From Celerinatantimonas diazotrophica (GTDB lineage Bacteria > Pseudomonadota > Gammaproteobacteria > Enterobacterales > Celerinatantimonadaceae), in the NCBI RefSeq assembly GCF_004339545.1, contig NZ_SMGD01000011.1, positions 124,001 to 188,000 of the forward strand: a DNA stretch of 64,000 nt, in the 5' to 3' direction. A program made the position numbers and the translations under genes. Shown piece by piece: positions 1 through 64,000 of this stretch. The notes below the pieces were generated by a model, which saw only the letters and a program-made list of their open reading frames with translations, was not told the origin of the DNA and did no database searches. Position 1 is the first letter of the stretch. Each line of letters starts with the position of its first letter.

Positions 1-308
1 TGAGTAAATGGCCGTTTTTTGACCTCTCCGGTCACAAACACTGTGTCCATATGCCCGGATAATACAATCAAAGGCCCATCAACATTTCCCACCAATGCTT
101 TCACCGCATAAGTGTCGTGCTCCTGTAACAGCTCAGCAGTAATGCCTTCTCGCGACAAATCTCGCTGCAAGTGCTGAGCTATTTGCAACCGCCCCGCTTG
201 GTTATGGCTGTACGAGTCAATATTGACCAACTCTTGCAAAAGCGCAGTCATTGGCTCTTGCTGCTCCGTTAACCATTGCGAAACAAAACTTATAAGTTGT
301 TCATTCAT
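1..308 (-). CDS. M20 family metallopeptidase, N-terminal part (cut by window edge)
   Basis: The reading frame runs off the left edge of the window, leaving about 102 N-terminal codons from an ATG at 308. The sequence shows a helical N-terminus (MNEQLISFVSQWLTEQ), the phrase LVNIDSYSHNQAGR and the zinc-binding strand LSGHMDTVF, whose HxD is typical of M20 amidohydrolases (ArgE, DapE and carboxypeptidase G2 type). Its ATG overlaps the TGA of the preceding M20 gene (ATGA, 308-305), so the two are probably translationally coupled. As the last visible gene of the peptide-transporter operon, it may process imported peptides or N-acylated amino acids. The exact substrate cannot be told. Confidence 0.85.
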   Translation of the reverse strand, partial: MNEQLISFVSQWLTEQQEPMTALLQELVNIDSYSHNQAGRLQIAQHLQRDLSREGITAELLQEHDTYAVKALVGNVDGPLIVLSGHMDTVFVTGEVKKRPFT

Positions 309-1717
309 TGGCGATGTTCCTTGATCGAGAGCCCCTGCTCGGCTAAATCCCAAAAAATACCAGTCATGATTTGTAAGGATTGTTTCGCCACGCTTCCCAA
401 AAAATGCTCATTAGGACCATGTTGTAAACAAGCTGGATATGAATGAGGGATCCACAAAGTCGGCAAGCCGAGCGTATTGGCAAAGGTAGCATTGGGCAGA
501 GAACCGCCCAAATTAGGGATTAGGGAAGCAGCATAACCAGTCGTCTCTTTTATCGAATTCATCGCCCAATGAACCCAGGGATCGTCTGGATCAAGGCGAG
601 TCGCTTCCATCATCACAGCGGCGGCAGGAGTCACCTCGACATCCTCAAAACCATTGGCTTGGAGGTGGCGACGAATAATAGTAAGAAACTGCTCATTTTG
701 ACTACCAACCACGAAGCGCATCTGGGCATGAATGACGGCCGAACCGGGAATTGCATTAGCTGGGGCGTCGGGATTGCCAGCATGGCAAGCCAAAATTTCT
801 AAGGTATTCCAACCAAATAACCTTTCTGCTGGCGTCAACCCCGGTTCACCCCAGTCGGGGGATAATTCGGGATCATATTCACCTGTCCCCACCGGAATAT
901 CTTGCACCGCTTCGCGCAAGGATTCAGGCAACTGTGTTGGCAATAACTCAGGAACTAAGATCTTGCCCTTGCCATCAATCAGACAACTCCAAGCATTCAT
1001 CAATCGGGTGGCTGAATTCGATAATAAGCCGCCCCAGTTGCCGGAATGATGCGAACCTTCTCGGGCTCGAATCGTTAAGTCAAAATTCATTGAACCCCGC
1101 GAACCCAAAAATAACGTCGGGTACTGGGCTCCGACGCGAGGCCCATCAGAAGCAATGAAGAGATCGCTTTTGAGGCGGTCTTGGTACTGCTGACAAAATA
1201 GATCGAGCCCCGGAGAACCGGTCTCTTCCCCCATTTCCAATAGTACTTTTACGTTAAACCCAAGCTCCCCTTTGACTTCCAATAAGTTTTTGAGTGCGGC
1301 TAAATTAACACTATGTTGGCCTTTATTATCAGCGGTTCCTCGGCCATACCATAAGTCACCATCGGCGATCATTTGCCACGGTGATAACCCCTTTTTCCAC
1401 TGATTATCATAGCCTCGCACCACATCACCATGACCATAGGTTAATAACGTCAGAAGACTCGGATCCTCAATTCGCTCCGCTAATAACAGCGGCCAGGCGT
1501 TGGGATCATCCGCAGCAGGGTTAGCGATCACTTCGCAGGTAAAACCCATTTGCTCTAGATAAGGGATCATATGCTGGTGAAGATACACCGATAATTGCGG
1601 ATATCCTTCAGGGGTTTGGCTTTCAGAGCGCACCGCAACACGTTCGCTCAATAATTTAAAAAACTCGCCGGATTCAAAATACTCGTTGATACTATCCATG
1701 GCTAATTGACGACTCAT
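305..1717 (-). CDS. M20 family dipeptidase/metallopeptidase
   Basis: This encodes a 470-residue zinc-dependent peptidase of the M20 family, probably cytoplasmic since no signal peptide is visible. The metal-site motifs appear in order: YGHGDVV (HxD), WYGRGTADNKGQ (bridging Asp), EMGEETGSPGLD (Glu-Glu pair, including the general base) and ASDGP, followed by a C-terminal His in PACLQHGPNEH. An ATG lies 42 bp further upstream, but 1717 is chosen because AAGGAGTTGTT precedes it and the extra residues look unrelated to the family. It follows the ATP-binding subunit gene of the peptide transporter after 82 bp and overlaps a second M20 gene by 4 bp. A role in cleaving imported dipeptides is inferred from this context. 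Confidence 0.88.
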   Translation of the reverse strand: MSRQLAMDSINEYFESGEFFKLLSERVAVRSESQTPEGYPQLSVYLHQHMIPYLEQMGFTCEVIANPAADDPNAWPLLLAERIEDPSLLTLLTYGHGDVVRGYDNQWKKGLSPWQMIADGDLWYGRGTADNKGQHSVNLAALKNLLEVKGELGFNVKVLLEMGEETGSPGLDLFCQQYQDRLKSDLFIASDGPRVGAQYPTLFLGSRGSMNFDLTIRAREGSHHSGNWGGLLSNSATRLMNAWSCLIDGKGKILVPELLPTQLPESLREAVQDIPVGTGEYDPELSPDWGEPGLTPAERLFGWNTLEILACHAGNPDAPANAIPGSAVIHAQMRFVVGSQNEQFLTIIRRHLQANGFEDVEVTPAAAVMMEATRLDPDDPWVHWAMNSIKETTGYAASLIPNLGGSLPNATFANTLGLPTLWIPHSYPACLQHGPNEHFLGSVAKQSLQIMTGIFWDLAEQGLSIKEHRQ

Positions 1718-1799
1718 AACAACTCCTTTTTTGGCACACAGATGCCCGACCTTGCTCAAAAGGCAAGCATCCTCTCAATATAAAGATGAAAACAGCTCT

Positions 1800-2627
1800 C
1801 TAACCGGCTTTAGACCACGCGAATGATTCCAGATCCGGTAGACTTAAATCCGGATCGGGAGTAAGAATAGAGGCCAACAACGTTTGCGTATAGGGATGCT
1901 GAGGGTGTTCAAAGATCTGCTCGCGCGTGCCCTGCTCGACAATACAGCCCTGATTCATCACTGCCACACGATCTGATAAATATTCAACTACAGCTAAATT
2001 ATGACTAATAAATAGGTACGTCAGGCCAAACTCCTGTTTCAGCTGCATCAACAAGTTTAAAATTTGCGCTTGAACCGATACATCGAGCGCAGAAGTTGGC
2101 TCATCACAGATCAAAATACGGGGGTGAAGAATCAGTGCTCGCGCAATGGCAACACGCTGACGCTGGCCACCAGATAATTGGCCAGGAAACATCTCTAGCA
2201 GTCGATCAGGCAAACCAACTTTCCTAGCAATATCAACAACCTGGCGCTTTTGATCCGATTTTGTACCGATTTTATGTAGTAATAATGGCAGACGAATAAT
2301 GTCCTTAATGCGTTTGCGTGGATTAAGCGATGAATATGGGTCTTGAAAAACCGGTTGGATCATTCTGGCCAAGGCCATGCGCTTACTCAAATCAATCTCT
2401 TTACCATGAATCAACACATTCCCTTCGCTCGGTTGTAAAAGACCAAGAATCATCTTGGACAGAGTACTTTTCCCGCAGCCAGATTCGCCAACTAACCCCA
2501 ACACTTCTCCGGCCTGGATCCGCAGACTGACACCATTAACAGCGGTAAATTGACGTTTTTCTTTCCATAGCCCCTGACTGATATCAAAGTGGCGAGTGAG
2601 ATCACACAGTTCTAGTGCCAATGCCAT
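1800..2627 (-). CDS. Dipeptide/oligopeptide ABC transporter ATP-binding protein, DppF/OppF type
   Basis: This 275-residue ATPase is the second nucleotide-binding subunit of the peptide importer. The Walker A motif (GESGCGKST), the signature LSGGQRQRVAIARAL, Walker B (ILICDEPTSALD) and the switch His (FISHNL) are all intact. The C-terminal segment EHPQHPYTQTLL is the oligopeptide-type extension found in DppF and OppF. The start at 2627 follows AGGAGGCTTCATA, and the ATG shares one base with the TAA of the upstream ATPase gene (TAATG). A longer frame exists upstream but would overlap that gene without its own ribosome site. Confidence 0.93.
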   Translation of the reverse strand: MALALELCDLTRHFDISQGLWKEKRQFTAVNGVSLRIQAGEVLGLVGESGCGKSTLSKMILGLLQPSEGNVLIHGKEIDLSKRMALARMIQPVFQDPYSSLNPRKRIKDIIRLPLLLHKIGTKSDQKRQVVDIARKVGLPDRLLEMFPGQLSGGQRQRVAIARALILHPRILICDEPTSALDVSVQAQILNLLMQLKQEFGLTYLFISHNLAVVEYLSDRVAVMNQGCIVEQGTREQIFEHPQHPYTQTLLASILTPDPDLSLPDLESFAWSKAG

Positions 2628-3619
2628 TATGAAGCCTCCTTCACCGGATAAAGGGTCACAGGACAGCGCACCCAATGTTGTCCCTCACGTTGCTCTAGAG
2701 CTGGGATCGTTTCGCAGCATTGCTTCTTAGCGAGTTCGCAGCGATTAGCAAAAGCACAGCCTTGCGGTGTACCAATTAGACTCGGCACAACTCCGGCAAT
2801 CGTTGCCAACTCTTGCCCAGACTGGGTTTTCCCCGGAATCGGAATACAATTAAGTAATCCTCGGGTGTAAGGATGCTGTGGACGACTATAGATCGCTTTA
2901 ACACTTGCCATTTCAACAAATTGTCCCGCATACATTACCGCCACACGGTCAGCAATGCGTGCCACTACACCTAAGTCATGGGTGATAAAGATCACCGCCA
3001 TCCCAAATTCCTGCTGGAGTTCTCGAATCAGCACTAAAATCTGTGCTTGAATCGTCACATCCAGTGCCGTCGTCGGTTCGTCAGCAATGATTAGGTCAGG
3101 TTCGCACATTAATGCCATGGCAATCATAATTCGCTGTCGAAGCCCACCAGATAATTCATGTGGATATTGGTTTAACCGCTCATCAGGAGATGGCACTCCC
3201 GCTCGATTAAGCAAATAAATTGCCCGCTCGTTAGCCTCTTTTCTAGAAATATGTTGATGTGTCATGATTCCTTCAGTGAGCTGATCCCCTAATTTAAATG
3301 ATGGATTGAGCGAGGTCATCGGCTCCTGAAAAATCATCGACATATTTAATCCACGCAAACGGCTACGTGTTTTTTTCGGCATATGCAGCAAATCCTGCCC
3401 CAGAAACTCAAACTTATCGGCCTGGCACTGCGCCTTTTTCGGTAATAAATCCATCAGTGCCATAGAAGTCATTGATTTACCACAGCCTGATTCGCCTACA
3501 ATACAGAGCATTTCACCGCGATTAACTGTAAAATCTAGCCCCCGCACTGCATTCAGAGGGCCATTTTCAGTCGGTAAACTTACCTGTAAGTTTTCGACAT
3601 TCAAGATTGTCTCTTGCAT
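2627..3619 (-). CDS. Dipeptide/oligopeptide ABC transporter ATP-binding protein, DppD/OppD type
   Basis: This 330-residue ATPase pairs with the DppF-type subunit to drive peptide import. It carries Walker A (GESGCGKSM), the signature [15 protein letters not shown], Walker B ([12 protein letters not shown]) and the H-loop FITHDLG. The C-terminal oligopeptide domain has a Cys cluster ([16 protein letters not shown]) like that which binds an iron-sulfur cluster in DppD and OppD proteins. It lies 14 bp after the permease gene and is coupled to the next ATPase gene by a one-base overlap. Confidence 0.93.
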
Positions 3620-3633
3620 TTTTTAGCTCCTGA

Positions 3634-4536
3634 TTAACTGCGATTCTGTGGTGCATTCAAATCGCGCAGCCCATCACCTACCAAATTGATCGCCATCACC
3701 AATACCATTAACGCAATCCCCGGAATCGCAATCACCCAAGGCTGGAAGAACATATATGCTTTGCCCTCAGCCACCATTAATCCCCAGGATGGTAGCGGCG
3801 GCTGTACGCCTAACCCAAGAAATGACAAAGTCGCTTCGAGCAAAATCGCATGGGCCATCTCCAATGTCGCAACCACAATCAGTGGGCTTAAAATATTAGG
3901 TAATAACTCATGCAATAAAATATAAGGCGTTGATGCCCCGAGCACTTTAGCTGATGCAATAAATTCTGATTCACGCAATTGTTGGGTGGTGGCCCGAGCA
4001 ACGACGGCAAATCGGTCCCACAACAGTACGCCAAGCAAGGTAATAATGATCGGCAGTGATCCCCCAACCAACGAGGCCATCGCCAAAGCCACTAAAATGA
4101 CGGGCATCGACAGACGAGTAGTAATCAAGTAGCTGATCACTGAATCGGTTTTACCTCCGAAATAACCAGCTATAATGCCCAATGTAGTGCCAATTAACCC
4201 TGAGATAAACGCAGCTGCGATGCCTATAATCAGTGAGATTCGAGCGCCATATAATAATCGGCTCAGATAATCGCGACCTAATTTGTCCGTTCCTAAAATA
4301 TGTTCCCATGACCCTTTAGCGTGCCATACCGGTGGGATCATCCGTTGACTTATATCTTGAGCATAGGGGTCATGTGGAGCGAGAATGGGAGCGAACAATG
4401 CACACAGTGCAATCATCAATAACAGCACACTACCCAGCATTAAACTATGGTGGCCTAGTACCCGTTTTAACGTTTTACGCCACATCGGGATCTCCGGCAA
4501 AACTGACTGATTGGCATTCATTGCGGTTGTAGACAT
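3634..4536 (-). CDS. Peptide ABC transporter permease, DppC/OppC type
   Basis: This 300-residue inner-membrane permease has the N-terminal cytoplasmic stretch and first helix typical of DppC (LMLGSVLLLMIALCALFAPI), the phrase HILGTDKLGRDYLSRLLYG, and the EAA-type coupling loop ATTQQLRESEFIASAKVLGA. The C-terminal GVQPPLPSWGLMV is strongly conserved in this family. The start at 4536 is preceded by ACGGAGGCCCT; the longer frame that begins 45 bp upstream would overlap the preceding permease gene. It is the second permease of the operon, 10 bp after the first. Confidence 0.92.
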   Translation of the reverse strand: MSTTAMNANQSVLPEIPMWRKTLKRVLGHHSLMLGSVLLLMIALCALFAPILAPHDPYAQDISQRMIPPVWHAKGSWEHILGTDKLGRDYLSRLLYGARISLIIGIAAAFISGLIGTTLGIIAGYFGGKTDSVISYLITTRLSMPVILVALAMASLVGGSLPIIITLLGVLLWDRFAVVARATTQQLRESEFIASAKVLGASTPYILLHELLPNILSPLIVVATLEMAHAILLEATLSFLGLGVQPPLPSWGLMVAEGKAYMFFQPWVIAIPGIALMVLVMAINLVGDGLRDLNAPQNRS

Positions 4537-4546
4537 AGGGCCTCCG

Positions 4547-5464
4547 TTATGCAATTCGCAATTTAGGATCGAGCAAGGCATTAAGCATGTCGGCTAAAAA
4601 TGTCAACACGATATAAAACAGGGCGATAATAAGAACGATAGCTTGGACCACTGGATAATCGTTACGTGAGATTGAATCCCAAGCCAACTGGCCCAGCCCC
4701 TGCAATGAGAAGATCGATTCAACCACGACTGAGCCACCTAACATAAAACCAAGTTCAACAGCTAATAAGGCCACCACAGGAATAACTGCATTGCGCAATG
4801 CATGTTTAAGTATGACTTTGGTTTCACTAATCCCCTTTGCTCGCGCGGTTCGGATGTAATCAGAACCTAGCACCTCCAACATGCCGGTGCGGGTCAAGCG
4901 CATAATTGATGGCGTAGCGTAATAACCCAGAGCAATGGCGGGCAAGATGAAATTCCGCCACGAACCATTGCCAGCTACGGGTAACCAGTGCAACGTCACT
5001 GCAAATACGATGATCAAGACCAAGCTAAAAAAGAAGCTCGGCATAGCTTGACCAAACACAGCCACGAGTAACGCTAGCCGATCAATCCAAGTGTCTTGTT
5101 TAATCGCAGCAATCACACCCAACGGAATGGCAATAAAAGTCGCCACTGCAAGAGCAATACCGCCCAGCGTCATAGTAATGGGAAGACGTTGTGAAATGAG
5201 CGAACTGACCGATTCAGGGAAATAATAAGAGTTACCAAAATCAAAGTGCAACGCTCCCCATAACCAGTGAAAATATTGCACAAAGATAGGTTGATTTAAG
5301 CCAAACTGAACGCGAATTTTAGCAACCTGTTCAGCAGTCGCTTCAGGCCCGGCAATGGACGTTGCCAGATCCCCCGATAAATGTAACAACATGAAACAGA
5401 CCATAGATACCGTGAGGGCAACCCCCAGCGCCATGCATAATCTGCGTAGCATATATTTCAACAT
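4547..5464 (-). CDS. Peptide ABC transporter permease, DppB/OppB type
   Basis: This 305-residue membrane protein has the DppB hallmarks: an N-terminal helix (MLKYMLRRLCMALGVALTVS), RVQFGLNQPIFVQYFHWL, and the coupling loop TGMLEVLGSDYIRTARAKG. The start at 5464 follows CAGAGGTTGAT and replaces an upstream ATG that lies ten codons earlier without a good ribosome site. It sits 30 bp after the substrate-binding protein gene and 10 bp before the second permease gene, the usual A-B-C-D-F order of a Dpp/Opp operon. Confidence 0.92.
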   Translation of the reverse strand: MLKYMLRRLCMALGVALTVSMVCFMLLHLSGDLATSIAGPEATAEQVAKIRVQFGLNQPIFVQYFHWLWGALHFDFGNSYYFPESVSSLISQRLPITMTLGGIALAVATFIAIPLGVIAAIKQDTWIDRLALLVAVFGQAMPSFFFSLVLIIVFAVTLHWLPVAGNGSWRNFILPAIALGYYATPSIMRLTRTGMLEVLGSDYIRTARAKGISETKVILKHALRNAVIPVVALLAVELGFMLGGSVVVESIFSLQGLGQLAWDSISRNDYPVVQAIVLIIALFYIVLTFLADMLNALLDPKLRIA

Positions 5465-5494
5465 ATCAACCTCTGTTAGCTTAATACAGCGCAA

Positions 5495-7021
5495 TTATTT
5501 CCAGCTTGATTGCCAAAAACGAGGCAGTTCATCCGGATAAGCTTTAAACTTCAGCTCCGAAGTGAACGCGTAGTTACTTGAATAGGTAAATAACGGAGCC
5601 CAATAGGCATTTTTGGTAATTTTATGAATCGCCTTACCATAGAGTTCTTTGCGCCGGGTGGGATTGACTGACGTATCAGCCTCAGATAACCATTTAATAA
5701 CCTGTTGATCTTTATCCTCGTCGTCTGCTCCGCCTTTAAAATAGACACTGATAATCGCTGAGACATCGTTAATCGAGTATGACCCCCAAGTTTGGAACGA
5801 AATTGGCACTTTACCGGCTCGTTGTTTATCGCGTAGTGCGGCATAAGTCATAAAGTGTAACCGCGCTTTAATACCAACTTTTCTAAGATCGCCAATCACC
5901 GCTTCCACATAGTCACGGTTGCGATAAGCATAAATATCAGTTGTAAAGCCATTGGGATAGCCCGCTTGAGCTAACAACTCTTTCGCCTTTTTGGGATCAT
6001 AAGGATACTTAACAGCATCTTGCTGCTCACAGCCAAACTGAGATGGGAAACATGGAGCACTCAGCGCATGGCTGCCACCACGGACCATCGATTCCGCCAT
6101 ACCTTGACGATTCATCGCATAGTTCACCGCTTCACGCACTTTGAGTTTTCGAAATGGCGCACTTGCTGGACTCGAGCCAATGTTATTCATGGTTAAAAAA
6201 CCAACGCGCATCGTTTCGCTGGAGAGCACGGTGATATTGGGCATCTTTTTGAGTTGATCTGCTTGATCCGATGGCACTCGCCAAATCCAGTCCACTTGAC
6301 CTGTCATAAGTTGTGCCACTTGCGTATCCGAATCAGGGATCACGACAAATTTAAGTTTCCCTATATGAGGCTGGCCCAGCGGGCTCTCTTTGAAATAATG
6401 TGGATTTTTCACCATATCCACTTCTTGGCCATTAATCACTTTGACAATCTGATAAGGGCCGGTCCCTATAGGGGCTTTGTCAAAACCTTTCAACCCCACT
6501 TTTTTAAAGTACTTCGCTGGATAAATCGGTAACGGGCCAGCTAAATACTCAATCGCTGCAGGAAAAGGTTTATTCAAGACGAACTCAACCGTGTATTTAC
6601 CCAATTTATTAACATGTTTTATCCAGCTAATATTTTGCAGCGTAACCACTTTAGAAGAGGGTTTTAACGCATAGTTAAAGGTAAATGCCACATCATCGGC
6701 ACTAAATGGGTCGCCATTTTGAAATTTCACATCTTTACGTAGATGCACGACCAAATGTGTTGGATCTTTCCACTTCCACTGGGTTGCCAGCTGAGGTTTA
6801 TATTTACCCGTGTTTGGATCACGATATATGAGAGTGTCCCATGCCAGATGCCCTAAGATAACGCCTTCACGCAGGTTATTATGATAGGGGCTGATATTCT
6901 CAGGCCAACTGTTTGAGGCGTATACCAGTGTATCGTCGGATTTACCAGCAATGGCACTGGTGGAACTGACAGCAAGAGTTGAGGCAACTAATAATGAGAG
7001 TCCGTGCTTAACCAAAGACAT
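5495..7021 (-). CDS. Periplasmic peptide-binding protein of the ABC transporter (family 5)
   Basis: This 508-residue extracytoplasmic binding protein captures the transporter substrate. It begins with a Sec signal (MSLVKHGLSLLVASTLAVS) ending near AIAGKSDD. Family-5 phrases follow: NNLREGVILGHLAWDTLIY, HLRKDVKFQNGDPFSADDVAFT and KAPIGTGPYQIVKV. The start at 7021 follows AAGGAAATACTT. It is the promoter-proximal gene of the operon, divergent from a LysR regulator that probably controls it. Family 5 includes dipeptide, oligopeptide, nickel and opine binders. The linked M20 peptidases favour peptides or acyl-amino acids, but the ligand cannot be read from sequence. Confidence 0.9.
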   Translation of the reverse strand: MSLVKHGLSLLVASTLAVSSTSAIAGKSDDTLVYASNSWPENISPYHNNLREGVILGHLAWDTLIYRDPNTGKYKPQLATQWKWKDPTHLVVHLRKDVKFQNGDPFSADDVAFTFNYALKPSSKVVTLQNISWIKHVNKLGKYTVEFVLNKPFPAAIEYLAGPLPIYPAKYFKKVGLKGFDKAPIGTGPYQIVKVINGQEVDMVKNPHYFKESPLGQPHIGKLKFVVIPDSDTQVAQLMTGQVDWIWRVPSDQADQLKKMPNITVLSSETMRVGFLTMNNIGSSPASAPFRKLKVREAVNYAMNRQGMAESMVRGGSHALSAPCFPSQFGCEQQDAVKYPYDPKKAKELLAQAGYPNGFTTDIYAYRNRDYVEAVIGDLRKVGIKARLHFMTYAALRDKQRAGKVPISFQTWGSYSINDVSAIISVYFKGGADDEDKDQQVIKWLSEADTSVNPTRRKELYGKAIHKITKNAYWAPLFTYSSNYAFTSELKFKAYPDELPRFWQSSWK

Positions 7022-7225
7022 AAGTATTTCCTTATCTTTCATTCTGGTGAAATCATCCCTCAAGCACTTTTGATAAAGTTACAAGTTCAACTCTCTTAAT
7101 TCACCACCAGCGCTTGCCGAGAACTTATCAAGTGAAACAAAAAAAATCTATAAAAACAATTAATTACATGTCAATAAAGATAGCTTTAGCGAATCACTTA
7201 TATTCCATGCTATGGTATTAAAAAC

Positions 7226-7272
7226 ATTGCCACAATTAGTAATTTAGCAATAAAAAGTTGCCAAATTGGCAA
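7226..7272. promoter_or_regulatory. Inverted repeats, candidate LysR-type operator
   Basis: Two dyads lie in the divergent region between the peptide-binding protein gene and the LysR gene. One is the palindrome TTGCCAAATTGGCAA at 7258-7272; the other is ATTGC-N16-GCAAT at 7226-7251. Both share ATTGC/GCAAT half-sites, as expected for a LysR recognition site plus an activation site. They are close to the regulator gene (53 bp before its ATG) and about 200 bp from the transporter start. Binding is inferred. Confidence 0.5.
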
Positions 7273-7324
7273 TGATATCGCTTCATTTTTGGGCACTCAT
7301 TTGGTGAGTTTCTTGGAGATTAAA

Positions 7325-8266
7325 ATGGCATCGTTTCATCATCTAACAGCACCCGCGCTGCGCTACTTCTTAGACGTTGCAAAGTTTGGTTCAATCAGTG
7401 AAGCATCTGCGCACCTTAATGTGGCAAGCAGTGCAATTAGCCGTCAGATTTCATCCCTAGAAGAGCAATTAAACACGCCATTATTTGAGCGAAAACCTCG
7501 CGGAATGATGTTAAGTGCAGCAGGAGAATTGCTAGCTGCTTATGCCAGAAAGGTCACATTAGAAACAAACCGCGTTATTGATGAAATTGCCGCACTGGAA
7601 GGATTAGAAAAAGGCAAAGTAACGGTTGCTTCTACTGAAGGATTTAGTATGGAATTTTTGCCTTTTTGTATCAGAGATTATCAAAAGGCATTTCCGGGAA
7701 TTTACTTTCAGGTGGAAGTATTTGCACCTCATGAGGTTTCTAAAGCAGTACAGAATGGGGACGCTGACATTGGTTTGGCATTCAGTTTAACCCCAGTCTC
7801 CAACATCCGTGTCATCCATTCACAGCCTGCGCCAATTTTGGCGCTCATCCCCAATCACCATCCACTGGCGAATAAAAAACGAGTAAGTCTTCGGCAAATT
7901 TGTGCCTATCCACTCGCATTGCCTTACCCTGATACAACCGTCAGGCAGCTATTTGATATTTGTGCCAGTCAGCAAGGACTCGCTTACACCCCTGCATTTG
8001 TTAGCAATTACATGTCGGCGCTTAACCAATTTACCATTTCGGGTGCAGGGATCTCTTTAGCTGGCGAGATATCGGTCCGCAAAAGAGTCGAACAAAACCT
8101 CTTTAAGGCCATCCCGATCCGTGACAAAGGAATGGGCATTCGTAATTTGGAGGTACAGATATTAGCAGGACGGACTCTGCCTAAAGCGGTTAGCTCATTT
8201 TGTCAATTCATTATCGAGCACATGAATAGTAATGAATCAGATAGCCATCAAGATATCAGCCAATGA
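7325..8266 (+). CDS. LysR family transcriptional regulator
   Basis: This 313-residue regulator has an N-terminal winged helix-turn-helix (ALRYFLDVAKFGSISEASA, then SSAISRQISSLEEQL and LFERKPRGMMLS) and a C-terminal periplasmic-binding-like effector domain. The start at 7325 follows TTGGAGATTAAA; an in-frame ATG 36 bp upstream has no comparable ribosome site. It is divergent from the peptide transporter operon, the classic arrangement for a local LysR activator, and dyads with ATTGC half-sites lie between them. The effector is unknown but is plausibly related to the transported compound. Confidence 0.9.
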   Translation: MASFHHLTAPALRYFLDVAKFGSISEASAHLNVASSAISRQISSLEEQLNTPLFERKPRGMMLSAAGELLAAYARKVTLETNRVIDEIAALEGLEKGKVTVASTEGFSMEFLPFCIRDYQKAFPGIYFQVEVFAPHEVSKAVQNGDADIGLAFSLTPVSNIRVIHSQPAPILALIPNHHPLANKKRVSLRQICAYPLALPYPDTTVRQLFDICASQQGLAYTPAFVSNYMSALNQFTISGAGISLAGEISVRKRVEQNLFKAIPIRDKGMGIRNLEVQILAGRTLPKAVSSFCQFIIEHMNSNESDSHQDISQ

Positions 8267-8309
8267 TCAACACACTCCAAGATTTCTTTAAATAATCAAA
8301 ATCTTATAA

Positions 8310-8345
8310 TAAAAAAACCATTCTCGTTTAAACTCAGAGAATGGT
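8310..8345 (-). terminator. Rho-independent terminator of acdS
   Basis: On the minus strand the 9 bp stem ACCATTCTC/GAGAATGGT with an 11-nt loop is followed by a run of seven T. It lies 38 bp past the acdS stop codon. The plus strand lacks a T tract, so it would not serve the LysR gene well. Confidence 0.8.
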
Positions 8346-8383
8346 AAAGTCACGTGGTTTAGTGAGCAATCACATTAAACTTG

Positions 8384-9397
8384 CTAGCCGTTGCGATACA
8401 AATAACTATAACCGTTAATCGCTGGGACCCCGCCTAAATGGGCATATAAAACTTTTGAACCTTTAGGGAAAAAACCTTTACGAGTTAAGTCAATCAACCC
8501 TTGCATTGATTTACCTTCATAGACAGGGTCAGTCATCATCCCTTCTAATCGAGCACTCAGCCGAATCGCTTCGTTTGTTTCATTCGATGGCACTCCATAG
8601 GCAGGATACGCATAGTCATCGATAATGACCACATCATCTTTAGTAATGGGTTGCTGCAGTTCGACTAAATCTGCAGTCTGTTGGGCAATCCGCAAAACCT
8701 GCGCGTGATTCTGCTCTGGCGTTGCTGAGGCATCAATGCCGATGACATGCTTCGCACGGCCATCCGCGGCAAACCCGACGACCATGCCAGCCATCGTTGA
8801 ACCTGTCACTGTGCAGACAACAATGTAGTCAAACTTAAACCCGAGTTCAGCCTCTTGCTCGCGAACTTCCTGAGCAAAATTGACGTAACCTAGCCCTCCT
8901 AATGGATGTTCAGATGCACCAGCTGGAATTGGATAAGGTTTTCCGCCTTTAGCTTCCACATCTTTAAGGGCATTTTCCCAGCTCTGACGAATGCCGATAT
9001 CAAACCCTTCATCAATCAATTCAACCTGAGCCCCCAATACACGACTCATTAAAATATTACCGACGCGATCATAAACAGCATCATTAAAAGGAACCCAGCT
9101 TTCCTGAACTAATCGACACTTCATCCCAATTTTAGCGGCAACAGCTGCCACCTGGCGAGTGTGGTTAGACTGAACACCACCGATAGTCACCAGTGTATCA
9201 GCGCCTTGTTTAATAGCGTCTGGAACAATATATTCCAATTTGCGAACTTTATTGCCACCGAAAGCCAACCCACTATTGCAGTCTTCACGTTTGGCATAAA
9301 TTTCAACATCTCCACCCAGATGTTCAGATAGACGGCTGAGCTTTTCAATTGGAGTCGGACCAAATGTAAGTGGATAGCGTTCAAATTTTTCCAACAT
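8384..9397 (-). CDS. acdS: 1-aminocyclopropane-1-carboxylate (ACC) deaminase
   Basis: This 337-residue PLP enzyme splits ACC, the plant ethylene precursor, into 2-oxobutyrate and ammonia. Sequence shows the PLP lysine in [13 protein letters not shown] (K50), the [12 protein letters not shown] loop, the phosphate-binding TGSTMAGM, and the two residues that separate true ACC deaminase from D-cysteine desulfhydrase: Glu294 in PVYEGKS and Leu321 in YAHLGGVPA (E295 and L322 in Pseudomonas numbering). Family knowledge says desulfhydrases carry Ser and Thr there. Length and N-terminus ([13 protein letters not shown]) match Pseudomonas AcdS closely. A divergent Lrp-type gene is the expected regulator AcdR. 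The ATG is preceded by AAAAGGAATCGATT, inside an inverted repeat. Confidence 0.94.
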
Positions 9398-9439
9398 AAT
9401 CGATTCCTTTTACGTCACATGGTTAATTTCATCGATTAT
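9396..9439 (-). promoter_or_regulatory. Inverted repeat enclosing the acdS ribosome binding site
   Basis: ATAATCGAT at 9396-9404 and its exact complement ATCGATTAT at 9431-9439 are separated by 26 bp. In the acdS transcript the loop would contain the AAAGGA ribosome site, and the downstream arm overlaps the first two bases of the ATG. It could be an AcdR operator, an RNA hairpin, or both. The dyad is visible; the function is inferred. Confidence 0.45.
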
Positions 9440-9565
9440 TAGCCTACCTTCTATAAAATGAAATGTGCTTTCTTATTTTTAATAATTTTTTAATTTTTAT
9501 TTCTTTTAACTATTATTTTTGATAAAAATTAATAATATTCAATATTAAAATGAAAGATTATTTCG

Positions 9566-10027
9566 ATGGTAGATTTAGATAAAATCGATCGTCAGTTACT
9601 ACGCTTGCTGCAGGATGATGGTCGATTAAGCAACGCAGAACTTTCTGAAAAAGTCCATATCAGTCAAGCAACCTGTCATCGTCGAGTCAATCGGCTCTTT
9701 GAAAGCGGGTTGATTCGTTCGGTACACGCACAGATTGCCCCGAAGGCGGTAAACTTGGGGACGCTAGTAATTGTCGGAGTCGTCTTAGATCGTTCTACGC
9801 CCCAGAGTTTTGCTGATTTTGAACAAGCAATTACTCAATTACCAATGATTTTAGACTGTCAATTAGTCGCTGGAGAATTTGACTACTTACTCCGTGTGCG
9901 GGTTAAAGATATTGAAGATTTTAACGATCTACACGCCAAACAACTGATTGCACTGCCAGCCGTTCGACAAATTCGCACTTTTTTTGTGATGAAAGAGGTC
10001 ATCGATAGTGCGCTTTTGCAATTTTAG
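9566..10027 (+). CDS. acdR: Lrp/AsnC family regulator, probable AcdR
   Basis: This 153-residue protein has the Lrp layout: an N-terminal helix-turn-helix (IDRQLLRLLQDDGRLSNAEL, VHISQATCHRRVNRLFESG) and a C-terminal RAM effector domain (GEFDYLLRVRVKDIEDFNDL). It is divergent from acdS with a 168 bp, very AT-rich gap, the arrangement known for acdR-acdS in Proteobacteria, where AcdR controls ACC deaminase expression. The name rests on this context plus family; Lrp paralogues are hard to separate by sequence alone. The ribosome site before the ATG is weak (GAAAG). Confidence 0.82.
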   Translation: MVDLDKIDRQLLRLLQDDGRLSNAELSEKVHISQATCHRRVNRLFESGLIRSVHAQIAPKAVNLGTLVIVGVVLDRSTPQSFADFEQAITQLPMILDCQLVAGEFDYLLRVRVKDIEDFNDLHAKQLIALPAVRQIRTFFVMKEVIDSALLQF

Positions 10028-10163
10028 AGTGTATTAAGAAAGGTGCATCGACAACATATTTTGCGCTCAGAAGATTCCTTGAGGCGATTCGGCTCAGTTT
10101 GAAGCTTTCTGCACCTGATAAATCACAATTTAGGTGATGAACTATTGAACTAAGCGAATAGAT

Positions 10164-10199
10164 AAAAAGGCCAGCACCATCAATTGCCAGCCTTTTCTT
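10164..10199. terminator. Bidirectional terminator between acdR and the MetE-like gene
   Basis: AAAAAGGCCAGCA and TGCCAGCCTTTTCTT can pair as GGC..GCA/TGC..GCC with a small 2x2 internal mismatch. A rich flank on one side and a T-rich flank on the other would serve transcripts from both directions. It lies between two convergent genes. Confidence 0.6.
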
Positions 10200-10212
10200 A
10201 GACTAAATAGTT

Positions 10213-11349
10213 TTAGGCATCTTTCCAAATATCGGCGGCAATGTCATTAATCAGACGGATTTTATTCCATTGGTCATCGACACTCAGTTTGTTGCCTTCT
10301 TCTGTTGAAGCAAAGCCACATTGTGGGCTCAAGCATAGATTAGCCAAAGGCACATACTCAGTTGCTTCCTTAATACGCGCCTTAATTAGGTCTTTATCTT
10401 CCAGCTCCGGAAATTTTGAAGTAACTAAACCTAAGACAATCCGACTACTGTTATGATGCCAGTGACGAAGCGGCGCAAAATCCCCTGCACGATCATTATC
10501 ATATTCTAAAAAGTAGCCATCATAGTTAGTTGCGAACAGCGCTTGAGCAATTGGCTCATAGCCACCAGAGAATAGCCAAGATGAAGCATGATTTCCCCGA
10601 CATACATGTGTCGTGATAACCATATCAGAGGGTTTATCGCAAAGCGCGTCATTGATAATTTGGGCACAGATTTCCGCGATGCTATCAGCATCGATCTCTT
10701 TGGCTTTTAACTCTTCACGTTTGTTCGCATCAGCTAAGAACGCCCAGTTGGTATCATCAAACTGCAAGTAACGACAACCAGCGGCGTAATAGGCTCTTAT
10801 AGCATCTTTATAAGTCGTGACCAGATCCGCATAAAAATCAGCTAAGTCAGGATAGATTTCAGCCACTTTTGATGACCCATCATTTGCCAGCAGTTCCTGA
10901 CGCAAAATCATCGTTGGGCTAGGAATGGTTGCTTTAGCCGTATGTTGACCATCCGCTTCGGCCACTTTTTTCAAATATGCAAAATGCGTCAAGAAAGGAT
11001 GATTTGCATTAAATGAAATTTGATCAATCACCCGAATGTTATAAGAAGGTGCCGCTTTACCATGGAATTTTTGATTGTATCCCTGCGTAGGAACGAACCC
11101 TTCGATTCCATTTAAGCTTTCGATGAAATCGAGATGCCAGAAACCACGACGAAATTCACCATCAGTAATCACTTTTAATCCAGCGGCTTTTTGCTGTTCA
11201 ACCAATTCGTTGATTGCGCAGTCTTCAACACGAGCCAATTCTTCTTTAGAGATGTGGCCTGCTCTAAAGTCTTTACGAGCTTGATGCAGGTAATCTGGGC
11301 GTAAATAACTCCCGACGACATCAGAGCGAAATGGAGGGCGAATAGCCAT
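10213..11349 (-). CDS. MetE-like cobalamin-independent methionine synthase family protein
   Basis: This 378-residue protein matches the short stand-alone form of the MetE catalytic domain (YxjG/YxjH type), which is predicted to move a methyl group to homocysteine. It opens with FRSDVVGSYLRP and TDGEFRRGFWHLDF. The likely zinc ligands are the His/Cys of HVCRGNH, a Glu in FLEYDNDRAG and the Cys of LSPQCGFAST. It is half the length of full MetE, lacking the N-terminal folate-binding half, so the methyl donor may not be methyltetrahydrofolate. Two MetJ-type boxes lie 46-61 bp upstream of the ATG, supporting a methionine role. It is convergent with acdR. Donor and acceptor remain unproven. Confidence 0.85.
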   Translation of the reverse strand: MAIRPPFRSDVVGSYLRPDYLHQARKDFRAGHISKEELARVEDCAINELVEQQKAAGLKVITDGEFRRGFWHLDFIESLNGIEGFVPTQGYNQKFHGKAAPSYNIRVIDQISFNANHPFLTHFAYLKKVAEADGQHTAKATIPSPTMILRQELLANDGSSKVAEIYPDLADFYADLVTTYKDAIRAYYAAGCRYLQFDDTNWAFLADANKREELKAKEIDADSIAEICAQIINDALCDKPSDMVITTHVCRGNHASSWLFSGGYEPIAQALFATNYDGYFLEYDNDRAGDFAPLRHWHHNSSRIVLGLVTSKFPELEDKDLIKARIKEATEYVPLANLCLSPQCGFASTEEGNKLSVDDQWNKIRLINDIAADIWKDA

Positions 11350-11394
11350 GAAAAATTCCTCTTACATTTTGAGTGATATTGCACTCATCATATT

Positions 11395-11410
11395 AGATGG
11401 CTAGACGTCT
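11395..11410 (-). promoter_or_regulatory. Tandem MetJ-type operator (met boxes)
   Basis: AGATGGCT (11395-11402) is directly followed by AGACGTCT (11403-11410). The second is an exact met box and the first matches at 5 of 8 positions. MetJ is known to bind two or more adjacent 8-bp boxes. The site is upstream of the MetE-like gene, where a repressor operator is expected. Confidence 0.72.
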
Positions 11411-11486
11411 GTTAATGGTAATTTAAACTATTATCTGAATTATGAAAATATTTCATCATCACAAATGCAGCTCTCACCATTTCTAC

Positions 11487-11969
11487 TCACTGATTGGCAA
11501 AACGAAGTAGATCATCCCCATCAAGTCGATAGATCACCCATTCATCTTGCGCTTTTGCACCAATTGAGCGATAAAAATCAATCGCTGGCTGATTCCAGTC
11601 CAATACACACCATTCAAAACGTCCGCAACTCTTGGCCACTGCAATTTGTGCAACATGTTTTATCAAGGCTTTACCAACCCCCTGTCCTCGGCACTGTGGC
11701 GAGACATAAAGATCTTCTAAATAAAGGCCATTTTTACCGAGCCATGTTGAATAATTATAAAAATACACGGCATACCCCATCGCTTCACCAGCCACTTCAC
11801 AGATCAATGCATGGGCCGTCGCACTTTTAGAAAATAAACTCTGCTCTATATCACTAATACTTGCTGTTACATCTGCTGGACGCTTTTCATAATCAGCCAG
11901 TTGCTGAATTAAACCCAAAATTGTCGCTGCATCATCAAACCTGGCGGGGCGAATCGTTACATCTCTCAT
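11487..11969 (-). CDS. GNAT family N-acetyltransferase
   Basis: This 160-residue protein has the GNAT fold motifs: IRPARFDDAATILGLIQQLA at the N-terminus, the core strand YLEDLYVSPQCRGQGVGKAL carrying the acetyl-CoA pyrophosphate loop (Q/RxxGxG/A), and the later FEWCVLDWNQPAIDFYRSIG. These resemble diamine and amino-acid N-acetyltransferases of the SSAT-like branch, but the substrate is not certain. The start at 11969 follows TTGGAGAGATT, and an alternative ATG eight codons upstream lacks a ribosome site. It stands alone, between the MetE-like gene and the tRNA cluster. Confidence 0.85.
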   Translation of the reverse strand: MRDVTIRPARFDDAATILGLIQQLADYEKRPADVTASISDIEQSLFSKSATAHALICEVAGEAMGYAVYFYNYSTWLGKNGLYLEDLYVSPQCRGQGVGKALIKHVAQIAVAKSCGRFEWCVLDWNQPAIDFYRSIGAKAQDEWVIYRLDGDDLLRFANQ

Positions 11970-12266
11970 AATCTCTCCAACTGATTGATCCAAATTATTT
12001 GCTATCGTTTTATTTGTCTTTTAAAAGGTAAAACCGCCTCGAGTAGATAAGAAGAGTTAGGTGTTTTAACAATCCAACTCTCAAACGATTTCTCTTTTAT
12101 CTATTGGCGCCACACGCGAGTCGCTGAGCCATTGTTGGCTAAAACCTCTTGTCAAACAATGGACATATCGTTAAAAGTACAACTCAACAAACGAATAAGC
12201 GCCAGGAAAATCAAGTTATGCTGAATTTACCATCAAAAGAGATCATTAATTCGTCATTTGGTATAT

Positions 12267-12300
12267 AATTCAGCCAAACGGGCTGAATTTGCATTTTTTT
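12267..12300 (+). terminator. Orphan Rho-independent terminator
   Basis: AATTCAGCC (12267-12275) pairs perfectly with GGCTGAATT (12281-12289) around a 5-nt loop, followed by TGCATTTTTTT. The nearest upstream gene is on the opposite strand, so no annotated transcript ends here. It may close a small RNA, or insulate the tRNA promoter that begins 14 bp later. Confidence 0.65.
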
Positions 12301-12313
12301 GCCAAAAAAGAGG

Positions 12314-12342
12314 TTGACGCTCGATGGTCATATCAGCATAAT
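12314..12342 (+). promoter_or_regulatory. Promoter of the tRNA Met-Leu-Gln-Gln-Met unit
   Basis: TTGACG (12314-12319) and CATAAT (12337-12342) are separated by 17 bp, followed by the GC-rich ACGCGCCGC. A GC-rich discriminator is typical of stringently controlled stable-RNA promoters. The first tRNA begins 41 bp after the -10 box. Confidence 0.75.
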
Positions 12343-12382
12343 ACGCGCCGCAGCAACGGAGAAGTCGCTGTGAAATGTTGTT

Positions 12383-12459
12383 GGCTATGTAGCTCAGTTG
12401 GTTAGAGCACAGCACTCATAATGCTGGGGTCGCAGGTTCAAGTCCCGCCATAGCCACCA
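12383..12459 (+). tRNA. metT: tRNA-Met (CAT), elongator
   Basis: This 77-nt cloverleaf has acceptor GGCTATG pairing with CATAGCC and an encoded CCA end. The anticodon loop in ACTCATAAT gives CAT. It is closely similar to the E. coli elongator tRNA-Met and is identical to the second copy at 12780. Confidence 0.96.
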
Positions 12460-12491
12460 AACTTGAAAAAGTTAAACAACATACTGAAAAT

Positions 12492-12576
12492 GCGGAAGTG
12501 GCGGAATTGGTAGACGCGCTAGATTTAGGTTCTAGTACCGTAAGGTGTGAGAGTTCAAGTCTCTCCTTCCGCACCA
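12492..12576 (+). tRNA. leuW: tRNA-Leu (TAG)
   Basis: This is an 85-nt class II tRNA with acceptor GCGGAAG/CTTCCGC, a long variable arm, the anticodon TAG within GATTTAGGTTC, and an encoded CCA. It occupies the leuW position of the enterobacterial metT-leuW-gln cluster. Confidence 0.96.
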
Positions 12577-12590
12577 TTTTCAGAGGCTGT

Positions 12591-12665
12591 AGGGGTATAG
12601 CCAAGTGGTAAGGCAACGGGTTTTGATCCCGTCATGCGCTGGTTCGAATCCAGCTACCCCTGCCA
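12591..12665 (+). tRNA. glnU: tRNA-Gln (TTG)
   Basis: This 75-nt tRNA has acceptor AGGGGTA/TACCCCT, discriminator G and an encoded CCA. The anticodon loop GTTTTGATC gives TTG. It differs from the next copy at one T-loop base (TTCGAAT against TTCAAAT). Confidence 0.96.
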
Positions 12666-12666
12666 T

Positions 12667-12696
12667 ACTCCTGGTGAAATATTTAGGGGTTTTTTT
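12667..12696 (+). terminator. Weak terminator-like hairpin inside the tRNA cluster
   Basis: ACTCCT can pair with AGGGGT (one G-U pair) across a 12-nt loop, followed by seven T. It sits between the two tRNA-Gln (TTG) genes and could cause partial termination or mark an RNA-processing site. The stem is short, so support is modest. Confidence 0.35.
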
Positions 12697-12700
12697 ATAC

Positions 12701-12775
12701 AGGGGTATAGCCAAGTGGTAAGGCAACGGGTTTTGATCCCGTCATGCGCTGGTTCAAATCCAGCTACCCCTGCCA
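12701..12775 (+). tRNA. glnW: tRNA-Gln (TTG), second copy
   Basis: This 75-nt tRNA is identical to the previous tRNA-Gln except for A instead of G in the T loop, which keeps a purine at that position. Anticodon is TTG and CCA is encoded. It is a tandem duplicate, as in the E. coli cluster. Confidence 0.95.
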
Positions 12776-12779
12776 AACT

Positions 12780-12856
12780 GGCTATGTAGCTCAGTTGGTT
12801 AGAGCACAGCACTCATAATGCTGGGGTCGCAGGTTCAAGTCCCGCCATAGCCACCA
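12780..12856 (+). tRNA. metU: tRNA-Met (CAT), second copy
   Basis: This 77-nt tRNA is base-for-base identical to the tRNA-Met at 12383, with anticodon CAT and an encoded CCA. It lies 4 bp after the second tRNA-Gln. Identity indicates recent duplication or gene conversion. Confidence 0.96.
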
Positions 12857-12858
12857 TT

Positions 12859-12872
12859 ATGTAGCACAGTTG
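12859..12872 (+). pseudogene. Remnant of a tRNA-Met 5' half
   Basis: ATGTAGCACAGTTG repeats the acceptor/D-arm start of the adjacent tRNA-Met with one mismatch (ATGTAGCTCAGTTG) and then diverges. No anticodon arm or T arm follows. It looks like what is left after a deletion in the tandem tRNA array, although so short a match could be chance. Confidence 0.4.
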
Positions 12873-12901
12873 TTTGATAAAATTCAAAATTTGAAAACCG
12901 G

Positions 12902-12929
12902 TTGACTGGCAAATCGTGATGATTATAAT
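12902..12929 (+). promoter_or_regulatory. Internal promoter before tRNA-Gln (CTG)
   Basis: TTGACT (12902-12907) and a perfect TATAAT (12924-12929) are 16 bp apart, followed by TTCCGCC. This sits in the 105 bp gap before the last tRNA, so tRNA-Gln (CTG) probably has its own strong promoter. Confidence 0.75.
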
Positions 12930-12961
12930 TTCCGCCAATCGGCATCTCGCAAGAGTCCTGT

Positions 12962-13036
12962 AGGGGTATAGCCAAGTGGTAAGGCAACGGATTCTGATTC
13001 CGTCATTCGTTGGTTCGAGTCCAGCTACCCCTGCCA
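12962..13036 (+). tRNA. glnV: tRNA-Gln (CTG)
   Basis: This 75-nt tRNA shares the acceptor and D arm with the two TTG copies but has a changed anticodon arm (GATTCTGATTC, anticodon CTG) and encoded CCA. It is the last gene of the cluster and is followed directly by a terminator. Confidence 0.95.
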
Positions 13037-13045
13037 CCATTTTTT

Positions 13046-13077
13046 AAAAAAGCCTGTTTATGACAGGCTTTTTTATT
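13046..13077 (+). terminator. Terminator of the tRNA cluster
   Basis: AAAAAAGCCTGT pairs with ACAGGCTTTTTT around a short TTATG loop, followed by further T. It begins 10 bp after tRNA-Gln (CTG). The A-rich left flank means it could also stop ubiF transcripts from the other side. Confidence 0.85.
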
Positions 13078-13162
13078 TCTCTAAATTATTTATATTTTTT
13101 ATCAAAATTATTTAAGATAAGGCACTAAACTCATTGCACCTTATCCATATACGTTCATTCAA

Positions 13163-14320
13163 TCAATTGATCCCCAAGGCATAACGCAGTGCCTTAGTCT
13201 TAGCCACGCCAGCATGCTCAGCAACAATGATCCCCGCACGACGAATTGTTTTAACGAGTGAATGTGGATGAGAAAACCCCTTATAAAATAGATCCATCGC
13301 CGACTGCATCAATAAATTATCGCACTTACGCTGACGTTGATACTTCACAAGCAAAGTTTCAAAGGGCTCATTTAAAGAGTGCTCTTTAAAGATGCGAAGC
13401 AAAGTTGCAACATCCTTAAAACCAATATTCACCCCCTGCCCTGCCAACGGATGAATTGTATGCGCACTATCACCCGCTAAAACCACTCGGCCTTTAAAAT
13501 ATTGATGAACATGCCGACGAACCAATGCAAAGTTAGCCCAATCAAGCAGTTCAAACTCACCTTCAAGCGCTGGAAAAGCCGCTTGGATCTGAGTTTTTAA
13601 AGCATCTGCCTTTAACCCTTGCAGTGATTTAATCCGAGCGCTCTGGTCATACCAAATCAAGGTTCCATAATCATCATACAATGGCAACAATGCGCGAGGG
13701 CCGCTAGGGTAAAACTCCTGCCAGGTAATGCGTTCTGGAGCCTTAGCGAACTTCACATTTATACTTAAACAGCGTTGTCGATAATCCCACCCGGTAATAC
13801 CAAGCCCCGTCTGCTGTCGAACGGTAGATTTAGCTCCATCAGCGCCAACTACCAGCAATGCTCGGATTGACTGCTGCTGATAGGTCAAAGTGGCATGCGT
13901 TGGTGTCTGAGTCAGCTGCCAATCATTCCATGGCAATAGCGTTACCCCAAGTTCGCGACAGCGCTGCCATAGAGCCAATTGGACGATGCGATTTTCAATC
14001 ATGTAGCCTAAGTGATCCTGCCCGACCTCGTGGCAGTCAAATTTAAGTTTATCAGTTTGTCCCGCTTCCCAAGTTTGCAACCCGATATATGGCGTCAGGC
14101 GCATCTTTTCGATAAATGGCCAAGCACCAAGTTCACGAAGTAACCGCTCACTACCTAAACTAAAAGCGGATAAACGCAAATCTGGCCTCGAGTGTGGGTC
14201 AAACGCAGCCGGAGTTGAAGGGTCAATCATTGCCACTTTACGCTGCTGCATGGCAAATCCACAAGCGATGGCGGCGCCGACCATTCCGCCACCGACCACG
14301 ACGATATCGTATTGTTGCAT
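13163..14320 (-). CDS. ubiF: FAD-dependent ubiquinone biosynthesis hydroxylase, UbiF-like
   Basis: This 385-residue flavoprotein monooxygenase belongs to the UbiF/UbiH/Coq6 family that hydroxylates the ring of ubiquinone precursors. It has the N-terminal dinucleotide fold IVVVGGGMVGAAIA, the central VVGADGAKSTVRQ (DG motif) and the C-terminal GDSAHTIHPLAGQGVNIG that binds FAD ribose. The UbiF assignment rests on its place between the Met/Leu/Gln tRNA cluster and miaB, as in E. coli. UbiH and UbiI paralogues are similar, so the exact ring position is inferred. Confidence 0.87.
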   Translation of the reverse strand: MQQYDIVVVGGGMVGAAIACGFAMQQRKVAMIDPSTPAAFDPHSRPDLRLSAFSLGSERLLRELGAWPFIEKMRLTPYIGLQTWEAGQTDKLKFDCHEVGQDHLGYMIENRIVQLALWQRCRELGVTLLPWNDWQLTQTPTHATLTYQQQSIRALLVVGADGAKSTVRQQTGLGITGWDYRQRCLSINVKFAKAPERITWQEFYPSGPRALLPLYDDYGTLIWYDQSARIKSLQGLKADALKTQIQAAFPALEGEFELLDWANFALVRRHVHQYFKGRVVLAGDSAHTIHPLAGQGVNIGFKDVATLLRIFKEHSLNEPFETLLVKYQRQRKCDNLLMQSAMDLFYKGFSHPHSLVKTIRRAGIIVAEHAGVAKTKALRYALGIN

Positions 14321-14495
14321 AATCTTTGGAACAAATGGTTGATAGCTATTAGTTTACTACGATAGGTCACATATCCCAACGCTATCTTTTTCATCTATAT
14401 GCGACAAACTGAGGGCATTCACATTTACAATAGCATCAACAAAATATGATATTGGTTTAAACTTCATAAGCTTAGCAAGTGACATGGCTTTGTCT

Positions 14496-14765
14496 CTAGG
14501 GAAAGCTGAGCTTTAGCGGTTAAATTTTGTTCAAATTAAATGCATTTTGAACGGATCGTATTCTGAGGATGTTTAATGCATTAAGCCAAAACAGACAACA
14601 AAGTTCAAAGTGCATTTAAGTCAACTCGCTGGGCCGTATCTGAAGCAAACTTATCCAGCGTTATACGTTATTTTTTGGCTGATGGTTACACTGCAAACGT
14701 CTGCCTTGCCTAAAATCCGCCTCGGATTGCTGCAAAAAGAATCACAAAAGAACAACATTCCCTAG
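14496..14765 (+). repeat. MITE-like inverted-repeat element, copy 1 (diverged)
   Basis: This 270 bp element begins CTAGGGAAAGCTGAGC and ends ATTCCCTAG. It aligns along its whole length with the copies near 25.5 and 42.7 kb (shared blocks: TTTTGTTCAAATTAAA, GCATTTTGAAC, TTATCCAGCGTTA, TGCCTTGCCTAAA). It is clearly older, with imperfect ends. It fills the ubiF/miaB divergent gap and ends 66 bp before the miaB start. It contains no transposase. Confidence 0.82.
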
Positions 14766-14831
14766 TCAGTGGGACTTGAAAAAAGTAAAATACGTCTCCA
14801 TTTTCGACCTATAAACAAACTGAGTGAAAGC

Positions 14832-16262
14832 ATGGCCAAAAAACTGCATATAAAAACCTGGGGCTGCCAGATGAACGAGTATGATTCATCCAAAATGGCA
14901 GAACTGCTGGATGCAACTCACGGCTATGAGCTCACAGAAGATCCCGCGCAAGCGGATGTGCTGTTGCTCAACACCTGTTCCATCCGCGAAAAGGCTCAGG
15001 AAAAAGTGTTCCATCAGTTGGGACGCTGGAAAAATTTAAAAGCAAGTAACCCTGAACTCGTCATCGGTGTTGGGGGTTGTGTTGCCTCTCAAGAAGGTGC
15101 GGCTATTCGCGAACGTGCCCCATTTGTCGATATCGTCTTTGGACCACAAACTTTACATCGTTTACCCGAGATGATTAAAAAAGTCCGTCAAGAACATGGT
15201 TCAGTTGTAGATATCAGCTTCCCGGAAATCGAAAAATTTGATCGTCTGCCAGAGCCACGAGCTGAAGGCCCTTCGGCTTTTGTTTCGGTCATGGAAGGTT
15301 GCAATAAATACTGCTCATTTTGTGTTGTCCCCTACACTCGCGGGGAAGAAATTAGTCGGCCACTGGACGATGTGCTCTATGAAATAGCTACATTAGCCGA
15401 GAAAGGCGTGCGTGAAGTCAACCTGTTGGGGCAAAATGTGAACGCCTATCGTGGCACCATGCACGATGGCAACATCTGTAGTTTTGCAGAGCTGTTACGC
15501 TATGTTGCGAGCATCGATGGGATTGACCGGATTCGCTATACCACCAGCCATCCAGTTGAATTTACTGACGATATTGTGGAAGTCTATAAAGACACACCAG
15601 AACTAGTCAGTTTTTTGCATCTGCCGGTACAAAGTGGCTCTGATCGGATTTTAACACTGATGAAGCGGCCTCATACCGCATTAGAATATAAATCGATTAT
15701 CCGTAAATTACGTAAGGCACGTCCGGATATCGAAATTAGTTCTGATTTTATTGTTGGATTCCCCGGGGAAACCGACGAAGACTTTGCCAAAACAATGGAA
15801 CTGATCGAGCAAGTTAATTTCGATATGAGTTTCAGCTTTATTTACAGCCCTCGTCCTGGGACACCGGCTGCAGATTTACCCGATGACGTTACCGAAGAGA
15901 CCAAAAAGCAGCGGTTGTACATTCTTCAAGACCGCATCAACCAGCATGCAATGCAGTTCAGTCGCCGGATGCTTGATAGCGAGCAGCGAATTCTGGTGGA
16001 AGGACCATCCAAGAAAAATCCGATGGAGTTGCGTGGTCGAACCGAGAATAATCGGGTTGTAAACTTTGAAGGTCATCCCGAACTGATTGGTCAGTTTGTA
16101 GATGTGTTAATTACGGATGTGTTTCCTAATTCATTACGCGGTAAGCTGGTGCGGGATGAATCGCAAATGGACTTACGCGTACATACGACGCCAAATGCGA
16201 TCATCAATAAAAATACCACTGAGCAACCCAATGAACTAGGGGTCACTACTTTTACCCCATAA
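14832..16262 (+). CDS. miaB: tRNA-2-methylthio-N6-isopentenyladenosine synthase
   Basis: This 476-residue radical-SAM methylthiotransferase adds a methylthio group to i6A37 of tRNAs reading UNN codons. The N-terminal cluster cysteines are C12, C49 and C83 ([25 protein letters not shown]). The radical-SAM triad is C157, C161 and C164 ([11 protein letters not shown]). A C-terminal TRAM domain follows. The start at 14832 gives the E. coli-like [14 protein letters not shown]; an upstream in-frame extension of 21 codons reaches into the repeat element and is not family-like. The ribosome site is weak. It heads the conserved miaB-ybeZ-ybeY-ybeX-lnt run. Confidence 0.96.
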
Positions 16263-16268
16263 CTTATC

Positions 16269-16293
16269 AGAGATGCCATATAACGGCATCTCT
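16269..16293 (+). terminator. Hairpin between miaB and ybeZ, possible attenuator
   Basis: AGAGATGCC pairs perfectly with GGCATCTCT across a 7-nt loop, directly after the miaB stop. The following ATTATAAG has no real T run, so it is more likely a partial terminator or an mRNA 3'-end stabiliser than a full stop. Confidence 0.45.
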
Positions 16294-16335
16294 ATTATAA
16301 GCTTAGGAGCAATGCCGAAACGGCTTTGATAAACA

Positions 16336-17355
16336 TTGACGAAAAACTTAAAGACTCTCGAATTTAATTTAGAACCAGCCGACAGCAAACGCCTGGCCAG
16401 CTTATTTGGCCCGTTTGACGACAATTTGCGCCAAATAGAGCGCCGATTGGGCCTTGAAATCACCTATCACAATGAACATATCACGCTTGTGGGGCAACCG
16501 ACTCACGCCGAAGCGGGCCAATCCATTTTAAAACAGTTATATGTTGATACACAGCCGATGAAGGGACACGGCGTACCAGATCTAGAACCAGAGCAAGTTC
16601 ATCTGGCAATTAAAGAAAGTGGTGTGTTAGAGCAGGCTCAGGAAACTCGTTACCACGAAAAACAGACCACGATTACAACCAAACGCGGTGTTATTAAGCC
16701 ACGAACCCCCAATCAGGCTGACTACATTGGCCGCATCTTAAATCATGATGTCACCTTTGGCATTGGCCCAGCTGGGACCGGCAAAACTTATCTGGCGGTA
16801 GCCTGCGCAGTTGATGCCCTAGAACGCCAAGAAGTTCGCCGCATTCTATTAACTCGCCCAGCGGTCGAAGCCGGCGAAAAACTGGGATTTCTTCCCGGCG
16901 ATTTAAGTCAGAAAGTCGACCCTTATCTACGCCCACTTTATGATGCCTTATTTGAAATGCTGGGTTTTGAACGCGTTGAAAAGTTAATTGAACGCTCGGT
17001 CATTGAGATCGCACCGCTCGCTTATATGCGTGGACGCACCCTCAATGATGCCTTCATCATCCTTGATGAAAGCCAGAACACCACGACTGAGCAGATGAAA
17101 ATGTTCTTAACTCGCATTGGCTTTAACTCCAAAGCAGTCATTACTGGTGATATCACCCAGATAGACCTGCCAAGGCACCAAAGTTCTGGGCTACGTCATG
17201 CCATTCGAGTATTACGTGATGTAGATTCATTAAGTTTCCATTTCTTTAAATCAGCTGATGTCGTGCGCCACCCTGTGGTTGCGGAAATAGTCGAAGCCTA
17301 TGAAGCCTTCGATCAATCCCAACGACGTGACAATCAGCAACAAGATGACCGTTAA
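16336..17355 (+). CDS. ybeZ: PhoH-like ATPase YbeZ
   Basis: This 339-residue PhoH-family NTPase is thought to work with the RNase/maturation factor YbeY in rRNA processing. Walker A is GPAGTGKTYLA, Walker B is FIILDESQN, and RILLTRPAVEAGEKLGFLPG is the family signature. No ATG fits: the frame appears to start at TTG 16336 (TTG ACG AAA), about 26 bp after an AGGAG. Other YbeZ proteins begin at a similar distance before LEPAD, so this start is plausible but uncertain. The stop codon directly abuts the ybeY ATG. Confidence 0.93.
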   Translation: MTKNLKTLEFNLEPADSKRLASLFGPFDDNLRQIERRLGLEITYHNEHITLVGQPTHAEAGQSILKQLYVDTQPMKGHGVPDLEPEQVHLAIKESGVLEQAQETRYHEKQTTITTKRGVIKPRTPNQADYIGRILNHDVTFGIGPAGTGKTYLAVACAVDALERQEVRRILLTRPAVEAGEKLGFLPGDLSQKVDPYLRPLYDALFEMLGFERVEKLIERSVIEIAPLAYMRGRTLNDAFIILDESQNTTTEQMKMFLTRIGFNSKAVITGDITQIDLPRHQSSGLRHAIRVLRDVDSLSFHFFKSADVVRHPVVAEIVEAYEAFDQSQRRDNQQQDDR

Positions 17356-17829
17356 ATGAACGCAATTGTAGACAGGCAAATTGCCTGCGAAGAAAACGGG
17401 TATATTCCCGCAGAAGAAGAACTTACTCTTTGGGCTAGTGAAGCTTTAAAAGCATGCAAGGTCGAAGGAGAACTGACAGTTCGTATTGTTGAACCGAATG
17501 AAAGTCAAAGCCTAAATTTTCAGTTCCGGGGCAAAGATAAACCTACCAATGTATTGTCGTTTCCGTTTACCGCTCCTGCTGGAATTACAACTGACCTGTT
17601 AGGGGACCTAGTGGTCTGTAAGGTCATTGTCGAGTCCGAAGCAGACGAACAGTTAAAACCATTATCACATCATTGGGCACATATGGTTGTACACGGTTGT
17701 TTGCATCTGCTAGGTTATGATCATATAGAAGATGATGAAGCACAACAGATGGAATCGTTAGAAGTCGATATTTTAGCCACTCTTGGAATTGCAAATCCCT
17801 ATGAAGATTTGCTTGATAAGGAATTATAG
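17356..17829 (+). CDS. ybeY: Endoribonuclease / 16S rRNA maturation factor YbeY
   Basis: This 157-residue metalloprotein is required for correct 16S rRNA 3'-end maturation and late 70S quality control. The zinc site HGCLHLLGYDH gives H113, H117 and H123, and RGKDKPTNVLSFPF is the other family signature. Its ATG follows the ybeZ TAA with no gap, implying translational coupling between the two partner proteins. Confidence 0.96.
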   Translation: MNAIVDRQIACEENGYIPAEEELTLWASEALKACKVEGELTVRIVEPNESQSLNFQFRGKDKPTNVLSFPFTAPAGITTDLLGDLVVCKVIVESEADEQLKPLSHHWAHMVVHGCLHLLGYDHIEDDEAQQMESLEVDILATLGIANPYEDLLDKEL

Positions 17830-17835
17830 TCACTG

Positions 17836-18714
17836 ATGAGCGACGAAAATTCTCATTCTGGAAGCGGTTCTGCCAAATCTTGGCTTGATAAAGTTGGCCA
17901 GTGGCTACAAGGCGAACCGCAAAATAAACAACAGTTAGTGGACGTCATTCAGGATGCCAACGAGCGTGATTTAATCGATCAAAGCACGACTGAAATGATT
18001 GAAGGAGTTTTAGAAGTTGCCAGCCTTCGGGTTCGGGACATTATGATCCCTCGTTCACAGATGATCACTATCGATATTACCAATACGGTTGAACAATTTT
18101 TACCGATTATAATTCATGCTGGCCACTCTCGTTTTCCGGTCATAAATGAAGATAAAGACCACATCGAAGGAATTTTGCTAGCCAAAGATCTGCTACTTTA
18201 TGGCTTTGACCAGCACGACCACAAACTAGAACTATCTAAAATTCTACGCCCAGCCGTAGTTGTCCCTGAGAGTAAACGCTTAGATAAATTACTCAAAGAG
18301 TTTCGCTCAGAGCGTTACCATATGGCGATTGTGGTTGATGAGTTTGGAGGGGTCTCCGGTCTTGTTACCATTGAAGATATTCTTGAAGTAATTGTCGGTG
18401 ATATCGAAGATGAGTTTGTTAAAGCCCAAGAGATGCGAAAGAACACCCGGCGAATTAACAGCAGTACATTTGCTGTCAATGCCCTGACTAGCATTGAAGA
18501 TTTTAATGAGGCTTTTAACGCGCAGTTAGCGGATGAAGAGGTTGACACAATCGGTGGGCTCGTCACGCACGCCTTTGGCCACCTCCCCGCCCGAGGCGAA
18601 AAAATAACGATCGATGGCTATTTATTTAAAGTAAGTAGCGCTGATCGCCGCCGCGTGATTCAGATTCAGGTCACGATTCCTGAACTAGTCAAACATTCAT
18701 CGGTTGATAGTTAA
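17836..18714 (+). CDS. ybeX: CBS-domain protein CorC/YbeX
   Basis: This 292-residue cytosolic protein has paired CBS domains (VRDIMIPRSQMITID and AIVVDEFGGVSGLVTIEDIL) and a C-terminal CorC/HlyC transporter-associated domain. It has been linked to magnesium/cobalt efflux and, through its neighbours, to ribosome metabolism. It lies 6 bp after ybeY. The acidic segment EVIVGDIEDEF between the domains is conserved. Confidence 0.94.
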   Translation: MSDENSHSGSGSAKSWLDKVGQWLQGEPQNKQQLVDVIQDANERDLIDQSTTEMIEGVLEVASLRVRDIMIPRSQMITIDITNTVEQFLPIIIHAGHSRFPVINEDKDHIEGILLAKDLLLYGFDQHDHKLELSKILRPAVVVPESKRLDKLLKEFRSERYHMAIVVDEFGGVSGLVTIEDILEVIVGDIEDEFVKAQEMRKNTRRINSSTFAVNALTSIEDFNEAFNAQLADEEVDTIGGLVTHAFGHLPARGEKITIDGYLFKVSSADRRRVIQIQVTIPELVKHSSVDS

Positions 18715-18733
18715 AGACTCAAATCGATAGACC

Positions 18734-18775
18734 AAGCCTAACGCATGGCATCGCCCGTTGCTTTAGGCTTTTTCA
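18734..18775 (+). terminator. Terminator after ybeX
   Basis: AAGCCTAA (18734-18741) pairs with TTAGGCTT (18763-18770), followed by TTT. The 21-nt loop has further pairing potential (GGCATCGCCC). It separates ybeX from lnt, which therefore probably has its own promoter. Confidence 0.6.
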
Positions 18776-18865
18776 TCTCATAACTTTTCGCAATTATTGG
18801 CATTTACCTGCCTTTCTCGGTTAGACTCATCTGCACTTTATCTTATCTAAAGAGGAACAGTTGTC

Positions 18866-20422
18866 GTGCTGAAAACTTTACCGGCCTGCCTTATTGCATT
18901 AATTGCCGGGGCAATTGCTTCATTTTCTTTTGCACCTTATCAGTTGTGGCCAATCATATTTGTCTCTTTTGCCGGGCTCATATACTGCCTTGAGCACTCG
19001 CAAGCACCTTTTCGGATTGGTTTATTCTTCGGCTTAGGCCTTTTTTGTACTGGCTTGCGCTGGGTCCATGTCAGTATGTATCTATTTGGTGGCATTCCGC
19101 TGACGGTTAGTTACTTGTTAGTTTTTGTGCTGGCATTGTATCTAGCGCTGTTCCCGGCACTGGCTTGTTATTTAGCCTGTAAATGGCCTTACCCTCGCTC
19201 CGCTGCTTTTCGCTATTTGGCTTTTCCTGCCGCATGGATGGTTGGAGAGTGGTTAAGAGCTCGTCTACTCACTGGTTTTCCATGGTTGATGCCCGGATAT
19301 AGTCAGGTGAGTACACCTCTGGCAAACTTTGCCAGTATTGTGGGCGTTTATGGTGTGAGTGTTATCGTTTTATGGGTTGCAGCTGCGCTCTATAGCGCTT
19401 TGTGTTCATTTACAAAATCCACTAGTAGGCGTCAAGGACTCATCGCCCTTAGCATCATTGTTGTTGCTTTTGCCTTGGGCACCGTACTGAAAAATGTGAC
19501 ATTGACTCACGCGGAAAAACCGCTCTCCGTAACGCTGGTACAGGGGAATGAATCAATTGCGACAAAATGGGCGGCGCCCAATCGCATCCCGACTCTAAAT
19601 CGTTACTGGAAAATGACACGGGATAGCAAAGCAGATATCGTGGTCTGGCCAGAATCGGCACTACCATTTACCGAATACGAGGCTAAAGATTACCTTAAAA
19701 CAATGGATCACATATTGACCCAGCGACATCAAACCCTCATCACCGGTATTATCCATCAGAATCAACAAACGCAACAATATTACAATGCGCTGGTTGTACT
19801 GGGCCAAAAAACAGCAGATGTCGCCAAGAGTCAGCCATACCAATACAACGGTCCAGACCGTTATTACAAACGCCATTTATTACCAATTGGCGAATTTGTC
19901 CCATTTGCCTCTATATTGCGACCTCTGGCAAAGCTTTTTGATCTGCCGATGTCCAATTTTTCGCGGGGCAAACCAGACCAACCACCGATAGAGGTCAAAG
20001 GTCACCATTGGCTGTCCGCTATCTGTTACGAAATTGCCTTTGGCACCGAGCTAAATGCCATGATGAAGCCAGATATTGATACGATTTTAACCATCAGTAA
20101 TGATACTTGGTTTGGTCACTCCATTGGTCCAGCGCAACACTTGCAGATAGCACAGATGCGAGCCATTGAGTTTCAACGCCCGGTCGTACGGGCGACTAAT
20201 ACAGGAATAACCGCATTAATTAATCGCCATGGAGAAATTAGTGCAGAATTGCCGATGTTTAAAACATTAGCTCTCAATGGCACCATTATCCCAGCGACAG
20301 GCCAAAGTATCTATCAACGTATTGGTCTGTGGCCGATTTACATTTTATTTATCATCGCGCTTATAGGCTATTGGATGGCGGCTAAACGTGTGAAAAATTC
20401 ACCACAAAACAGGTTGGATTAG
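18866..20422 (+). CDS. lnt: Apolipoprotein N-acyltransferase
   Basis: This 518-residue inner-membrane enzyme adds the third acyl chain to lipoproteins. Several N-terminal membrane helices are followed by a periplasmic nitrilase-like domain. The catalytic triad is visible as the Glu in WPESALP, K335 in YYKRHLLP and C387 in SAICYEI, in line with the E. coli enzyme. GTG at 18866 is the start, with AGAGGA about 10 bp upstream. Its position after ybeX is conserved across gammaproteobacteria. Confidence 0.95.
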   Translation: MLKTLPACLIALIAGAIASFSFAPYQLWPIIFVSFAGLIYCLEHSQAPFRIGLFFGLGLFCTGLRWVHVSMYLFGGIPLTVSYLLVFVLALYLALFPALACYLACKWPYPRSAAFRYLAFPAAWMVGEWLRARLLTGFPWLMPGYSQVSTPLANFASIVGVYGVSVIVLWVAAALYSALCSFTKSTSRRQGLIALSIIVVAFALGTVLKNVTLTHAEKPLSVTLVQGNESIATKWAAPNRIPTLNRYWKMTRDSKADIVVWPESALPFTEYEAKDYLKTMDHILTQRHQTLITGIIHQNQQTQQYYNALVVLGQKTADVAKSQPYQYNGPDRYYKRHLLPIGEFVPFASILRPLAKLFDLPMSNFSRGKPDQPPIEVKGHHWLSAICYEIAFGTELNAMMKPDIDTILTISNDTWFGHSIGPAQHLQIAQMRAIEFQRPVVRATNTGITALINRHGEISAELPMFKTLALNGTIIPATGQSIYQRIGLWPIYILFIIALIGYWMAAKRVKNSPQNRLD

Positions 20423-20572
20423 CCTCACTACTGATGCAAATTACAGCAAAAGAAGCAGATTATCGTACCAGTAGAACCTGTAGCTATTGTTGTCTGGGCA
20501 AGGAGCCAGTATCCTATAGGGCTTATGACCAGATTCATTTTGAACAATCTAAATTTCCGGAAATGAACACCC

Positions 20573-23155
20573 ATGCAAGAGCAATATAACCCGCACGACA
20601 TTGAACCCCAGGTCCAAAAAAATTGGGAACAAGAACAGACATTTAAAGTCACCGAACAACCCGGTAAAGAAAAATTTTATTGCCTGTGTATGTTTCCTTA
20701 CCCAAGTGGTCGATTACACATGGGGCATGTGCGTAACTATACACTGGGTGATGTCATTTCTCGCTATCAACGGATGCAGGGCAAAAATGTTCTGCAACCG
20801 ATGGGTTGGGATGCCTTTGGCTTGCCTGCCGAAAATGCTGCAATTAAGCACAAAACGGCACCGGCAAAATGGACCTACGAAAATATCGATTACATGAAAA
20901 AACAGCTCAAACAGCTGGGTTTTGGTTACGACTGGGATCGTGAGATTGCGACCTGTCGACCAGAGTATTATCGATGGGAACAATGGTTCTTCACCAAGCT
21001 TTATGAAAAAGGGCTGGTTTATAAAAAGATGGCCACGGTTAACTGGGATCCAGTTGATCAGACGGTTTTGGCTAACGAACAGGTCGTAGATGGTCGAGGT
21101 TGGCGTTCAGGAGCGCTCGTCGAGCAAAAAGAGATCCCACAATGGTTTGTCAAAATTACCGCCTATGCTGAAGAGTTACTGAACGATTTAGACCAAATGG
21201 ATGAATGGCCTGAACAGGTCAAAACCATGCAACGTAACTGGATTGGACGCTCCGAAGGGGTTGAAATCAAATTTACTGTTGCTGGCGAACAAGACTCTTT
21301 TGAAGTCTACACCACTCGCCCAGATACAATTTTTGGTGTCTCCTATGTCGGTGTTGCCGCAGGCCATCCACTGGCCGTAAAAGCAGCCGCAACTAACCCA
21401 AAACTGGCTGAATTTATCGAGCATTGTAAAAACACCAAGGTTGCCGAAGCAGATATGGCAACGATGGAAAAGCTAGGGATGGATACTGGCCTGAAAGCAA
21501 TTCATCCGCTCACAGGCGAGGAAGTGCCAATCTGGGTCGCAAATTTTGTATTGATGGATTATGGTTCAGGTGCTGTTATGGCCGTGCCAGCTCATGACGA
21601 ACGCGATTTTGAATTTGCCAACAAATATAATCTGCCATTAAAAGCAGTGATCCTTGATGAGCAAGGTCAAGCCCCCGATTTGTCGGAACAGGCCTATACC
21701 GAGAAAGGAACACTATTTAATTCAGGTCAATTTGACGGTTTAGACTTTCAAGCAGGCTTTGATGCCATTGCTCAAGAGTTAAAATCTCAGGGCAAGGGTG
21801 AGAAAAAAGTAAACTATCGACTACGTGATTGGGGCGTTTCGCGGCAACGTTACTGGGGATCTCCCATTCCTATGCTAAATTTGGAAAATGGCGATGTCGT
21901 TCCAGTTCCTGAAGACCAACTGCCCGTCATTTTACCTGAAGATGTGGAAATGGACGGTGTTAAATCGCCAATCAAAGCAGATCCAAGCTGGGCAGAAACG
22001 ACTTATAAAGGCGAAAAAGCTTTTCACGAAACCGATACCTTCGATACATTTATGGAATCGAGCTGGTATTATGCAAAATTCTGCTCAACCAGTGACGAAG
22101 TGATGCTCGATCCGAAAGCCGCAAACTATTGGTTACCAGTGGACCAATATATTGGTGGAATTGAACACGCAATTTTACATCTGCTTTATGCTCGTTTCTT
22201 TCATAAATTACTGCGTGATACAGGTCTAGTGGAATCTGATGAGCCGTTTAAACGGCTGCTGACACAGGGCATGGTATTAGCCGACGCATTCTATTTTGAA
22301 GACGAAAAAAACGGACAGAATTGGATTTCACCATTAGATGTTCAGGTTGAGCGCGATGACAAAGGGCGTATCACCAAAGCAACCCATGCGCAGACCGGTC
22401 AATCACTTGAATATGCGGGCATGAGTAAAATGTCCAAATCGAAAAATAATGGTATTGACCCACAATTGATGGTCGAAAAGTATGGCGCAGATACCGTTCG
22501 CCTGTTTATGATGTTTGCCGCTCCTGCAGAGCAAACGCTGGAATGGCAAGACTCAGCTGTCGATGGTGCACACCGTTTCTTACGTCGTATTTGGCGTCAG
22601 TGCTATGAATTAACCAGCGCCGGCAGCAATGAAGCTTATGATGTAACAGCATTAAGCCAAGACCAGCAAGAGCTGCGCCGTGAACTCCATAAAACCATTG
22701 CAAAAGTCAGTGATGATATTGGTCGCCGTCAAACTTTTAATACAGCAATTGCTGCTATTATGGAGTTGATGAACCGAATTACTAAACAAGATTACAGCAA
22801 TGCTACAACTCGAGCGATTGGATATGAAGCAATGCAGGCAGTCATTTTAATGTTGAGCCCCATTACGCCTCATATTTGTCATGTATTATGGCAAGAGCTC
22901 GGCCACAGTGATTCAATTGAAACCGCGCCTTGGCCTGTTGCTGACAAAGAGGCGATGGTTGAACAAACCAAGCTGGTTATTGTTCAGGTCAACGGGAAAC
23001 TGCGGGCGAAGCTGACCGTCGCGGCAGATGCAGACAAAGACACCGTCCAGAAACTAGCCATGGAAGACGAAAACGCGGCTCGCTTTATCGAGGGAAAAAC
23101 GATTCGCAAAGTCATCTACGTTCCAGGTAAGCTTCTGAATATCGTAGCCAATTAA
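20573..23155 (+). CDS. leuS: Leucyl-tRNA synthetase
   Basis: This 860-residue class I synthetase matches the E. coli length exactly. It has the HIGH-type motif in [13 protein letters not shown], the CP1 editing domain ([15 protein letters not shown] and the editing Asp in [11 protein letters not shown]), and KMSKSKNNG. The C-terminal domain ends in [14 protein letters not shown]. It follows lnt after 150 bp and leads into lptE, holA and nadD. Confidence 0.98.
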
Positions 23156-23170
23156 GCGAGATATAGCTCA

Positions 23171-23707
23171 ATGAGTAACGTTAATCAGTGCCCTTCTGGG
23201 GCACTTGTAAGTCATCTGGCAAAACGGATTAGCCAATTAGGGATATTGGCGTTAAGTATTATATTGTTATCGGCCTGTGGGTTTCATCTGCGTGATAACT
23301 ATTTGATTAATACTAAATTTCATAAACTTTATTTGGCCAGCCCAGATCCATACAGTGCCTTAACACTTGCTTTAAAAGAAAAGCTTAAAAGTAATAATGT
23401 GCAACTGGTGAATAACCCAAGTGCTAATGTCCCTATTTTTAGTCTGGGCTCACCTAAGCGTTCAAGCCGAGTTGTATCGGTTTATTCAGATGGTAGTGAT
23501 GCTGAAAGTGAACTCAGTTATGAAGTCAGTGGTACTGTAACGATGCCAAATAATCAGCAATACCCTATTCAAGTTCAACTGCATCGCGACTTTACCAAAG
23601 ACTCTGAACAAGCTTTAGCGAAAATGCGCGAACAGGATTTGATCAGCGAGGAAATGACTAATATGGCTGCAGAGCAGATCATTCGCCAGTTGGCCGCTAT
23701 TCATTAG
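23171..23707 (+). CDS. lptE: LPS-assembly lipoprotein LptE
   Basis: This 178-residue outer-membrane lipoprotein plugs the LptD barrel that inserts lipopolysaccharide. The N-terminus contains a hydrophobic helix ending in the lipobox LLSAC, then GFHLRDNY, the hallmark of the family. The basic N-terminal tail before the helix is rather long, so the true start might be a few codons later. It sits 15 bp after leuS and 5 bp before holA, as in E. coli. Confidence 0.94.
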   Translation: MSNVNQCPSGALVSHLAKRISQLGILALSIILLSACGFHLRDNYLINTKFHKLYLASPDPYSALTLALKEKLKSNNVQLVNNPSANVPIFSLGSPKRSSRVVSVYSDGSDAESELSYEVSGTVTMPNNQQYPIQVQLHRDFTKDSEQALAKMREQDLISEEMTNMAAEQIIRQLAAIH

Positions 23708-23712
23708 TTGAT

Positions 23713-24720
23713 ATGAAAGTCTATCCGGAACAATTAGCCGGACAACTCAAACAAGTTGTTCCGGCTTATTTAGTTTGTGGTGACGATAGTTTGTTATCAC
23801 AAGAAGCAGCGCAAACGATCCGTCAACACGTACTCGCAGCTGGAAATGTCGAACGGTTATCGTTTCTTTATGACAGCGATTTTCAATGGGAACATATTTT
23901 TAGTCAGGTTCAAGAACTTTCGTTGTTTAGCCCACTTAAACTATTAGAAATCCATTTTGAAAAGAGCTTAGACAAAACAGCCCAACAGCAGTTAAATGAA
24001 TTAAGCAACATCCTTCATCAGGATATCTGTCTATTACTGATGACCCCTGCACTTAAGAAAAATCAGCTCCAACAAAACTGGGCTCGTTGGGTAGATCAAT
24101 ACGGTTTAATTGTTCAAACTAATACCCCCCAAGGCCAACAGCTTAAACGTTGGATTAAGAACCGTTTAGATGGCTATCAACTTTGCCCCTGTAACGAACT
24201 TAGCGAATTATTATTCAGTTACTACGAAGGTAATCTGCTGGCTCTCAATCAGGTGATTGAGCAACTTCATTTGGTTTATCCGGATGGTCAGACTAGTGTT
24301 GAGCAGGTTGAACAGACGCTCATTAACTCAGGTCAATTTACCCAATATCAACTAGTCGATACTTTGCTGATGGGAGATATTAACCGTGCTGAACAAATTG
24401 CTCGACAAATCAATCAGCAAGGTGATGAACTCACTTTATTTAATTGGTTGCTCGATAAAGACCTGCAGGCGATTGAAAAAATCAAGCAAGGCCATCCAGC
24501 TGCCCTCATTTTCAAACACTATAAAATTTGGAATAAACGCCAGCCTCTGCTTTTAAAAGCAGCGCAAAACTTGAATATCAGTCAAATTCAATCTGCGCGA
24601 TGGCAGCTTGCCACGCTTGATAAAGCCATTAAAGACGTCCATCACAGCGATAGTTGGAATCAATTTGTAGCATTGTTACTTATTTTTCTATCTCCCACTT
24701 GGAGCCCTCGTAGTGCCTAA
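23713..24720 (+). CDS. holA: DNA polymerase III subunit delta
   Basis: This 335-residue clamp-loader subunit opens the beta sliding clamp. It starts MKVYPEQLAGQLKQVVPAYL, followed by VCGDDSLLSQEA, the degenerate Walker region typical of delta, and has the beta-binding LSLFSPLKL. Length is near the E. coli value (343). It overlaps nadD by 8 bp. Confidence 0.95.
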   Translation: MKVYPEQLAGQLKQVVPAYLVCGDDSLLSQEAAQTIRQHVLAAGNVERLSFLYDSDFQWEHIFSQVQELSLFSPLKLLEIHFEKSLDKTAQQQLNELSNILHQDICLLLMTPALKKNQLQQNWARWVDQYGLIVQTNTPQGQQLKRWIKNRLDGYQLCPCNELSELLFSYYEGNLLALNQVIEQLHLVYPDGQTSVEQVEQTLINSGQFTQYQLVDTLLMGDINRAEQIARQINQQGDELTLFNWLLDKDLQAIEKIKQGHPAALIFKHYKIWNKRQPLLLKAAQNLNISQIQSARWQLATLDKAIKDVHHSDSWNQFVALLLIFLSPTWSPRSA

Positions 24721-25351
24721 TTCTCGCTTATATTTGGGAGGATCATTTGACCCCATCCATCACGGCCATTTAAATAGCTTAGAACAACTTCGTACGCGAT
24801 TGCAGTTAGATACAGCTTTCTTAATGCCAGCTTGGCGTTCCCCTCTTAAAGATGAAACCAACACTTTGGACAAACATCGCTTGGAAATGCTAGAACTGGC
24901 CATTCAGGAGTATCCAAACCTGCAAATAGAACGCTATGAAATCGAACGCCCTAGCCCTTCATATACCAGCCAGACTCTCGCTGCTTTTCGAGCACGCTAC
25001 CCACAGGACTCAATTATCTTTGCGATGGGAATGGATTCTTTTCAAGCGCTGGATAAATGGGCAAACTGGCAGCAGCTAACCACTCACGCCCATTTAGCTG
25101 TATTTGCTCGGCCCGGCTATAAACTGATGCTCAATCAATCTGTCGCTCATTTTTATCATGCTCATCAGGCAGATAATAAAGAGCAACTAACCAAGCTGCC
25201 TTGTGGCAAAATATGGCTGACCGAATTAGAACCTTTTGATATGGCTTCTTCATCTATTCGCGAGCAGTTACAGTGCGATCCAAACAATGCCAAGAAAACC
25301 TTACCCTCTAGCGTTTTTGACTATATCCAACAGCACCATCTTTATTTGTAA
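24713..25351 (+). CDS. nadD: Nicotinate-nucleotide adenylyltransferase
   Basis: This 212-residue enzyme makes deamido-NAD from nicotinate mononucleotide and ATP. The nucleotidyltransferase motif GGSFDPIHHGHL is at the N-terminus, and the C-terminal SSSIRE motif (DMASSSIREQL) binds ATP phosphates. The start is GTG 24713, inside the end of holA. In E. coli the next gene is cobC; here that position is taken by repeat elements instead. Confidence 0.95.
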   Translation: MPNSRLYLGGSFDPIHHGHLNSLEQLRTRLQLDTAFLMPAWRSPLKDETNTLDKHRLEMLELAIQEYPNLQIERYEIERPSPSYTSQTLAAFRARYPQDSIIFAMGMDSFQALDKWANWQQLTTHAHLAVFARPGYKLMLNQSVAHFYHAHQADNKEQLTKLPCGKIWLTELEPFDMASSSIREQLQCDPNNAKKTLPSSVFDYIQQHHLYL

Positions 25352-25355
25352 CTGA

Positions 25356-25422
25356 CTAGGAACTGTTGAGCTTTGCGGTTGAGATTTGTTCAAAGCATAC
25401 TGAAAAGCGCAACAGCGCCTAG
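25356..25422 (+). repeat. 67 bp deletion derivative of the MITE-like element
   Basis: The stretch begins CTAGGAACTGTTGAGCTTTG and ends CAACAGCGCCTAG, so 11 of 13 end bases are inverted-complementary and match the ends of the full elements. Its first half aligns with the left end of the family. It shares its last CTAG (25419-25422) with the full copy that follows. Confidence 0.65.
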
Positions 25423-25687
25423 GGACTGTTGACCTTTGGTGGTTGAATTTTGTTCAAATTAAACGCATTTTGAACGCGGCGCCCCCTGCGTCGCTTAATG
25501 AGTTAAGCAAGCAGGGGGCAACAAAGTTCAGGATGCGTTTAAATGAACCCCAAGGGCAGTATCTGAGAGGAATTTATCCAGCGTTAAACGTTCTTTGTGG
25601 AGAATAACTACACGGCACAACGTTTGCCTTGCCTAAATTCCTCTCAGATTTCTGCAAAACTAATCACGAAAGGTCAACAGTCCCTAG
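25419..25687 (+). repeat. MITE-like inverted-repeat element, copy 2
   Basis: This 269 bp element has 23 bp ends (CTAGGGACTGTTGACCTT at the left) that are inverted-complementary with one mismatch. It differs from the copy at 42638 by about five substitutions and one 3 bp indel, so the two are recent relatives. Inside are two long hairpins: one pairs GTTCAAATTAAACGC with GCGTTTAAATGAAC, the other pairs ATCTGAGAGGAATTTA with its exact complement. It lies between nadD and rsfS and encodes no protein. Confidence 0.88.
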
Positions 25688-25750
25688 ATAATCACCATTA
25701 AAAACAGAACTCATTTAGAACTAATTCAGTAAATATCTGTCATTGAATAC

Positions 25751-25783
25751 GGGTTAACGATTAAAGTTAACCCGTGATATACT
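25751..25783 (+). promoter_or_regulatory. rsfS promoter with embedded palindrome
   Basis: The perfect dyad GGGTTAAC-N7-GTTAACCC (25751-25773) lies just before TATACT (25778-25783). TTAACG at 25754-25759, 18 bp from that box, is a candidate -35. A palindrome covering the -35 and spacer suggests an operator, but no regulator is identified. Confidence 0.5.
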
Positions 25784-25815
25784 AAAACGGTCATATTAAC
25801 CATGGAGTTTATTAG

Positions 25816-26157
25816 GTGCAGACAACAGCACTCGTCAAATTTGTCGTCGATAAAATTGAAGATATGAAAGGCCGCGATGTCGCAGTCTTAGATGTTCAAC
25901 AGCAATCTTCTATCACCGATCATATGGTGATTTGTAGTGGTAATTCAAAACGTCATGTCCAATCGATTGCCCATAATATTTTATCGCAGGCCAAACAAGC
26001 AGATGTACACATTATTGGCAGCGAAGGAACCGATGCAGGCGAATGGGTTCTGGTTGATTTAGGTGACGTTGTCGTGCATGTTATGCAAGATGATACCCGT
26101 GACTTTTATCAATTAGAAAAATTATGGAAACCACAAGCTGAGTCACAGGTCGGATGA
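25816..26157 (+). CDS. rsfS: Ribosomal silencing factor RsfS
   Basis: This 113-residue protein binds ribosomal protein L14 and blocks subunit joining during starvation. Family phrases are [19 protein letters not shown] and [19 protein letters not shown]. The start is GTG 25816, after GGAGTTTATTAG. It overlaps rlmH by 4 bp (ATGA), as in many gammaproteobacteria. Confidence 0.95.
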
Positions 26158-26624
26158 AAATACAGCTCATTGCTGTCGGTACCAAGATGCCAGCTTGGGT
26201 CGAACAGGGCTATCAGGAATATGCAAGACGTTTTCCGAAGGATCTTGAGTTAGAACTTATTGAAATTCATGCTGGCAAACGTGGAAAGAATGCCGATATT
26301 CGGCGCATTCTTGAAAAAGAAGGGGAACAGACTTTGGCGGCCATTAAAAAAGGCAACCGTATCGTCTGTCTGGAAGTTCTAGGCAAAGCCTGGGATACTC
26401 CCAAACTGGCCAAACAGCTGGAACGCTGGAAAATGGATGGCCGTGATGTCAGTTTGCTAATTGGTGGCCCAGAGGGGTTATCTCCGGCATGTATTAATGC
26501 TGCGGAGCAACACTGGTCATTATCTAATTTGACACTCCCGCATCCGTTGGTTCGGATTGTTGTGGCAGAAAGTCTGTATCGCGCATGGAGCCTTACTGCT
26601 AACCATCCATATCATCGGGAGTAG
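26154..26624 (+). CDS. rlmH: 23S rRNA (pseudouridine1915-N3)-methyltransferase
   Basis: This 156-residue SPOUT methyltransferase modifies m3Psi1915 in helix 69 of 23S rRNA. The knotted SAM site is visible as [13 protein letters not shown], and the C-terminus [19 protein letters not shown] is highly conserved. It is coupled to rsfS and followed 9 bp later by mrdA. Confidence 0.96.
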
Positions 26625-26633
26625 CCTACGCGT

Positions 26634-28502
26634 ATGCTAAAAAAGCGTATAGCCCTTCGAGATCATAGTGCCGAGTCGGCGTTATTTATGCGCCGCGTGT
26701 TATTCTGTCTGATCTTTGTGATCGTTTTACTGAGCGTTTTGTTTGCCAATCTTTATTACCTGCAAGTAAAACAATACAAACAGTACACTACACGTTCTAA
26801 TGATAATCGAATTAATGTGTTACCTATCGCTCCACCTCGCGGACTAATTTATGATCGCAATGGGTATCTGCTAGCAGAAAATCGGCCCTCCTTTGACCTA
26901 CAGTTAATCCCGGAAGACGTCAAGAATATTCATGACACTGTCGATAAACTGAATAAGCTACTAAATATTCCTGATGATGAGGTCACCCAGTTTTACAAAG
27001 ACCTTAAGCACACCCGACGTTTCAAACCAGTGGTATTGATGAGTGAACTTAATGACCAACAAGTGGCTAAGTTTAGTGTCAATCAGTATCAATTCCCCGG
27101 AGTTAGTATCGAATCTCACCTGACTCGCTATTATCCTTATGGTGATGCACTTACCCATGTTGTTGGCTACGTCTCGCGCATTAATACCAGTGATCTGCAA
27201 CGCCTTGATGCCGAAGGTCAACTCAGTAACTACACAGCGACTCGAAACATTGGTAAGCGTGGCATTGAGCGATACTATGAGCAGCTTTTACACGGCAAAG
27301 CCGGTTACCAAGAAGTTGAAGTGAACAATCGGGGCCGTATTATTCGTACTTTAAAAGTAGTCCCACCGGTACCAGGCAAAGATTTGTATTTAAATATTGA
27401 TATTAATCTGCAATTACAAGCGATGTCGATGCTTAAGGGTAAACGCGGTGCAATTGTTCTTTTAGATGCCAAAGATAGTGGTGTCTTGGTTATGGCCAGC
27501 AGTCCAAGCTATAACCCGAATGCCTTTGTGAACGGAATTAGCTCTAAAGCCTATAATCAGTTACTAAAATCACAAAATCGGCCACTGATTAATCGTGCCA
27601 CACAAGGCACATATCCACCGGGGTCAACAGTTAAGCCATTACTCGCGATAATGGGATTGGAAACAGGCAAGATCACCCCGACTGAGAAAATCTTTGACCC
27701 TGGGTGGTTCCAAATTCCGAATACCAAGCGAAAATTCCGAGATTGGAAACGTTGGGGACATGGCTGGGTAGACGTGCATAAAGCGATTGAAGAAAGTGTC
27801 GATACCTACTTTTATTGGCTAGCCTACAACACTGGTATAGATACCATCCATAACTACATGAGTAAATTTGGATTTGGCCAATACACCGGAATTGATATCC
27901 ATGAAGAAAGTAAAGGCAATATGCCGAGTCGTCAGTGGAAACACATGCGCTACCATCAACCTTGGTGGCAAGGGGATACCATTTCTGTTGGAATTGGTCA
28001 GGGATACTGGACCGCAACCCCCCTTCAATTAGCTGAAGCGATTAATATCTTAGCCAATAATGGCAAAGTTATTACACCAAGGATATTGAATAGTGTTTCC
28101 GCCAATGGCCAAAAAATCGAAGTCCCGCCAGATATTCGAAAACCAATTAAGTTACATAATCCCAAAAACTGGACTATTGCGCAAAATGGTATGTATGCCG
28201 TCGTCAATGACATACACGGAACAGCGCATCGCGCATTTTTAGGTGCCGACTATGTGGCTGCAGGTAAAACCGGGACAGCACAGTTAGTTAGCCGAGCCGA
28301 TGGAGAGGCTATTCGAAAAGACTTAGCTAAACGTCACCGCGATAACGGAATGTTTGTCGGCTATGCACCATTTAAACATCCAAAGATCATTGCCTCGGTT
28401 GCTCTTCAGAACGCCGGTAGCAGTTATCCTGCAATTATGTTTGCCCGTCGCCTTTTTGATAGCTATTTTGCACGTAACCCGGAGTCAACTAGCCATGAGT
28501 AA
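26634..28502 (+). CDS. mrdA: Penicillin-binding protein 2
   Basis: This 622-residue class B transpeptidase is the elongasome enzyme that cross-links lateral-wall peptidoglycan. It has one N-terminal membrane helix near residues 21-45, the dimerisation domain ([11 protein letters not shown]), the active Ser331 in PPGSTVKP, the SVD triad and GKTGTAQ. It overlaps mrdB by 8 bp, matching the classical mrdAB (pbpA-rodA) pair. Confidence 0.97.
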
Positions 28503-29607
28503 AGCCACAACCAAACAACGCGAATCTATTTGGTGGAAATTGCATATCGATTGGCCATTACTTATTGGCCTTTTAGCGGTATTGATTTTGGGCGGATTCA
28601 TTTTATACAGTGCCAGTGGTGAAAGCCGAGCCATGGTGACTCGGCAAGGGATGCGTATTCTGCTTGCTATCGTAGTAATGATTGTCTTAGCCCAGTTTCC
28701 GCCAGATACATACCGTCGCTGGGCTCCTCCGCTCTTTCTTGCCGGATTCATGATGCTGGTTGCAGTGTTAATTATTGGCCATATTGGTAAAGGGGCACAA
28801 CGCTGGCTGAATCTAGGATTATTTAAATTTCAGCCATCTGAAATTATGAAAATTGCAGTGCCATTAATGGTGTCGCGATTCGTCAGTCAACATCCCCTCC
28901 CGATTCGCTTTAAAAATTTGTTAATCGGTTTAGCGATTGCGCTTTCTCCGCCTTTACTTATTGCCAAGCAACCGGATTTGGGAACCGCTCTTTTAGTTGC
29001 TGTATCTGGAATAGTTGTGTTGTTTTTAGCCGGTATGAGCTGGCGATTAGTTTTGGCTGCCCTTGTTGCTGTCGCATCATTTATTCCAGTGTTGTGGTTT
29101 TTCTTGATGCATGAGTATCAACGCCAACGAGTGCTGACATTTTTACATCCAGAAAGTGATCCTCTCGGGGCTGGTTATCACATCATCCAGTCGAAAATCG
29201 CCATTGGTTCTGGTGGAATTTTCGGGAAAGGATGGATGCATGGAACACAAAGCCAACTTGATTTTATCCCAGAGCGCCATACTGATTTTATCTTCGCTGT
29301 CTTTTCTGAAGAATTTGGCCTCATCGGGGTTAGCATCCTGTTATTACTCTATTTTTATATTATTGGCCGCGGTTTGTACATTGCAATTCAGGGACAAAAT
29401 GCCTTTGAACGATTACTTGCAGGTAGTATCACTCTGACATTTTTTGTCTACGTTTTTGTTAATATAGGTATGGTTAGTGGATTATTACCCGTTGTAGGTG
29501 TTCCCTTACCTCTGGTAAGTTACGGGGGAACCTCGATCGTAACTTTATTAGCCGGATTTGGCATGTTGATGTCTATTCAGACCCACAAGAAATTTTACGC
29601 GCAATAA
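28495..29607 (+). CDS. mrdB: Rod-shape-determining glycosyltransferase RodA
   Basis: This 370-residue SEDS polymerase makes glycan strands with PBP2. About ten membrane helices are visible, with the family phrases [27 protein letters not shown] and [17 protein letters not shown]. An upstream ATG in the same frame would give 47 extra residues inside mrdA and is rejected. The chosen ATG at 28495 yields exactly the E. coli length. Confidence 0.96.
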
Positions 29608-29625
29608 CTGTAACAGGAGTAGTGT

Positions 29626-30603
29626 ATGAGAAAATGCTTCTGGGCTCTAGCGACAGCTTCGCTATGGCTTAGTCAAACGGCTGTAGCAGCAACGATAGAT
29701 GATGCAACGCTCGCTCGCCTGAAAACACTGAGTGAACAAACAAAAGTCCCTTTAAAAGTACTCAGCGATGCGGTAGCCCAAGCCAAACAGGATCCGGGTG
29801 TGATCAAAGCTATTAATCGCCCCTACGAAGCAAAACCCTGGTATCGTTATCAGAAATTATTCGTGACTGATTCTCGAGTCGAACAAGGCGTTAAATTCTG
29901 GAAAGAACATGCTCAAACTTTAGCTCGGGCCGAAAAAACCTACCAAGTCCCTGCGCAAATTATTGTTGCTATCATTGGCGTCGAAACCCGCTATGGGCGA
30001 TTTATGGGCCAATACCCAGTTCTCGATTCACTCTACACCCTCGGTTTTCACTACCCCAGACGCGGTAAATTTTTTAGTCGCGAATTTGCATCGTTTGTTA
30101 AGTTAAGTCACCAACAAGGATGGAATTTGCGCACAATCGATGGCTCATATGCTGGGGCAATGGGCTATGGGCAATTCATCCCTAGCAGTTATATGCACTA
30201 CGCCGTTGATTTTAACAAAGATGGTAAACGCGATATTATTCATAATCCCACTGATGCCATCGGCAGTGTTGCTAACTATTTTCATCAGCATCACTGGCAA
30301 TACCAGCAGCCGGTGGTTGAACCACTAGATAATGCAAGTAAAGAACTTACAAATCTAGCTAATCGCAAACGGGAAACACCCTACCAATGGCGCGAGCTTG
30401 CCCAAAAAGGCGCAATCAGTGCCCAACAACTGGCTCCAACAACGCCCGTAAATGTGTTGGCCTTAAAAACCCAAGCTGACCAAGACGGATATTGGCTCAC
30501 TTTTCATAATTTTTATGTCATTACCCGCTACAACACCAGCCCGTTGTATGCGATGGCCGTCTATCAACTGAGTCAAAAATTAAAACATGCGTATAAACCG
30601 TGA
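29626..30603 (+). CDS. mltB: Membrane-bound lytic murein transglycosylase B
   Basis: This 325-residue enzyme cleaves peptidoglycan to 1,6-anhydromuropeptides. It has a signal peptide (about residues 1-21, ending TAVAA) but no lipobox Cys, unlike E. coli MltB, so it may be soluble in the periplasm. The catalytic Glu120 is in IIGVETRYG, followed by LDSLYTLGFHYPRR and YAGAMGYGQFIPSSY. An EF-hand-like calcium loop (DFNKDGKRDI) is present. It lies 18 bp after mrdB and overlaps rlpA by 17 bp. Confidence 0.94.
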   Translation: MRKCFWALATASLWLSQTAVAATIDDATLARLKTLSEQTKVPLKVLSDAVAQAKQDPGVIKAINRPYEAKPWYRYQKLFVTDSRVEQGVKFWKEHAQTLARAEKTYQVPAQIIVAIIGVETRYGRFMGQYPVLDSLYTLGFHYPRRGKFFSREFASFVKLSHQQGWNLRTIDGSYAGAMGYGQFIPSSYMHYAVDFNKDGKRDIIHNPTDAIGSVANYFHQHHWQYQQPVVEPLDNASKELTNLANRKRETPYQWRELAQKGAISAQQLAPTTPVNVLALKTQADQDGYWLTFHNFYVITRYNTSPLYAMAVYQLSQKLKHAYKP

Positions 30604-31447
30604 TTATTGCATTCTCGCCCTGCTAGCGCTGTTATTGGTCGGTTGCGCCAGTAAACCATCACGTTACTCAATGAGTCGAGATGCCTATCCAACAAATCCC
30701 CCCAAGTTAAGTTCACTCGAAGATGCTTATCCTCATGTCGAACCACTGAGTCGAGCAGGCAATAAAGATTATACCGTCAATGGCAAACGCTATAAGGTAT
30801 GGGTGGGGATAAAACATTACCAACAAGTCGGAATGGCTTCATGGTATGGCGCAAAGTTTCAGGGACATCGAACCTCTAATGGTGAAATTTATGACATGTA
30901 TTCGATGAGTGCCGCCCATAAACACCTGCCACTGCCAAGTTATGTCCGTGTAACGAACTTATCTAATAATAAATCGGTCATTGTACGAGTGAATGATCGC
31001 GGCCCCTTTCATAGTAACCGCATTATTGACCTATCTTATGCGGCAGCCTACAAGCTGGGTATTCTCTCGCACGGAACGGCGAAAGTGAGAGTGACATTGA
31101 TTGATCCAAGTGCGCCTAAAGCCGTGAAAAAGGTCGCGTTGAGTCCACTTCGGAAAGATTCGCAAGACAAAGAAAAAGAAAGTTCGCAGAAAAAAGCACG
31201 AACACTCGTGCAACCGGACAACTTTTATGTACAATTACTTGCTTTTAAGGACACTGTGATTGCAGAGCATCAACGCCAAGCACTTGTCAAACAAGGTTAT
31301 CAGGCAGTTGTTGTTCATTCAGGCGCGTGGCAAAAATTAAGGATTGGTCCATATTCCAATCGCAAATTAGCCGAGCGAGTAAGAGCGAAGATGCGTCAAA
31401 GCCAGTATAAGGATGCCTTTATTGTTGAAATAAAGCATACACATTGA
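30587..31447 (+). CDS. rlpA: Septal ring lytic transglycosylase RlpA
   Basis: This 286-residue outer-membrane lipoprotein has the lipobox LLVGC at Cys20. The double-psi beta-barrel domain carries GMASWYGAKFQGHRTSNGE and VRVNDRGPFHSNRIIDLS, with the catalytic-type E and D of the family. A C-terminal SPOR domain (from about residue 210) binds denuded glycan at septa. Its ATG lies inside the end of mltB. Confidence 0.94.
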   Translation: MRINRDYCILALLALLLVGCASKPSRYSMSRDAYPTNPPKLSSLEDAYPHVEPLSRAGNKDYTVNGKRYKVWVGIKHYQQVGMASWYGAKFQGHRTSNGEIYDMYSMSAAHKHLPLPSYVRVTNLSNNKSVIVRVNDRGPFHSNRIIDLSYAAAYKLGILSHGTAKVRVTLIDPSAPKAVKKVALSPLRKDSQDKEKESSQKKARTLVQPDNFYVQLLAFKDTVIAEHQRQALVKQGYQAVVVHSGAWQKLRIGPYSNRKLAERVRAKMRQSQYKDAFIVEIKHTH

Positions 31448-31526
31448 TAATTCTACATCGTGAGGCAAGTTCAGGTATCATTGTATCACTTGTCTGTAAA
31501 TGCAACTTAATTGACTAATAAGCAAG

Positions 31527-32708
31527 ATGATGAAAAATAAATTAATCGCCAAACTCAAATATTCGGCTGTCGGATGCGCATTAACTATCGCATCAAGCAG
31601 CGTTTTTGCTGCATCCTATATTGTTCCTAACCCGCCAGCTATTTCAGCTAAGGCCTATGTTGTAATGGATTACAACTCAGGGAAAATCATTGCTGAGGAA
31701 AATGCTGACCAACGCAGAGCCCCAGCCAGCCTGACCAAAATGATGACCAGTTATATCATCGGCCAGGAACTGAAAAATGGAACAATTAAAAATAGTGATA
31801 AAGTGACGATTGGTCGCGATGCATGGTCTGTTAACTTTCCTGATTCCTCGAAAATGTTCCTCAAAATTAATACTCAGGTCACTGTTGCGGAGTTAAATCG
31901 TGGGATCATCGTTGATTCAGGTAACGATGCCTGTGTAGCTATGGCTGATTACATTGCCGGAGGCAGTGACGCCTTTGCACAGATGATGAATAACTGGGCG
32001 CAGCGCTTAGGACTGACCGGAAGCCACTTTGTTAACCCCGATGGTCTAGACAATCCCAAACACTATGTTACCGCTCGTGACATGGCTATACTGGCTCGTC
32101 ACCTGATTAAAGACCTCCCTAACGAGTATAAAATTTACTCTGAAAAATCATTTACTTACAATGGAATTACCCAATACAACCGCAACACGTTGCTATGGGA
32201 TAAAAGTTTGCATGTGGATGGCATTAAAACAGGCCACACTAGCCATGCAGGTTATAACTTGGTGACCTCAGCAACTGATAAAGGTATGCGTTTAATTACC
32301 GTGGTCATGGGAACACCGAGTAAATATGCACGTGAAGCAGAAAGTAAAAAACTGCTCGTATGGGGTTTCCGTTTTTATAACACCGTTCAACCCTATAAAG
32401 CTGGCGATAGTTTCGTCAAAGCTCGCATTTGGAAAGGTAAAGTTAATCACGTTGAATTAGGTGTCGATAAGAATGTTGCGATCACCATTCCACGCGGCCA
32501 GGCTAAAAACCTCAAAGCAAGCTACGATTTAAACAAAACATTAGAAGCCCCGCTGAAAAAAGGTGCGGTTGTTGGAACATTACATTTCACCTTAGACGGT
32601 AAAAATGTTGGCAATTATCAATTAGTTGCTTTGCAAAATGTTGATAAAGGTGGGATCTTCAAGCAGCTGATGGATTATATTCGTCAATTGTTCGCTCGTT
32701 GGTTCTAA
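31527..32708 (+). CDS. dacA: D-alanyl-D-alanine carboxypeptidase (PBP5)
   Basis: This 393-residue low-molecular-weight PBP trims the terminal D-Ala of muropeptides. A signal peptide ends near SSVFAA; the active Ser68 is in PASLTKMM; SGNDAC is the second motif and GIKTGHT the third. The C-terminal amphipathic helix (FKQLMDYIRQLFARWF) should anchor it to the inner membrane. It follows rlpA by 79 bp. Confidence 0.96.
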   Translation: MMKNKLIAKLKYSAVGCALTIASSSVFAASYIVPNPPAISAKAYVVMDYNSGKIIAEENADQRRAPASLTKMMTSYIIGQELKNGTIKNSDKVTIGRDAWSVNFPDSSKMFLKINTQVTVAELNRGIIVDSGNDACVAMADYIAGGSDAFAQMMNNWAQRLGLTGSHFVNPDGLDNPKHYVTARDMAILARHLIKDLPNEYKIYSEKSFTYNGITQYNRNTLLWDKSLHVDGIKTGHTSHAGYNLVTSATDKGMRLITVVMGTPSKYAREAESKKLLVWGFRFYNTVQPYKAGDSFVKARIWKGKVNHVELGVDKNVAITIPRGQAKNLKASYDLNKTLEAPLKKGAVVGTLHFTLDGKNVGNYQLVALQNVDKGGIFKQLMDYIRQLFARWF

Positions 32709-32761
32709 CGCAATTAGAGACAAACGGGCCATTTACGTTTAAAATGACAGTTTTGATAGTG

Positions 32762-32784
32762 CGCCGGCCTTAAAGCCGGCGTTT
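32762..32784 (+). terminator. GC-rich hairpin between dacA and ybeD
   Basis: CGCCGGC pairs with GCCGGCG across a 6-nt loop, followed by only three T. It probably reduces read-through from dacA into ybeD-lipB-lipA rather than blocking it. Confidence 0.6.
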
Positions 32785-32805
32785 CACCAGATCACGTAGT
32801 CAATT

Positions 32806-33069
32806 ATGAATACCAAATTTGATGAATATCTCGAGTTCCCATGCGCTTTTACATTTAAAGTCATGGGCGTTGCTACTGATACACTTGAGAGCGAAATACT
32901 CGAAGTTGTGCAGCGATTAGCTCCCGGAAATTATTCACCGTCAAGTCGTTTGAGTACCAAAGGCAATTATCGTTCTTTAACCCTAAGTATCCGGGTCACA
33001 AGTAAAGAACATATCGAACAGCTCTATCAACAGTTAGGCGCCATTGATGATGTGCGTCACGTTCTATAA
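32806..33069 (+). CDS. ybeD: YbeD family protein (DUF493)
   Basis: This 87-residue ACT-like small protein of unknown function is always found between dacA and lipB in this group. [13 protein letters not shown] and the C-terminal [14 protein letters not shown] match the family. Its TAA overlaps the lipB ATG by one base, hinting at a link to lipoate metabolism, though no activity is known. Confidence 0.94.
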
Positions 33070-33725
33070 TGACCAAACAATGTACCGACATTAAAATCGT
33101 TCGCTGGGGACTGGTTGATTATCAGCCCATGTATCAACGGATGCATGAATTTACCGAGCAACGTGATGAAACAACCCAAGATCAGATCTGGTTGGTTGAA
33201 CATCCACCGATATTTACCCAAGGGCAAGCAGGAAAACCAGAGCATCTGCTCAACCCTGGACAAATTCCAGTCTTTCAGGCAGATCGTGGCGGCCAAGTCA
33301 CCTACCACGGTCCAGGTCAAATGATCGCATATTTGATGCTTGATCTGCGCCGTAGAAAGCTAGGCGTACGCGCCTTAGTTTCGATTATGGAACAAGCAGT
33401 TGTGAATACCCTTGCGCAATATCACATAGCGGCTTACCCGAAAGCCGATGCCCCGGGCGTCTACGTCAATGATGCTAAAATAGCATCATTAGGCCTTCGT
33501 GTTCGCCGCGGCTGTTCATTCCATGGGTTGGCGTTAAACGTGAATATGGATTTAAATCCGTTTCATCAGATTAATCCCTGCGGATATGCTGGTCTAGAGA
33601 TGACTCAGACCAGTGATTTAGGTGGACCGACCACGGTCACTCAGGCCAGCGAGACTTTTTTGCCAATATTAGTCGGCTTGCTAGGCGCAACATTGAGCGA
33701 AGAACAGTTAGGAACCATATCATGA
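33069..33725 (+). CDS. lipB: Octanoyl-[ACP]:protein N-octanoyltransferase
   Basis: This 218-residue enzyme transfers octanoate from ACP to lipoyl domains, the first step of endogenous lipoylation. [12 protein letters not shown] is the substrate-binding motif. Lys in [14 protein letters not shown] and Cys in [11 protein letters not shown] are the catalytic pair. It is coupled to ybeD (TAATG) and to lipA (ATGA). Confidence 0.96.
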
Positions 33726-34687
33726 GTACAACAAAGAAGCATTTAGAGGCCGGAGTTAAACTGCGAGACGCTGATAAAATGGCTTACATACCGGTAAAGG
33801 TTATCGCAGAAGACAACGCACCACTGCGTAAACCTGACTGGATGCGGGTTAAACTCCCTTCAAGTTCTGCCCGCATTGATGAAATCAAACAAGCAATGCG
33901 CAAAAACAATCTTCACTCGGTTTGCGAAGAGGCTGCTTGTCCAAACCTCTCCGAGTGTTTTCACCATGGCACAGCCACCTTCATGATTTTGGGAGATATT
34001 TGCACTCGGCGGTGCCCATTTTGCGATGTTGGCCACGGGAAACCATTAGAGCCCGATGCCAACGAACCTGCAAAACTTGCACAAACTGTTGCCGATATGA
34101 AGTTACGCTATGTTGTGGTTACTTCAGTTGACCGTGATGATTTACGAGACGGTGGTGCTAGCCATTTTGCTGAGTGTACTCGGGCAATTCGTGAAAAAAG
34201 TCCAGATATTCGTATCGAAACGCTCGTTCCTGATTTTCGAGGACGGATGGATAAAGCACTCGATGCGATCGACCAAGCTATTCCTGATGTATTTAACCAT
34301 AATCTTGAAACTGCGCCTCATTTCTACAAAATGGCACGCCCTGGCGCTAACTATCAGTGGTCATTAAAACTACTTGAAGAGTTCAAAAAACGTCATCCCG
34401 AAATTCCAACCAAATCTGGATTGATGATGGGCCTTGGCGAAACCAATGAAGATATTCTTCAGGTCATGAAAGATCTGCGTGCCCACGGCGTCACAATGCT
34501 AACCTTAGGGCAGTATCTGCAACCCAGTCGTCATCACCTGCCGGTGAAACGTTATGTGACACCGGGGGAATTTGAACAGCTTAAACAGCAGGCATTAGAA
34601 ATGGGCTTTACCCATGCAGCCTGTGGACCTTTAGTTCGCTCTTCCTATCATGCCGACTTACAGGCACAGGGAGTTGAAGTGAAATAA
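33722..34687 (+). CDS. lipA: Lipoyl synthase
   Basis: This 321-residue radical-SAM enzyme inserts two sulfurs into octanoyl-protein. The auxiliary cluster cysteines are C68, C73 and C79 ([12 protein letters not shown]) and the radical-SAM triad is C94, C98 and C101 (CTRRCPFC). The C-terminal [11 protein letters not shown] supplies the conserved Ser ligand. It is the last gene of the dacA-ybeD-lipB-lipA run. Confidence 0.97.
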
Positions 34688-34732
34688 CAGGGCGTTATAG
34701 CCCTCATTTAATTCAAACAATGCCTAATGATA

Positions 34733-34759
34733 GGACAGCTGGAGCGCTGTCCTTGTTTG
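34733..34759 (+). terminator. Terminator after lipA
   Basis: GGACAGC pairs with GCTGTCC across 6 nt, followed by TTGTTTGT. A second small hairpin (AGGGCGTTATAGCCCT) comes right after the lipA stop. Confidence 0.65.
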
Positions 34760-34829
34760 TGTTCATGGGCATTCTTTTAAAACAAACATAACTTATCACT
34801 CAATAATAAATAATTCGAGAAACACCACA

Positions 34830-36089
34830 ATGAAACAGACACAACAGCCCACCTTAAGCAGGATGCTCAAATCTAATCTAATCGTCCAAATTTTAATTGG
34901 TATCATTTTCGGAGCCGCCATCGGCTCGCTATCGCCCAATTTTGCTAAAAATGATTTAGCAATGCTCGGTGAATTGTTTGTCAAAGCCTTACAAGCTGTT
35001 GCTCCAATTTTGGTGTTTATTCTGGTCATGTCTGCCATTGCAAACCATCGCCATGACAGTGAGACTAATATTAAATCAGTGCTAGTACTTTATATATTTG
35101 GTACTTTTGCAGCCGCTCTGACTGCGGTTGTCTTCAGTTATATGTTCCCGACACATTTAAGCTTAAGACTTGCCGATACAAGTCATCAACCCCCACAAGA
35201 CATTGGTGTCGTACTGCATAATTTAGTGTTTAAATTGGTACAGAATCCTGTTCAAGCACTGAGTTCTGGCAACTATATTGCAATTCTTGGCTGGGCAATT
35301 GGAATTGGTCTGGTATTACGTAAAGGCCAACAGACAACTCGGGATGTGCTTAGTGATCTGGCTGAGGGTGTTTCGGCGATTGTTCGTACAATTATTAGAT
35401 TAGCGCCACTAGGGATTATGGGCCTTATCGCCAATACCATTGCCACTACAGGCTTTGCTGAACTTTACAACTATGCCCATTTGATTGGCGTATTATTAGG
35501 GGCAATGTTCACCATCGCATTGATTATTAACCCCTTGATTGTATTCTTTCGGTTGCGTCAAAACCCCTACCCACTAGTATTTCGCTGTTTGCGTGAAAGT
35601 GGGATCACCGCTTTTTTCACTCGTAGTTCTGCGGCTAACATTCCTGTCAATATGGAAATATGTCGTTCCCTGGAATTGGATGAAGATACCTATTCAGTTT
35701 CGATTCCACTAGGCGCCACCATCAACATGGCTGGAGCTGCAATTACAATTACAACGTTGTCATTGGCTGCAGTGCATACACTAGGTATCCAAATTGATTT
35801 TGCAACTGCACTGTTACTTAGCGTTGTAGCGACGATCTCTGCATGTGGGGCGTCTGGAGTTGCCGGGGGTTCGTTATTACTCATCCCACTAGCCTGTAAC
35901 TTATTTGGCATTCACAATGATATTGCGATGCAAGTCGTGTTTGTAGGTATGACCATTAGTGTCATTCAGGATTCAGCAGAAACAGCGCTCAATAGCTCAA
36001 CCGATGCATTATTTACCGCCGCTTGTTGTCTGGGAGCGAACCAGTCCGTTAGAGAACGAGTTAAAAGTGCATCCATACATAGCAATTAA
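34830..36089 (+). CDS. sstT: Serine/threonine:sodium symporter SstT
   Basis: This 419-residue DAACS-family carrier imports serine and threonine with sodium. Family signatures are [40 protein letters not shown] and [20 protein letters not shown]. Eight membrane helices plus two re-entrant loops are expected. It is a single-gene unit between lipA and the convergent proBA operon. Confidence 0.95.
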
Positions 36090-36169
36090 TTTTTAGCATC
36101 TAAGCGACTGTCAGTCAGTCGCTATGCTGTCCTATGACTGACTGCCTCGAATACGCAGACAACCATAAT

Positions 36170-36199
36170 AACAAGCCATGGCAAACACCATGGCTTGTT
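36170..36199. terminator. Bidirectional terminator between sstT and proA
   Basis: A perfect 12 bp stem (AACAAGCCATGG / CCATGGCTTGTT) with a 6-nt loop lies between convergent genes. A second dyad, CAGTCAGTC/GACTGACTG, is at 36112-36143. Confidence 0.75.
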
Positions 36200-36225
36200 G
36201 TTAATAGAACATAACGAAATCATAG

Positions 36226-37482
36226 CTAACTGCGAGTTAGGTAATCTCCCACCCCAATCCACTTATAGCTGGTTAAAGCATCTAACCCCATCGGACCGCG
36301 AGCATGCAGTTTTTGTGTCGATACAGCCACTTCGGCCCCTAAACCAAACTGCCCCCCATCGGTAAACCGGGTCGAAGCATTCACATAGACAGCAGCAGAA
36401 TCGACTTCGTTCATAAAGCGCTGCGCCTGGTTCAAAGATTCGGTTAAAATAGCATCTGAATGGCTAGCGTTATGCTCACGCATATGGCTTAACGCTTCAT
36501 CAATATTAGCCACGATTTTGACCGACAAAACTAACGACAGCCATTCTGTATCAAAATCACTCTGCTCATTGGCCTTACGCACATTATGAGCCGTTTGCAA
36601 ATATTGAAATGCTTTCGTTTCTGCAACTAACTGCACTCCCGCTTGGTTCATTCGCGCAGCCAGTTTTGGCAAAAATTCTGGCGCAATTGCAGCGTTCACC
36701 AACAGCGTATCCAGAGAATTACACGTCGAAGGCCGAGAAGTTTTAGCATTCTCAATCACATCCAACGACTTATGCTGATTTGCACTTTCATCCACGAAAA
36801 TATGACTAATACCAAAACCTCCGATGATCACCGGAATGGTACTATTTTCTCGGCACATCCGGTGTAAACCTTCACCGCCTCGCGGAATAATCATGTCAAC
36901 ATACTGATCCATCCGCAAAAATTCAGCAACCCGTTCCCGTGCGGGATCATCAATATACTGAATACTTTCTTTGGGTAAATTCGCCTGTGCTAAAGTTTGT
37001 TGAATCACATCAACAATCACTAAGTTGGTTTGCAACGTCTCTTTACCACCACGTAAAATTGCCGCATTCCCGGTTTTAAGACAAAGCGCCGTAATATCAA
37101 TCGTCACATTGGGACGTGCTTCATAAATGACCCCAACCACACCAAGTGGAACACGACGACGGGTCAAACGCATCCCGTTGTCTAAAACTCGGCTTTCAAG
37201 TTCACACCCAACCGGATCATCTAGTTGAGTGACATGACGAATATCTTCTGCAATCGCCATTAGTCGCGTTTCATTGAGCGCTAACCTATCCAACATTGCA
37301 TCACTCATCCCCTGAGCACGGGCATTCTCTAAATCCTGTTGGTTAGCCTTAACAATCCGTTCAGCGTTCGCTTTAAGCGCATCAGCAATCTGAATTAATA
37401 CATGGTTTTTCTGCTGATTTGCCAGTTTCATCAAAACACTGGCCGCATATTTAGCCTGCTGCCCCATTGTCTCTAAGTTCAT
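36226..37482 (-). CDS. proA: Gamma-glutamyl phosphate reductase
   Basis: This 418-residue NADPH-dependent enzyme makes glutamate-5-semialdehyde for proline synthesis. It has the aldehyde-dehydrogenase fold with the catalytic Cys in [14 protein letters not shown] and the phrases [17 protein letters not shown] and [10 protein letters not shown]. It overlaps proB by 4 bp (ATGA), consistent with the two enzymes channelling the unstable acyl phosphate. Confidence 0.97.
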
Positions 37483-38612
37483 TTAAATATATCCCCATCA
37501 TTTGCCAGCTGTGTCACAACTAGATCATCCCGATGAATCGCTACATCACCATATTGATAGCCTAATAAAGACTCAATTTGATCAGAATGATGTCCCTGTA
37601 ATACTCGAAGATCTTCTGCCTTATAGCGGCTAAGTCCACGGGCAATCAACTGCTGTTCAGGATTATAGATATTTAACACCGCGCCTCGATGAAAGTCTCC
37701 CGAGACGTCTTTAATCCCTTTAGGAAGCAAGCTAGAACCCCGCTCTAATATGGCCCGAGAAGCCCCTTCATCAATAGTTATTTTACCTTGAGCTGGAGGA
37801 CCTGCCAAAATCCATAACTTACGATGCTCAAGTGGATTGACTAAACCGGGAAAACGCGTTCCAACCTCTTCACCATTGATCACTCGCTCTATCACAGCCT
37901 CAGCCCGTCCGGCCGCAATCGTCACATTGATTCCGGCGCGACGAGCAATATCAGCTGCTTGCAACTTGGTATACATCCCGCCCGTACCTAGGCCACTAAC
38001 ACTATCCCCAGCCAACCGTCGCAATGTATCATCAATAATTTTTACCTCTTTAATCAACTGGGCATCCGGGTGCTTACGAGGGTCCGCTGTAAACAGGCCA
38101 CGCTGGTCAGTTAACAACAGTAAATGGTCAGCATCAGCGAGCATGGCAACTCGTGCTGATAAGTTATCATTATCACCGACTTTAATTTCGTTGGTTGCAA
38201 CCGCATCATTTTCATTAATGATAGGAACAATGCCATGTTCAAGAACCGCCTGCAAAGCATCTCGAGCATTCAAATACCGCTCCCGGTCTTCCAAATCGGC
38301 GCGAGTTAATAATAACTGACCGACCTTAAGTTCATACAAAGCAAAAAGATTGTCCCAAACCCGAATTAACCGACACTGCCCCACTGCTGCAAGCATCTGC
38401 TTCTCACTGATACTCAATTTAGAATGTCCAAGTTTGATCAGCTCGCGACCAGCCGCGATTGCACCGGAAGAAACCAGCACGACTCGATGCCCTTGCTGAT
38501 GCAAATGCTGACACTGACGCACTAATTCGATCATATGAGCACGATCTAAGCGAGTTTTTCCGCCAGTTAGGACACTGGTCCCCAATTTAACGACAATGGT
38601 TTTTTTGGACAT
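37479..38612 (-). CDS. proB: Glutamate 5-kinase
   Basis: This 377-residue kinase performs the first, proline-inhibited step of proline synthesis. The amino-acid kinase domain starts [14 protein letters not shown] and includes [10 protein letters not shown] and [17 protein letters not shown]-terminal PUA domain (from about residue 280, [12 protein letters not shown]) is present, as in E. coli. It is the first gene of proBA. Confidence 0.97.
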
Positions 38613-38660
38613 GAAAATAACGATTTAAAAACAATGAAGGAAACTAGTGTACCGGATTCA

Positions 38661-38680
38661 AGCGCTGTATTTACAGCGCT
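38661..38680. terminator. Hairpin between crl and proB
   Basis: AGCGCTGT pairs with ACAGCGCT across 4 nt, about 20 bp past the crl stop. No strong T tract follows on the minus strand (TTGAATCC), so termination is likely partial. Confidence 0.45.
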
Positions 38681-38700
38681 TTGTGATAAATTTCTATTAT

Positions 38701-39096
38701 CTAGGCAGCAAGGACCTGGCTAATGTCAAGACTCGGTGATGGCAGCAGTTCAATTTCTAATTCTTGGGTTTCTTGTGCCAATTTTGCATAAAAATCTAAC
38801 AATGTCTTCTTGACTGATTCATCATATTGTTCTGGAATGTCTTGTTCACTCCAATTGCCTTGCTGGTCAAAAAAACCATACCAATATTGATACTCGAAAC
38901 ATCCCTGCTCAGTGACGTTCAATTTCAACCACCACCCATAGAACTCGCGTTTTTCCGGTTCAAGACGAGTGTTAGCACATTCACTTAAACAATCAAAAAA
39001 ATACTCTTTTTCACTACTTAATGGTTTTCTTAAATAAGGACCAAGAGAATTGAAACGGCTAATTAATCTTCCATGAGAAGGCCAATTCGTGCTCAT
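38701..39096 (-). CDS. crl: Sigma-S holoenzyme assembly factor Crl
   Basis: This 131-residue protein helps RpoS compete for core RNA polymerase. It matches E. coli Crl along its length: SRFNSLGPYLRKP, YFFDCLSECANTRLEPEKRE, FYGWWLKL and YWYGFFDQQGNW. The start follows ATAGGATGGATAT. It is co-directional with frsA, 43 bp downstream of it; frsA-crl-proBA order is shared with enterobacteria. Confidence 0.93.
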   Translation of the reverse strand: MSTNWPSHGRLISRFNSLGPYLRKPLSSEKEYFFDCLSECANTRLEPEKREFYGWWLKLNVTEQGCFEYQYWYGFFDQQGNWSEQDIPEQYDESVKKTLLDFYAKLAQETQELEIELLPSPSLDISQVLAA

Positions 39097-39139
39097 ATAT
39101 CCATCCTATGCTGAATAATTTATTATCCTGAATCCCTAT

Positions 39140-40360
39140 TTACACATAGCTCAATTGATTTTTCAACCAATGGACAACGCTTCTCGTCACTTGAGCAAGC
39201 TGATCACTAAAATCGGGACCTTTTAATATAACTTTCTCACTGGTATCGGCCATCATCAAAAGCTCTTTAATATCATCTTTACTTGCCAACAGGCTATCGT
39301 GATGATAAATCGTCAATAACTGGCCCGACCAGCTGTGCCGTTTAAGTAATCCTTGCACCTTAAGAGAAAACGGCTGTAATAAAGCAGCAACATATTGCCA
39401 CTGACTGCTATCTCCTCCTAGAAAACTAGCCAATCCATCGCGAACCATCTGGGGTAATTGCCGATGGCTATTCTCCTGGGAGAAAATACTAGAGACAGCG
39501 GGTTCTAAACAGACCAGTTTCTGGATTTTATCCGGGTTTAATTGCGCTATTTTTACGGCAGTCGGAACACTAAAACGATAACCAATGAGCGCTATGTGTG
39601 TACTCATAATATAGGGGGAATCGATCATCAGTTCAATAAAGCGTTGATAAACTGCTACTGAATGCTGTTGCCAGGTAAAATCACTGAGCCCATGGCTGCC
39701 ACAAAATTCGATGACTAACATCGCTATTCCGGCCTTAGCCAACCCTTCACGGTAGAGCGCAAACCATTCGGGATAGAGCTGTGACCAGTCAGCAAAGACA
39801 ATCACTAACGGAACAGGCCGGGTAGTTGTTGGTAAATGCAGGTAACCTCGGGCAGATTTCCCTGAGACCTCAACCTGAATCTGCTCAAATTTTTCAACAT
39901 CCTCTTGAGCACGCATTGCTTCTTCATAATAACTATTGAGCAGTGGGCGGGCTTTCACTCTCAATGGGTCTTGACGAAAATGAGGGTAATCGGCGATCGA
40001 CGCAGCCATGGCCGCAGCTAGAAATTGTTGCTTGGAAGCTAAACTAACACTATAGCGCAGCCACTCATAGCACCAACATCCAGGGCGATAACCAACAATA
40101 GTATCAAGCAAATAATTACTGCGTGGAGCTGTCGCACTGGCAATGTTGGCGAGTATAGCTCCAATTTCAACTGGGGAAAGCCCTAAAAAAGCCCACTCAA
40201 CACGCAACATCATCCGATACCAATGACTCTGCTCAACATGAGTGTGCAGTAGATTTTTAGGTTGAGAATGAAGATTTTTAATACAAGCAGCATTTGCCAG
40301 TGTGGATGTTTCACGCACTGTACGCTGCCGTTGAAACAACTGTTCTGAGCGTGTCAGCAC
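39140..40360 (-). CDS. frsA: Fermentation-respiration switch esterase FrsA
   Basis: This 406-residue alpha/beta-hydrolase-fold protein resembles E. coli FrsA (YafA), reported to bind the PTS protein EIIA-Glc and shift carbon flow. Matches include SHWYRMMLRVEWA, DTIVGYRPGCWCYEWLRY and RYSLKVQGLL-like PFSLKVQGLLKR. The usual nucleophile elbow is GYRFSVP rather than GxSxG, as in E. coli, so true esterase activity is uncertain. GTG 40360 follows AAGGAGG and aligns with the E. coli N-terminus; an ATG 11 codons earlier is less likely. Confidence 0.9.
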   Translation of the reverse strand: MLTRSEQLFQRQRTVRETSTLANAACIKNLHSQPKNLLHTHVEQSHWYRMMLRVEWAFLGLSPVEIGAILANIASATAPRSNYLLDTIVGYRPGCWCYEWLRYSVSLASKQQFLAAAMAASIADYPHFRQDPLRVKARPLLNSYYEEAMRAQEDVEKFEQIQVEVSGKSARGYLHLPTTTRPVPLVIVFADWSQLYPEWFALYREGLAKAGIAMLVIEFCGSHGLSDFTWQQHSVAVYQRFIELMIDSPYIMSTHIALIGYRFSVPTAVKIAQLNPDKIQKLVCLEPAVSSIFSQENSHRQLPQMVRDGLASFLGGDSSQWQYVAALLQPFSLKVQGLLKRHSWSGQLLTIYHHDSLLASKDDIKELLMMADTSEKVILKGPDFSDQLAQVTRSVVHWLKNQLSYV

Positions 40361-40457
40361 GAAGCCTCCTTGAATGGATGAAAACTCAGCCATGACTCAT
40401 CTTCGGCGAGTACCCAAAGAATGAGTTATTTTAACATTTAGTCAATTATAGATACAA

Positions 40458-40484
40458 TAAAGCCATAGCAATGCTATGGCTTTA
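40458..40484 (-). terminator. Terminator after gpt
   Basis: TAAAGCCATAGC pairs perfectly with GCTATGGCTTTA across 3 nt, about 30 bp past the gpt stop on the minus strand. It is followed on that strand by TTGTATCTAT. Confidence 0.7.
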
Positions 40485-40512
40485 TAGGGTGATCAAAGCG
40501 AATCAACACGAT

Positions 40513-40974
40513 TTATTCTTGTTCGCAAATCGGCTTCACATAAATCTCAGCCATATCCCATGGTTGTTCAATCCAAGTTCCCTGAGGGACTTCTTTGACA
40601 AAATCATCGACCAAAGGCTTACCCTGTGGTTTAGCATAAACGGTTACGAAATGTGCTTTAGGATACATTTGGCGAATAGCCTGAGCGGTACCCCCGGTAT
40701 CGACTAAGTCATCGATAACAATAAAGCCTTCACCGTCTGTTTCAGCTTTTTTCAGAACGTTAAGCTCACGCTGATTATCATGGTCATAACTAGAGATACA
40801 AACCGTATCAACATAACGAATCCCTAGTTCCCGAGCTAACACTGATGCCGGTGCAAGCCCGCCACGACTTACCGCTATAATGCCAGTCCACTGTGTTGCA
40901 GGCATCAGCCGTTTCGCCAATATTCTTACGTCTCGTTGCATCGTCTCCCACGAGACGTGAAATTTATCTGTCAT
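40513..40974 (-). CDS. gpt: Xanthine-guanine phosphoribosyltransferase
   Basis: This 153-residue purine-salvage enzyme turns guanine and xanthine into nucleotides. The PRPP loop is [17 protein letters not shown], and [19 protein letters not shown] is at the N-terminus. Length equals E. coli Gpt within one residue. It follows a purine-type permease gene by 34 bp on the same strand, so uptake and salvage may be cotranscribed. Confidence 0.96.
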
Positions 40975-41008
40975 AAAGACCCCAGATTGTACTTACCTTT
41001 TATTTGCG

Positions 41009-42298
41009 TTAACCGAATGCGAATTTAACGATAAAGATCACCGCCAAACACCAAACGCTAATAGAAACTTGTTTATATTTGCCACTGAGTAATTTAATCA
41101 CCGCATACGAGATAAAGCCAAGTGCAATCCCGTCAGCGATAGAATAAGAAAGAGGCATCATAATCGCAGCAATAACCGCAGGAGCTGCTTCTGTTAAGTC
41201 ATTCCATTCGATATGAGACAGACTTGAAACCATCAGCACACAAACATAAAACAGTGCACCAGCAGTCGCATATTCTGGAATCATCTCCGCCAATGGAGAG
41301 AACAATAGCGCCAGAATGAATAAAAAGCCAACAACAACTGCAGTAAGACCTGTGCGTCCTCCCGCTTCTACACCCGAACCACTTTCGATGTAGCTAGTCG
41401 TACTTGAAGTCCCAAAGATAGTCCCAATCACAGTAGCAGAAGAATCCGCCAACAGTGCTTTATTCAAACGCGGAAGGTTGCCTTTAGCATCCAAAAGGTT
41501 CCCGCGCTGAGCAACCGCCATTAAAGTTCCCGCAGTATCAAATAGATCCACAAATAAGAAAGCGAAAATTACACTAATCATTGAAACTTTAAATGCGCCA
41601 GCAATATCAAGTTGTAAAAATGTTTTATCAATACTCGGTGGTGCAGAAACAATACCATGATATTGAACCATACCCAGCAGCAAAGAGATAACTGAAATAG
41701 CTAAAATAGAAATCAGCACACTGCCTTTCACTTTCAGTGCATCCAGCGCAATAATAATAAAAAAGCCTAGTGCAGCGAGCAAAGTTTCAGGACTTTTCAT
41801 GCTGCTCATGCCCACTAAAGTTGCGTCGTTGTTGACAACAATCCCCGCATTTTTCAGAGCAATGAAACCAAGGAACAAACCAATCCCCGCGGCGATCCCC
41901 AAACGCAGACTTTGCGGAATTGAGTTAATCACCCATTCGCGGATCTTAAACAAACTCAGCGCAATGAAAATACAACCAGATAAGAAAACTGCGCCTAGTG
42001 CAACATTCCAGCTATAGTGCAGATGAAGCACGACCGTATAAGTAAAGAACGCGTTCAGTCCCATGCCAGGAGCCAACGCGATTGGATAATTGGCCCAAAA
42101 TCCCATAATGAAGCTACCCACAGCAGCAGCTAAACATGTTGCGACAAAGACCGAGCCTTGATCCATGCCTGCGTCTTTCAGTACAGAGGGGTTAACGAAA
42201 ATGATATAGGCCATCGTCAAAAACGTCGTTAACCCAGCAATCACCTCGGTTCGCACATTAGTATTGTGCTCTCGAAGTTTAAATAATTTTTCTAACAT
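41009..42298 (-). CDS. NCS2/AzgA-type adenine/guanine/hypoxanthine permease
   Basis: This 429-residue carrier with 12-14 membrane helices belongs to the purine branch of nucleobase:cation symporters (GhxP/AdeP/PbuG group). Signatures are MAYIIFVNPSVLKDAGMD, the substrate-site NYPIALAPGMGLNAFFTY, and TSSTTSYIESGSGVEAGGRT. Whether it prefers adenine or guanine/hypoxanthine cannot be told. Its position before gpt suggests guanine, xanthine or hypoxanthine uptake. Confidence 0.93.
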   Translation of the reverse strand: MLEKLFKLREHNTNVRTEVIAGLTTFLTMAYIIFVNPSVLKDAGMDQGSVFVATCLAAAVGSFIMGFWANYPIALAPGMGLNAFFTYTVVLHLHYSWNVALGAVFLSGCIFIALSLFKIREWVINSIPQSLRLGIAAGIGLFLGFIALKNAGIVVNNDATLVGMSSMKSPETLLAALGFFIIIALDALKVKGSVLISILAISVISLLLGMVQYHGIVSAPPSIDKTFLQLDIAGAFKVSMISVIFAFLFVDLFDTAGTLMAVAQRGNLLDAKGNLPRLNKALLADSSATVIGTIFGTSSTTSYIESGSGVEAGGRTGLTAVVVGFLFILALLFSPLAEMIPEYATAGALFYVCVLMVSSLSHIEWNDLTEAAPAVIAAIMMPLSYSIADGIALGFISYAVIKLLSGKYKQVSISVWCLAVIFIVKFAFG

Positions 42299-42637
42299 AT
42301 TCCTATTCCTATTATTGGACCGATATAGCAGTACTCCGACTACCAGTAGAAAGGGGGGATATAAAGCGCGGTATTATAAATCCCATCGAATAGGTTGACT
42401 AGAGCTGATTCAATGAATCACTGAAGTTTTTGACATACATGAATCGCGTTTGAAAAGAAGACAGCTAGTTTGAAAACTTATTGCGTATTATTTAGACAAA
42501 ACTGGTCATTTCAGTCTACCCACTATTAATAAAAATATTATTTATTTTCGTTAAATGTCGATATATATCAGTCCACTTATCGAGTCTAATAAAGCACTTG
42601 AACGATGATACACAGTGAAACGGAAAATCATCACTCG
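42299..42637. other. Intergenic region upstream of the purine permease
   Basis: No gene is seen. On the minus strand a TATAAT at 42378-42373 is a likely -10 box for the permease, giving a leader of about 70 nt. I looked for a purine riboswitch and a PurR box and recognised neither. A small palindrome GATTCAATGAATC lies at 42409-42421. Confidence 0.5.
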
Positions 42638-42903
42638 CTAGGGACTGTTGACCTTTGGTGGTTGAATTTTGTTCAAATTAAACGCATTTTGAACGCGGCG
42701 CACCCTGCGTCGCTTAATGAGTTAAAGCAGGGGGCAACAAAGTTCAGGATGCGTTTAAATGAACCCCAAGGGCAGTATCTGAGAGGAATTTATCCAGCGT
42801 TAAACGTTCTTTGTGGCCAATAACTACACGGCACAACGTTTGCCTTGCCTAAATCCCTCTCAGATTTCTGCAAAACTAATCACCAAAGGTCAACAGTCCC
42901 TAG
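42638..42903 (+). repeat. MITE-like inverted-repeat element, copy 3
   Basis: This 266 bp element has perfect 23 bp terminal inverted repeats (42638-42660 and 42881-42903; CTAGGGACTGTTGACC at the left end). TA flanks both ends when the repeat is taken to begin at GGGACTG. It is almost identical to copy 2. Two internal hairpins fill most of its length. It ends 61 bp before the pepD start, in the divergent gap with the permease. Short reading frames across it are not coding. Confidence 0.9.
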
Positions 42904-42964
42904 TGTTATCCTTAGCAAAAGAAGTTAGAATCAAAGCAATCTATCATCGATCAAGAGGTCTATT

Positions 42965-44428
42965 TTGACAAAGCTTAGTGAACTTAATCCTCAGCCCTTA
43001 TGGCAGTTTTTTGAGAAAATTTGCTCAATCCCTCATCCTTCATACCATGAACAGGCTCTCGCCGACTGGATTATGAATTGGGCGAAAGAAAAAGGCCTTG
43101 AAGCAAAACGTGATGAAACCGGTAACATTTTTCTGCGCAAAGCGGCAACGAAAGGCATGGAAAACCGGAAACCAACCATACTGCAAGCCCATCTAGATAT
43201 GGTTCCGCAGGCCAATTCTGATACCCAGCACGATTTCACCAAAGATCCAATCGAGGCCTATGTCGATGGCGAATGGGTTAAAGCCAAAGGGACAACGCTT
43301 GGCTCTGATAATGGCATTGGTCTGGCTAGTATTCTGGCTGTTTTAGATGCTGAGCACATCGCTCACGGACCTCTTGAGGCCCTGTTAACCATGACTGAAG
43401 AAGCAGGCATGGATGGCGCTTTTGGGTTGAAACCAGGTTGGTTGAATGGCGAAATTTTAATCAACACTGATTCTGAAACCGAAGGTGAAATTTATATGGG
43501 ATGTGCTGGCGGCGGCGATACCCATGTCAAATTTGCGATCGAATATCAGGATGCGCCGAAAGGTCAGGCTGTCATAATTAGCCTTAAAGGCCTAAAAGGA
43601 GGGCATTCAGGTGCAGATATTCATACTGGCCGAGCAAATGCCAATAAATTATTAGCACGTTTATTAAGCGAGCTGGCCAAACAAAGCGAATATGCATTAG
43701 AGAGCTTTAATGGTGGTAATCTACGCAACGCAATTCCTCGTGAAGCACATTGTACAATTGTCCTTGGTGAAGATAAGTTAAGTGAACTGGAACAATTTAT
43801 TGACACATTTCAGGCAACCTTAGACAGCGAACTGGGTGCAATTGAAACGAATCTGACCATTGCTGTTGAAACTACCGAAGCTGTGCAAAAAGTTTTTGCC
43901 CCTGCCTTTGCAACTCGCTTTATTCAAGCGCTCAATGCTTCTCCAAATGGAGTAATCAGCATGAGTCATGAAATCAAAGGAGTGGTTGAAACTTCTCTTA
44001 ATATGGGTGTCGTTGAAACCACTGATAATGGTTTGATTAAAGTGAATTTTTTGGTTCGCTCTCTTGTTGACAGCCATCGCCACTATGTCGAAGATATTTT
44101 GGCTTCGCTGTTTAATCTTGCGGGAGCTGAAATCTACTCGGATGGTGGATATCCAGGCTGGAAACCCGATGCAAACTCACCCATTATGAAAGTTGTTCGG
44201 GATGTCTATTCAAACCTCTACGGTGAACTCCCCAATATTATGGTCATTCATGCTGGCCTTGAATGTGGCTTGTTCAAAACAGCTTACCCTCATTGGGATA
44301 TGGTGTCATTTGGACCAACCATCCAATTCCCGCACTCACCTGATGAACAAGTAGAAATTGTCACCGTTGAAAAATACTGGCAATTGCTGCTAGCAACGTT
44401 GAAAAACATTCCGCAAAAAGGCGAATAA
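42965..44428 (+). CDS. pepD: Aminoacyl-histidine dipeptidase (peptidase D)
   Basis: This 487-residue M20-family dipeptidase hydrolyses Xaa-His and other dipeptides. The metal ligands are visible in LQAHLDMVP, TLGSDNGIG, MTEEAGMDGA and INTDSE, with the last His in FPHSPDEQV. It aligns with E. coli PepD throughout. No ATG fits; TTG 42965, after AAGAGGTCTATT, gives the family start (KLSELNPQPLWQFF). A MITE-like element sits just upstream and may shape its promoter. Confidence 0.95.
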   Translation: MTKLSELNPQPLWQFFEKICSIPHPSYHEQALADWIMNWAKEKGLEAKRDETGNIFLRKAATKGMENRKPTILQAHLDMVPQANSDTQHDFTKDPIEAYVDGEWVKAKGTTLGSDNGIGLASILAVLDAEHIAHGPLEALLTMTEEAGMDGAFGLKPGWLNGEILINTDSETEGEIYMGCAGGGDTHVKFAIEYQDAPKGQAVIISLKGLKGGHSGADIHTGRANANKLLARLLSELAKQSEYALESFNGGNLRNAIPREAHCTIVLGEDKLSELEQFIDTFQATLDSELGAIETNLTIAVETTEAVQKVFAPAFATRFIQALNASPNGVISMSHEIKGVVETSLNMGVVETTDNGLIKVNFLVRSLVDSHRHYVEDILASLFNLAGAEIYSDGGYPGWKPDANSPIMKVVRDVYSNLYGELPNIMVIHAGLECGLFKTAYPHWDMVSFGPTIQFPHSPDEQVEIVTVEKYWQLLLATLKNIPQKGE

Positions 44429-44449
44429 CTTTTTTCGTCATACTATATA

Positions 44450-44474
44450 AGAGGGTTTTAATGCCCTCTTTTTA
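44450..44474. terminator. Terminator between pepD and dinB
   Basis: AGAGGG pairs with CCCTCT, followed by TTTTTAT on the plus strand. It lies between the convergent pepD and dinB genes. Confidence 0.75.
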
Positions 44475-44482
44475 TATCTAAC

Positions 44483-45526
44483 TTAGCAGTCAAAGCTCAG
44501 GCTAAGCTGCTGGTGTTGGTCATCACATAAAGAAACAGATAAACCAACTAGTCGCACTTTTTTACCCCGCCCTCGCTGATAGGCTTTCTCTACCAATGCC
44601 TGTAGTTCATTCAGATACAAACCGCTGCTGCGACAGGCAACGGTAGTCTGAGTAAAATCAGTAAACTTCAGTTTAACTTGAACACCATGAAAGCTACGTT
44701 TTCCAAGACGGGCTCGCAACTCGGGTAACTGCGCAAGTAGTGCATCTAAGCACTGGCTTGACGTTGCAAAGTCACTCGGATACGTATGCTCAATCCCCAC
44801 CGATTTACGAATTCGAGTCGGCTCCACACTGCGCTCATCAATCCCTTGGCTGCGTTGATATAGAACTAGGCCAAACTTGCCGAACCACTGACTAAGTTGT
44901 TCGGGGCTATGAGCTAGAACATCTTGCCCAGTAAACAAACCGAATTCCTGCAAACGTTGCCAAGTACGTGGCCCAACGCCTGGGATCTTATTTAATTGTA
45001 CACTTCGAGCAAAAGTACCTGCTTGCTCCGGAGCAATCACGAATAAACCATCTGGCTTATTCTCTTCTGATGCGATTTTAGCTAAAAATTTATTAGGTGC
45101 TACACCAGCGGAAGCCGTCAGTGCAGTCTTAGCAAGAATTTGTCGCCGGATCTCTTCAGCCATCAAGGTAGCACTGCCCTGACATAACGAGACATTCGTG
45201 ACATCTAAATAGGCTTCATCCAGAGAAAGTGGCTCAACTAAAGGGGTAAAAGAGAGAAAAATCTCACGGATTTGGGCAGAGACCTCTTTATATAAGGCCA
45301 TCCGGCCACGAACTAATACCAAATGTGGGCACAATTTTAACGCTTGAGCAGTTGGCATTGCAGAATGAATACCATATTGACGAGCAGGATAATTACAAGT
45401 TGCAATTACTCCACGAGTTTCCTTAGAGCCTCCAATTGCAATCGGAACCTCTTTTAAAGCTGGATTATCTCGCATCTCAACTGCCGCATAGAAGCAGTCC
45501 ATATCAACGTGAATGATTTTACGCAT
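44483..45526 (-). CDS. dinB: DNA polymerase IV
   Basis: This 347-residue Y-family translesion polymerase has the N-terminal catalytic motif HVDMDCFYAAVEMRD, the second acidic motif in PLSLDEAYLDVT, the helix-hairpin-helix KIPGVGPRTWQ and a little-finger domain. The ATG sits right after a T run with no Shine-Dalgarno sequence. A LexA-type palindrome is 11 bp upstream, so the gene is probably SOS-induced from a promoter very close to the start. The C-terminal clamp-binding tail is probably LSLSFD. Confidence 0.96.
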   Translation of the reverse strand: MRKIIHVDMDCFYAAVEMRDNPALKEVPIAIGGSKETRGVIATCNYPARQYGIHSAMPTAQALKLCPHLVLVRGRMALYKEVSAQIREIFLSFTPLVEPLSLDEAYLDVTNVSLCQGSATLMAEEIRRQILAKTALTASAGVAPNKFLAKIASEENKPDGLFVIAPEQAGTFARSVQLNKIPGVGPRTWQRLQEFGLFTGQDVLAHSPEQLSQWFGKFGLVLYQRSQGIDERSVEPTRIRKSVGIEHTYPSDFATSSQCLDALLAQLPELRARLGKRSFHGVQVKLKFTDFTQTTVACRSSGLYLNELQALVEKAYQRGRGKKVRLVGLSVSLCDDQHQQLSLSFDC

Positions 45527-45536
45527 AAAAAAATAG

Positions 45537-45552
45537 CTGTATGGATATACAG
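45537..45552 (-). promoter_or_regulatory. LexA-type SOS box of dinB
   Basis: CTGT-N8-ACAG (45537-45552, with TA-rich spacer ATGGATAT) fits the gammaproteobacterial LexA consensus, and the dyad extends as AATAGCTGTA/TACAGCTATT (45532-45557). It lies between nqrM and dinB. The same dyad followed by T on the minus strand could also look like a terminator for nqrM. Confidence 0.8.
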
Positions 45553-45585
45553 CTATTCTAGCAGCTACGAATAAAAAGTCACCAT

Positions 45586-45810
45586 TTAGATAATACGGTT
45601 TTCTTCTCTAATTTGCGCAAGATGTTTTTCTCTAGCCATTCTTGCTTTACGTTTTTCACATGGTTCTGGACAATCGCAAACTTTATCCAGCCCTAGAGCT
45701 GCAATCCCCCCGCAACTACCAGAGATCGTTTTGCGTTGAATAATGTAACCAATCGACATTGCCGCAATGATCACTAAAAAAACAACAAATGTGATCAAAA
45801 AATATGTCAT
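45586..45810 (-). CDS. nqrM: Na+-NQR maturation protein NqrM
   Basis: This 74-residue protein has one N-terminal membrane helix (MTYFLITFVVFLVIIAAMS) and a Cys-rich tail (SGSCGGIAALG, VCDCPEPCEKRK). NqrM is known to be needed for assembling the membrane iron centre of Na+-NQR. The start at 45810 matches the family; an ATG 14 codons earlier is less likely. It is separated from nqrF by a terminator but stays in the usual nqrF...nqrM-dinB order. Confidence 0.92.
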   Translation of the reverse strand: MTYFLITFVVFLVIIAAMSIGYIIQRKTISGSCGGIAALGLDKVCDCPEPCEKRKARMAREKHLAQIREENRII

Positions 45811-45913
45811 ATATTCACCACTAAAAAAACTGCCTGATGAAATATTCATCAAGACTATAAGCTTATTTTCGCCAATCTACTCAGCAGATGCAAATATCAT
45901 CTCAAGTACAAAC

Positions 45914-45963
45914 AAAAAAAGCCAGTAACCTGCCGCACTTCATGCACACGTTACTGGCTTTTT
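45914..45963 (-). terminator. Terminator of the nqr operon
   Basis: A 13 bp stem (AAAAGCCAGTAAC / GTTACTGGCTTTT) with a 20-nt loop is followed on the minus strand by a T-rich run. It begins 14 bp after the nqrF stop and cuts nqrM off from the operon. Confidence 0.88.
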
Positions 45964-45977
45964 ACTAGCGATGATGA

Positions 45978-47201
45978 CTAGCCCCCAAAATCATCCAGAA
46001 GGATGTTTTCATCTTCGACGCCTAAATCATGCAACATCTTAATAACCGCTGCGTTCATCACCGGAGGACCACACATGTAATATTCGCAATCTTCTGGAGC
46101 TTCATGATCTTTAAGATAATTTTCATAAAGAACGTTATGAATAAAGCCCGTTTTCCCCGTCCAATTGTCTTCTGGAATAGGATCTGATAACGCTACATGC
46201 CATTCAAAGTTATCATTCTCTTCTTGAAGCTCATCAAAATCTTCAACATAGAACATTTCACGTCTCGAACGAGCACCATACCAGAAACTCATTTTACGCT
46301 TGGTATGCAGTCGCCGTAGCTGGTCAAAAATATGGCTACGCATTGGAGCCATACCAGCGCCACCACCAATAAAGATCATTTCTGCATCTGTATCTTTAGC
46401 GAAAAACTCACCAAATGGCCCACTGATGGTCACTTTATCACCGGGTTTCAAACTAAAAATATAAGATGACATGCGCCCTGGTGGCACATGCGGATTTCTT
46501 GGGGGTGGTGTGGCAATACGCACATTCAGCATAATAATCCCTTCTTCTAAGGGGTAATTAGCCATTGAATACGCGCGAATGGTTTCATCTTCTGTTTTAG
46601 CTTTAAGATCAAAGAAATTAAAACGTTCCCAATCATCACGAAAGCGCTCAGGGATATCGAAATCTTTAAACTCAATATCATAAGCAGGGGCTTCAATCTG
46701 AATATACCCCCCTGCCCTAAATGGCACACTTTCACCATCAGGAATTTTAAGTTTCAGTTCTTTAATAAAGGTGGCCCGATTTTCATTAGAGATGACTTCG
46801 CATTCCCACTTTTTAATCCCGAAAACTTCTTCTGGCAGCTCAATCTTAAGGTCGTTTTTAACCGATACTTGGCAAGACAGACGACACCCTTGTCGCGCTT
46901 CACGCTTGCTAATGTGGTCCAACTCAGTAGGTAGAATATCACCCCCGCCATCTTTGATGACGACCCGACATTGACCACAGGAACCACCGCCGCCACATGC
47001 TGATGATACGAAAATACCTGAATTGGCTAATGCCCCCAGCAATTTAGTGCCAGGATGAGCAATCACCATTTTGTCAGGATCATCATTAATTTCAATTTTG
47101 ACATCACCGGAACTGACCAGTTTCGATTTGGCGAACAAAATAAGAACCACCAGCACGAGAACGATCAAGGTAAACATCGCTACGCCGAGAACAATTTCCA
47201 T
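45978..47201 (-). CDS. nqrF: Na+-translocating NADH:quinone reductase subunit F
   Basis: This 407-residue subunit is the NADH entry point. It has an N-terminal membrane helix, a 2Fe-2S domain with C69, C75, C78 and C110 ([17 protein letters not shown]), and FAD/NADH-binding ferredoxin-reductase domains ([22 protein letters not shown]). It is the last gene of the operon. Confidence 0.97.
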
Positions 47202-47225
47202 CGACTCAATCCTTGTTTGTTAACA

Positions 47226-47834
47226 CTAAAGCTGGACACCAGAGAATGACATAAAGCCCATAGCCATAAGGCCCGCAGTGAGAAATGTAATCCCCAAACC
47301 TCGTAAACCAGCTGGTACATCAGAATACTTCATCTTTTCACGGATACCGGCCAAAGCAACAATTGCCAACAACCAGCCAAAACCACTCCCGAAGCCATAT
47401 ACAACCGATTCAACGAAATCGTATTGGCGTTGAACCATGAATGACACACCACCGAAAATTGCACAGTTCACTGTAATCAGCGGTAGATAAATACCCAATG
47501 CGTTATAAAGCGCAGGTACATATCGATCCAAAATCATTTCTAAGATTTGAACCAAAGCCGCAATGACACCAATAAAAGTAATGAACCCTAAGAAGCTCAA
47601 ATCGACATTTGGCAGACCAGCCCAAGCCAACGCGCCAGGGGCTAACAAGTGGAAATAGATAACTTGGTTGACAGGGACAGAAATCCCTAGCACCACAGTC
47701 ACTGCGATCCCCAACCCCAGAGCAGTTTTAACTTTTTTCGATACAGCCAGAAATGTACACATCCCCAACAGAAACGACAGTGCCATATTTTCAATGAACA
47801 CTGATTTAACAAAAATACTAATTAAATGTTCCAT
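47226..47834 (-). CDS. nqrE: Na+-NQR subunit E
   Basis: This 202-residue membrane subunit has six helices and, with NqrD, houses the intramembrane iron centre. The Cys-containing half-helices are in [13 protein letters not shown] and [12 protein letters not shown]. It lies 6 bp after nqrD. Confidence 0.96.
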
Positions 47835-47840
47835 TGTTTA

Positions 47841-48473
47841 TTACTCCTTGGGTTCCTGCTGTTCAGGATGCCAAGTTCGCACCGCCCAAATCAGTAAACC
47901 AATCACAAAGAAGGCACTCGCAGGAAGCAATAACAAGCCATTCGGGTGATACCAGCCACCATGCGAAATAAGAGGTAGAACTGTTAAGCCAAAAATGGAT
48001 CCTGAACCTAACAACTCACGAATAAAGCTCACCACCATTAAGATAGCGCCATAGCCTAAACCATTACCAATTCCATCAAGGAAACTATCCCATGGCGGAC
48101 TTTTCATTGCATATGCTTCAGCTCGGCCCATCACAATACAGTTGGTAATAATCAAGCCAACATAAACGGATAACTGTTTGGACACATCATAAGCTACCGC
48201 TCGTAAAACTTGGTCTACAACGATAACTAACGAAGCAATAATTGCCATCTGTACAATAATTCGCACACTGGATGGAATATGGTTACGAATCATTGAAATA
48301 AACAAGTTCGAGAATGCTGTTACTGCTGTCAGTGCAACCGCCATCACAAAGGCATTTTGCATTTTACTGGTCACAGCCAGTGCCGAACAAACCCCTAATA
48401 CCTGTAGGGTAATAGGGTTATTAGCAATAATTGGTCCAAAGAGAATCTTTTTGGTTTCTTTTGCATTAGCCAT
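47841..48473 (-). CDS. nqrD: Na+-NQR subunit D
   Basis: This 210-residue membrane subunit has six helices in inverted topology to Nqr[15 protein letters not shown] and [15 protein letters not shown] carry the conserved Cys residues. It overlaps nqrC by 8 bp. Confidence 0.96.
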
Positions 48474-49251
48474 TATTCAGTTCTCCTTGACGTAATTTGG
48501 TTAGGTATTTGGAATAACCCAATGGTCCTAACCAGAATTTCAGAGTATTTCTGACACCATTACTGGTCAATGTGGCTCCTGAAAGTGCATCAACCTGCGA
48601 TGGCGCGTTTGGATTTGCTCCACCTTTAATCAACGTTAAAGCGGGCTTGTAATTGGCATTATAAAGCTTTTTACCTACAAACTCAGCCCGCCAACTTGGG
48701 TTTTCAACCTGAGCACCGAGTCCTGGTGTTTCACCTTGTTGATAATAGATGATCCCTTTCACTGTATTACCATCGGGGGCAACAGCCAAGAAAGCATACA
48801 TCATTGACCATAAACCACGTCCATGAATTGGTAAAATAACTCGAGCCAGTTTGCCATCTTTATTATGAACTAAATAGACGGTCGCATAATTAGAACGCCG
48901 TTTAATCCCAGCAAGATCTTGATTCTGACTCAACGCCATACTCATCGATGGGTCTTTCGCAGCCACACGTTGATTAAACGTCACCGGATTAATCTTACTG
49001 GCCGGGACATACTCGCCAGTATTCAAATTAACAACTTTTGGTTCAATCCGTTTGTTATAGACATCAGTGATTGATTTACCCTGATAATCCACACCTGAAA
49101 CTTGCAGAATATTGCTCTGTTTATTGACCTTTATGTTGTGATCCTGCATTCCTTTGAGCCCGACAGCCGCACCCGAAACCACAATCGAACAGATCAGGCT
49201 AATACCAATCACAACTGATAGGGTTTTTCCTAGTGAATCATTACCCGACAT
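48466..49251 (-). CDS. nqrC: Na+-NQR subunit C
   Basis: This 261-residue subunit carries covalently bound FMN. One N-terminal helix precedes a periplasmic FMN-binding domain; the flavinylation motif [10 protein letters not shown] places the FMN on Thr227. This linkage is made by ApbE, whose gene is not in this window. The start at 49251 follows GGAGGATGGCACGTA, inside the end of nqrB (11 bp overlap). Confidence 0.96.
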
Positions 49252-50452
49252 TACGTGCCATCCTCCGCTTAATATTGGCCTGAACAACGAAATGGTCAAA
49301 TAGTGGTGCAAACAGGTTCGAGAACAGAATCGCAAGCATCATCCCTTCTGGGAAGGCTGGGTTAACAACTCGAATAAAGACCACCATGGCACCAATTAAA
49401 ATGCCATACCACCAACGTCCTTTGTTCGTAAAGGATGCCGAAACCGGATCTGTTGCCATAAAGAACATGCCCAAAGCAAATCCGCCCATCACCAAATGCC
49501 AGTATGCAGGAACCGCAAACATATAGTTGGTATTAGAACCGATCAAATTAAGCATAGTACTAGTGGCTATCATACCAATCATGACGCCTAACACGATTCG
49601 CCATGAAGCAATCCGCGTATACATAATGACCAAGCCACCCAGTAGCAGCAAAAATGTCGAGGTTTCACCCACAGAACCTTGCATGAAGCCAAAAAAGGCA
49701 TCCGGCCATGTGATTCCGGCATGAGCCAAAGCAGGCAACCCACCACTTGCTGCAACGCTTAATGACGTTGCACCAGAAAAGCCATCAACGGCAGTCCAAA
49801 CTGCATCGCCTGACATGTTTATCGGATATGCAAAAAACAAAAACGCACGACCAGCTAATGCGGGGTTAAGGAAGTTTTTACCTGTACCACCAAATACTTC
49901 TTTGGCAATCACAACGCCGAATGTCGCCCCCAGTGCCACTTCCCACAAAGGAATGGTCGGAGGCAGCGTCATCGTGAACAGAATCGATGTGACGAAGAAA
50001 CCTTCATTCACCTCATGTTTTCTGACCATCGAGAATAAAACTTCCCAGAAACCACCCACGATAAAAGTGACCGCGTAAATAGGAACAACAAAGCAAGCCC
50101 CATATAACGTATCCGCAATCCAACCGGCATGCGCTCCCATAGGAACGTCAAACAGGTTCAATATCCAAGTATGCCAATCTGCAAAAGGAGCCAAGCCCCC
50201 CGCGATGGCGTGGTTAGCTTGAGCACCAACGTTATACATGCCAAAAAATAATGCTGGGAGCAACGCAGCCCAAACGATAATCATCATCCGTTTAAGATCA
50301 AGATTATCGCGAACGTGAGTTAAACCTTTAGTAACAGTTCCTGGAGAATATAAAAAAGTTGCAGTTGCTTCATACAACGCAAACCATTTTTCATATTTTC
50401 CACCGGGTAAAAAATGAGGTTCAATTTTTTCAAGGTAATGCTTCAGACTCAT
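49241..50452 (-). CDS. nqrB: Na+-NQR subunit B
   Basis: This 403-residue integral subunit forms the main sodium pathway and binds FMN covalently (VDGFSGATS, Thr229) plus riboflavin. Conserved stretches are [20 protein letters not shown] and [18 protein letters not shown]. It begins 2 bp after the nqrA stop. Confidence 0.97.
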
Positions 50453-50454
50453 GC

Positions 50455-51801
50455 TTAACCCTCCGCTTCAATTTTGGTTAAACACTGGCGAAGCACAGCA
50501 CCATACTCGTACTTGCCCGGACAAACAAATGAACATAAGGCTAAATCTTCTTCTTCAAGCTCAAGACAGCCTAATTGTTGAGCACTATCCGTGTCACCAC
50601 TTAACAAATCTCGCAACAACATGGTCGCCAAAATATCTAGTGGCATCACCCGTTCATATAACCCAATAGGTACCATTGCTCGTTCGCTGCCACCGGTAGT
50701 GGTTGTCATAGCGAATTTTTTGGCACGATTTAGATGAGAAGAAAAAACGCGGGCTAGCGAAAATTTATTTTTCCCCGGAACCGCCCAAGCTAAGAATTCT
50801 TTTTCAATTCCTTCTTTGAGCACACTAACTTGTTGATGATAGCGGCCTAAGTATGCGTGAGGGCCTTTAGCCGTTGTACCGCACAAGACACTACCTGAAA
50901 TAATACGCAGGAGCCCCTCGTCGATTTTCAACTCACCTTCACAAATTTCATCCAAAGCCGCACCTACTTCAGTGATCACCAAACGAGGCGTCTTCACCTC
51001 TGGCCCCGCTAAAGAAATAACTCGCTCAGCATCAATTTTGCCACTCGTAAACAGTTTGCCAAAAGCAATGACATCCTGATAATTGATGACCCAGACGCGC
51101 CGCGCGAGGCTAACGGGTTTTAAGAAGTGAATATGCGTTCCTGCCAAACCTGCTGGATGAGGGCCAACAAATGTTTCTTCACGAAGATTATTGGCGTTTG
51201 CAGACGGTAATGAATAATCGCCTTTACAAACGAATACCTCACCCTCAGTTAATTTACTGAGAATCAGCAATCCATCGGTATAGGCTTGCTCATTGCGCTC
51301 GATAATTGGTTTCGCGTCTGCTGCTAAGGGATTAGTATCCATCGCTGTCACAAAAATGGCAGCAGGCTTAGCATCAATAGCAGGAATATGGCTGAATGGG
51401 CGACTCTTGAATGCGCTCCACTGACCAGACTGAACTAATTTATCGACAATTTGTTGACGAGAAAGAGAGCCCAATTGCTCCATTGAGATGGCCCCGAAGT
51501 CTTTACCGGGTTGATCATTTTTCTTAATCACAACCGATTGTAAAACTCGCCGAGAACCACGGTTAATTGCAACAACTTCACCTGAAGCTGGTGCTGTGAA
51601 AAGAACCCCGGGGTTCTTTTTGTCTTCAAATAAGACGTCACCTTGGATAACTTTATCGCCGACTTTGACTTTCATTGTCGGTCGCATACCGACATATTCC
51701 TCGCCAAGAACAGCGACATGAGCACAAGAGACTTTATCCGTAATCTGCTGCTTTGGAGCACCAGTGATTGGTACATCCAATCCTTTTTTTATTGAAATCA
51801 T
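50455..51801 (-). CDS. nqrA: Na+-NQR subunit A
   Basis: This 448-residue cytoplasmic-side subunit is associated with quinone binding. It starts [18 protein letters not shown], with [15 protein letters not shown] and the late [18 protein letters not shown]. It is the first gene of the operon, transcribed toward nqrF from a promoter in the 315 bp gap before bolA. Confidence 0.97.
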
Positions 51802-52116
51802 ACTCTCTTACACAGTTAATTGAGTCGGAAGATGAGTGATTGTTTAATGCTGGTAACAAATTCGTGACAGCCGTTAGCTATTACGATACTTAGCTTACAA
51901 CCCTGTATAAAACGGCATTATGTTAGCATCAATTATCAACATTCGGCTATTATAAATCATTCATTTTAAGGGTATATTCTCGTTTTACCGCTAACACCTT
52001 TCGATAATGATTAAATAATAAACAACTATCAATCAATATTGATTCCTTAATTGATTGATATCTATGCTAAGTCTAGACAGATTAAATGAATAGTCCAGTT
52101 CATACCAAGCGGATTA
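51802..52116. other. nqr promoter region / bolA downstream region
   Basis: No gene is seen in these 315 bp. The region must hold the nqrA promoter. An 11 bp inverted repeat, TATCAATCAAT (52027-52037) and ATTGATTGATA (52050-52060), lies near the bolA end. It may be a weak AT-rich terminator or a regulator site. Confidence 0.5.
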
Positions 52117-52422
52117 TTAACTGCCAACACAATTTGGTGTTTTCGGCGCTTCGCCCGCGCGTTTTTGCCATTCTTCTGGCGTGTATGTATGCAAAGCTAA
52201 AGCGTGAATAGGCCCTTCTAAAAGCTCGTTTAAGCATTCATTGACTAACCGGTGGCGGGCAATTAACTTTTGCCCCGCAAACGCCTCAGAAACAAGTGTG
52301 ACCTTAAAATGACTTTCGCTGCCACGTGGCACGTGATGACGATGACTTTCATTAACGACCTGCAAGAAATTAACGCAAAATTGCTCACGGAGTTTATTTT
52401 CAAGAAGTTCAGCAACTGACAT
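52117..52422 (-). CDS. bolA: BolA family protein
   Basis: This 101-residue protein has the BolA fold: VVNESHRHHVPRGSESHFKV, the conserved His in LIARHRLVNECL, and VHALALHTYTPEEW-like IHALALHTYTPEEW. BolA works with monothiol glutaredoxin in iron-sulfur handling and as a morphology regulator. The start at 52422 follows TGGAGCATTGT. Its place upstream of nqr is shared with Vibrio. Confidence 0.93.
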   Translation of the reverse strand: MSVAELLENKLREQFCVNFLQVVNESHRHHVPRGSESHFKVTLVSEAFAGQKLIARHRLVNECLNELLEGPIHALALHTYTPEEWQKRAGEAPKTPNCVGS

Positions 52423-52494
52423 ACAATGCTCCATAGGTAAATATCGACTGCATTATAAATACAGAACGTTCATTTGTCAGGAATAGGCTTCAAT

Positions 52495-53103
52495 CTATTG
52501 AGCTGAAATATGAATCTGCCTAAATGTTAAGTTGATCCGTTCACCTACCGTTTTTTTTGTCCGAGCAATCGAGTGCTCATAATATTGCTGCGTCTTGGCT
52601 GCCATGATCAGCAGAGTACCATTGCCCAGTGCCCACTCACCAACTTTAGTTCGAGATTTTTTTTCACGGATTAAGAAGCGCCTTTCACACCCAAAACTCA
52701 GTGATGCAATCATGGCATTTTTCAATAGCTCTGGTTCGTCATCACTGTGCCAGCCCATCGCATCGCCGCCATCGCGATAAAGATTAGCCAGGACACTATT
52801 AAAGTAGGTCCCCAGCTCACGATTAAGTTGTTGACGAAGTTCTTTAAGTGGCTCACACCAAGGGATTGGCAAACGTAATTGCTGGCTATAGCGATAGGCA
52901 CATTGTGGATCCCCCATCCAAGCGGATAATCTAGGTTCATTGACCTGTTTACCAAACAAGCGAATGCTATGTTGTTGCCAAGCAATACTGTTACGCAGGA
53001 GTTGGTAGTTAAGTTGCGACCAGTTTGGATAGATGAGTAGATAGCTTTCGTGATTCAGCTCAATTCGTTCTGGCTCTGGAGTGTTATTTTTAGTCTGATA
53101 CAT
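52495..53103 (-). CDS. AlkB-like 2OG-Fe(II) dioxygenase
   Basis: This 202-residue oxygenase probably repairs alkylated nucleic acid bases. The iron ligands are H119, D121 (MGWHSDDEPEL) and H177, with the oxoglutarate Arg in GERINLTFR (R189/R195). IASLSFGCERRFLIR is the family core. It resembles eukaryotic ALKBH2/3-like bacterial proteins more than the E. coli ada-linked AlkB, judging by length and motifs. It is divergent from rlmG, with about 80 bp between starts. Confidence 0.88.
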   Translation of the reverse strand: MYQTKNNTPEPERIELNHESYLLIYPNWSQLNYQLLRNSIAWQQHSIRLFGKQVNEPRLSAWMGDPQCAYRYSQQLRLPIPWCEPLKELRQQLNRELGTYFNSVLANLYRDGGDAMGWHSDDEPELLKNAMIASLSFGCERRFLIREKKSRTKVGEWALGNGTLLIMAAKTQQYYEHSIARTKKTVGERINLTFRQIHISAQ

Positions 53104-53181
53104 TACTTAAGTTCCAGGCTTTTATATTCGCATTATCCAACAGGTTCAGCTAAAATTTGCGAAAAATTTCAGACACATTCC

Positions 53182-54297
53182 ATGAACCCGATAGACAATC
53201 AGCAATTTGTACCAACCCTAAGTATCTCACGCTATCCCAAACAACGTCATGATTCTCTTAAGGGTTGGAATGGCGCAGATACGCTATTAGTAGAACATGT
53301 CATCCAACATATTAATCCATCACAAACAGTCGCCATTTTTAATGATGAATTTGGCGCTCTCAGTTGTGCTCTGGATGACTATCAACAAGTTTGGTATAGC
53401 GACTCCTATCTTGCTCATCAAGGCGTCCAGAGTAATCGTGCTGATAATCATTTATCCCCCATTACCACTTATTCAACTATGGCGGTGCAACAAGACTGCG
53501 ATGTCTGGCTGATTAAAATTCCCAAATCACTATCGCATTTGGAGCATCAGCTCGCAACCATCTCTGAGCAAGCTCACAAAGACCAACCTATTATTCTTTC
53601 TGCAATGGTCAAATATCTCAATAAAGGGACTTTCAAATTAATCGAGCGCTATTTGGGGCCTCTTTCGACATCATTGGCCAAATACAAAGCCAGATTGATT
53701 TTTACCCAACTGAGTAAAACCCCCACTCCGAGCCCTTACCCCCGCAGCTGGCAAGCGCTCCCTTATCCATGGCAATTAAGCGATCATGCCAATGTATTTT
53801 GCCTTGGCAAACTCGATATCGGTACTCGCTTTTTATTAGAACATATGCCTGAGGGCGAGTTTAAACAGATTATCGATTTAGGCTGTGGTAATGGACTTTT
53901 AAGCCTAGCAGCCCTTGACCGTTGGCCACAGGCACATATCACATGCTGTGATGAATCATTGATGGCAACAGAAAGCACGCGAACTAACCTTAAGCGTAAT
54001 TTCCCAGAACAGCCACCCCGCTATCAGGTGTTGGCCGATCACTGCCTGAGTCAACAACCCAATGAATGTGCCGATCTCATCTTATGTAATCCGCCATTTC
54101 ACCAGCAGCAGACTATCTCGACAGCAATTGCCAGACAAATGTTTACGGATGCAAAACGCTGTTTAACTCCTCAAGGACAACTCTGCGTGATAGCCAATCG
54201 CCATTTACCTTATTGGCCAATGCTAAAAAAAAGCTTCCAGACGGTGAAGATTCTCGCTTCCAATGCAAAATTTGTTATCCTGATAGCAACTAAATAA
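53182..54297 (+). CDS. rlmG: 23S rRNA (guanine1835-N2)-methyltransferase RlmG
   Basis: This 371-residue two-domain methyltransferase resembles E. coli RlmG along its length. The N-terminal degenerate domain has FNDEFGALSCAL and LIKIPKSLSHLEHQL. The C-terminal catalytic domain has HANVFCLGKLDIGTRF, the SAM motif IDLGCGNGLLSLAA and the catalytic NPPFHQQ. The frame is open further upstream, but those 44 codons overlap the divergent AlkB-like gene. RsmC is the close alternative and is less similar. Confidence 0.92.
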   Translation: MNPIDNQQFVPTLSISRYPKQRHDSLKGWNGADTLLVEHVIQHINPSQTVAIFNDEFGALSCALDDYQQVWYSDSYLAHQGVQSNRADNHLSPITTYSTMAVQQDCDVWLIKIPKSLSHLEHQLATISEQAHKDQPIILSAMVKYLNKGTFKLIERYLGPLSTSLAKYKARLIFTQLSKTPTPSPYPRSWQALPYPWQLSDHANVFCLGKLDIGTRFLLEHMPEGEFKQIIDLGCGNGLLSLAALDRWPQAHITCCDESLMATESTRTNLKRNFPEQPPRYQVLADHCLSQQPNECADLILCNPPFHQQQTISTAIARQMFTDAKRCLTPQGQLCVIANRHLPYWPMLKKSFQTVKILASNAKFVILIATK

Positions 54298-54311
54298 TAT
54301 TTGAGGTTCTC

Positions 54312-55001
54312 ATGTCTTTGTCAAAAATCTCCGTCTTTTGGATTATGGCTGCTGCTTTCAGTTTGCTGTTATCAGGCTGCAGTACACCCAGACAAAGCAA
54401 CTCCGGAGCGCCAGTAACGCAAACGACTCATCAAGCAAAGTCCGCGACGCCGACTCAATCAAAAGAGAAGCCGCAGCCAAGCCAGGAATCTAAGCCGACT
54501 CAAATTTATTTAGATCCAAATCCTTCGGCCGGGAGCGCCCGCCCGATGCCAGGAGTTAGTTTGCATCTGAGCGTCAATGACCTGCGCGCGCAACGCTTTT
54601 TGCTCTCAATTCACCACGAAGGTAAAGAACAAGCAGAACTCATCACCAGTGCCAACAATGTCCGCCAGGCCATTTATAAGGCGGTCGAAACCAATCTTGA
54701 GGATCGTGGCATTAAACTGAGTGATAATGCCCCAAACGATCTGACGATCGATATCATGGCGCTACGTAGTAAAGCTGAGCAAAAACCATTCAGTTATGTC
54801 GCTATTGATCAAGTTATTCTTAAAGCAACATTTAAATCAGCACATCGTAAAGTCGTCCGTCAATATACCGCCAGTCGACGCAGCAGCGGCAGCCTTGAAG
54901 TCGATATTAGCCAGCAGCAAAATCAGTTAAATCAAACTCTTAATGCTGTATTAACCGGCTTACTTACCGACCATAAACTGCTTGATCAGGACAACTCATG
55001 A
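54312..55001 (+). CDS. yajG: YajG family lipoprotein
   Basis: This 229-residue putative outer-membrane lipoprotein has the lipobox LLLSGC at Cys23, then a Ser/Thr/Gln/Pro-rich linker of about 40 residues that is longer than in E. coli YajG. A YajG-like domain follows (IYLDPNP, DLRAQRFLLSI, LTIDIMALRSKA). Its function is unknown. It is next to ppiA-like and ampG genes, and in E. coli yajG lies between bolA and ampG. Confidence 0.85.
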   Translation: MSLSKISVFWIMAAAFSLLLSGCSTPRQSNSGAPVTQTTHQAKSATPTQSKEKPQPSQESKPTQIYLDPNPSAGSARPMPGVSLHLSVNDLRAQRFLLSIHHEGKEQAELITSANNVRQAIYKAVETNLEDRGIKLSDNAPNDLTIDIMALRSKAEQKPFSYVAIDQVILKATFKSAHRKVVRQYTASRRSSGSLEVDISQQQNQLNQTLNAVLTGLLTDHKLLDQDNS

Positions 55002-55567
55002 AACCCATCTATTTCACATTAGCATTGGCACTCACCTGCTTAAGCGTTCAAGCTGAAACCGTACGATTTTCCACGACTATGGGCGACTTTAATGTTGCCC
55101 TAAATTGTGAAAAAGCCCCACTAACCTGTCGGAATTTTTTACGCTACGTTAAAAATGGCAGTTATGACGGCAGCATTTTTCATCGGGTCATTAAAGGTTT
55201 TATGATTCAGGGGGGCGGATACAATAAGCAAGGGGAAAAACTCAGCGAATTTGCCCCAATCGCAAATGAATCCAATAATGGTTTATCTAATTTAACCGGA
55301 ACGATTGCAATGGCGCGCACCAGTGCCCCTGACTCTGCAACACGCCAGTTTTATATCAATGTGCATGATAATATATTTTTAGACGGCCATGATGACCAGC
55401 CGGGCTATGCCGTTTTTGGTAAAGTCACCAAAGGCATGAAGGTAGTCATGAAAATATCACGAACCCCCACCCATTTTGACCATAAACTAGAGTTTAAAAA
55501 CGTTCCCATTCAACCAATCGTCATCAAATCAATTAAGATCCTAAAGACTGATGGATCAAATAAGTAG
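54998..55567 (+). CDS. Periplasmic peptidyl-prolyl cis-trans isomerase (cyclophilin)
   Basis: This 189-residue cyclophilin has a signal peptide ending near LSVQAET. The core motifs are FHRVIKGFMIQGGG, GTIAMARTSAPDSATRQFYIN and GYAVFGKV. It is PpiA-like in export and size. It overlaps yajG by 4 bp and ampG by 17 bp, so all three form one tight operon. Confidence 0.92.
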   Translation: MKPIYFTLALALTCLSVQAETVRFSTTMGDFNVALNCEKAPLTCRNFLRYVKNGSYDGSIFHRVIKGFMIQGGGYNKQGEKLSEFAPIANESNNGLSNLTGTIAMARTSAPDSATRQFYINVHDNIFLDGHDDQPGYAVFGKVTKGMKVVMKISRTPTHFDHKLEFKNVPIQPIVIKSIKILKTDGSNK

Positions 55568-56927
55568 TAAAGAAAGCTGGACAAGCAGTTTAAAATTATA
55601 CTGTAAAAAACCAGTTTTACTGATGCTCAGTTTCGGATTTTCATCCGGGCTGCCTTATTTGCTGATTTTTGCTACATTCTCATTCTGGTTAAGAGAAGCT
55701 GGAATCAGCCGCACCGAAATTGGTTTTATCAGCTGGGTTGCCTTATTTTATGGCCTAAAATGGATTTGGTCTCCCTTAGTTGATCGTCTGCCTATTCCTT
55801 GGCTCAGTCGGCATTTAGGGCGGCGTCGCAGTTGGATGTTGCTGGCGCAAGCAGGAATAATTCTTGGCCTGATCGGCATGTCTACGCTAAACCCACAAAA
55901 CTCCCTCATGGCAGTGAGTTTGTTTGCTTTAATGGTATCTTTTAGTTCGGCAACCCAAGACATAGCTATCGATGCCTTTCGCATTGAATCGGCTCCGGAG
56001 CGCCTGCAAGCCGCGATGGCTGCTGCCTACATGACGGGCTACCGCCTTGCCATGATCACATCTGGTGCAGGGGCTTTATGGCTGGCCGCATTATTTAGTA
56101 CATCTGCAGGCTATCAGCCACATGCTTGGCAACTGACCTATTTGTGCATGGCTGTGTTAATGGGGGTAGGCGTATTAAGTTGCCTAATAGCAAAAGAACC
56201 AGAGGTTCCTTATCGAAAATTAACATCAATCACCATGATCCGTCAGTTTCATCGCCGGGGTTACCCTTTGAAATTCGCCGGATTCATTGCCTGGAGTTAC
56301 ACCGCTCTTTGTGAACCATTTATCGATTTCTGGCGTCGCTATCACTGGATTGCCGTGTTAATTTTAGCGTTAATCAGTACCTATCGGATTGCTGATGTTG
56401 TCATGGGGGTTATGGCAAACACATTCTACGTCGATATGGGATTCAGCAAAGATGAAGTCGCCAGTATATCCAAAGTTTTTGGCGTGATAATGACCCTACT
56501 CGGGACGGGTATAGGCGGTATTTTGGTCAATCGACTTGGAACCATGCGTATTCTTTTTGTCGGAGCCCTACTCACAGCGAGTACCAACCTACTCTACAGT
56601 TATATGTCAACACAACCACCATCACTCAGTTTACTGACAGTGGTGATTAGTGCCGATAATTTAGGTGCAGGGATCGCAACTGCTGCTTTCATAACTTATT
56701 TGTCTTCCTTAACTAATGTTGCATTCTCAGCCACCCAATATGCTTTGTTAAGTTCAATCATGCTGTTATTCCCTAAATTCTTAGCCGGGTTTTCCGGCTA
56801 CTTGGTCGACTGGATGGGCTACAGTCACTTCTTTACTTTTACCGCCATCCTTGGGATCCCCGCTTTAATTCTTATTCCAATTCTGGCCAAATACCATCCG
56901 GCTTCGGCGCCAAGAGATAACAATTAA
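55551..56927 (+). CDS. ampG: Muropeptide permease AmpG
   Basis: This 458-residue major-facilitator transporter imports anhydromuropeptides for wall recycling. GFSSGLPYLLIFATFSFWLR, RLPIPWLSRHLGRRRSWML and SSATQDIAIDAFRIE are AmpG signatures. It is slightly shorter than the E. coli protein (491) at the C-terminus. With lytic transglycosylases such as mltB in the window, it completes the recycling route. Confidence 0.94.
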   Translation: MDQISSKESWTSSLKLYCKKPVLLMLSFGFSSGLPYLLIFATFSFWLREAGISRTEIGFISWVALFYGLKWIWSPLVDRLPIPWLSRHLGRRRSWMLLAQAGIILGLIGMSTLNPQNSLMAVSLFALMVSFSSATQDIAIDAFRIESAPERLQAAMAAAYMTGYRLAMITSGAGALWLAALFSTSAGYQPHAWQLTYLCMAVLMGVGVLSCLIAKEPEVPYRKLTSITMIRQFHRRGYPLKFAGFIAWSYTALCEPFIDFWRRYHWIAVLILALISTYRIADVVMGVMANTFYVDMGFSKDEVASISKVFGVIMTLLGTGIGGILVNRLGTMRILFVGALLTASTNLLYSYMSTQPPSLSLLTVVISADNLGAGIATAAFITYLSSLTNVAFSATQYALLSSIMLLFPKFLAGFSGYLVDWMGYSHFFTFTAILGIPALILIPILAKYHPASAPRDNN

Positions 56928-57062
56928 GCCATATATTGAGCCTAAGTATGATGAACAACATACGAACCCTAATGGTCAGACATCAAAGCCAGCAATATCG
57001 TATTTAAATGCAGCGATAGTTCTTTGAGATAACTACAATAATAAATAAAAAGGAACCTTAAA

Positions 57063-57806
57063 TTGAAAGTGGCATTGGTAACTGGCGGTTCTAAAGGCAT
57101 CGGTTTACACGTGGTGCTTCGGCTTGTCAGGCAAGGAATTAAAGTAGTAACTTGTTCTCGCGCAAAAGAGAACTGGTTGAATTCGATTAACGAATTTCCA
57201 GAGCTGAATGTTGTTGACTACCAGAGCACAGATATTGCCGATGAGCAACAACTAGCAAGGCTATTTGACTATATTCGTGAACACTACGAAAAATTAGACA
57301 TGGCAGTCAATAACGCCTCACCGGCTATTGTGTCATGTGGTTATTTACCTCAGGTTGAAGTCTCACTACTGAAAGAAACGCTTCATGTAGATTTCTGGTG
57401 TCAAGTCTTATGCTTGAGATCTGAGCTAAAATTAATGGGATCTGGCGCATCCATCGTCAATATCAGCTCCGTTAATGGGGTTAGACCAACCCCAAATGCA
57501 GCAATGTATAGCGCTTCTAAACATGCTCTTGAAGGACTAACTCGGTCTGTCGCTTTAGAAAGTATTCGCTCTGGCATCCGAATTAATGCGGTTGCTCCCG
57601 GAGTCACGTGGACACCTCGTTGGGAAGAAAGACAACTTAAAACACCTAATATCCGCGATGACGTATCAGAAGCTGTCCCTATCAAACGTTTTGGGAAAAT
57701 TGAAGAAATTGTTAACGCAGTAGACTTTCTATTATCTGACCAGGCCAGTTATATAGTGGGTCATACACTAGTCGTTGATGGAGGCCTATCACTAACATCA
57801 AAATAG
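57063..57806 (+). CDS. Short-chain dehydrogenase/reductase (SDR) of unknown substrate
   Basis: This 247-residue classical SDR has the cofactor motif TGGSKGIG, the NNASP motif, the catalytic Ser in VNISSVNGV, the YSASK pair and the C-terminal VVDGGLS. CSR after the third strand suggests NADP(H). It resembles 3-oxoacyl-ACP reductase-type SDRs, but the substrate is not recognisable. The start is TTG 57063, after AAAAGGAACCTTAAA. It stands alone between ampG and panE, with gaps on both sides. Confidence 0.88.
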   Translation: MKVALVTGGSKGIGLHVVLRLVRQGIKVVTCSRAKENWLNSINEFPELNVVDYQSTDIADEQQLARLFDYIREHYEKLDMAVNNASPAIVSCGYLPQVEVSLLKETLHVDFWCQVLCLRSELKLMGSGASIVNISSVNGVRPTPNAAMYSASKHALEGLTRSVALESIRSGIRINAVAPGVTWTPRWEERQLKTPNIRDDVSEAVPIKRFGKIEEIVNAVDFLLSDQASYIVGHTLVVDGGLSLTSK

Positions 57807-58233
57807 CTTGGGATAACATGAGTAATCATTAGACCATGGCTGCTGAATAAAAACGAGTTCTCGTAGAGCCAGCAAATTATCGCAATCAATTGGGTAAGTA
57901 GTTTTAATCACAGTACTCACATAAGGTTTAATCACCTGACTCCGCTATACTCTCTGTTTGTCTCCCCCCAACTAACATTCAATGACCAACGACGGTTAAC
58001 AGAAGTAGTAATGCACAACGAATAGCATCACGAAGCCATTAACAGCATTCACATGACAGCATTGAAGGCTTGACTCATAGTGGCGACCTTCATCAATTCA
58101 TCGTTCAAAAACCAAGCATAATAATACTAATTTTTAATATTAATTATGTTATCCATAAAAATATGGCTACCGCTAAAATCGCTGAATGGTTATTCTCTAT
58201 ATGAGCACTGACATCAGCACAGAGGAGAGGATG
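57807..58233. other. Intergenic region without recognised gene
   Basis: About 430 bp between the SDR gene and panE contain stop codons in all frames and no element I recognise. A small dyad TGAAGG/CCTTCA spans about 58062-58091. The right end is AT-rich and probably holds the panE promoter. Confidence 0.5.
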
Positions 58234-59121
58234 ATGCATTGGGGCATTTTAGGAGATGGTGCAATTGGGGGATTATATGCCATGTCTCTCTACCATGCTG
58301 GATATCCAGTGACGCTCGTGATGAGCAACGAGTTTTCACAAGGGCAATCATTCCGGCAGCTGACCTATGAAAACGAGCAAACCCATTATCAAGCTGAATT
58401 ACCGATTGAACAGACCACAGATCACTGCGATATATTGCTCATTTGCACCAAAAGCTATCAAGTTCTAGACGCGCTGCAAACCATTCATCTGACTCAAAAC
58501 TGTGAGTTACTCACACTGCATAACGGCATGGGGCCTCAGCAGAAGATCCTGAATCGTTATCCAGACCACTCTCTTTGGGCTGGCACAACGACTCATGGTG
58601 CTAAACGCCAAAGTAACCATATTATTCATCATGGCAGTGGTATCACTACCATTGGACGTTATCCGAAAAATCACCATACGGCCCCCTGCCCGACTTGGCT
58701 AGACGATCTGAACAACGCCTTACCAGAGGTTATCTTCGATGAAAACATAGAAATTGCCCTTTGGCGTAAACTAGCCATTAACTGTGTTATTAATCCATTA
58801 ACGGCTATTGACCAATGTTTAAATGGCGAACTTCTAAGCCCCAGTTATCAACCTGTTATTCGCGAATTGTGTTATGAAATCAGTCAAGTTGCAAATGCTT
58901 GCCAAATACCATTAAGCTGTGGCGAAATAGAACAACTGGTGCAACAAGTTTGTAAACAGACAGCCAAGAATCATTCGTCAATGGCGCAAGATGTCTATTA
59001 TCGCCGCCCAACCGAAATTAAGCTGATTAATGGTTATATTGTAGAGATGGCCAAGCGTTATAATCTGGATGTTCCATTTAATAGGCATCTTGTTAAGAAC
59101 CTAACAACAGGAGAGTTCTGA
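58234..59121 (+). CDS. panE: 2-dehydropantoate 2-reductase
   Basis: This 295-residue NADPH enzyme makes pantoate for coenzyme A synthesis. It begins MHWGILGDGAIGGLYA (cofactor fold) and has THNGMG-like LHNGMGPQQ, TTTHGAKR and WRKLAINCVINPLTAI with the catalytic Lys. The second of two adjacent ATGs (58234) is chosen, after GAGGAGAGGATG; upstream in-frame ATGs are less family-like. Its TGA overlaps the yajL ATG by one base. Confidence 0.94.
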   Translation: MHWGILGDGAIGGLYAMSLYHAGYPVTLVMSNEFSQGQSFRQLTYENEQTHYQAELPIEQTTDHCDILLICTKSYQVLDALQTIHLTQNCELLTLHNGMGPQQKILNRYPDHSLWAGTTTHGAKRQSNHIIHHGSGITTIGRYPKNHHTAPCPTWLDDLNNALPEVIFDENIEIALWRKLAINCVINPLTAIDQCLNGELLSPSYQPVIRELCYEISQVANACQIPLSCGEIEQLVQQVCKQTAKNHSSMAQDVYYRRPTEIKLINGYIVEMAKRYNLDVPFNRHLVKNLTTGEF

Positions 59122-59699
59122 TGGTTAATGTCATGGTAGCCCTAGCTCCGGGAAGCGAAGAGATAGAGACAGTTAGTTTAGTCGATACGCTTCGTCGTGG
59201 AGAATTTATCGTAGATTTAGTCAGTGTAGGGGATGAGCTTGAAATCACCTGCTCACGAGGTGTTAGGCTCATCGCGGATAAATTACTCACCGATGTCAAT
59301 ATTGATGATTACCAGCTTTTAGTGATACCAGGCGGAGCTGGCGGTAGTGAATTTATGCGTAATACGCCAGAATTTATCGAGTTTATTAAAGACTTTTACC
59401 AACCCCCGAAATATATTGCCGCAATCTGTGCAGCCCCTGCATTGGTATTGCATGCTAATCGAATTTGCCCGCAAGCAACTATGACGAGCCACCCTTCTTT
59501 CTTTTCTGATCTGGATGAAAAATATCGCAGTGAACAACGTGTTGTCGTTGATCACAAACATCGCGTAATTACTAGTCGTGGACCGGGAACGGCGATTGAA
59601 TTTGCTCTAGAATTGCTTGCCCAATTAGGCAGTGAGGAGCTGGCCCGGCAAGTTGCCGAGCCAATGCTATGTGCGGGAATTGATCAACGATTCCGATAA
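59121..59699 (+). CDS. yajL: DJ-1/PfpI family protein YajL
   Basis: This 192-residue DJ-1-like protein is linked to oxidative-stress protection and protein repair. The nucleophile Cys103 is in [11 protein letters not shown], with Glu15 (PGSEEIE) nearby. [15 protein letters not shown] is conserved. It is coupled to panE and overlaps the end of the convergent thiI gene by 16 bp; panE/yajL/thiI order is shared with E. coli. Confidence 0.94.
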
Positions 59700-61135
59700 A
59701 CGCCAACATTACTATGGCCTTGTTCTTTAAGGTACAAGGCCTGCAATTTACTCATGACACCGCGCTCACAATAGAGTAAGTAATGTTTATCTTTCTCTAA
59801 TTCGAGGAATTTTGTTCCCAATTTAAAAAATGGGATATGCAAGATCTGCGCACCATCTATTTCCAAAGGTTTATTTTCGGTTTCCTCATCGGAGCGAATA
59901 TCAATTACAATCTGCTCAGATGAAACTTCATTAACCGTATCAACCTCAACCACTTCAGCATTACTTTGCCGACCGATATCGCGAATATCAACCATTCGAG
60001 CCTGCGCTACCACTTGCTCAAGTATGGTTGTATCGAAATGAGCTTCTTCAGCTAACAATTTACTTTCAACCGCTTTTACCGTTGGTTTACGTGAGATCAC
60101 CCCACAATATTCGGGCATTGTCTCCGCAATATCGGCAGTCCCAATACGTCTGGCACTATCAATAATATCCTGCTTATCGCGAGCAATAAGTGGGCGCAAA
60201 ATGAGCGTTTCTGTAACTTTGTCAATCATCGATAAGTTGGTCAAGGTCTGACTTGAAACCTGCCCTACCGCTTCGCCCGTAACCAATGCCGGGATATCAT
60301 AGTGTTGCGCAACTTTCGCGGCAGCACGCATCATCATTCGTTTTAAAACCACCCCCATCTGGGAATCGTCTACTTTAGTGAGGATCTCAGCGACAACTGG
60401 CTCAAAATCGATCGTGACAAATTTAACTCGATGTGATGAACCATATTTTTGCCATAGGTAGTGCGCCATCTGTTTGACACCAATCTCATGAGCTGCGCCC
60501 CCCAGATTGAAAAAACAATAATGAACACGTGAACCACGACGAATCAATTCATAACTGGAAACCCCAGAATCAAAGCCCCCAGAAATCAGCGACAACACAC
60601 TTTCCTGAGTAGCAATAGGGAAACCGCCAATACCTTGATGCTGATGAGTCACCACATACAAATGTTGATTTTCAATCTCAAGTCGAACCGTTACGTCTGG
60701 CTGTTTAAGTTTCACTCCAGCGGCATCGGTAAACTGATTTAGCCCACCACCGATATAACGCTCAGCCTCAACGGAGGTGAAGTCATGCTCACCTACCCGA
60801 CGTACCCGAACACAAAATGTTTTACCCGCAAGTTTATCTTTCCATACTTGATGGGTTAATTCATAAGCATTATGCAGATCGGTAAACTCAAAACTACTCA
60901 CTTCCAAAAAATGCTGAATACCAGGAGTGCTTTTCAATGCTTCTACTAAAGCATCACGTTTATCCGGTTCACGACTTGTGACAACCAGATGATCCCAATC
61001 GCGGCTAACACGGATATTTTCATCGATTTGATTGAGCACATTGCGAATATTACCCTGCAGCATTTTACTAAAACGCTGACGGACAGGTCGGCTTTTTATA
61101 GTAATTTCAGGGAATAGTTTGATAATAAATTTCAT
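59684..61135 (-). CDS. thiI: tRNA 4-thiouridine synthetase ThiI
   Basis: This 483-residue enzyme makes s4U8 in tRNA and passes sulfur to thiamine thiazole synthesis. An N-terminal ferredoxin-like/THUMP region, the PP-loop [10 protein letters not shown] and a C-terminal rhodanese domain with the catalytic Cys in [12 protein letters not shown] are present, as in E. coli. The start at 61135 gives [19 protein letters not shown]; a longer frame is not conserved. Confidence 0.96.
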
Positions 61136-61237
61136 GATGGTTACGGCGCTAAAAAATTCGCGCCGATTATACACTGCTCAACTCAGAATGTGTATGCGCA
61201 TTAGCCTATCCCTGCATTTTAGCTAATGCCCTTAGCA

Positions 61238-62158
61238 CTAATCATCGCTTAGCGGAGTCACCTGCAACTGACGAGACACTTTCGGTTTACCTTGCATAAT
61301 ACTAATTTCAACCCGGCGATTTTCAGCCCGATGAGCAGGTGTGTCATTTTTGACCAGTGGATCAGTATCCGCCAAACCTCGCACCACCAACCGATTCTGA
61401 TTGAACCCTTTGACTTGAATCATCACCTGCGCTACCGATACAGCTCGTTGTGCCGAGAGATCCCAGTTAGAACGATACAACTCAGAATCTGCAGGTTGAT
61501 TATCGGTGTTTCCAGAAACGGTGACGATCCCAGGAATATCTTTAATCACCTCCGCAATTTTACGGATGATCGGCCGAAATTGTGGCTGTAAGAAGGCTGA
61601 CCCTGAAGGAAACGAACCTTTTTCTCGTATCCGAATGATAATCTGTTGGCCAAGCGACTCAACTTCTAACGCCCCTTCTTTGATTTCTGTTTTTAATTGA
61701 ACCGCAATCCGTTTTGCCATCTCATTTTGAGACTGTGTTGCTTCCGGAATAGGGCGTTTATCCGTCTGTGGTGTCCGGCCACCATCCTGCTTAGCAGAAG
61801 TTCGCTCATTCCCACCGGATTTAGCATCATCACCTTTTTGAAAATCCAGTTCGGTCTGAGTCATGTCAACCGTTTGTTGCATAATGGTTTCAATCGGTGT
61901 TGGCTCAGGTCGGCCTGGACGAAAATTCATCGCGATTACCGAAGTCCCTTTAGGGATATCTTTCACTTCCAGCTGATTTTGTACACCAAAGGCATATTTC
62001 ATTGACCCAGCAATCTGCTTAAACTTAAGCACATCCATTTCTGAAAATGACAGAAGTAATACAAAAAAACATAACAACAGCGACATCAAATCAGAAAAAG
62101 TAGCCATCCACGCAGGTAAACCGGGGGGACATTTGCACTCTTGCTCGTCATCATCCAT
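61238..62158 (-). CDS. pomB: Sodium-type flagellar stator protein PomB
   Basis: This 306-residue stator B subunit has one N-terminal helix with the ion-binding Asp23 in TFSDLMSLLLCFFVLLLSF and a long linker rich in charged residues. Its C-terminal OmpA-like peptidoglycan domain has VSGNTDNQPADSELY and NRRVEISIM. Cys residues near the helix (EQECKCPPG) and similarity to Vibrio PomB favour sodium over proton use. It lies 12 bp after pomA. Confidence 0.94.
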   Translation of the reverse strand: MDDDEQECKCPPGLPAWMATFSDLMSLLLCFFVLLLSFSEMDVLKFKQIAGSMKYAFGVQNQLEVKDIPKGTSVIAMNFRPGRPEPTPIETIMQQTVDMTQTELDFQKGDDAKSGGNERTSAKQDGGRTPQTDKRPIPEATQSQNEMAKRIAVQLKTEIKEGALEVESLGQQIIIRIREKGSFPSGSAFLQPQFRPIIRKIAEVIKDIPGIVTVSGNTDNQPADSELYRSNWDLSAQRAVSVAQVMIQVKGFNQNRLVVRGLADTDPLVKNDTPAHRAENRRVEISIMQGKPKVSRQLQVTPLSDD

Positions 62159-62170
62159 AAAACCCCCTCA

Positions 62171-62929
62171 TTACTCTGCAGATACTTCACGCTTAGAGGA
62201 CTGCAAATAGTTTTTCAGCAATCCTTCAATGACCCTAGGGTTCAGTCCATCCTGAATACCGAGTACCGCATCCACAATTAACGCGCGATTAAGTGCCTCT
62301 TCAGCGGAACGGAGATCCAATTTATTGGCAATAGGGATTGCCACCATATTGGCCATAATTGCCCCATACAATGTAGTTAACAGTGCCACGGCCATTGCCG
62401 GACCAATTGCCTTAGGGTCAGACATGTTCGAGAGCATTGCAACCAGACCAATCAATGTACCAATCATCCCCATTGCAGGTGCCACATCACCAATCGCTTT
62501 AAAGATACTAGAGCCGACTTCGTGGCGCTCAACCGTTAATGCAATATCTTTTTTCAATGTACTACGGACCACTTCGGCATCATAACCATCAACAAGCATC
62601 CCCACCCCTTTGGCCATAAATGCATTGGGGATCTCCGCTTCTTCTAGGGCCAAAAATCCCCCCTTACGGGCAGAGTCAGCTAATTCGACAGATTTTTGAA
62701 TGAGCTCATTGGGTTTATCAGCTTTAAATAAAAATGCTTTGGCAGCGATCTTTGCAGCACCCAGAAATTGCCCAAGGTTATATTTCATTAAGACCACAAA
62801 CAGTGACCCACAGATCACAATCAGAATAGATGGAACATCCACAAACGCACTTATGTCGCCGCCCATCACCATTGCCATCAGTACGAAAGCAAAACTCCCT
62901 AACAGGCCCACTAGCGTAGCTAAATCCAC
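62171..62929 (-). CDS. pomA: Sodium-type flagellar stator protein PomA
   Basis: This 252-residue stator A subunit has four membrane helices. It is very close to Vibrio PomA (MDLATLVGLLGSFAFV, KAFLFKADKPNEL, GDVAPAMGMIGTLIGLVAML, AVALLTTLYGAI). The start is GTG 62929, after AAAAGGAAGGGCGCT. The pomAB pair lies beside xseB-ispA as in Vibrio. No other flagellar gene is in the window. Confidence 0.95.
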   Translation of the reverse strand: MDLATLVGLLGSFAFVLMAMVMGGDISAFVDVPSILIVICGSLFVVLMKYNLGQFLGAAKIAAKAFLFKADKPNELIQKSVELADSARKGGFLALEEAEIPNAFMAKGVGMLVDGYDAEVVRSTLKKDIALTVERHEVGSSIFKAIGDVAPAMGMIGTLIGLVAMLSNMSDPKAIGPAMAVALLTTLYGAIMANMVAIPIANKLDLRSAEEALNRALIVDAVLGIQDGLNPRVIEGLLKNYLQSSKREVSAE

Positions 62930-63199
62930 AGCGCCCTTCCTTTTCTAAAGATCTTTAGTGTTATTCACGCCCATACATTTGAACGAACTCATTTATACAT
63001 TATGAACAATAATCTACAATAGCTATCGGTTAAGAAAATAAATACTTTAATGCTAGTCGCTTATGTCATTATGATCCGCTCTGATTGCACCATCATGAAT
63101 TTGACCTAAGTAAAATTCACATTGATTCTTAGCACGAAGACACGCGATAATTTTACTTGTGCCGCGATTCATAATTTTAGTCAATTTTCAGGAGATTCA

Positions 63200-63445
63200 A
63201 TGGCAGCCAAAAAACCAGAAAATATGAGCTTTGAAGAATCACTAAGTGAACTGGAGCAATTGGTCAAAGAACTTGAGCAGGGAGATCTGCCCTTAGAGCA
63301 AGCCATGAAACATTTTGAACGAGGCATTGCACTGGCGAATGCCGGTCAACAAAAACTCTCAAGTGCTGAACAACAGATTAAAGTCTTACGTGAAAATACC
63401 CCTGAAGCACCATTAGATGAGCTATCAAAAGGGGATGCTTTGTGA
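63200..63445 (+). CDS. xseB: Exodeoxyribonuclease VII small subunit
   Basis: This 81-residue subunit has the signature FEESLSELEQLVKELEQGDLPLEQAM and a helical hairpin. The start at 63200 follows CAGGAGATTCA; an upstream extension of 26 codons is not conserved. It overlaps ispA by 4 bp (GTGA), the standard xseB-ispA coupling. Confidence 0.95.
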   Translation: MAAKKPENMSFEESLSELEQLVKELEQGDLPLEQAMKHFERGIALANAGQQKLSSAEQQIKVLRENTPEAPLDELSKGDAL

Positions 63446-64000
63446 GTGAATGTTTACAAACAATCTTAGAAAGCTATCGTGAACGTGTCGATACTTTTAT
63501 TCTTCAGCAACTCAATTCACTAGAAGCAAATGCCCCGGTTTTACGTGATGCAATGCGTTATTCTCTCGTTTTGGGAGGCAAACGAATTCGTCCAGTATTG
63601 GTTTATTTAACGGCAGAACTGAATCAGGCCCCGACTCAACAAGTCGATTATGTCGCCGCCGCAGTCGAGGCGATTCATGCGTATTCGTTAATTCATGATG
63701 ACCTACCAGCAATGGATGACGATAAGCTTCGTCGTGGTCAACCCACCTGCCATATTGCCTTTGATGAAGCCACCGCGATATTAGCTGGGGATGCTCTGCA
63801 ATCGTGGGCCTTTACTTTACTCACCCAAGCGCAGCAAATTCCTGCTCACACACGCCTAACGATGGTCCAGACGTTATCTCAAGCGGCTGGTCTGCAAGGA
63901 ATGTGTGCCGGGCAATCTATCGATATTATGGCAACTGGCCAACGTCAGTCACTCGAAGAGCTGGAACAAATGCATCGGCTCAAAACTGGCGCTTTGATCA
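63442..64000 (+). CDS. ispA: Farnesyl diphosphate synthase, N-terminal part (cut by window edge)
   Basis: About 186 codons are present before the window ends. The frame starts at GTG 63442 (ECLQTILESYRERVDTFI) and has RYSLVLGGKRIRPVLVY, the first Asp-rich motif HDDLPAMDDD with RRGQPT, and ILAGDALQSWAF. These are typical of IspA, which makes the C15 isoprenoid for quinones and undecaprenyl phosphate. The second Asp-rich motif lies beyond the edge. Confidence 0.95.
   Translation, partial: MSECLQTILESYRERVDTFILQQLNSLEANAPVLRDAMRYSLVLGGKRIRPVLVYLTAELNQAPTQQVDYVAAAVEAIHAYSLIHDDLPAMDDDKLRRGQPTCHIAFDEATAILAGDALQSWAFTLLTQAQQIPAHTRLTMVQTLSQAAGLQGMCAGQSIDIMATGQRQSLEELEQMHRLKTGALI

Follow-up and report, generated by a model that had tools for sequence, protein, structure and literature searches.

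A two-armed MITE with ISSod6-type ends in Celerinatantimonas diazotrophica and other, mostly marine, bacteria

The Element, Its Target Site and Its Ends

The window, that is, the whole stretch of 64,000 nucleotides of the Celerinatantimonas diazotrophica genome analyzed here, contains between two + strand ORFs an element that begins with TAGGG and ends with CCCTA (25420–25686, + strand, 267 bp). This element is a MITE, a non-autonomous transposable element. Indeed, all the defining features of MITEs were found: it is short, noncoding (no ORF of at least 90 aa is listed within 25420–25686), bordered by terminal inverted repeats and multi-copy, with near-identical copies across its own genome. 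The first-pass annotation had given it the right position, but its bounds (25419–25687) are not the exact ends: the outer C and G of CTAG are target sequence and lie outside the element, whose terminal TAs (25420–25421 and 25685–25686, both + strand) are the target duplication, as judged from the independent flank bases and from a relative's empty site at a different locus (see below). Both terminal inverted repeats, the left one (TAGGGACTGTTGACCTTT; 25420–25437, + strand) and the right one (25669–25686, − strand; also identified by end matches in the genome), are of the kind that borders ISSod6-type elements of the IS5 family. Directly abutting the left end is what appears, read by eye only, to be a left-end remnant, truncated, of an older member of the family (25356–25418, + strand), arranged as if the new copy had inserted into a CTAG of the old one. 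The window holds two more copies on the + strand, a near-identical one of 264 bp (42639–42902; 98–99% identity) and an old, diverged one of 268 bp (14497–14764; 69–77% alike across two blocks). In the whole genome (3.97 Mb in 19 contigs), the 19-base end, with up to two mismatches allowed, has at least 84 forward and at least 76 reverse matches (0 for the reversed control), and at least 49 elements of 251–281 bp have exact ends. Identity to the 25420–25686 copy was 97–100% at the 40 places scored out of 115 first-look candidates.

The target site was deduced from the 117 elements read in a scan of named genomes (described below). The base before the left TA was C or T and that after the right TA was G or A in 97 of these 117. 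All four combinations occur among the 97 (34, 28, 20, and 15), left and right varying independently, which fits a duplication of TA at YTAR and not a four-base duplication. The latter (YTAR) is ruled out by these independent flank bases together with an empty site: at one locus, the sequence of genome G008 (L244) is uninterrupted and has a single CTAG, where G005 (L033) and G010 (L242) are filled with a relative of the element. From this one site, the target-site duplication is TA at CTAG. The same site was too diverged in G003 and G009, and the flanks had no match in five of ten genomes. In G007 (L243), it carries a partly deleted element, which lost part of its right side apparently by recombination of a GGGCAGC of the element with a similar flank. 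At another locus of G005 (L047), two elements stand in direct tandem with one CTAG in common.

Candidate partner transposases were sought between such ends. In genome G001, two pairs of ends of this kind flank 859 and 871 bp containing pieces of an IS5-family transposase with broken frames, and a third pair flanks 632 bp. The protein pieces match Pfam DUF4096/DDE_Tnp_1 and NCBIfam NF033580, the latter with a score that, the pieces being incomplete, stays below the curated cut-off. Plasmids searched by tblastn contributed 214 records with a match, from which eight regions were chosen, making 11 IS5-family loci with the three of G001. MITE-type ends, three of them one base off, are present at nine of these 11 loci (six of the eight plasmid regions and all three of G001) and absent at two (L255 and L256). 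The loci with ends include ISSod6 of Shewanella oneidensis (883 bp) and elements of 882–888 bp with a single annotated transposase gene in Pseudoalteromonas, Aliivibrio, Alteromonas, and Vibrio alginolyticus. ISSod6-type elements (IS5 family, NF033580) thus have in common with the MITE the terminal repeats TAGGG..TGTTGATCTTT and the flanking TA; unlike it, they are 859–888 bp long, encode a DDE transposase and have no double-hairpin interior. When the MITE profile was searched inside them, only the tips matched (terminal 20–47 nt), so that the interior of the MITE is not a deletion derivative of such an IS. An ISSod6-type transposase would most likely move the MITE in trans. No intact partner transposase was found in the draft genome of C. 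diazotrophica itself, where two loci (L240 and L241) carry an ISSod6-type transposase fragment with one in-frame stop and, elsewhere, an end-like pair 366 bp apart with a short transposase-like match. With only a fragment of such a gene present, the enzyme that produced the recent copies was not recovered from this genome.

Two other candidates were discarded. A CTAG/TA target suggests IS630. A DDE_3 domain was found neither in the own genome nor in 11 of the 16 genomes with family matches, and none of the 20 DDE_3 loci of the remaining five lies between such ends; an IS630 partner was dropped once the ISSod6-type ends had been found. We also searched for a gene-bearing relative among pairs of terminal repeats 300–5000 bp apart, which occur in L103, L168, L047, and L209. 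The long ORFs of the two loci inspected, L103 and L168, look like host genes, with no transposase recognized by eye, and L047 is the tandem pair mentioned above.

Predicted Fold and Distribution of the Family

The two inverted repeats that the first-pass annotation had noticed inside the terminal repeats are both present where it had placed them within 25420–25686. They form arm 1, a 97-nt hairpin (25452–25548, + strand; element positions 33–129) with stem sides GTTCAAATTAAACGC and GCGTTTAAATGAAC, and arm 2, a 100-nt hairpin (25556–25655, − strand) with stem sides ATCTGAGAGGAATTTA and TAAATTCCTCTCAGAT. Both arms are supported by the fold and by covariation, and also by a mismatch bias toward G.U on the + strand for arm 1 and its − strand counterpart for arm 2. 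The predicted fold places a linker between the arms (25549–25555, + strand) and, together with the derived pairs, an outer stem around them, with a left side at 25420–25451 and a right side at 25656–25686 (both + strand). Arm 2 has, as claimed, an exact complement in the 25420–25686 copy; the 42639–42902 copy has a single mismatch in this stem. Likewise, the base pair of arm 1 reported to have changed on both sides is T-A in the older 14497–14764 copy and C-G in both others. The predicted RNA fold of 25419–25687 has an energy of −139 kcal/mol, compared with −66.7 ± 4.6 for 200 shuffled sequences (z −15.8), and its DNA fold has a z of −12.5, none of the 200 shuffles being as good in either case. 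The suggestion of a fold common to the copies of the window held for 25420–25686 and failed for 14497–14764, which has mostly lost it (z −2.7 with 25 shuffles, and another shape).

The proposed shape, an outer stem enclosing two arms, is the usual one and holds across genera. It was found in 104 of 126 folded elements (the 117 scanned ones, 96 of which have it, and nine from the own and related genomes), the other 22 having mostly an extra small side hairpin or a split arm. All 117 scanned elements have z-scores between −4.6 and −18.7 (25 shuffles each). In the 265–271 bp class, the usual plan is an outer stem and two arms of about 98 nt, near positions 33–130 and 138–237, and the arm positions are fixed even where arm sequences are barely alike. 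Similarity of the interior weakens outside the aligned core group: 13 of 38 unaligned elements still match the core profile strongly, and Psychrobacter-type elements match it with a best E-value of 0.004 only, though they have the same plan.

The family is found in many, mostly marine, bacteria. When named genomes were scanned for end sequences spaced by 251–281 bp, at least 116 stretches were obtained, and one more came from viral contigs; of the 117 elements read, 104 measure 265–271 bp, ten exactly 281 bp, and three 256, 259, and 279 bp. Hosts among the 80 matches listed by name, of at least 116, include Vibrio, Shewanella, Pseudoalteromonas, Colwellia, Psychromonas, Psychrobacter, Grimontia, Alteromonas, Oceanisphaera, Halomonas, and Methylophaga, as well as two alphaproteobacterial MAGs, possibly mis-binned. 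The elements of these MAGs (L130 and L174) and of the viral contig (L214) are 269–271 bp long and very stable, with two main arms (arm 2 of L214 being split) and unlike interiors; they reflect either a true host range or contamination. Matches were found in at least 15 of 40 related genomes (own included), and exact-end elements of 251–281 bp in at least 63 of the 394 genomes and at least 20 of the 115 genera of the own order, where those of 282–312 bp occur in at least 18 of the 394 genomes. Six plasmid records have a match (five from Pseudoalteromonas and one from Vibrio), and none of the phage records searched does. Among the matches listed, longer variants (including L116, L127, L145, L102, and L124) cluster at 281–285, 291–300, and 308 bp, with inserts of about 12–14 nt in arm 1, the linker or arm 2, differing by lineage.

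The two-armed form is dominant across genera, as seen in a scan whose 251–281 bp spacing is blind to one-armed forms. Such forms were found by other means. In the own genome, three copies at three sites (L075, L076, and L077) have one arm-1 deletion in common, and a different one is seen in L074; in G001, arm 2 is missing from L079 and L080, at the same aligned position, and arm 1 from L083. Each of these copies carries TA at both of its tips, except L079, which has CA at one. One-armed elements thus seem still to move, or at least to arise repeatedly, and their occurrence with both ends at several sites suggests that a single arm is not strictly required for movement. The first-pass annotation had taken a conserved fold to suggest that it is needed; the pairing is indeed conserved, but "needed" is too strong, since copies without arm 1 or arm 2 retain both ends and occupy several sites.

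Paired Changes in the Arms and the Outer Stem

Covariation among copies had been set beforehand as the test of the fold. We addressed it by a home-made parsimony count of paired changes on one FastTree tree, in place of R-scape. The core alignment comprises 110 copies (111 rows before one identical row was dropped): 79 of the 117 scanned elements, 26 from related genomes, and five from the own genome, most own copies being left out and the old 14497–14764 copy being among the five. The 38 scanned elements outside the alignment had a difference in orientation score below 50 (34), a length outside 255–275 bp (11) or both. RNAalifold gave a poor consensus on the raw alignment, and averaged pair probabilities were used instead. 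In this way, 101 pairs were derived with G.U forbidden and both strands averaged, so that neither strand was favored; pairs with less than 50% Watson–Crick pairing went uncounted at this step, as did those with less than 60% in the mismatch-bias counts described below. The paired-change count took in all 101 pairs, and two pairs of the linker were kept apart.

Watson–Crick pairing in the 110 copies amounts to 89.1% in the outer stem, 86.0% in arm 1 and 83.3% in arm 2, as compared with 17–31% when partners were slid by 1–3 columns, a comparison that favors the unslid percentages because the pairs come from the same sequences. The number and variety of double changes form the stronger part of the evidence. 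Changes from one Watson–Crick pair to another numbered 60 in the outer stem, 175 in arm 1, and 133 in arm 2, versus at most 5, 17, and 15 in the slid controls; with the linker pairs, 371 double changes were counted versus 18–32, events that assume one tree, by parsimony, for copies that can recombine. The two linker pairs (94.1% pairing and three double changes) are not set apart by sliding (up to 83.6%). At least two Watson–Crick types, each in at least three copies, were observed at 59 of the 101 pairs, and at least three types at 34. Paired changes in the arms and the outer stem are therefore far beyond chance, and the very large excess bears out the fold proposed by the first-pass annotation. 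Compensatory base changes, a criterion for structured RNAs, are present in the 110 aligned copies.

Three pairs (columns 45–119, 65–98, and 150–224) hold all four Watson–Crick types with 85–98% pairing, which indicates that pairing, and not base identity, is kept there. This speaks against the possibility that the arms are paired binding sites in duplex DNA for a host or transposase protein, their complementarity resulting from the symmetry of the sites. In some blocks of the arms, the sequence is conserved along with the pairing, as it would be in such sites; in view of the four-type pairs, we nevertheless hold this explanation to be highly improbable. Within arm 1, conserved stretches that are mostly unpaired were also noted (GCGGCG / CAACAAAG).

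The two arms are related to each other. A profile of arm 1 matched arm 2, taken as its reverse complement, in 76 of the 110 copies (E-value of 0.01 or below; best 1.5e−9) and in none of the 110 in each of three controls. The element thus consists of two head-to-head copies of one module, a terminal repeat followed by a hairpin, arm 2 being the inverted homologue of arm 1.

Strand Bias of Mismatches and the Role of the Folded Strand

The first-pass annotation had offered two roles for the fold, as a transposition substrate or as a transcribed RNA. Mismatches tolerated in stems may discriminate between strands. On the + strand of the whole element, A.C exceeds G.T in all four sets (101 to 66, 48 to 27, 53 to 10, and 32 to 15), and the + strand has the better fold energy in 35 of 46 own copies, as against only 29 of 83 clearly oriented named ones. 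Both observations argue against a plain + strand RNA spanning the whole element, and this candidate was rejected. Counted by arm (means over random tie-breaks), G.T exceeds A.C in arm 1 (90.6 to 28.5) and A.C exceeds G.T in arm 2 (70.2 to 41.9), the outer stem favoring neither (G.T 18.5 to A.C 14.6). Since the halves are inverted copies, these opposite biases amount to a single one, in which G.U is tolerated on the strand read inward from each end. This split into inward-read halves was adopted after the per-arm counts and then checked on the 38 elements outside the core alignment, not all of them independent of the aligned ones, which gave 51 G.U to 19 A.C (15 to 3 in 16 Psychrobacter-type elements and 36 to 16 in the remaining 22).

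In the inward sense, G.U exceeds A.C on the inner branches (62.8 to 16.6) and on the outer branches (113.9 to 58.6) of the tree. On the inner branches, the counts are 40.6 to 2.9 in arm 1 and only 22.2 to 13.7 in arm 2; overall, the tolerance is strong for arm 1, weak for arm 2 and absent from the + strand of the whole element. A plainer tally, of 1x1 mismatches among the 110 aligned copies, gave 100 to 72 (p 0.04), with arm 1 alone going the opposite way (50 to 59), which may be explained by an apical position (columns 76–88) where C stands opposite A in 66 copies. Sequence make-up accounts for part of the arm 1 effect: the two strata whose 5′ base is G or T gave 71.9 to 18.5 and the other two together 18.7 to 10.0. 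In arm 2, one of the four strata, that of C-G pairs, runs opposite to the rest (G.T 20.5 to A.C 15.5). Fresh, near-private mutations (allele in at most two of 46 own copies) show no G.U excess (10 G.U to 14 A.C), in contrast with 161 to 70, the inward sum of the per-arm counts, and with the 51 to 19 above (Fisher p about 0.01 each); mutation bias is thus an unlikely source, on a small fresh sample of non-independent copies. The preference for G.U inward from each end speaks for selection acting on a single strand in its folded state, RNA being the most likely one.

This bias also bears on an explanation that gives the fold no function, in which templated repair (quasipalindrome correction by strand switching) keeps palindromes paired by copying one side onto the other. 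Quasipalindrome correction occurs in bacterial DNA and would yield double changes without selection. However, no strand bias would follow from it, and the conserved, mostly unpaired stretches of arm 1 would tend to be lost under it; it should act on inert old copies as well, yet the 14497–14764 copy has lost its fold. We regard it as very unlikely. The statistics rather support selection on a folded single strand as what has kept the pairing in the arms and, past the terminal repeat, in the outer stem. Both roles originally offered are compatible with a folded strand read inward: RNA fits best, and a displaced DNA strand also fits. In the latter case, 5′ halves displaced during replicative steps, or an extruded three-way junction, would aid the transposase or copying. 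According to the displacement model that we infer, the displaced 5′ halves are precisely the inward-read strands with the G.T bias; moreover, each arm adjoins a terminal repeat in a symmetric module, and the DNA fold is itself stable (the z of −12.5 given above). On the other hand, one-armed copies with both ends are found at several sites, and autonomous ISs have no arms, sharing with the MITE only the 20–47 nt of its ends. In addition, the inner-branch ratio of G.U to A.C in arm 1 (14:1) looks more RNA-like than DNA-like. Such a high ratio is expected of RNA more than of DNA, an expectation uncalibrated here. A DNA substrate therefore appears possible, though rather unlikely.

We infer that the folded molecule is RNA, and RNA made by read-in from neighboring genes is favored by the arm-1 inner-branch ratio and by the lack of a promoter-like site in the window copy: no sigma-70-like promoter was found in 25350–25760. 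A terminator scan yielded a single terminator-like site, at the level of shuffled sequences. With a crude ORF caller, none of 30 own, 17 related and 69 named copies lay inside an ORF, no arrangement of neighboring genes stood out, and the orientation of copies along tandem genes was not consistent (sense to antisense: 10 to 3, 3 to 8, and 15 to 27, respectively). Neither the element nor the loci of 18 relatives had an Rfam match above the gathering score, only tRNAs and group II introns being matched elsewhere. No description of this double-hairpin family was found in the open-access literature searched (most subscription papers lying outside it), including the available text of PMC10969869, PMC6382973, and PMC2267715.

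The explanation that we prefer, and to which we give about an even chance, is a MITE with ISSod6-type ends, built of two inverted hairpin modules, whose pairing is kept because it acts as a folded strand, an RNA made by read-in that softens the effect of insertions. Transcripts of flanking genes would enter the MITE from either side and would meet first the arm folded in their own sense. This hairpin might shield or end the host transcript, or be cut by an RNase. Insertions would then be less harmful, and copies would remain in place to give rise to further ones; owing to the two-fold symmetry, the effect would be the same in either orientation.

ERIC, Correia, and bcr1 are structured bacterial MITEs with stable predicted folds. 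The same is reported of QMITE2 of Coxiella in the available text of its description (PMC10969869). All four resemble the present MITE in being short, noncoding, intergenic, multi-copy and strongly self-folding; what differs here are compensatory changes across many genera, two inverted homologous arms whose positions are fixed and a strand-specific mismatch bias. REPINs rely on RAYT tyrosine transposases and are not known to carry terminal repeats of the DDE type, unlike this MITE with its terminal repeats and TA duplication. As far as the available text of PMC3116915 and PMC2817692 goes, REPIN/REP elements are likewise intergenic, with two inverted hairpins and a high copy number. MITEAba12, in the available text of PMC6382973, also has the ends of a resident IS and a narrow length range (90% of copies are 113 bp) but differs by its 113-bp size, a 9-bp duplication and weak predicted folds (−24 to −27 kcal/mol).

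For bacterial MITEs, a fold is in many cases a prediction from sequence alone, and this holds for QMITE2 and MITEAba12 in the available text of PMC10969869 and PMC6382973. Here, the fold can be tested by evolution, and it withstands the test, with hundreds of compensating changes, a two-arm plan fixed across genera and a bias absent from fresh mutations. Tentatively, the family may be a selfish element of wide occurrence in which selection acts on the pair of RNA hairpins as a unit, each half folding in whatever transcript enters. A property at the RNA level, and not the transposase ends alone, would then have been kept through repeated bursts across gammaproteobacterial genera, and possibly in alphaproteobacteria and a phage-like contig. 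What a folded strand does for a gene-less transposon can now be addressed directly, since Shewanella, Vibrio, and Pseudoalteromonas offer candidate partner elements.
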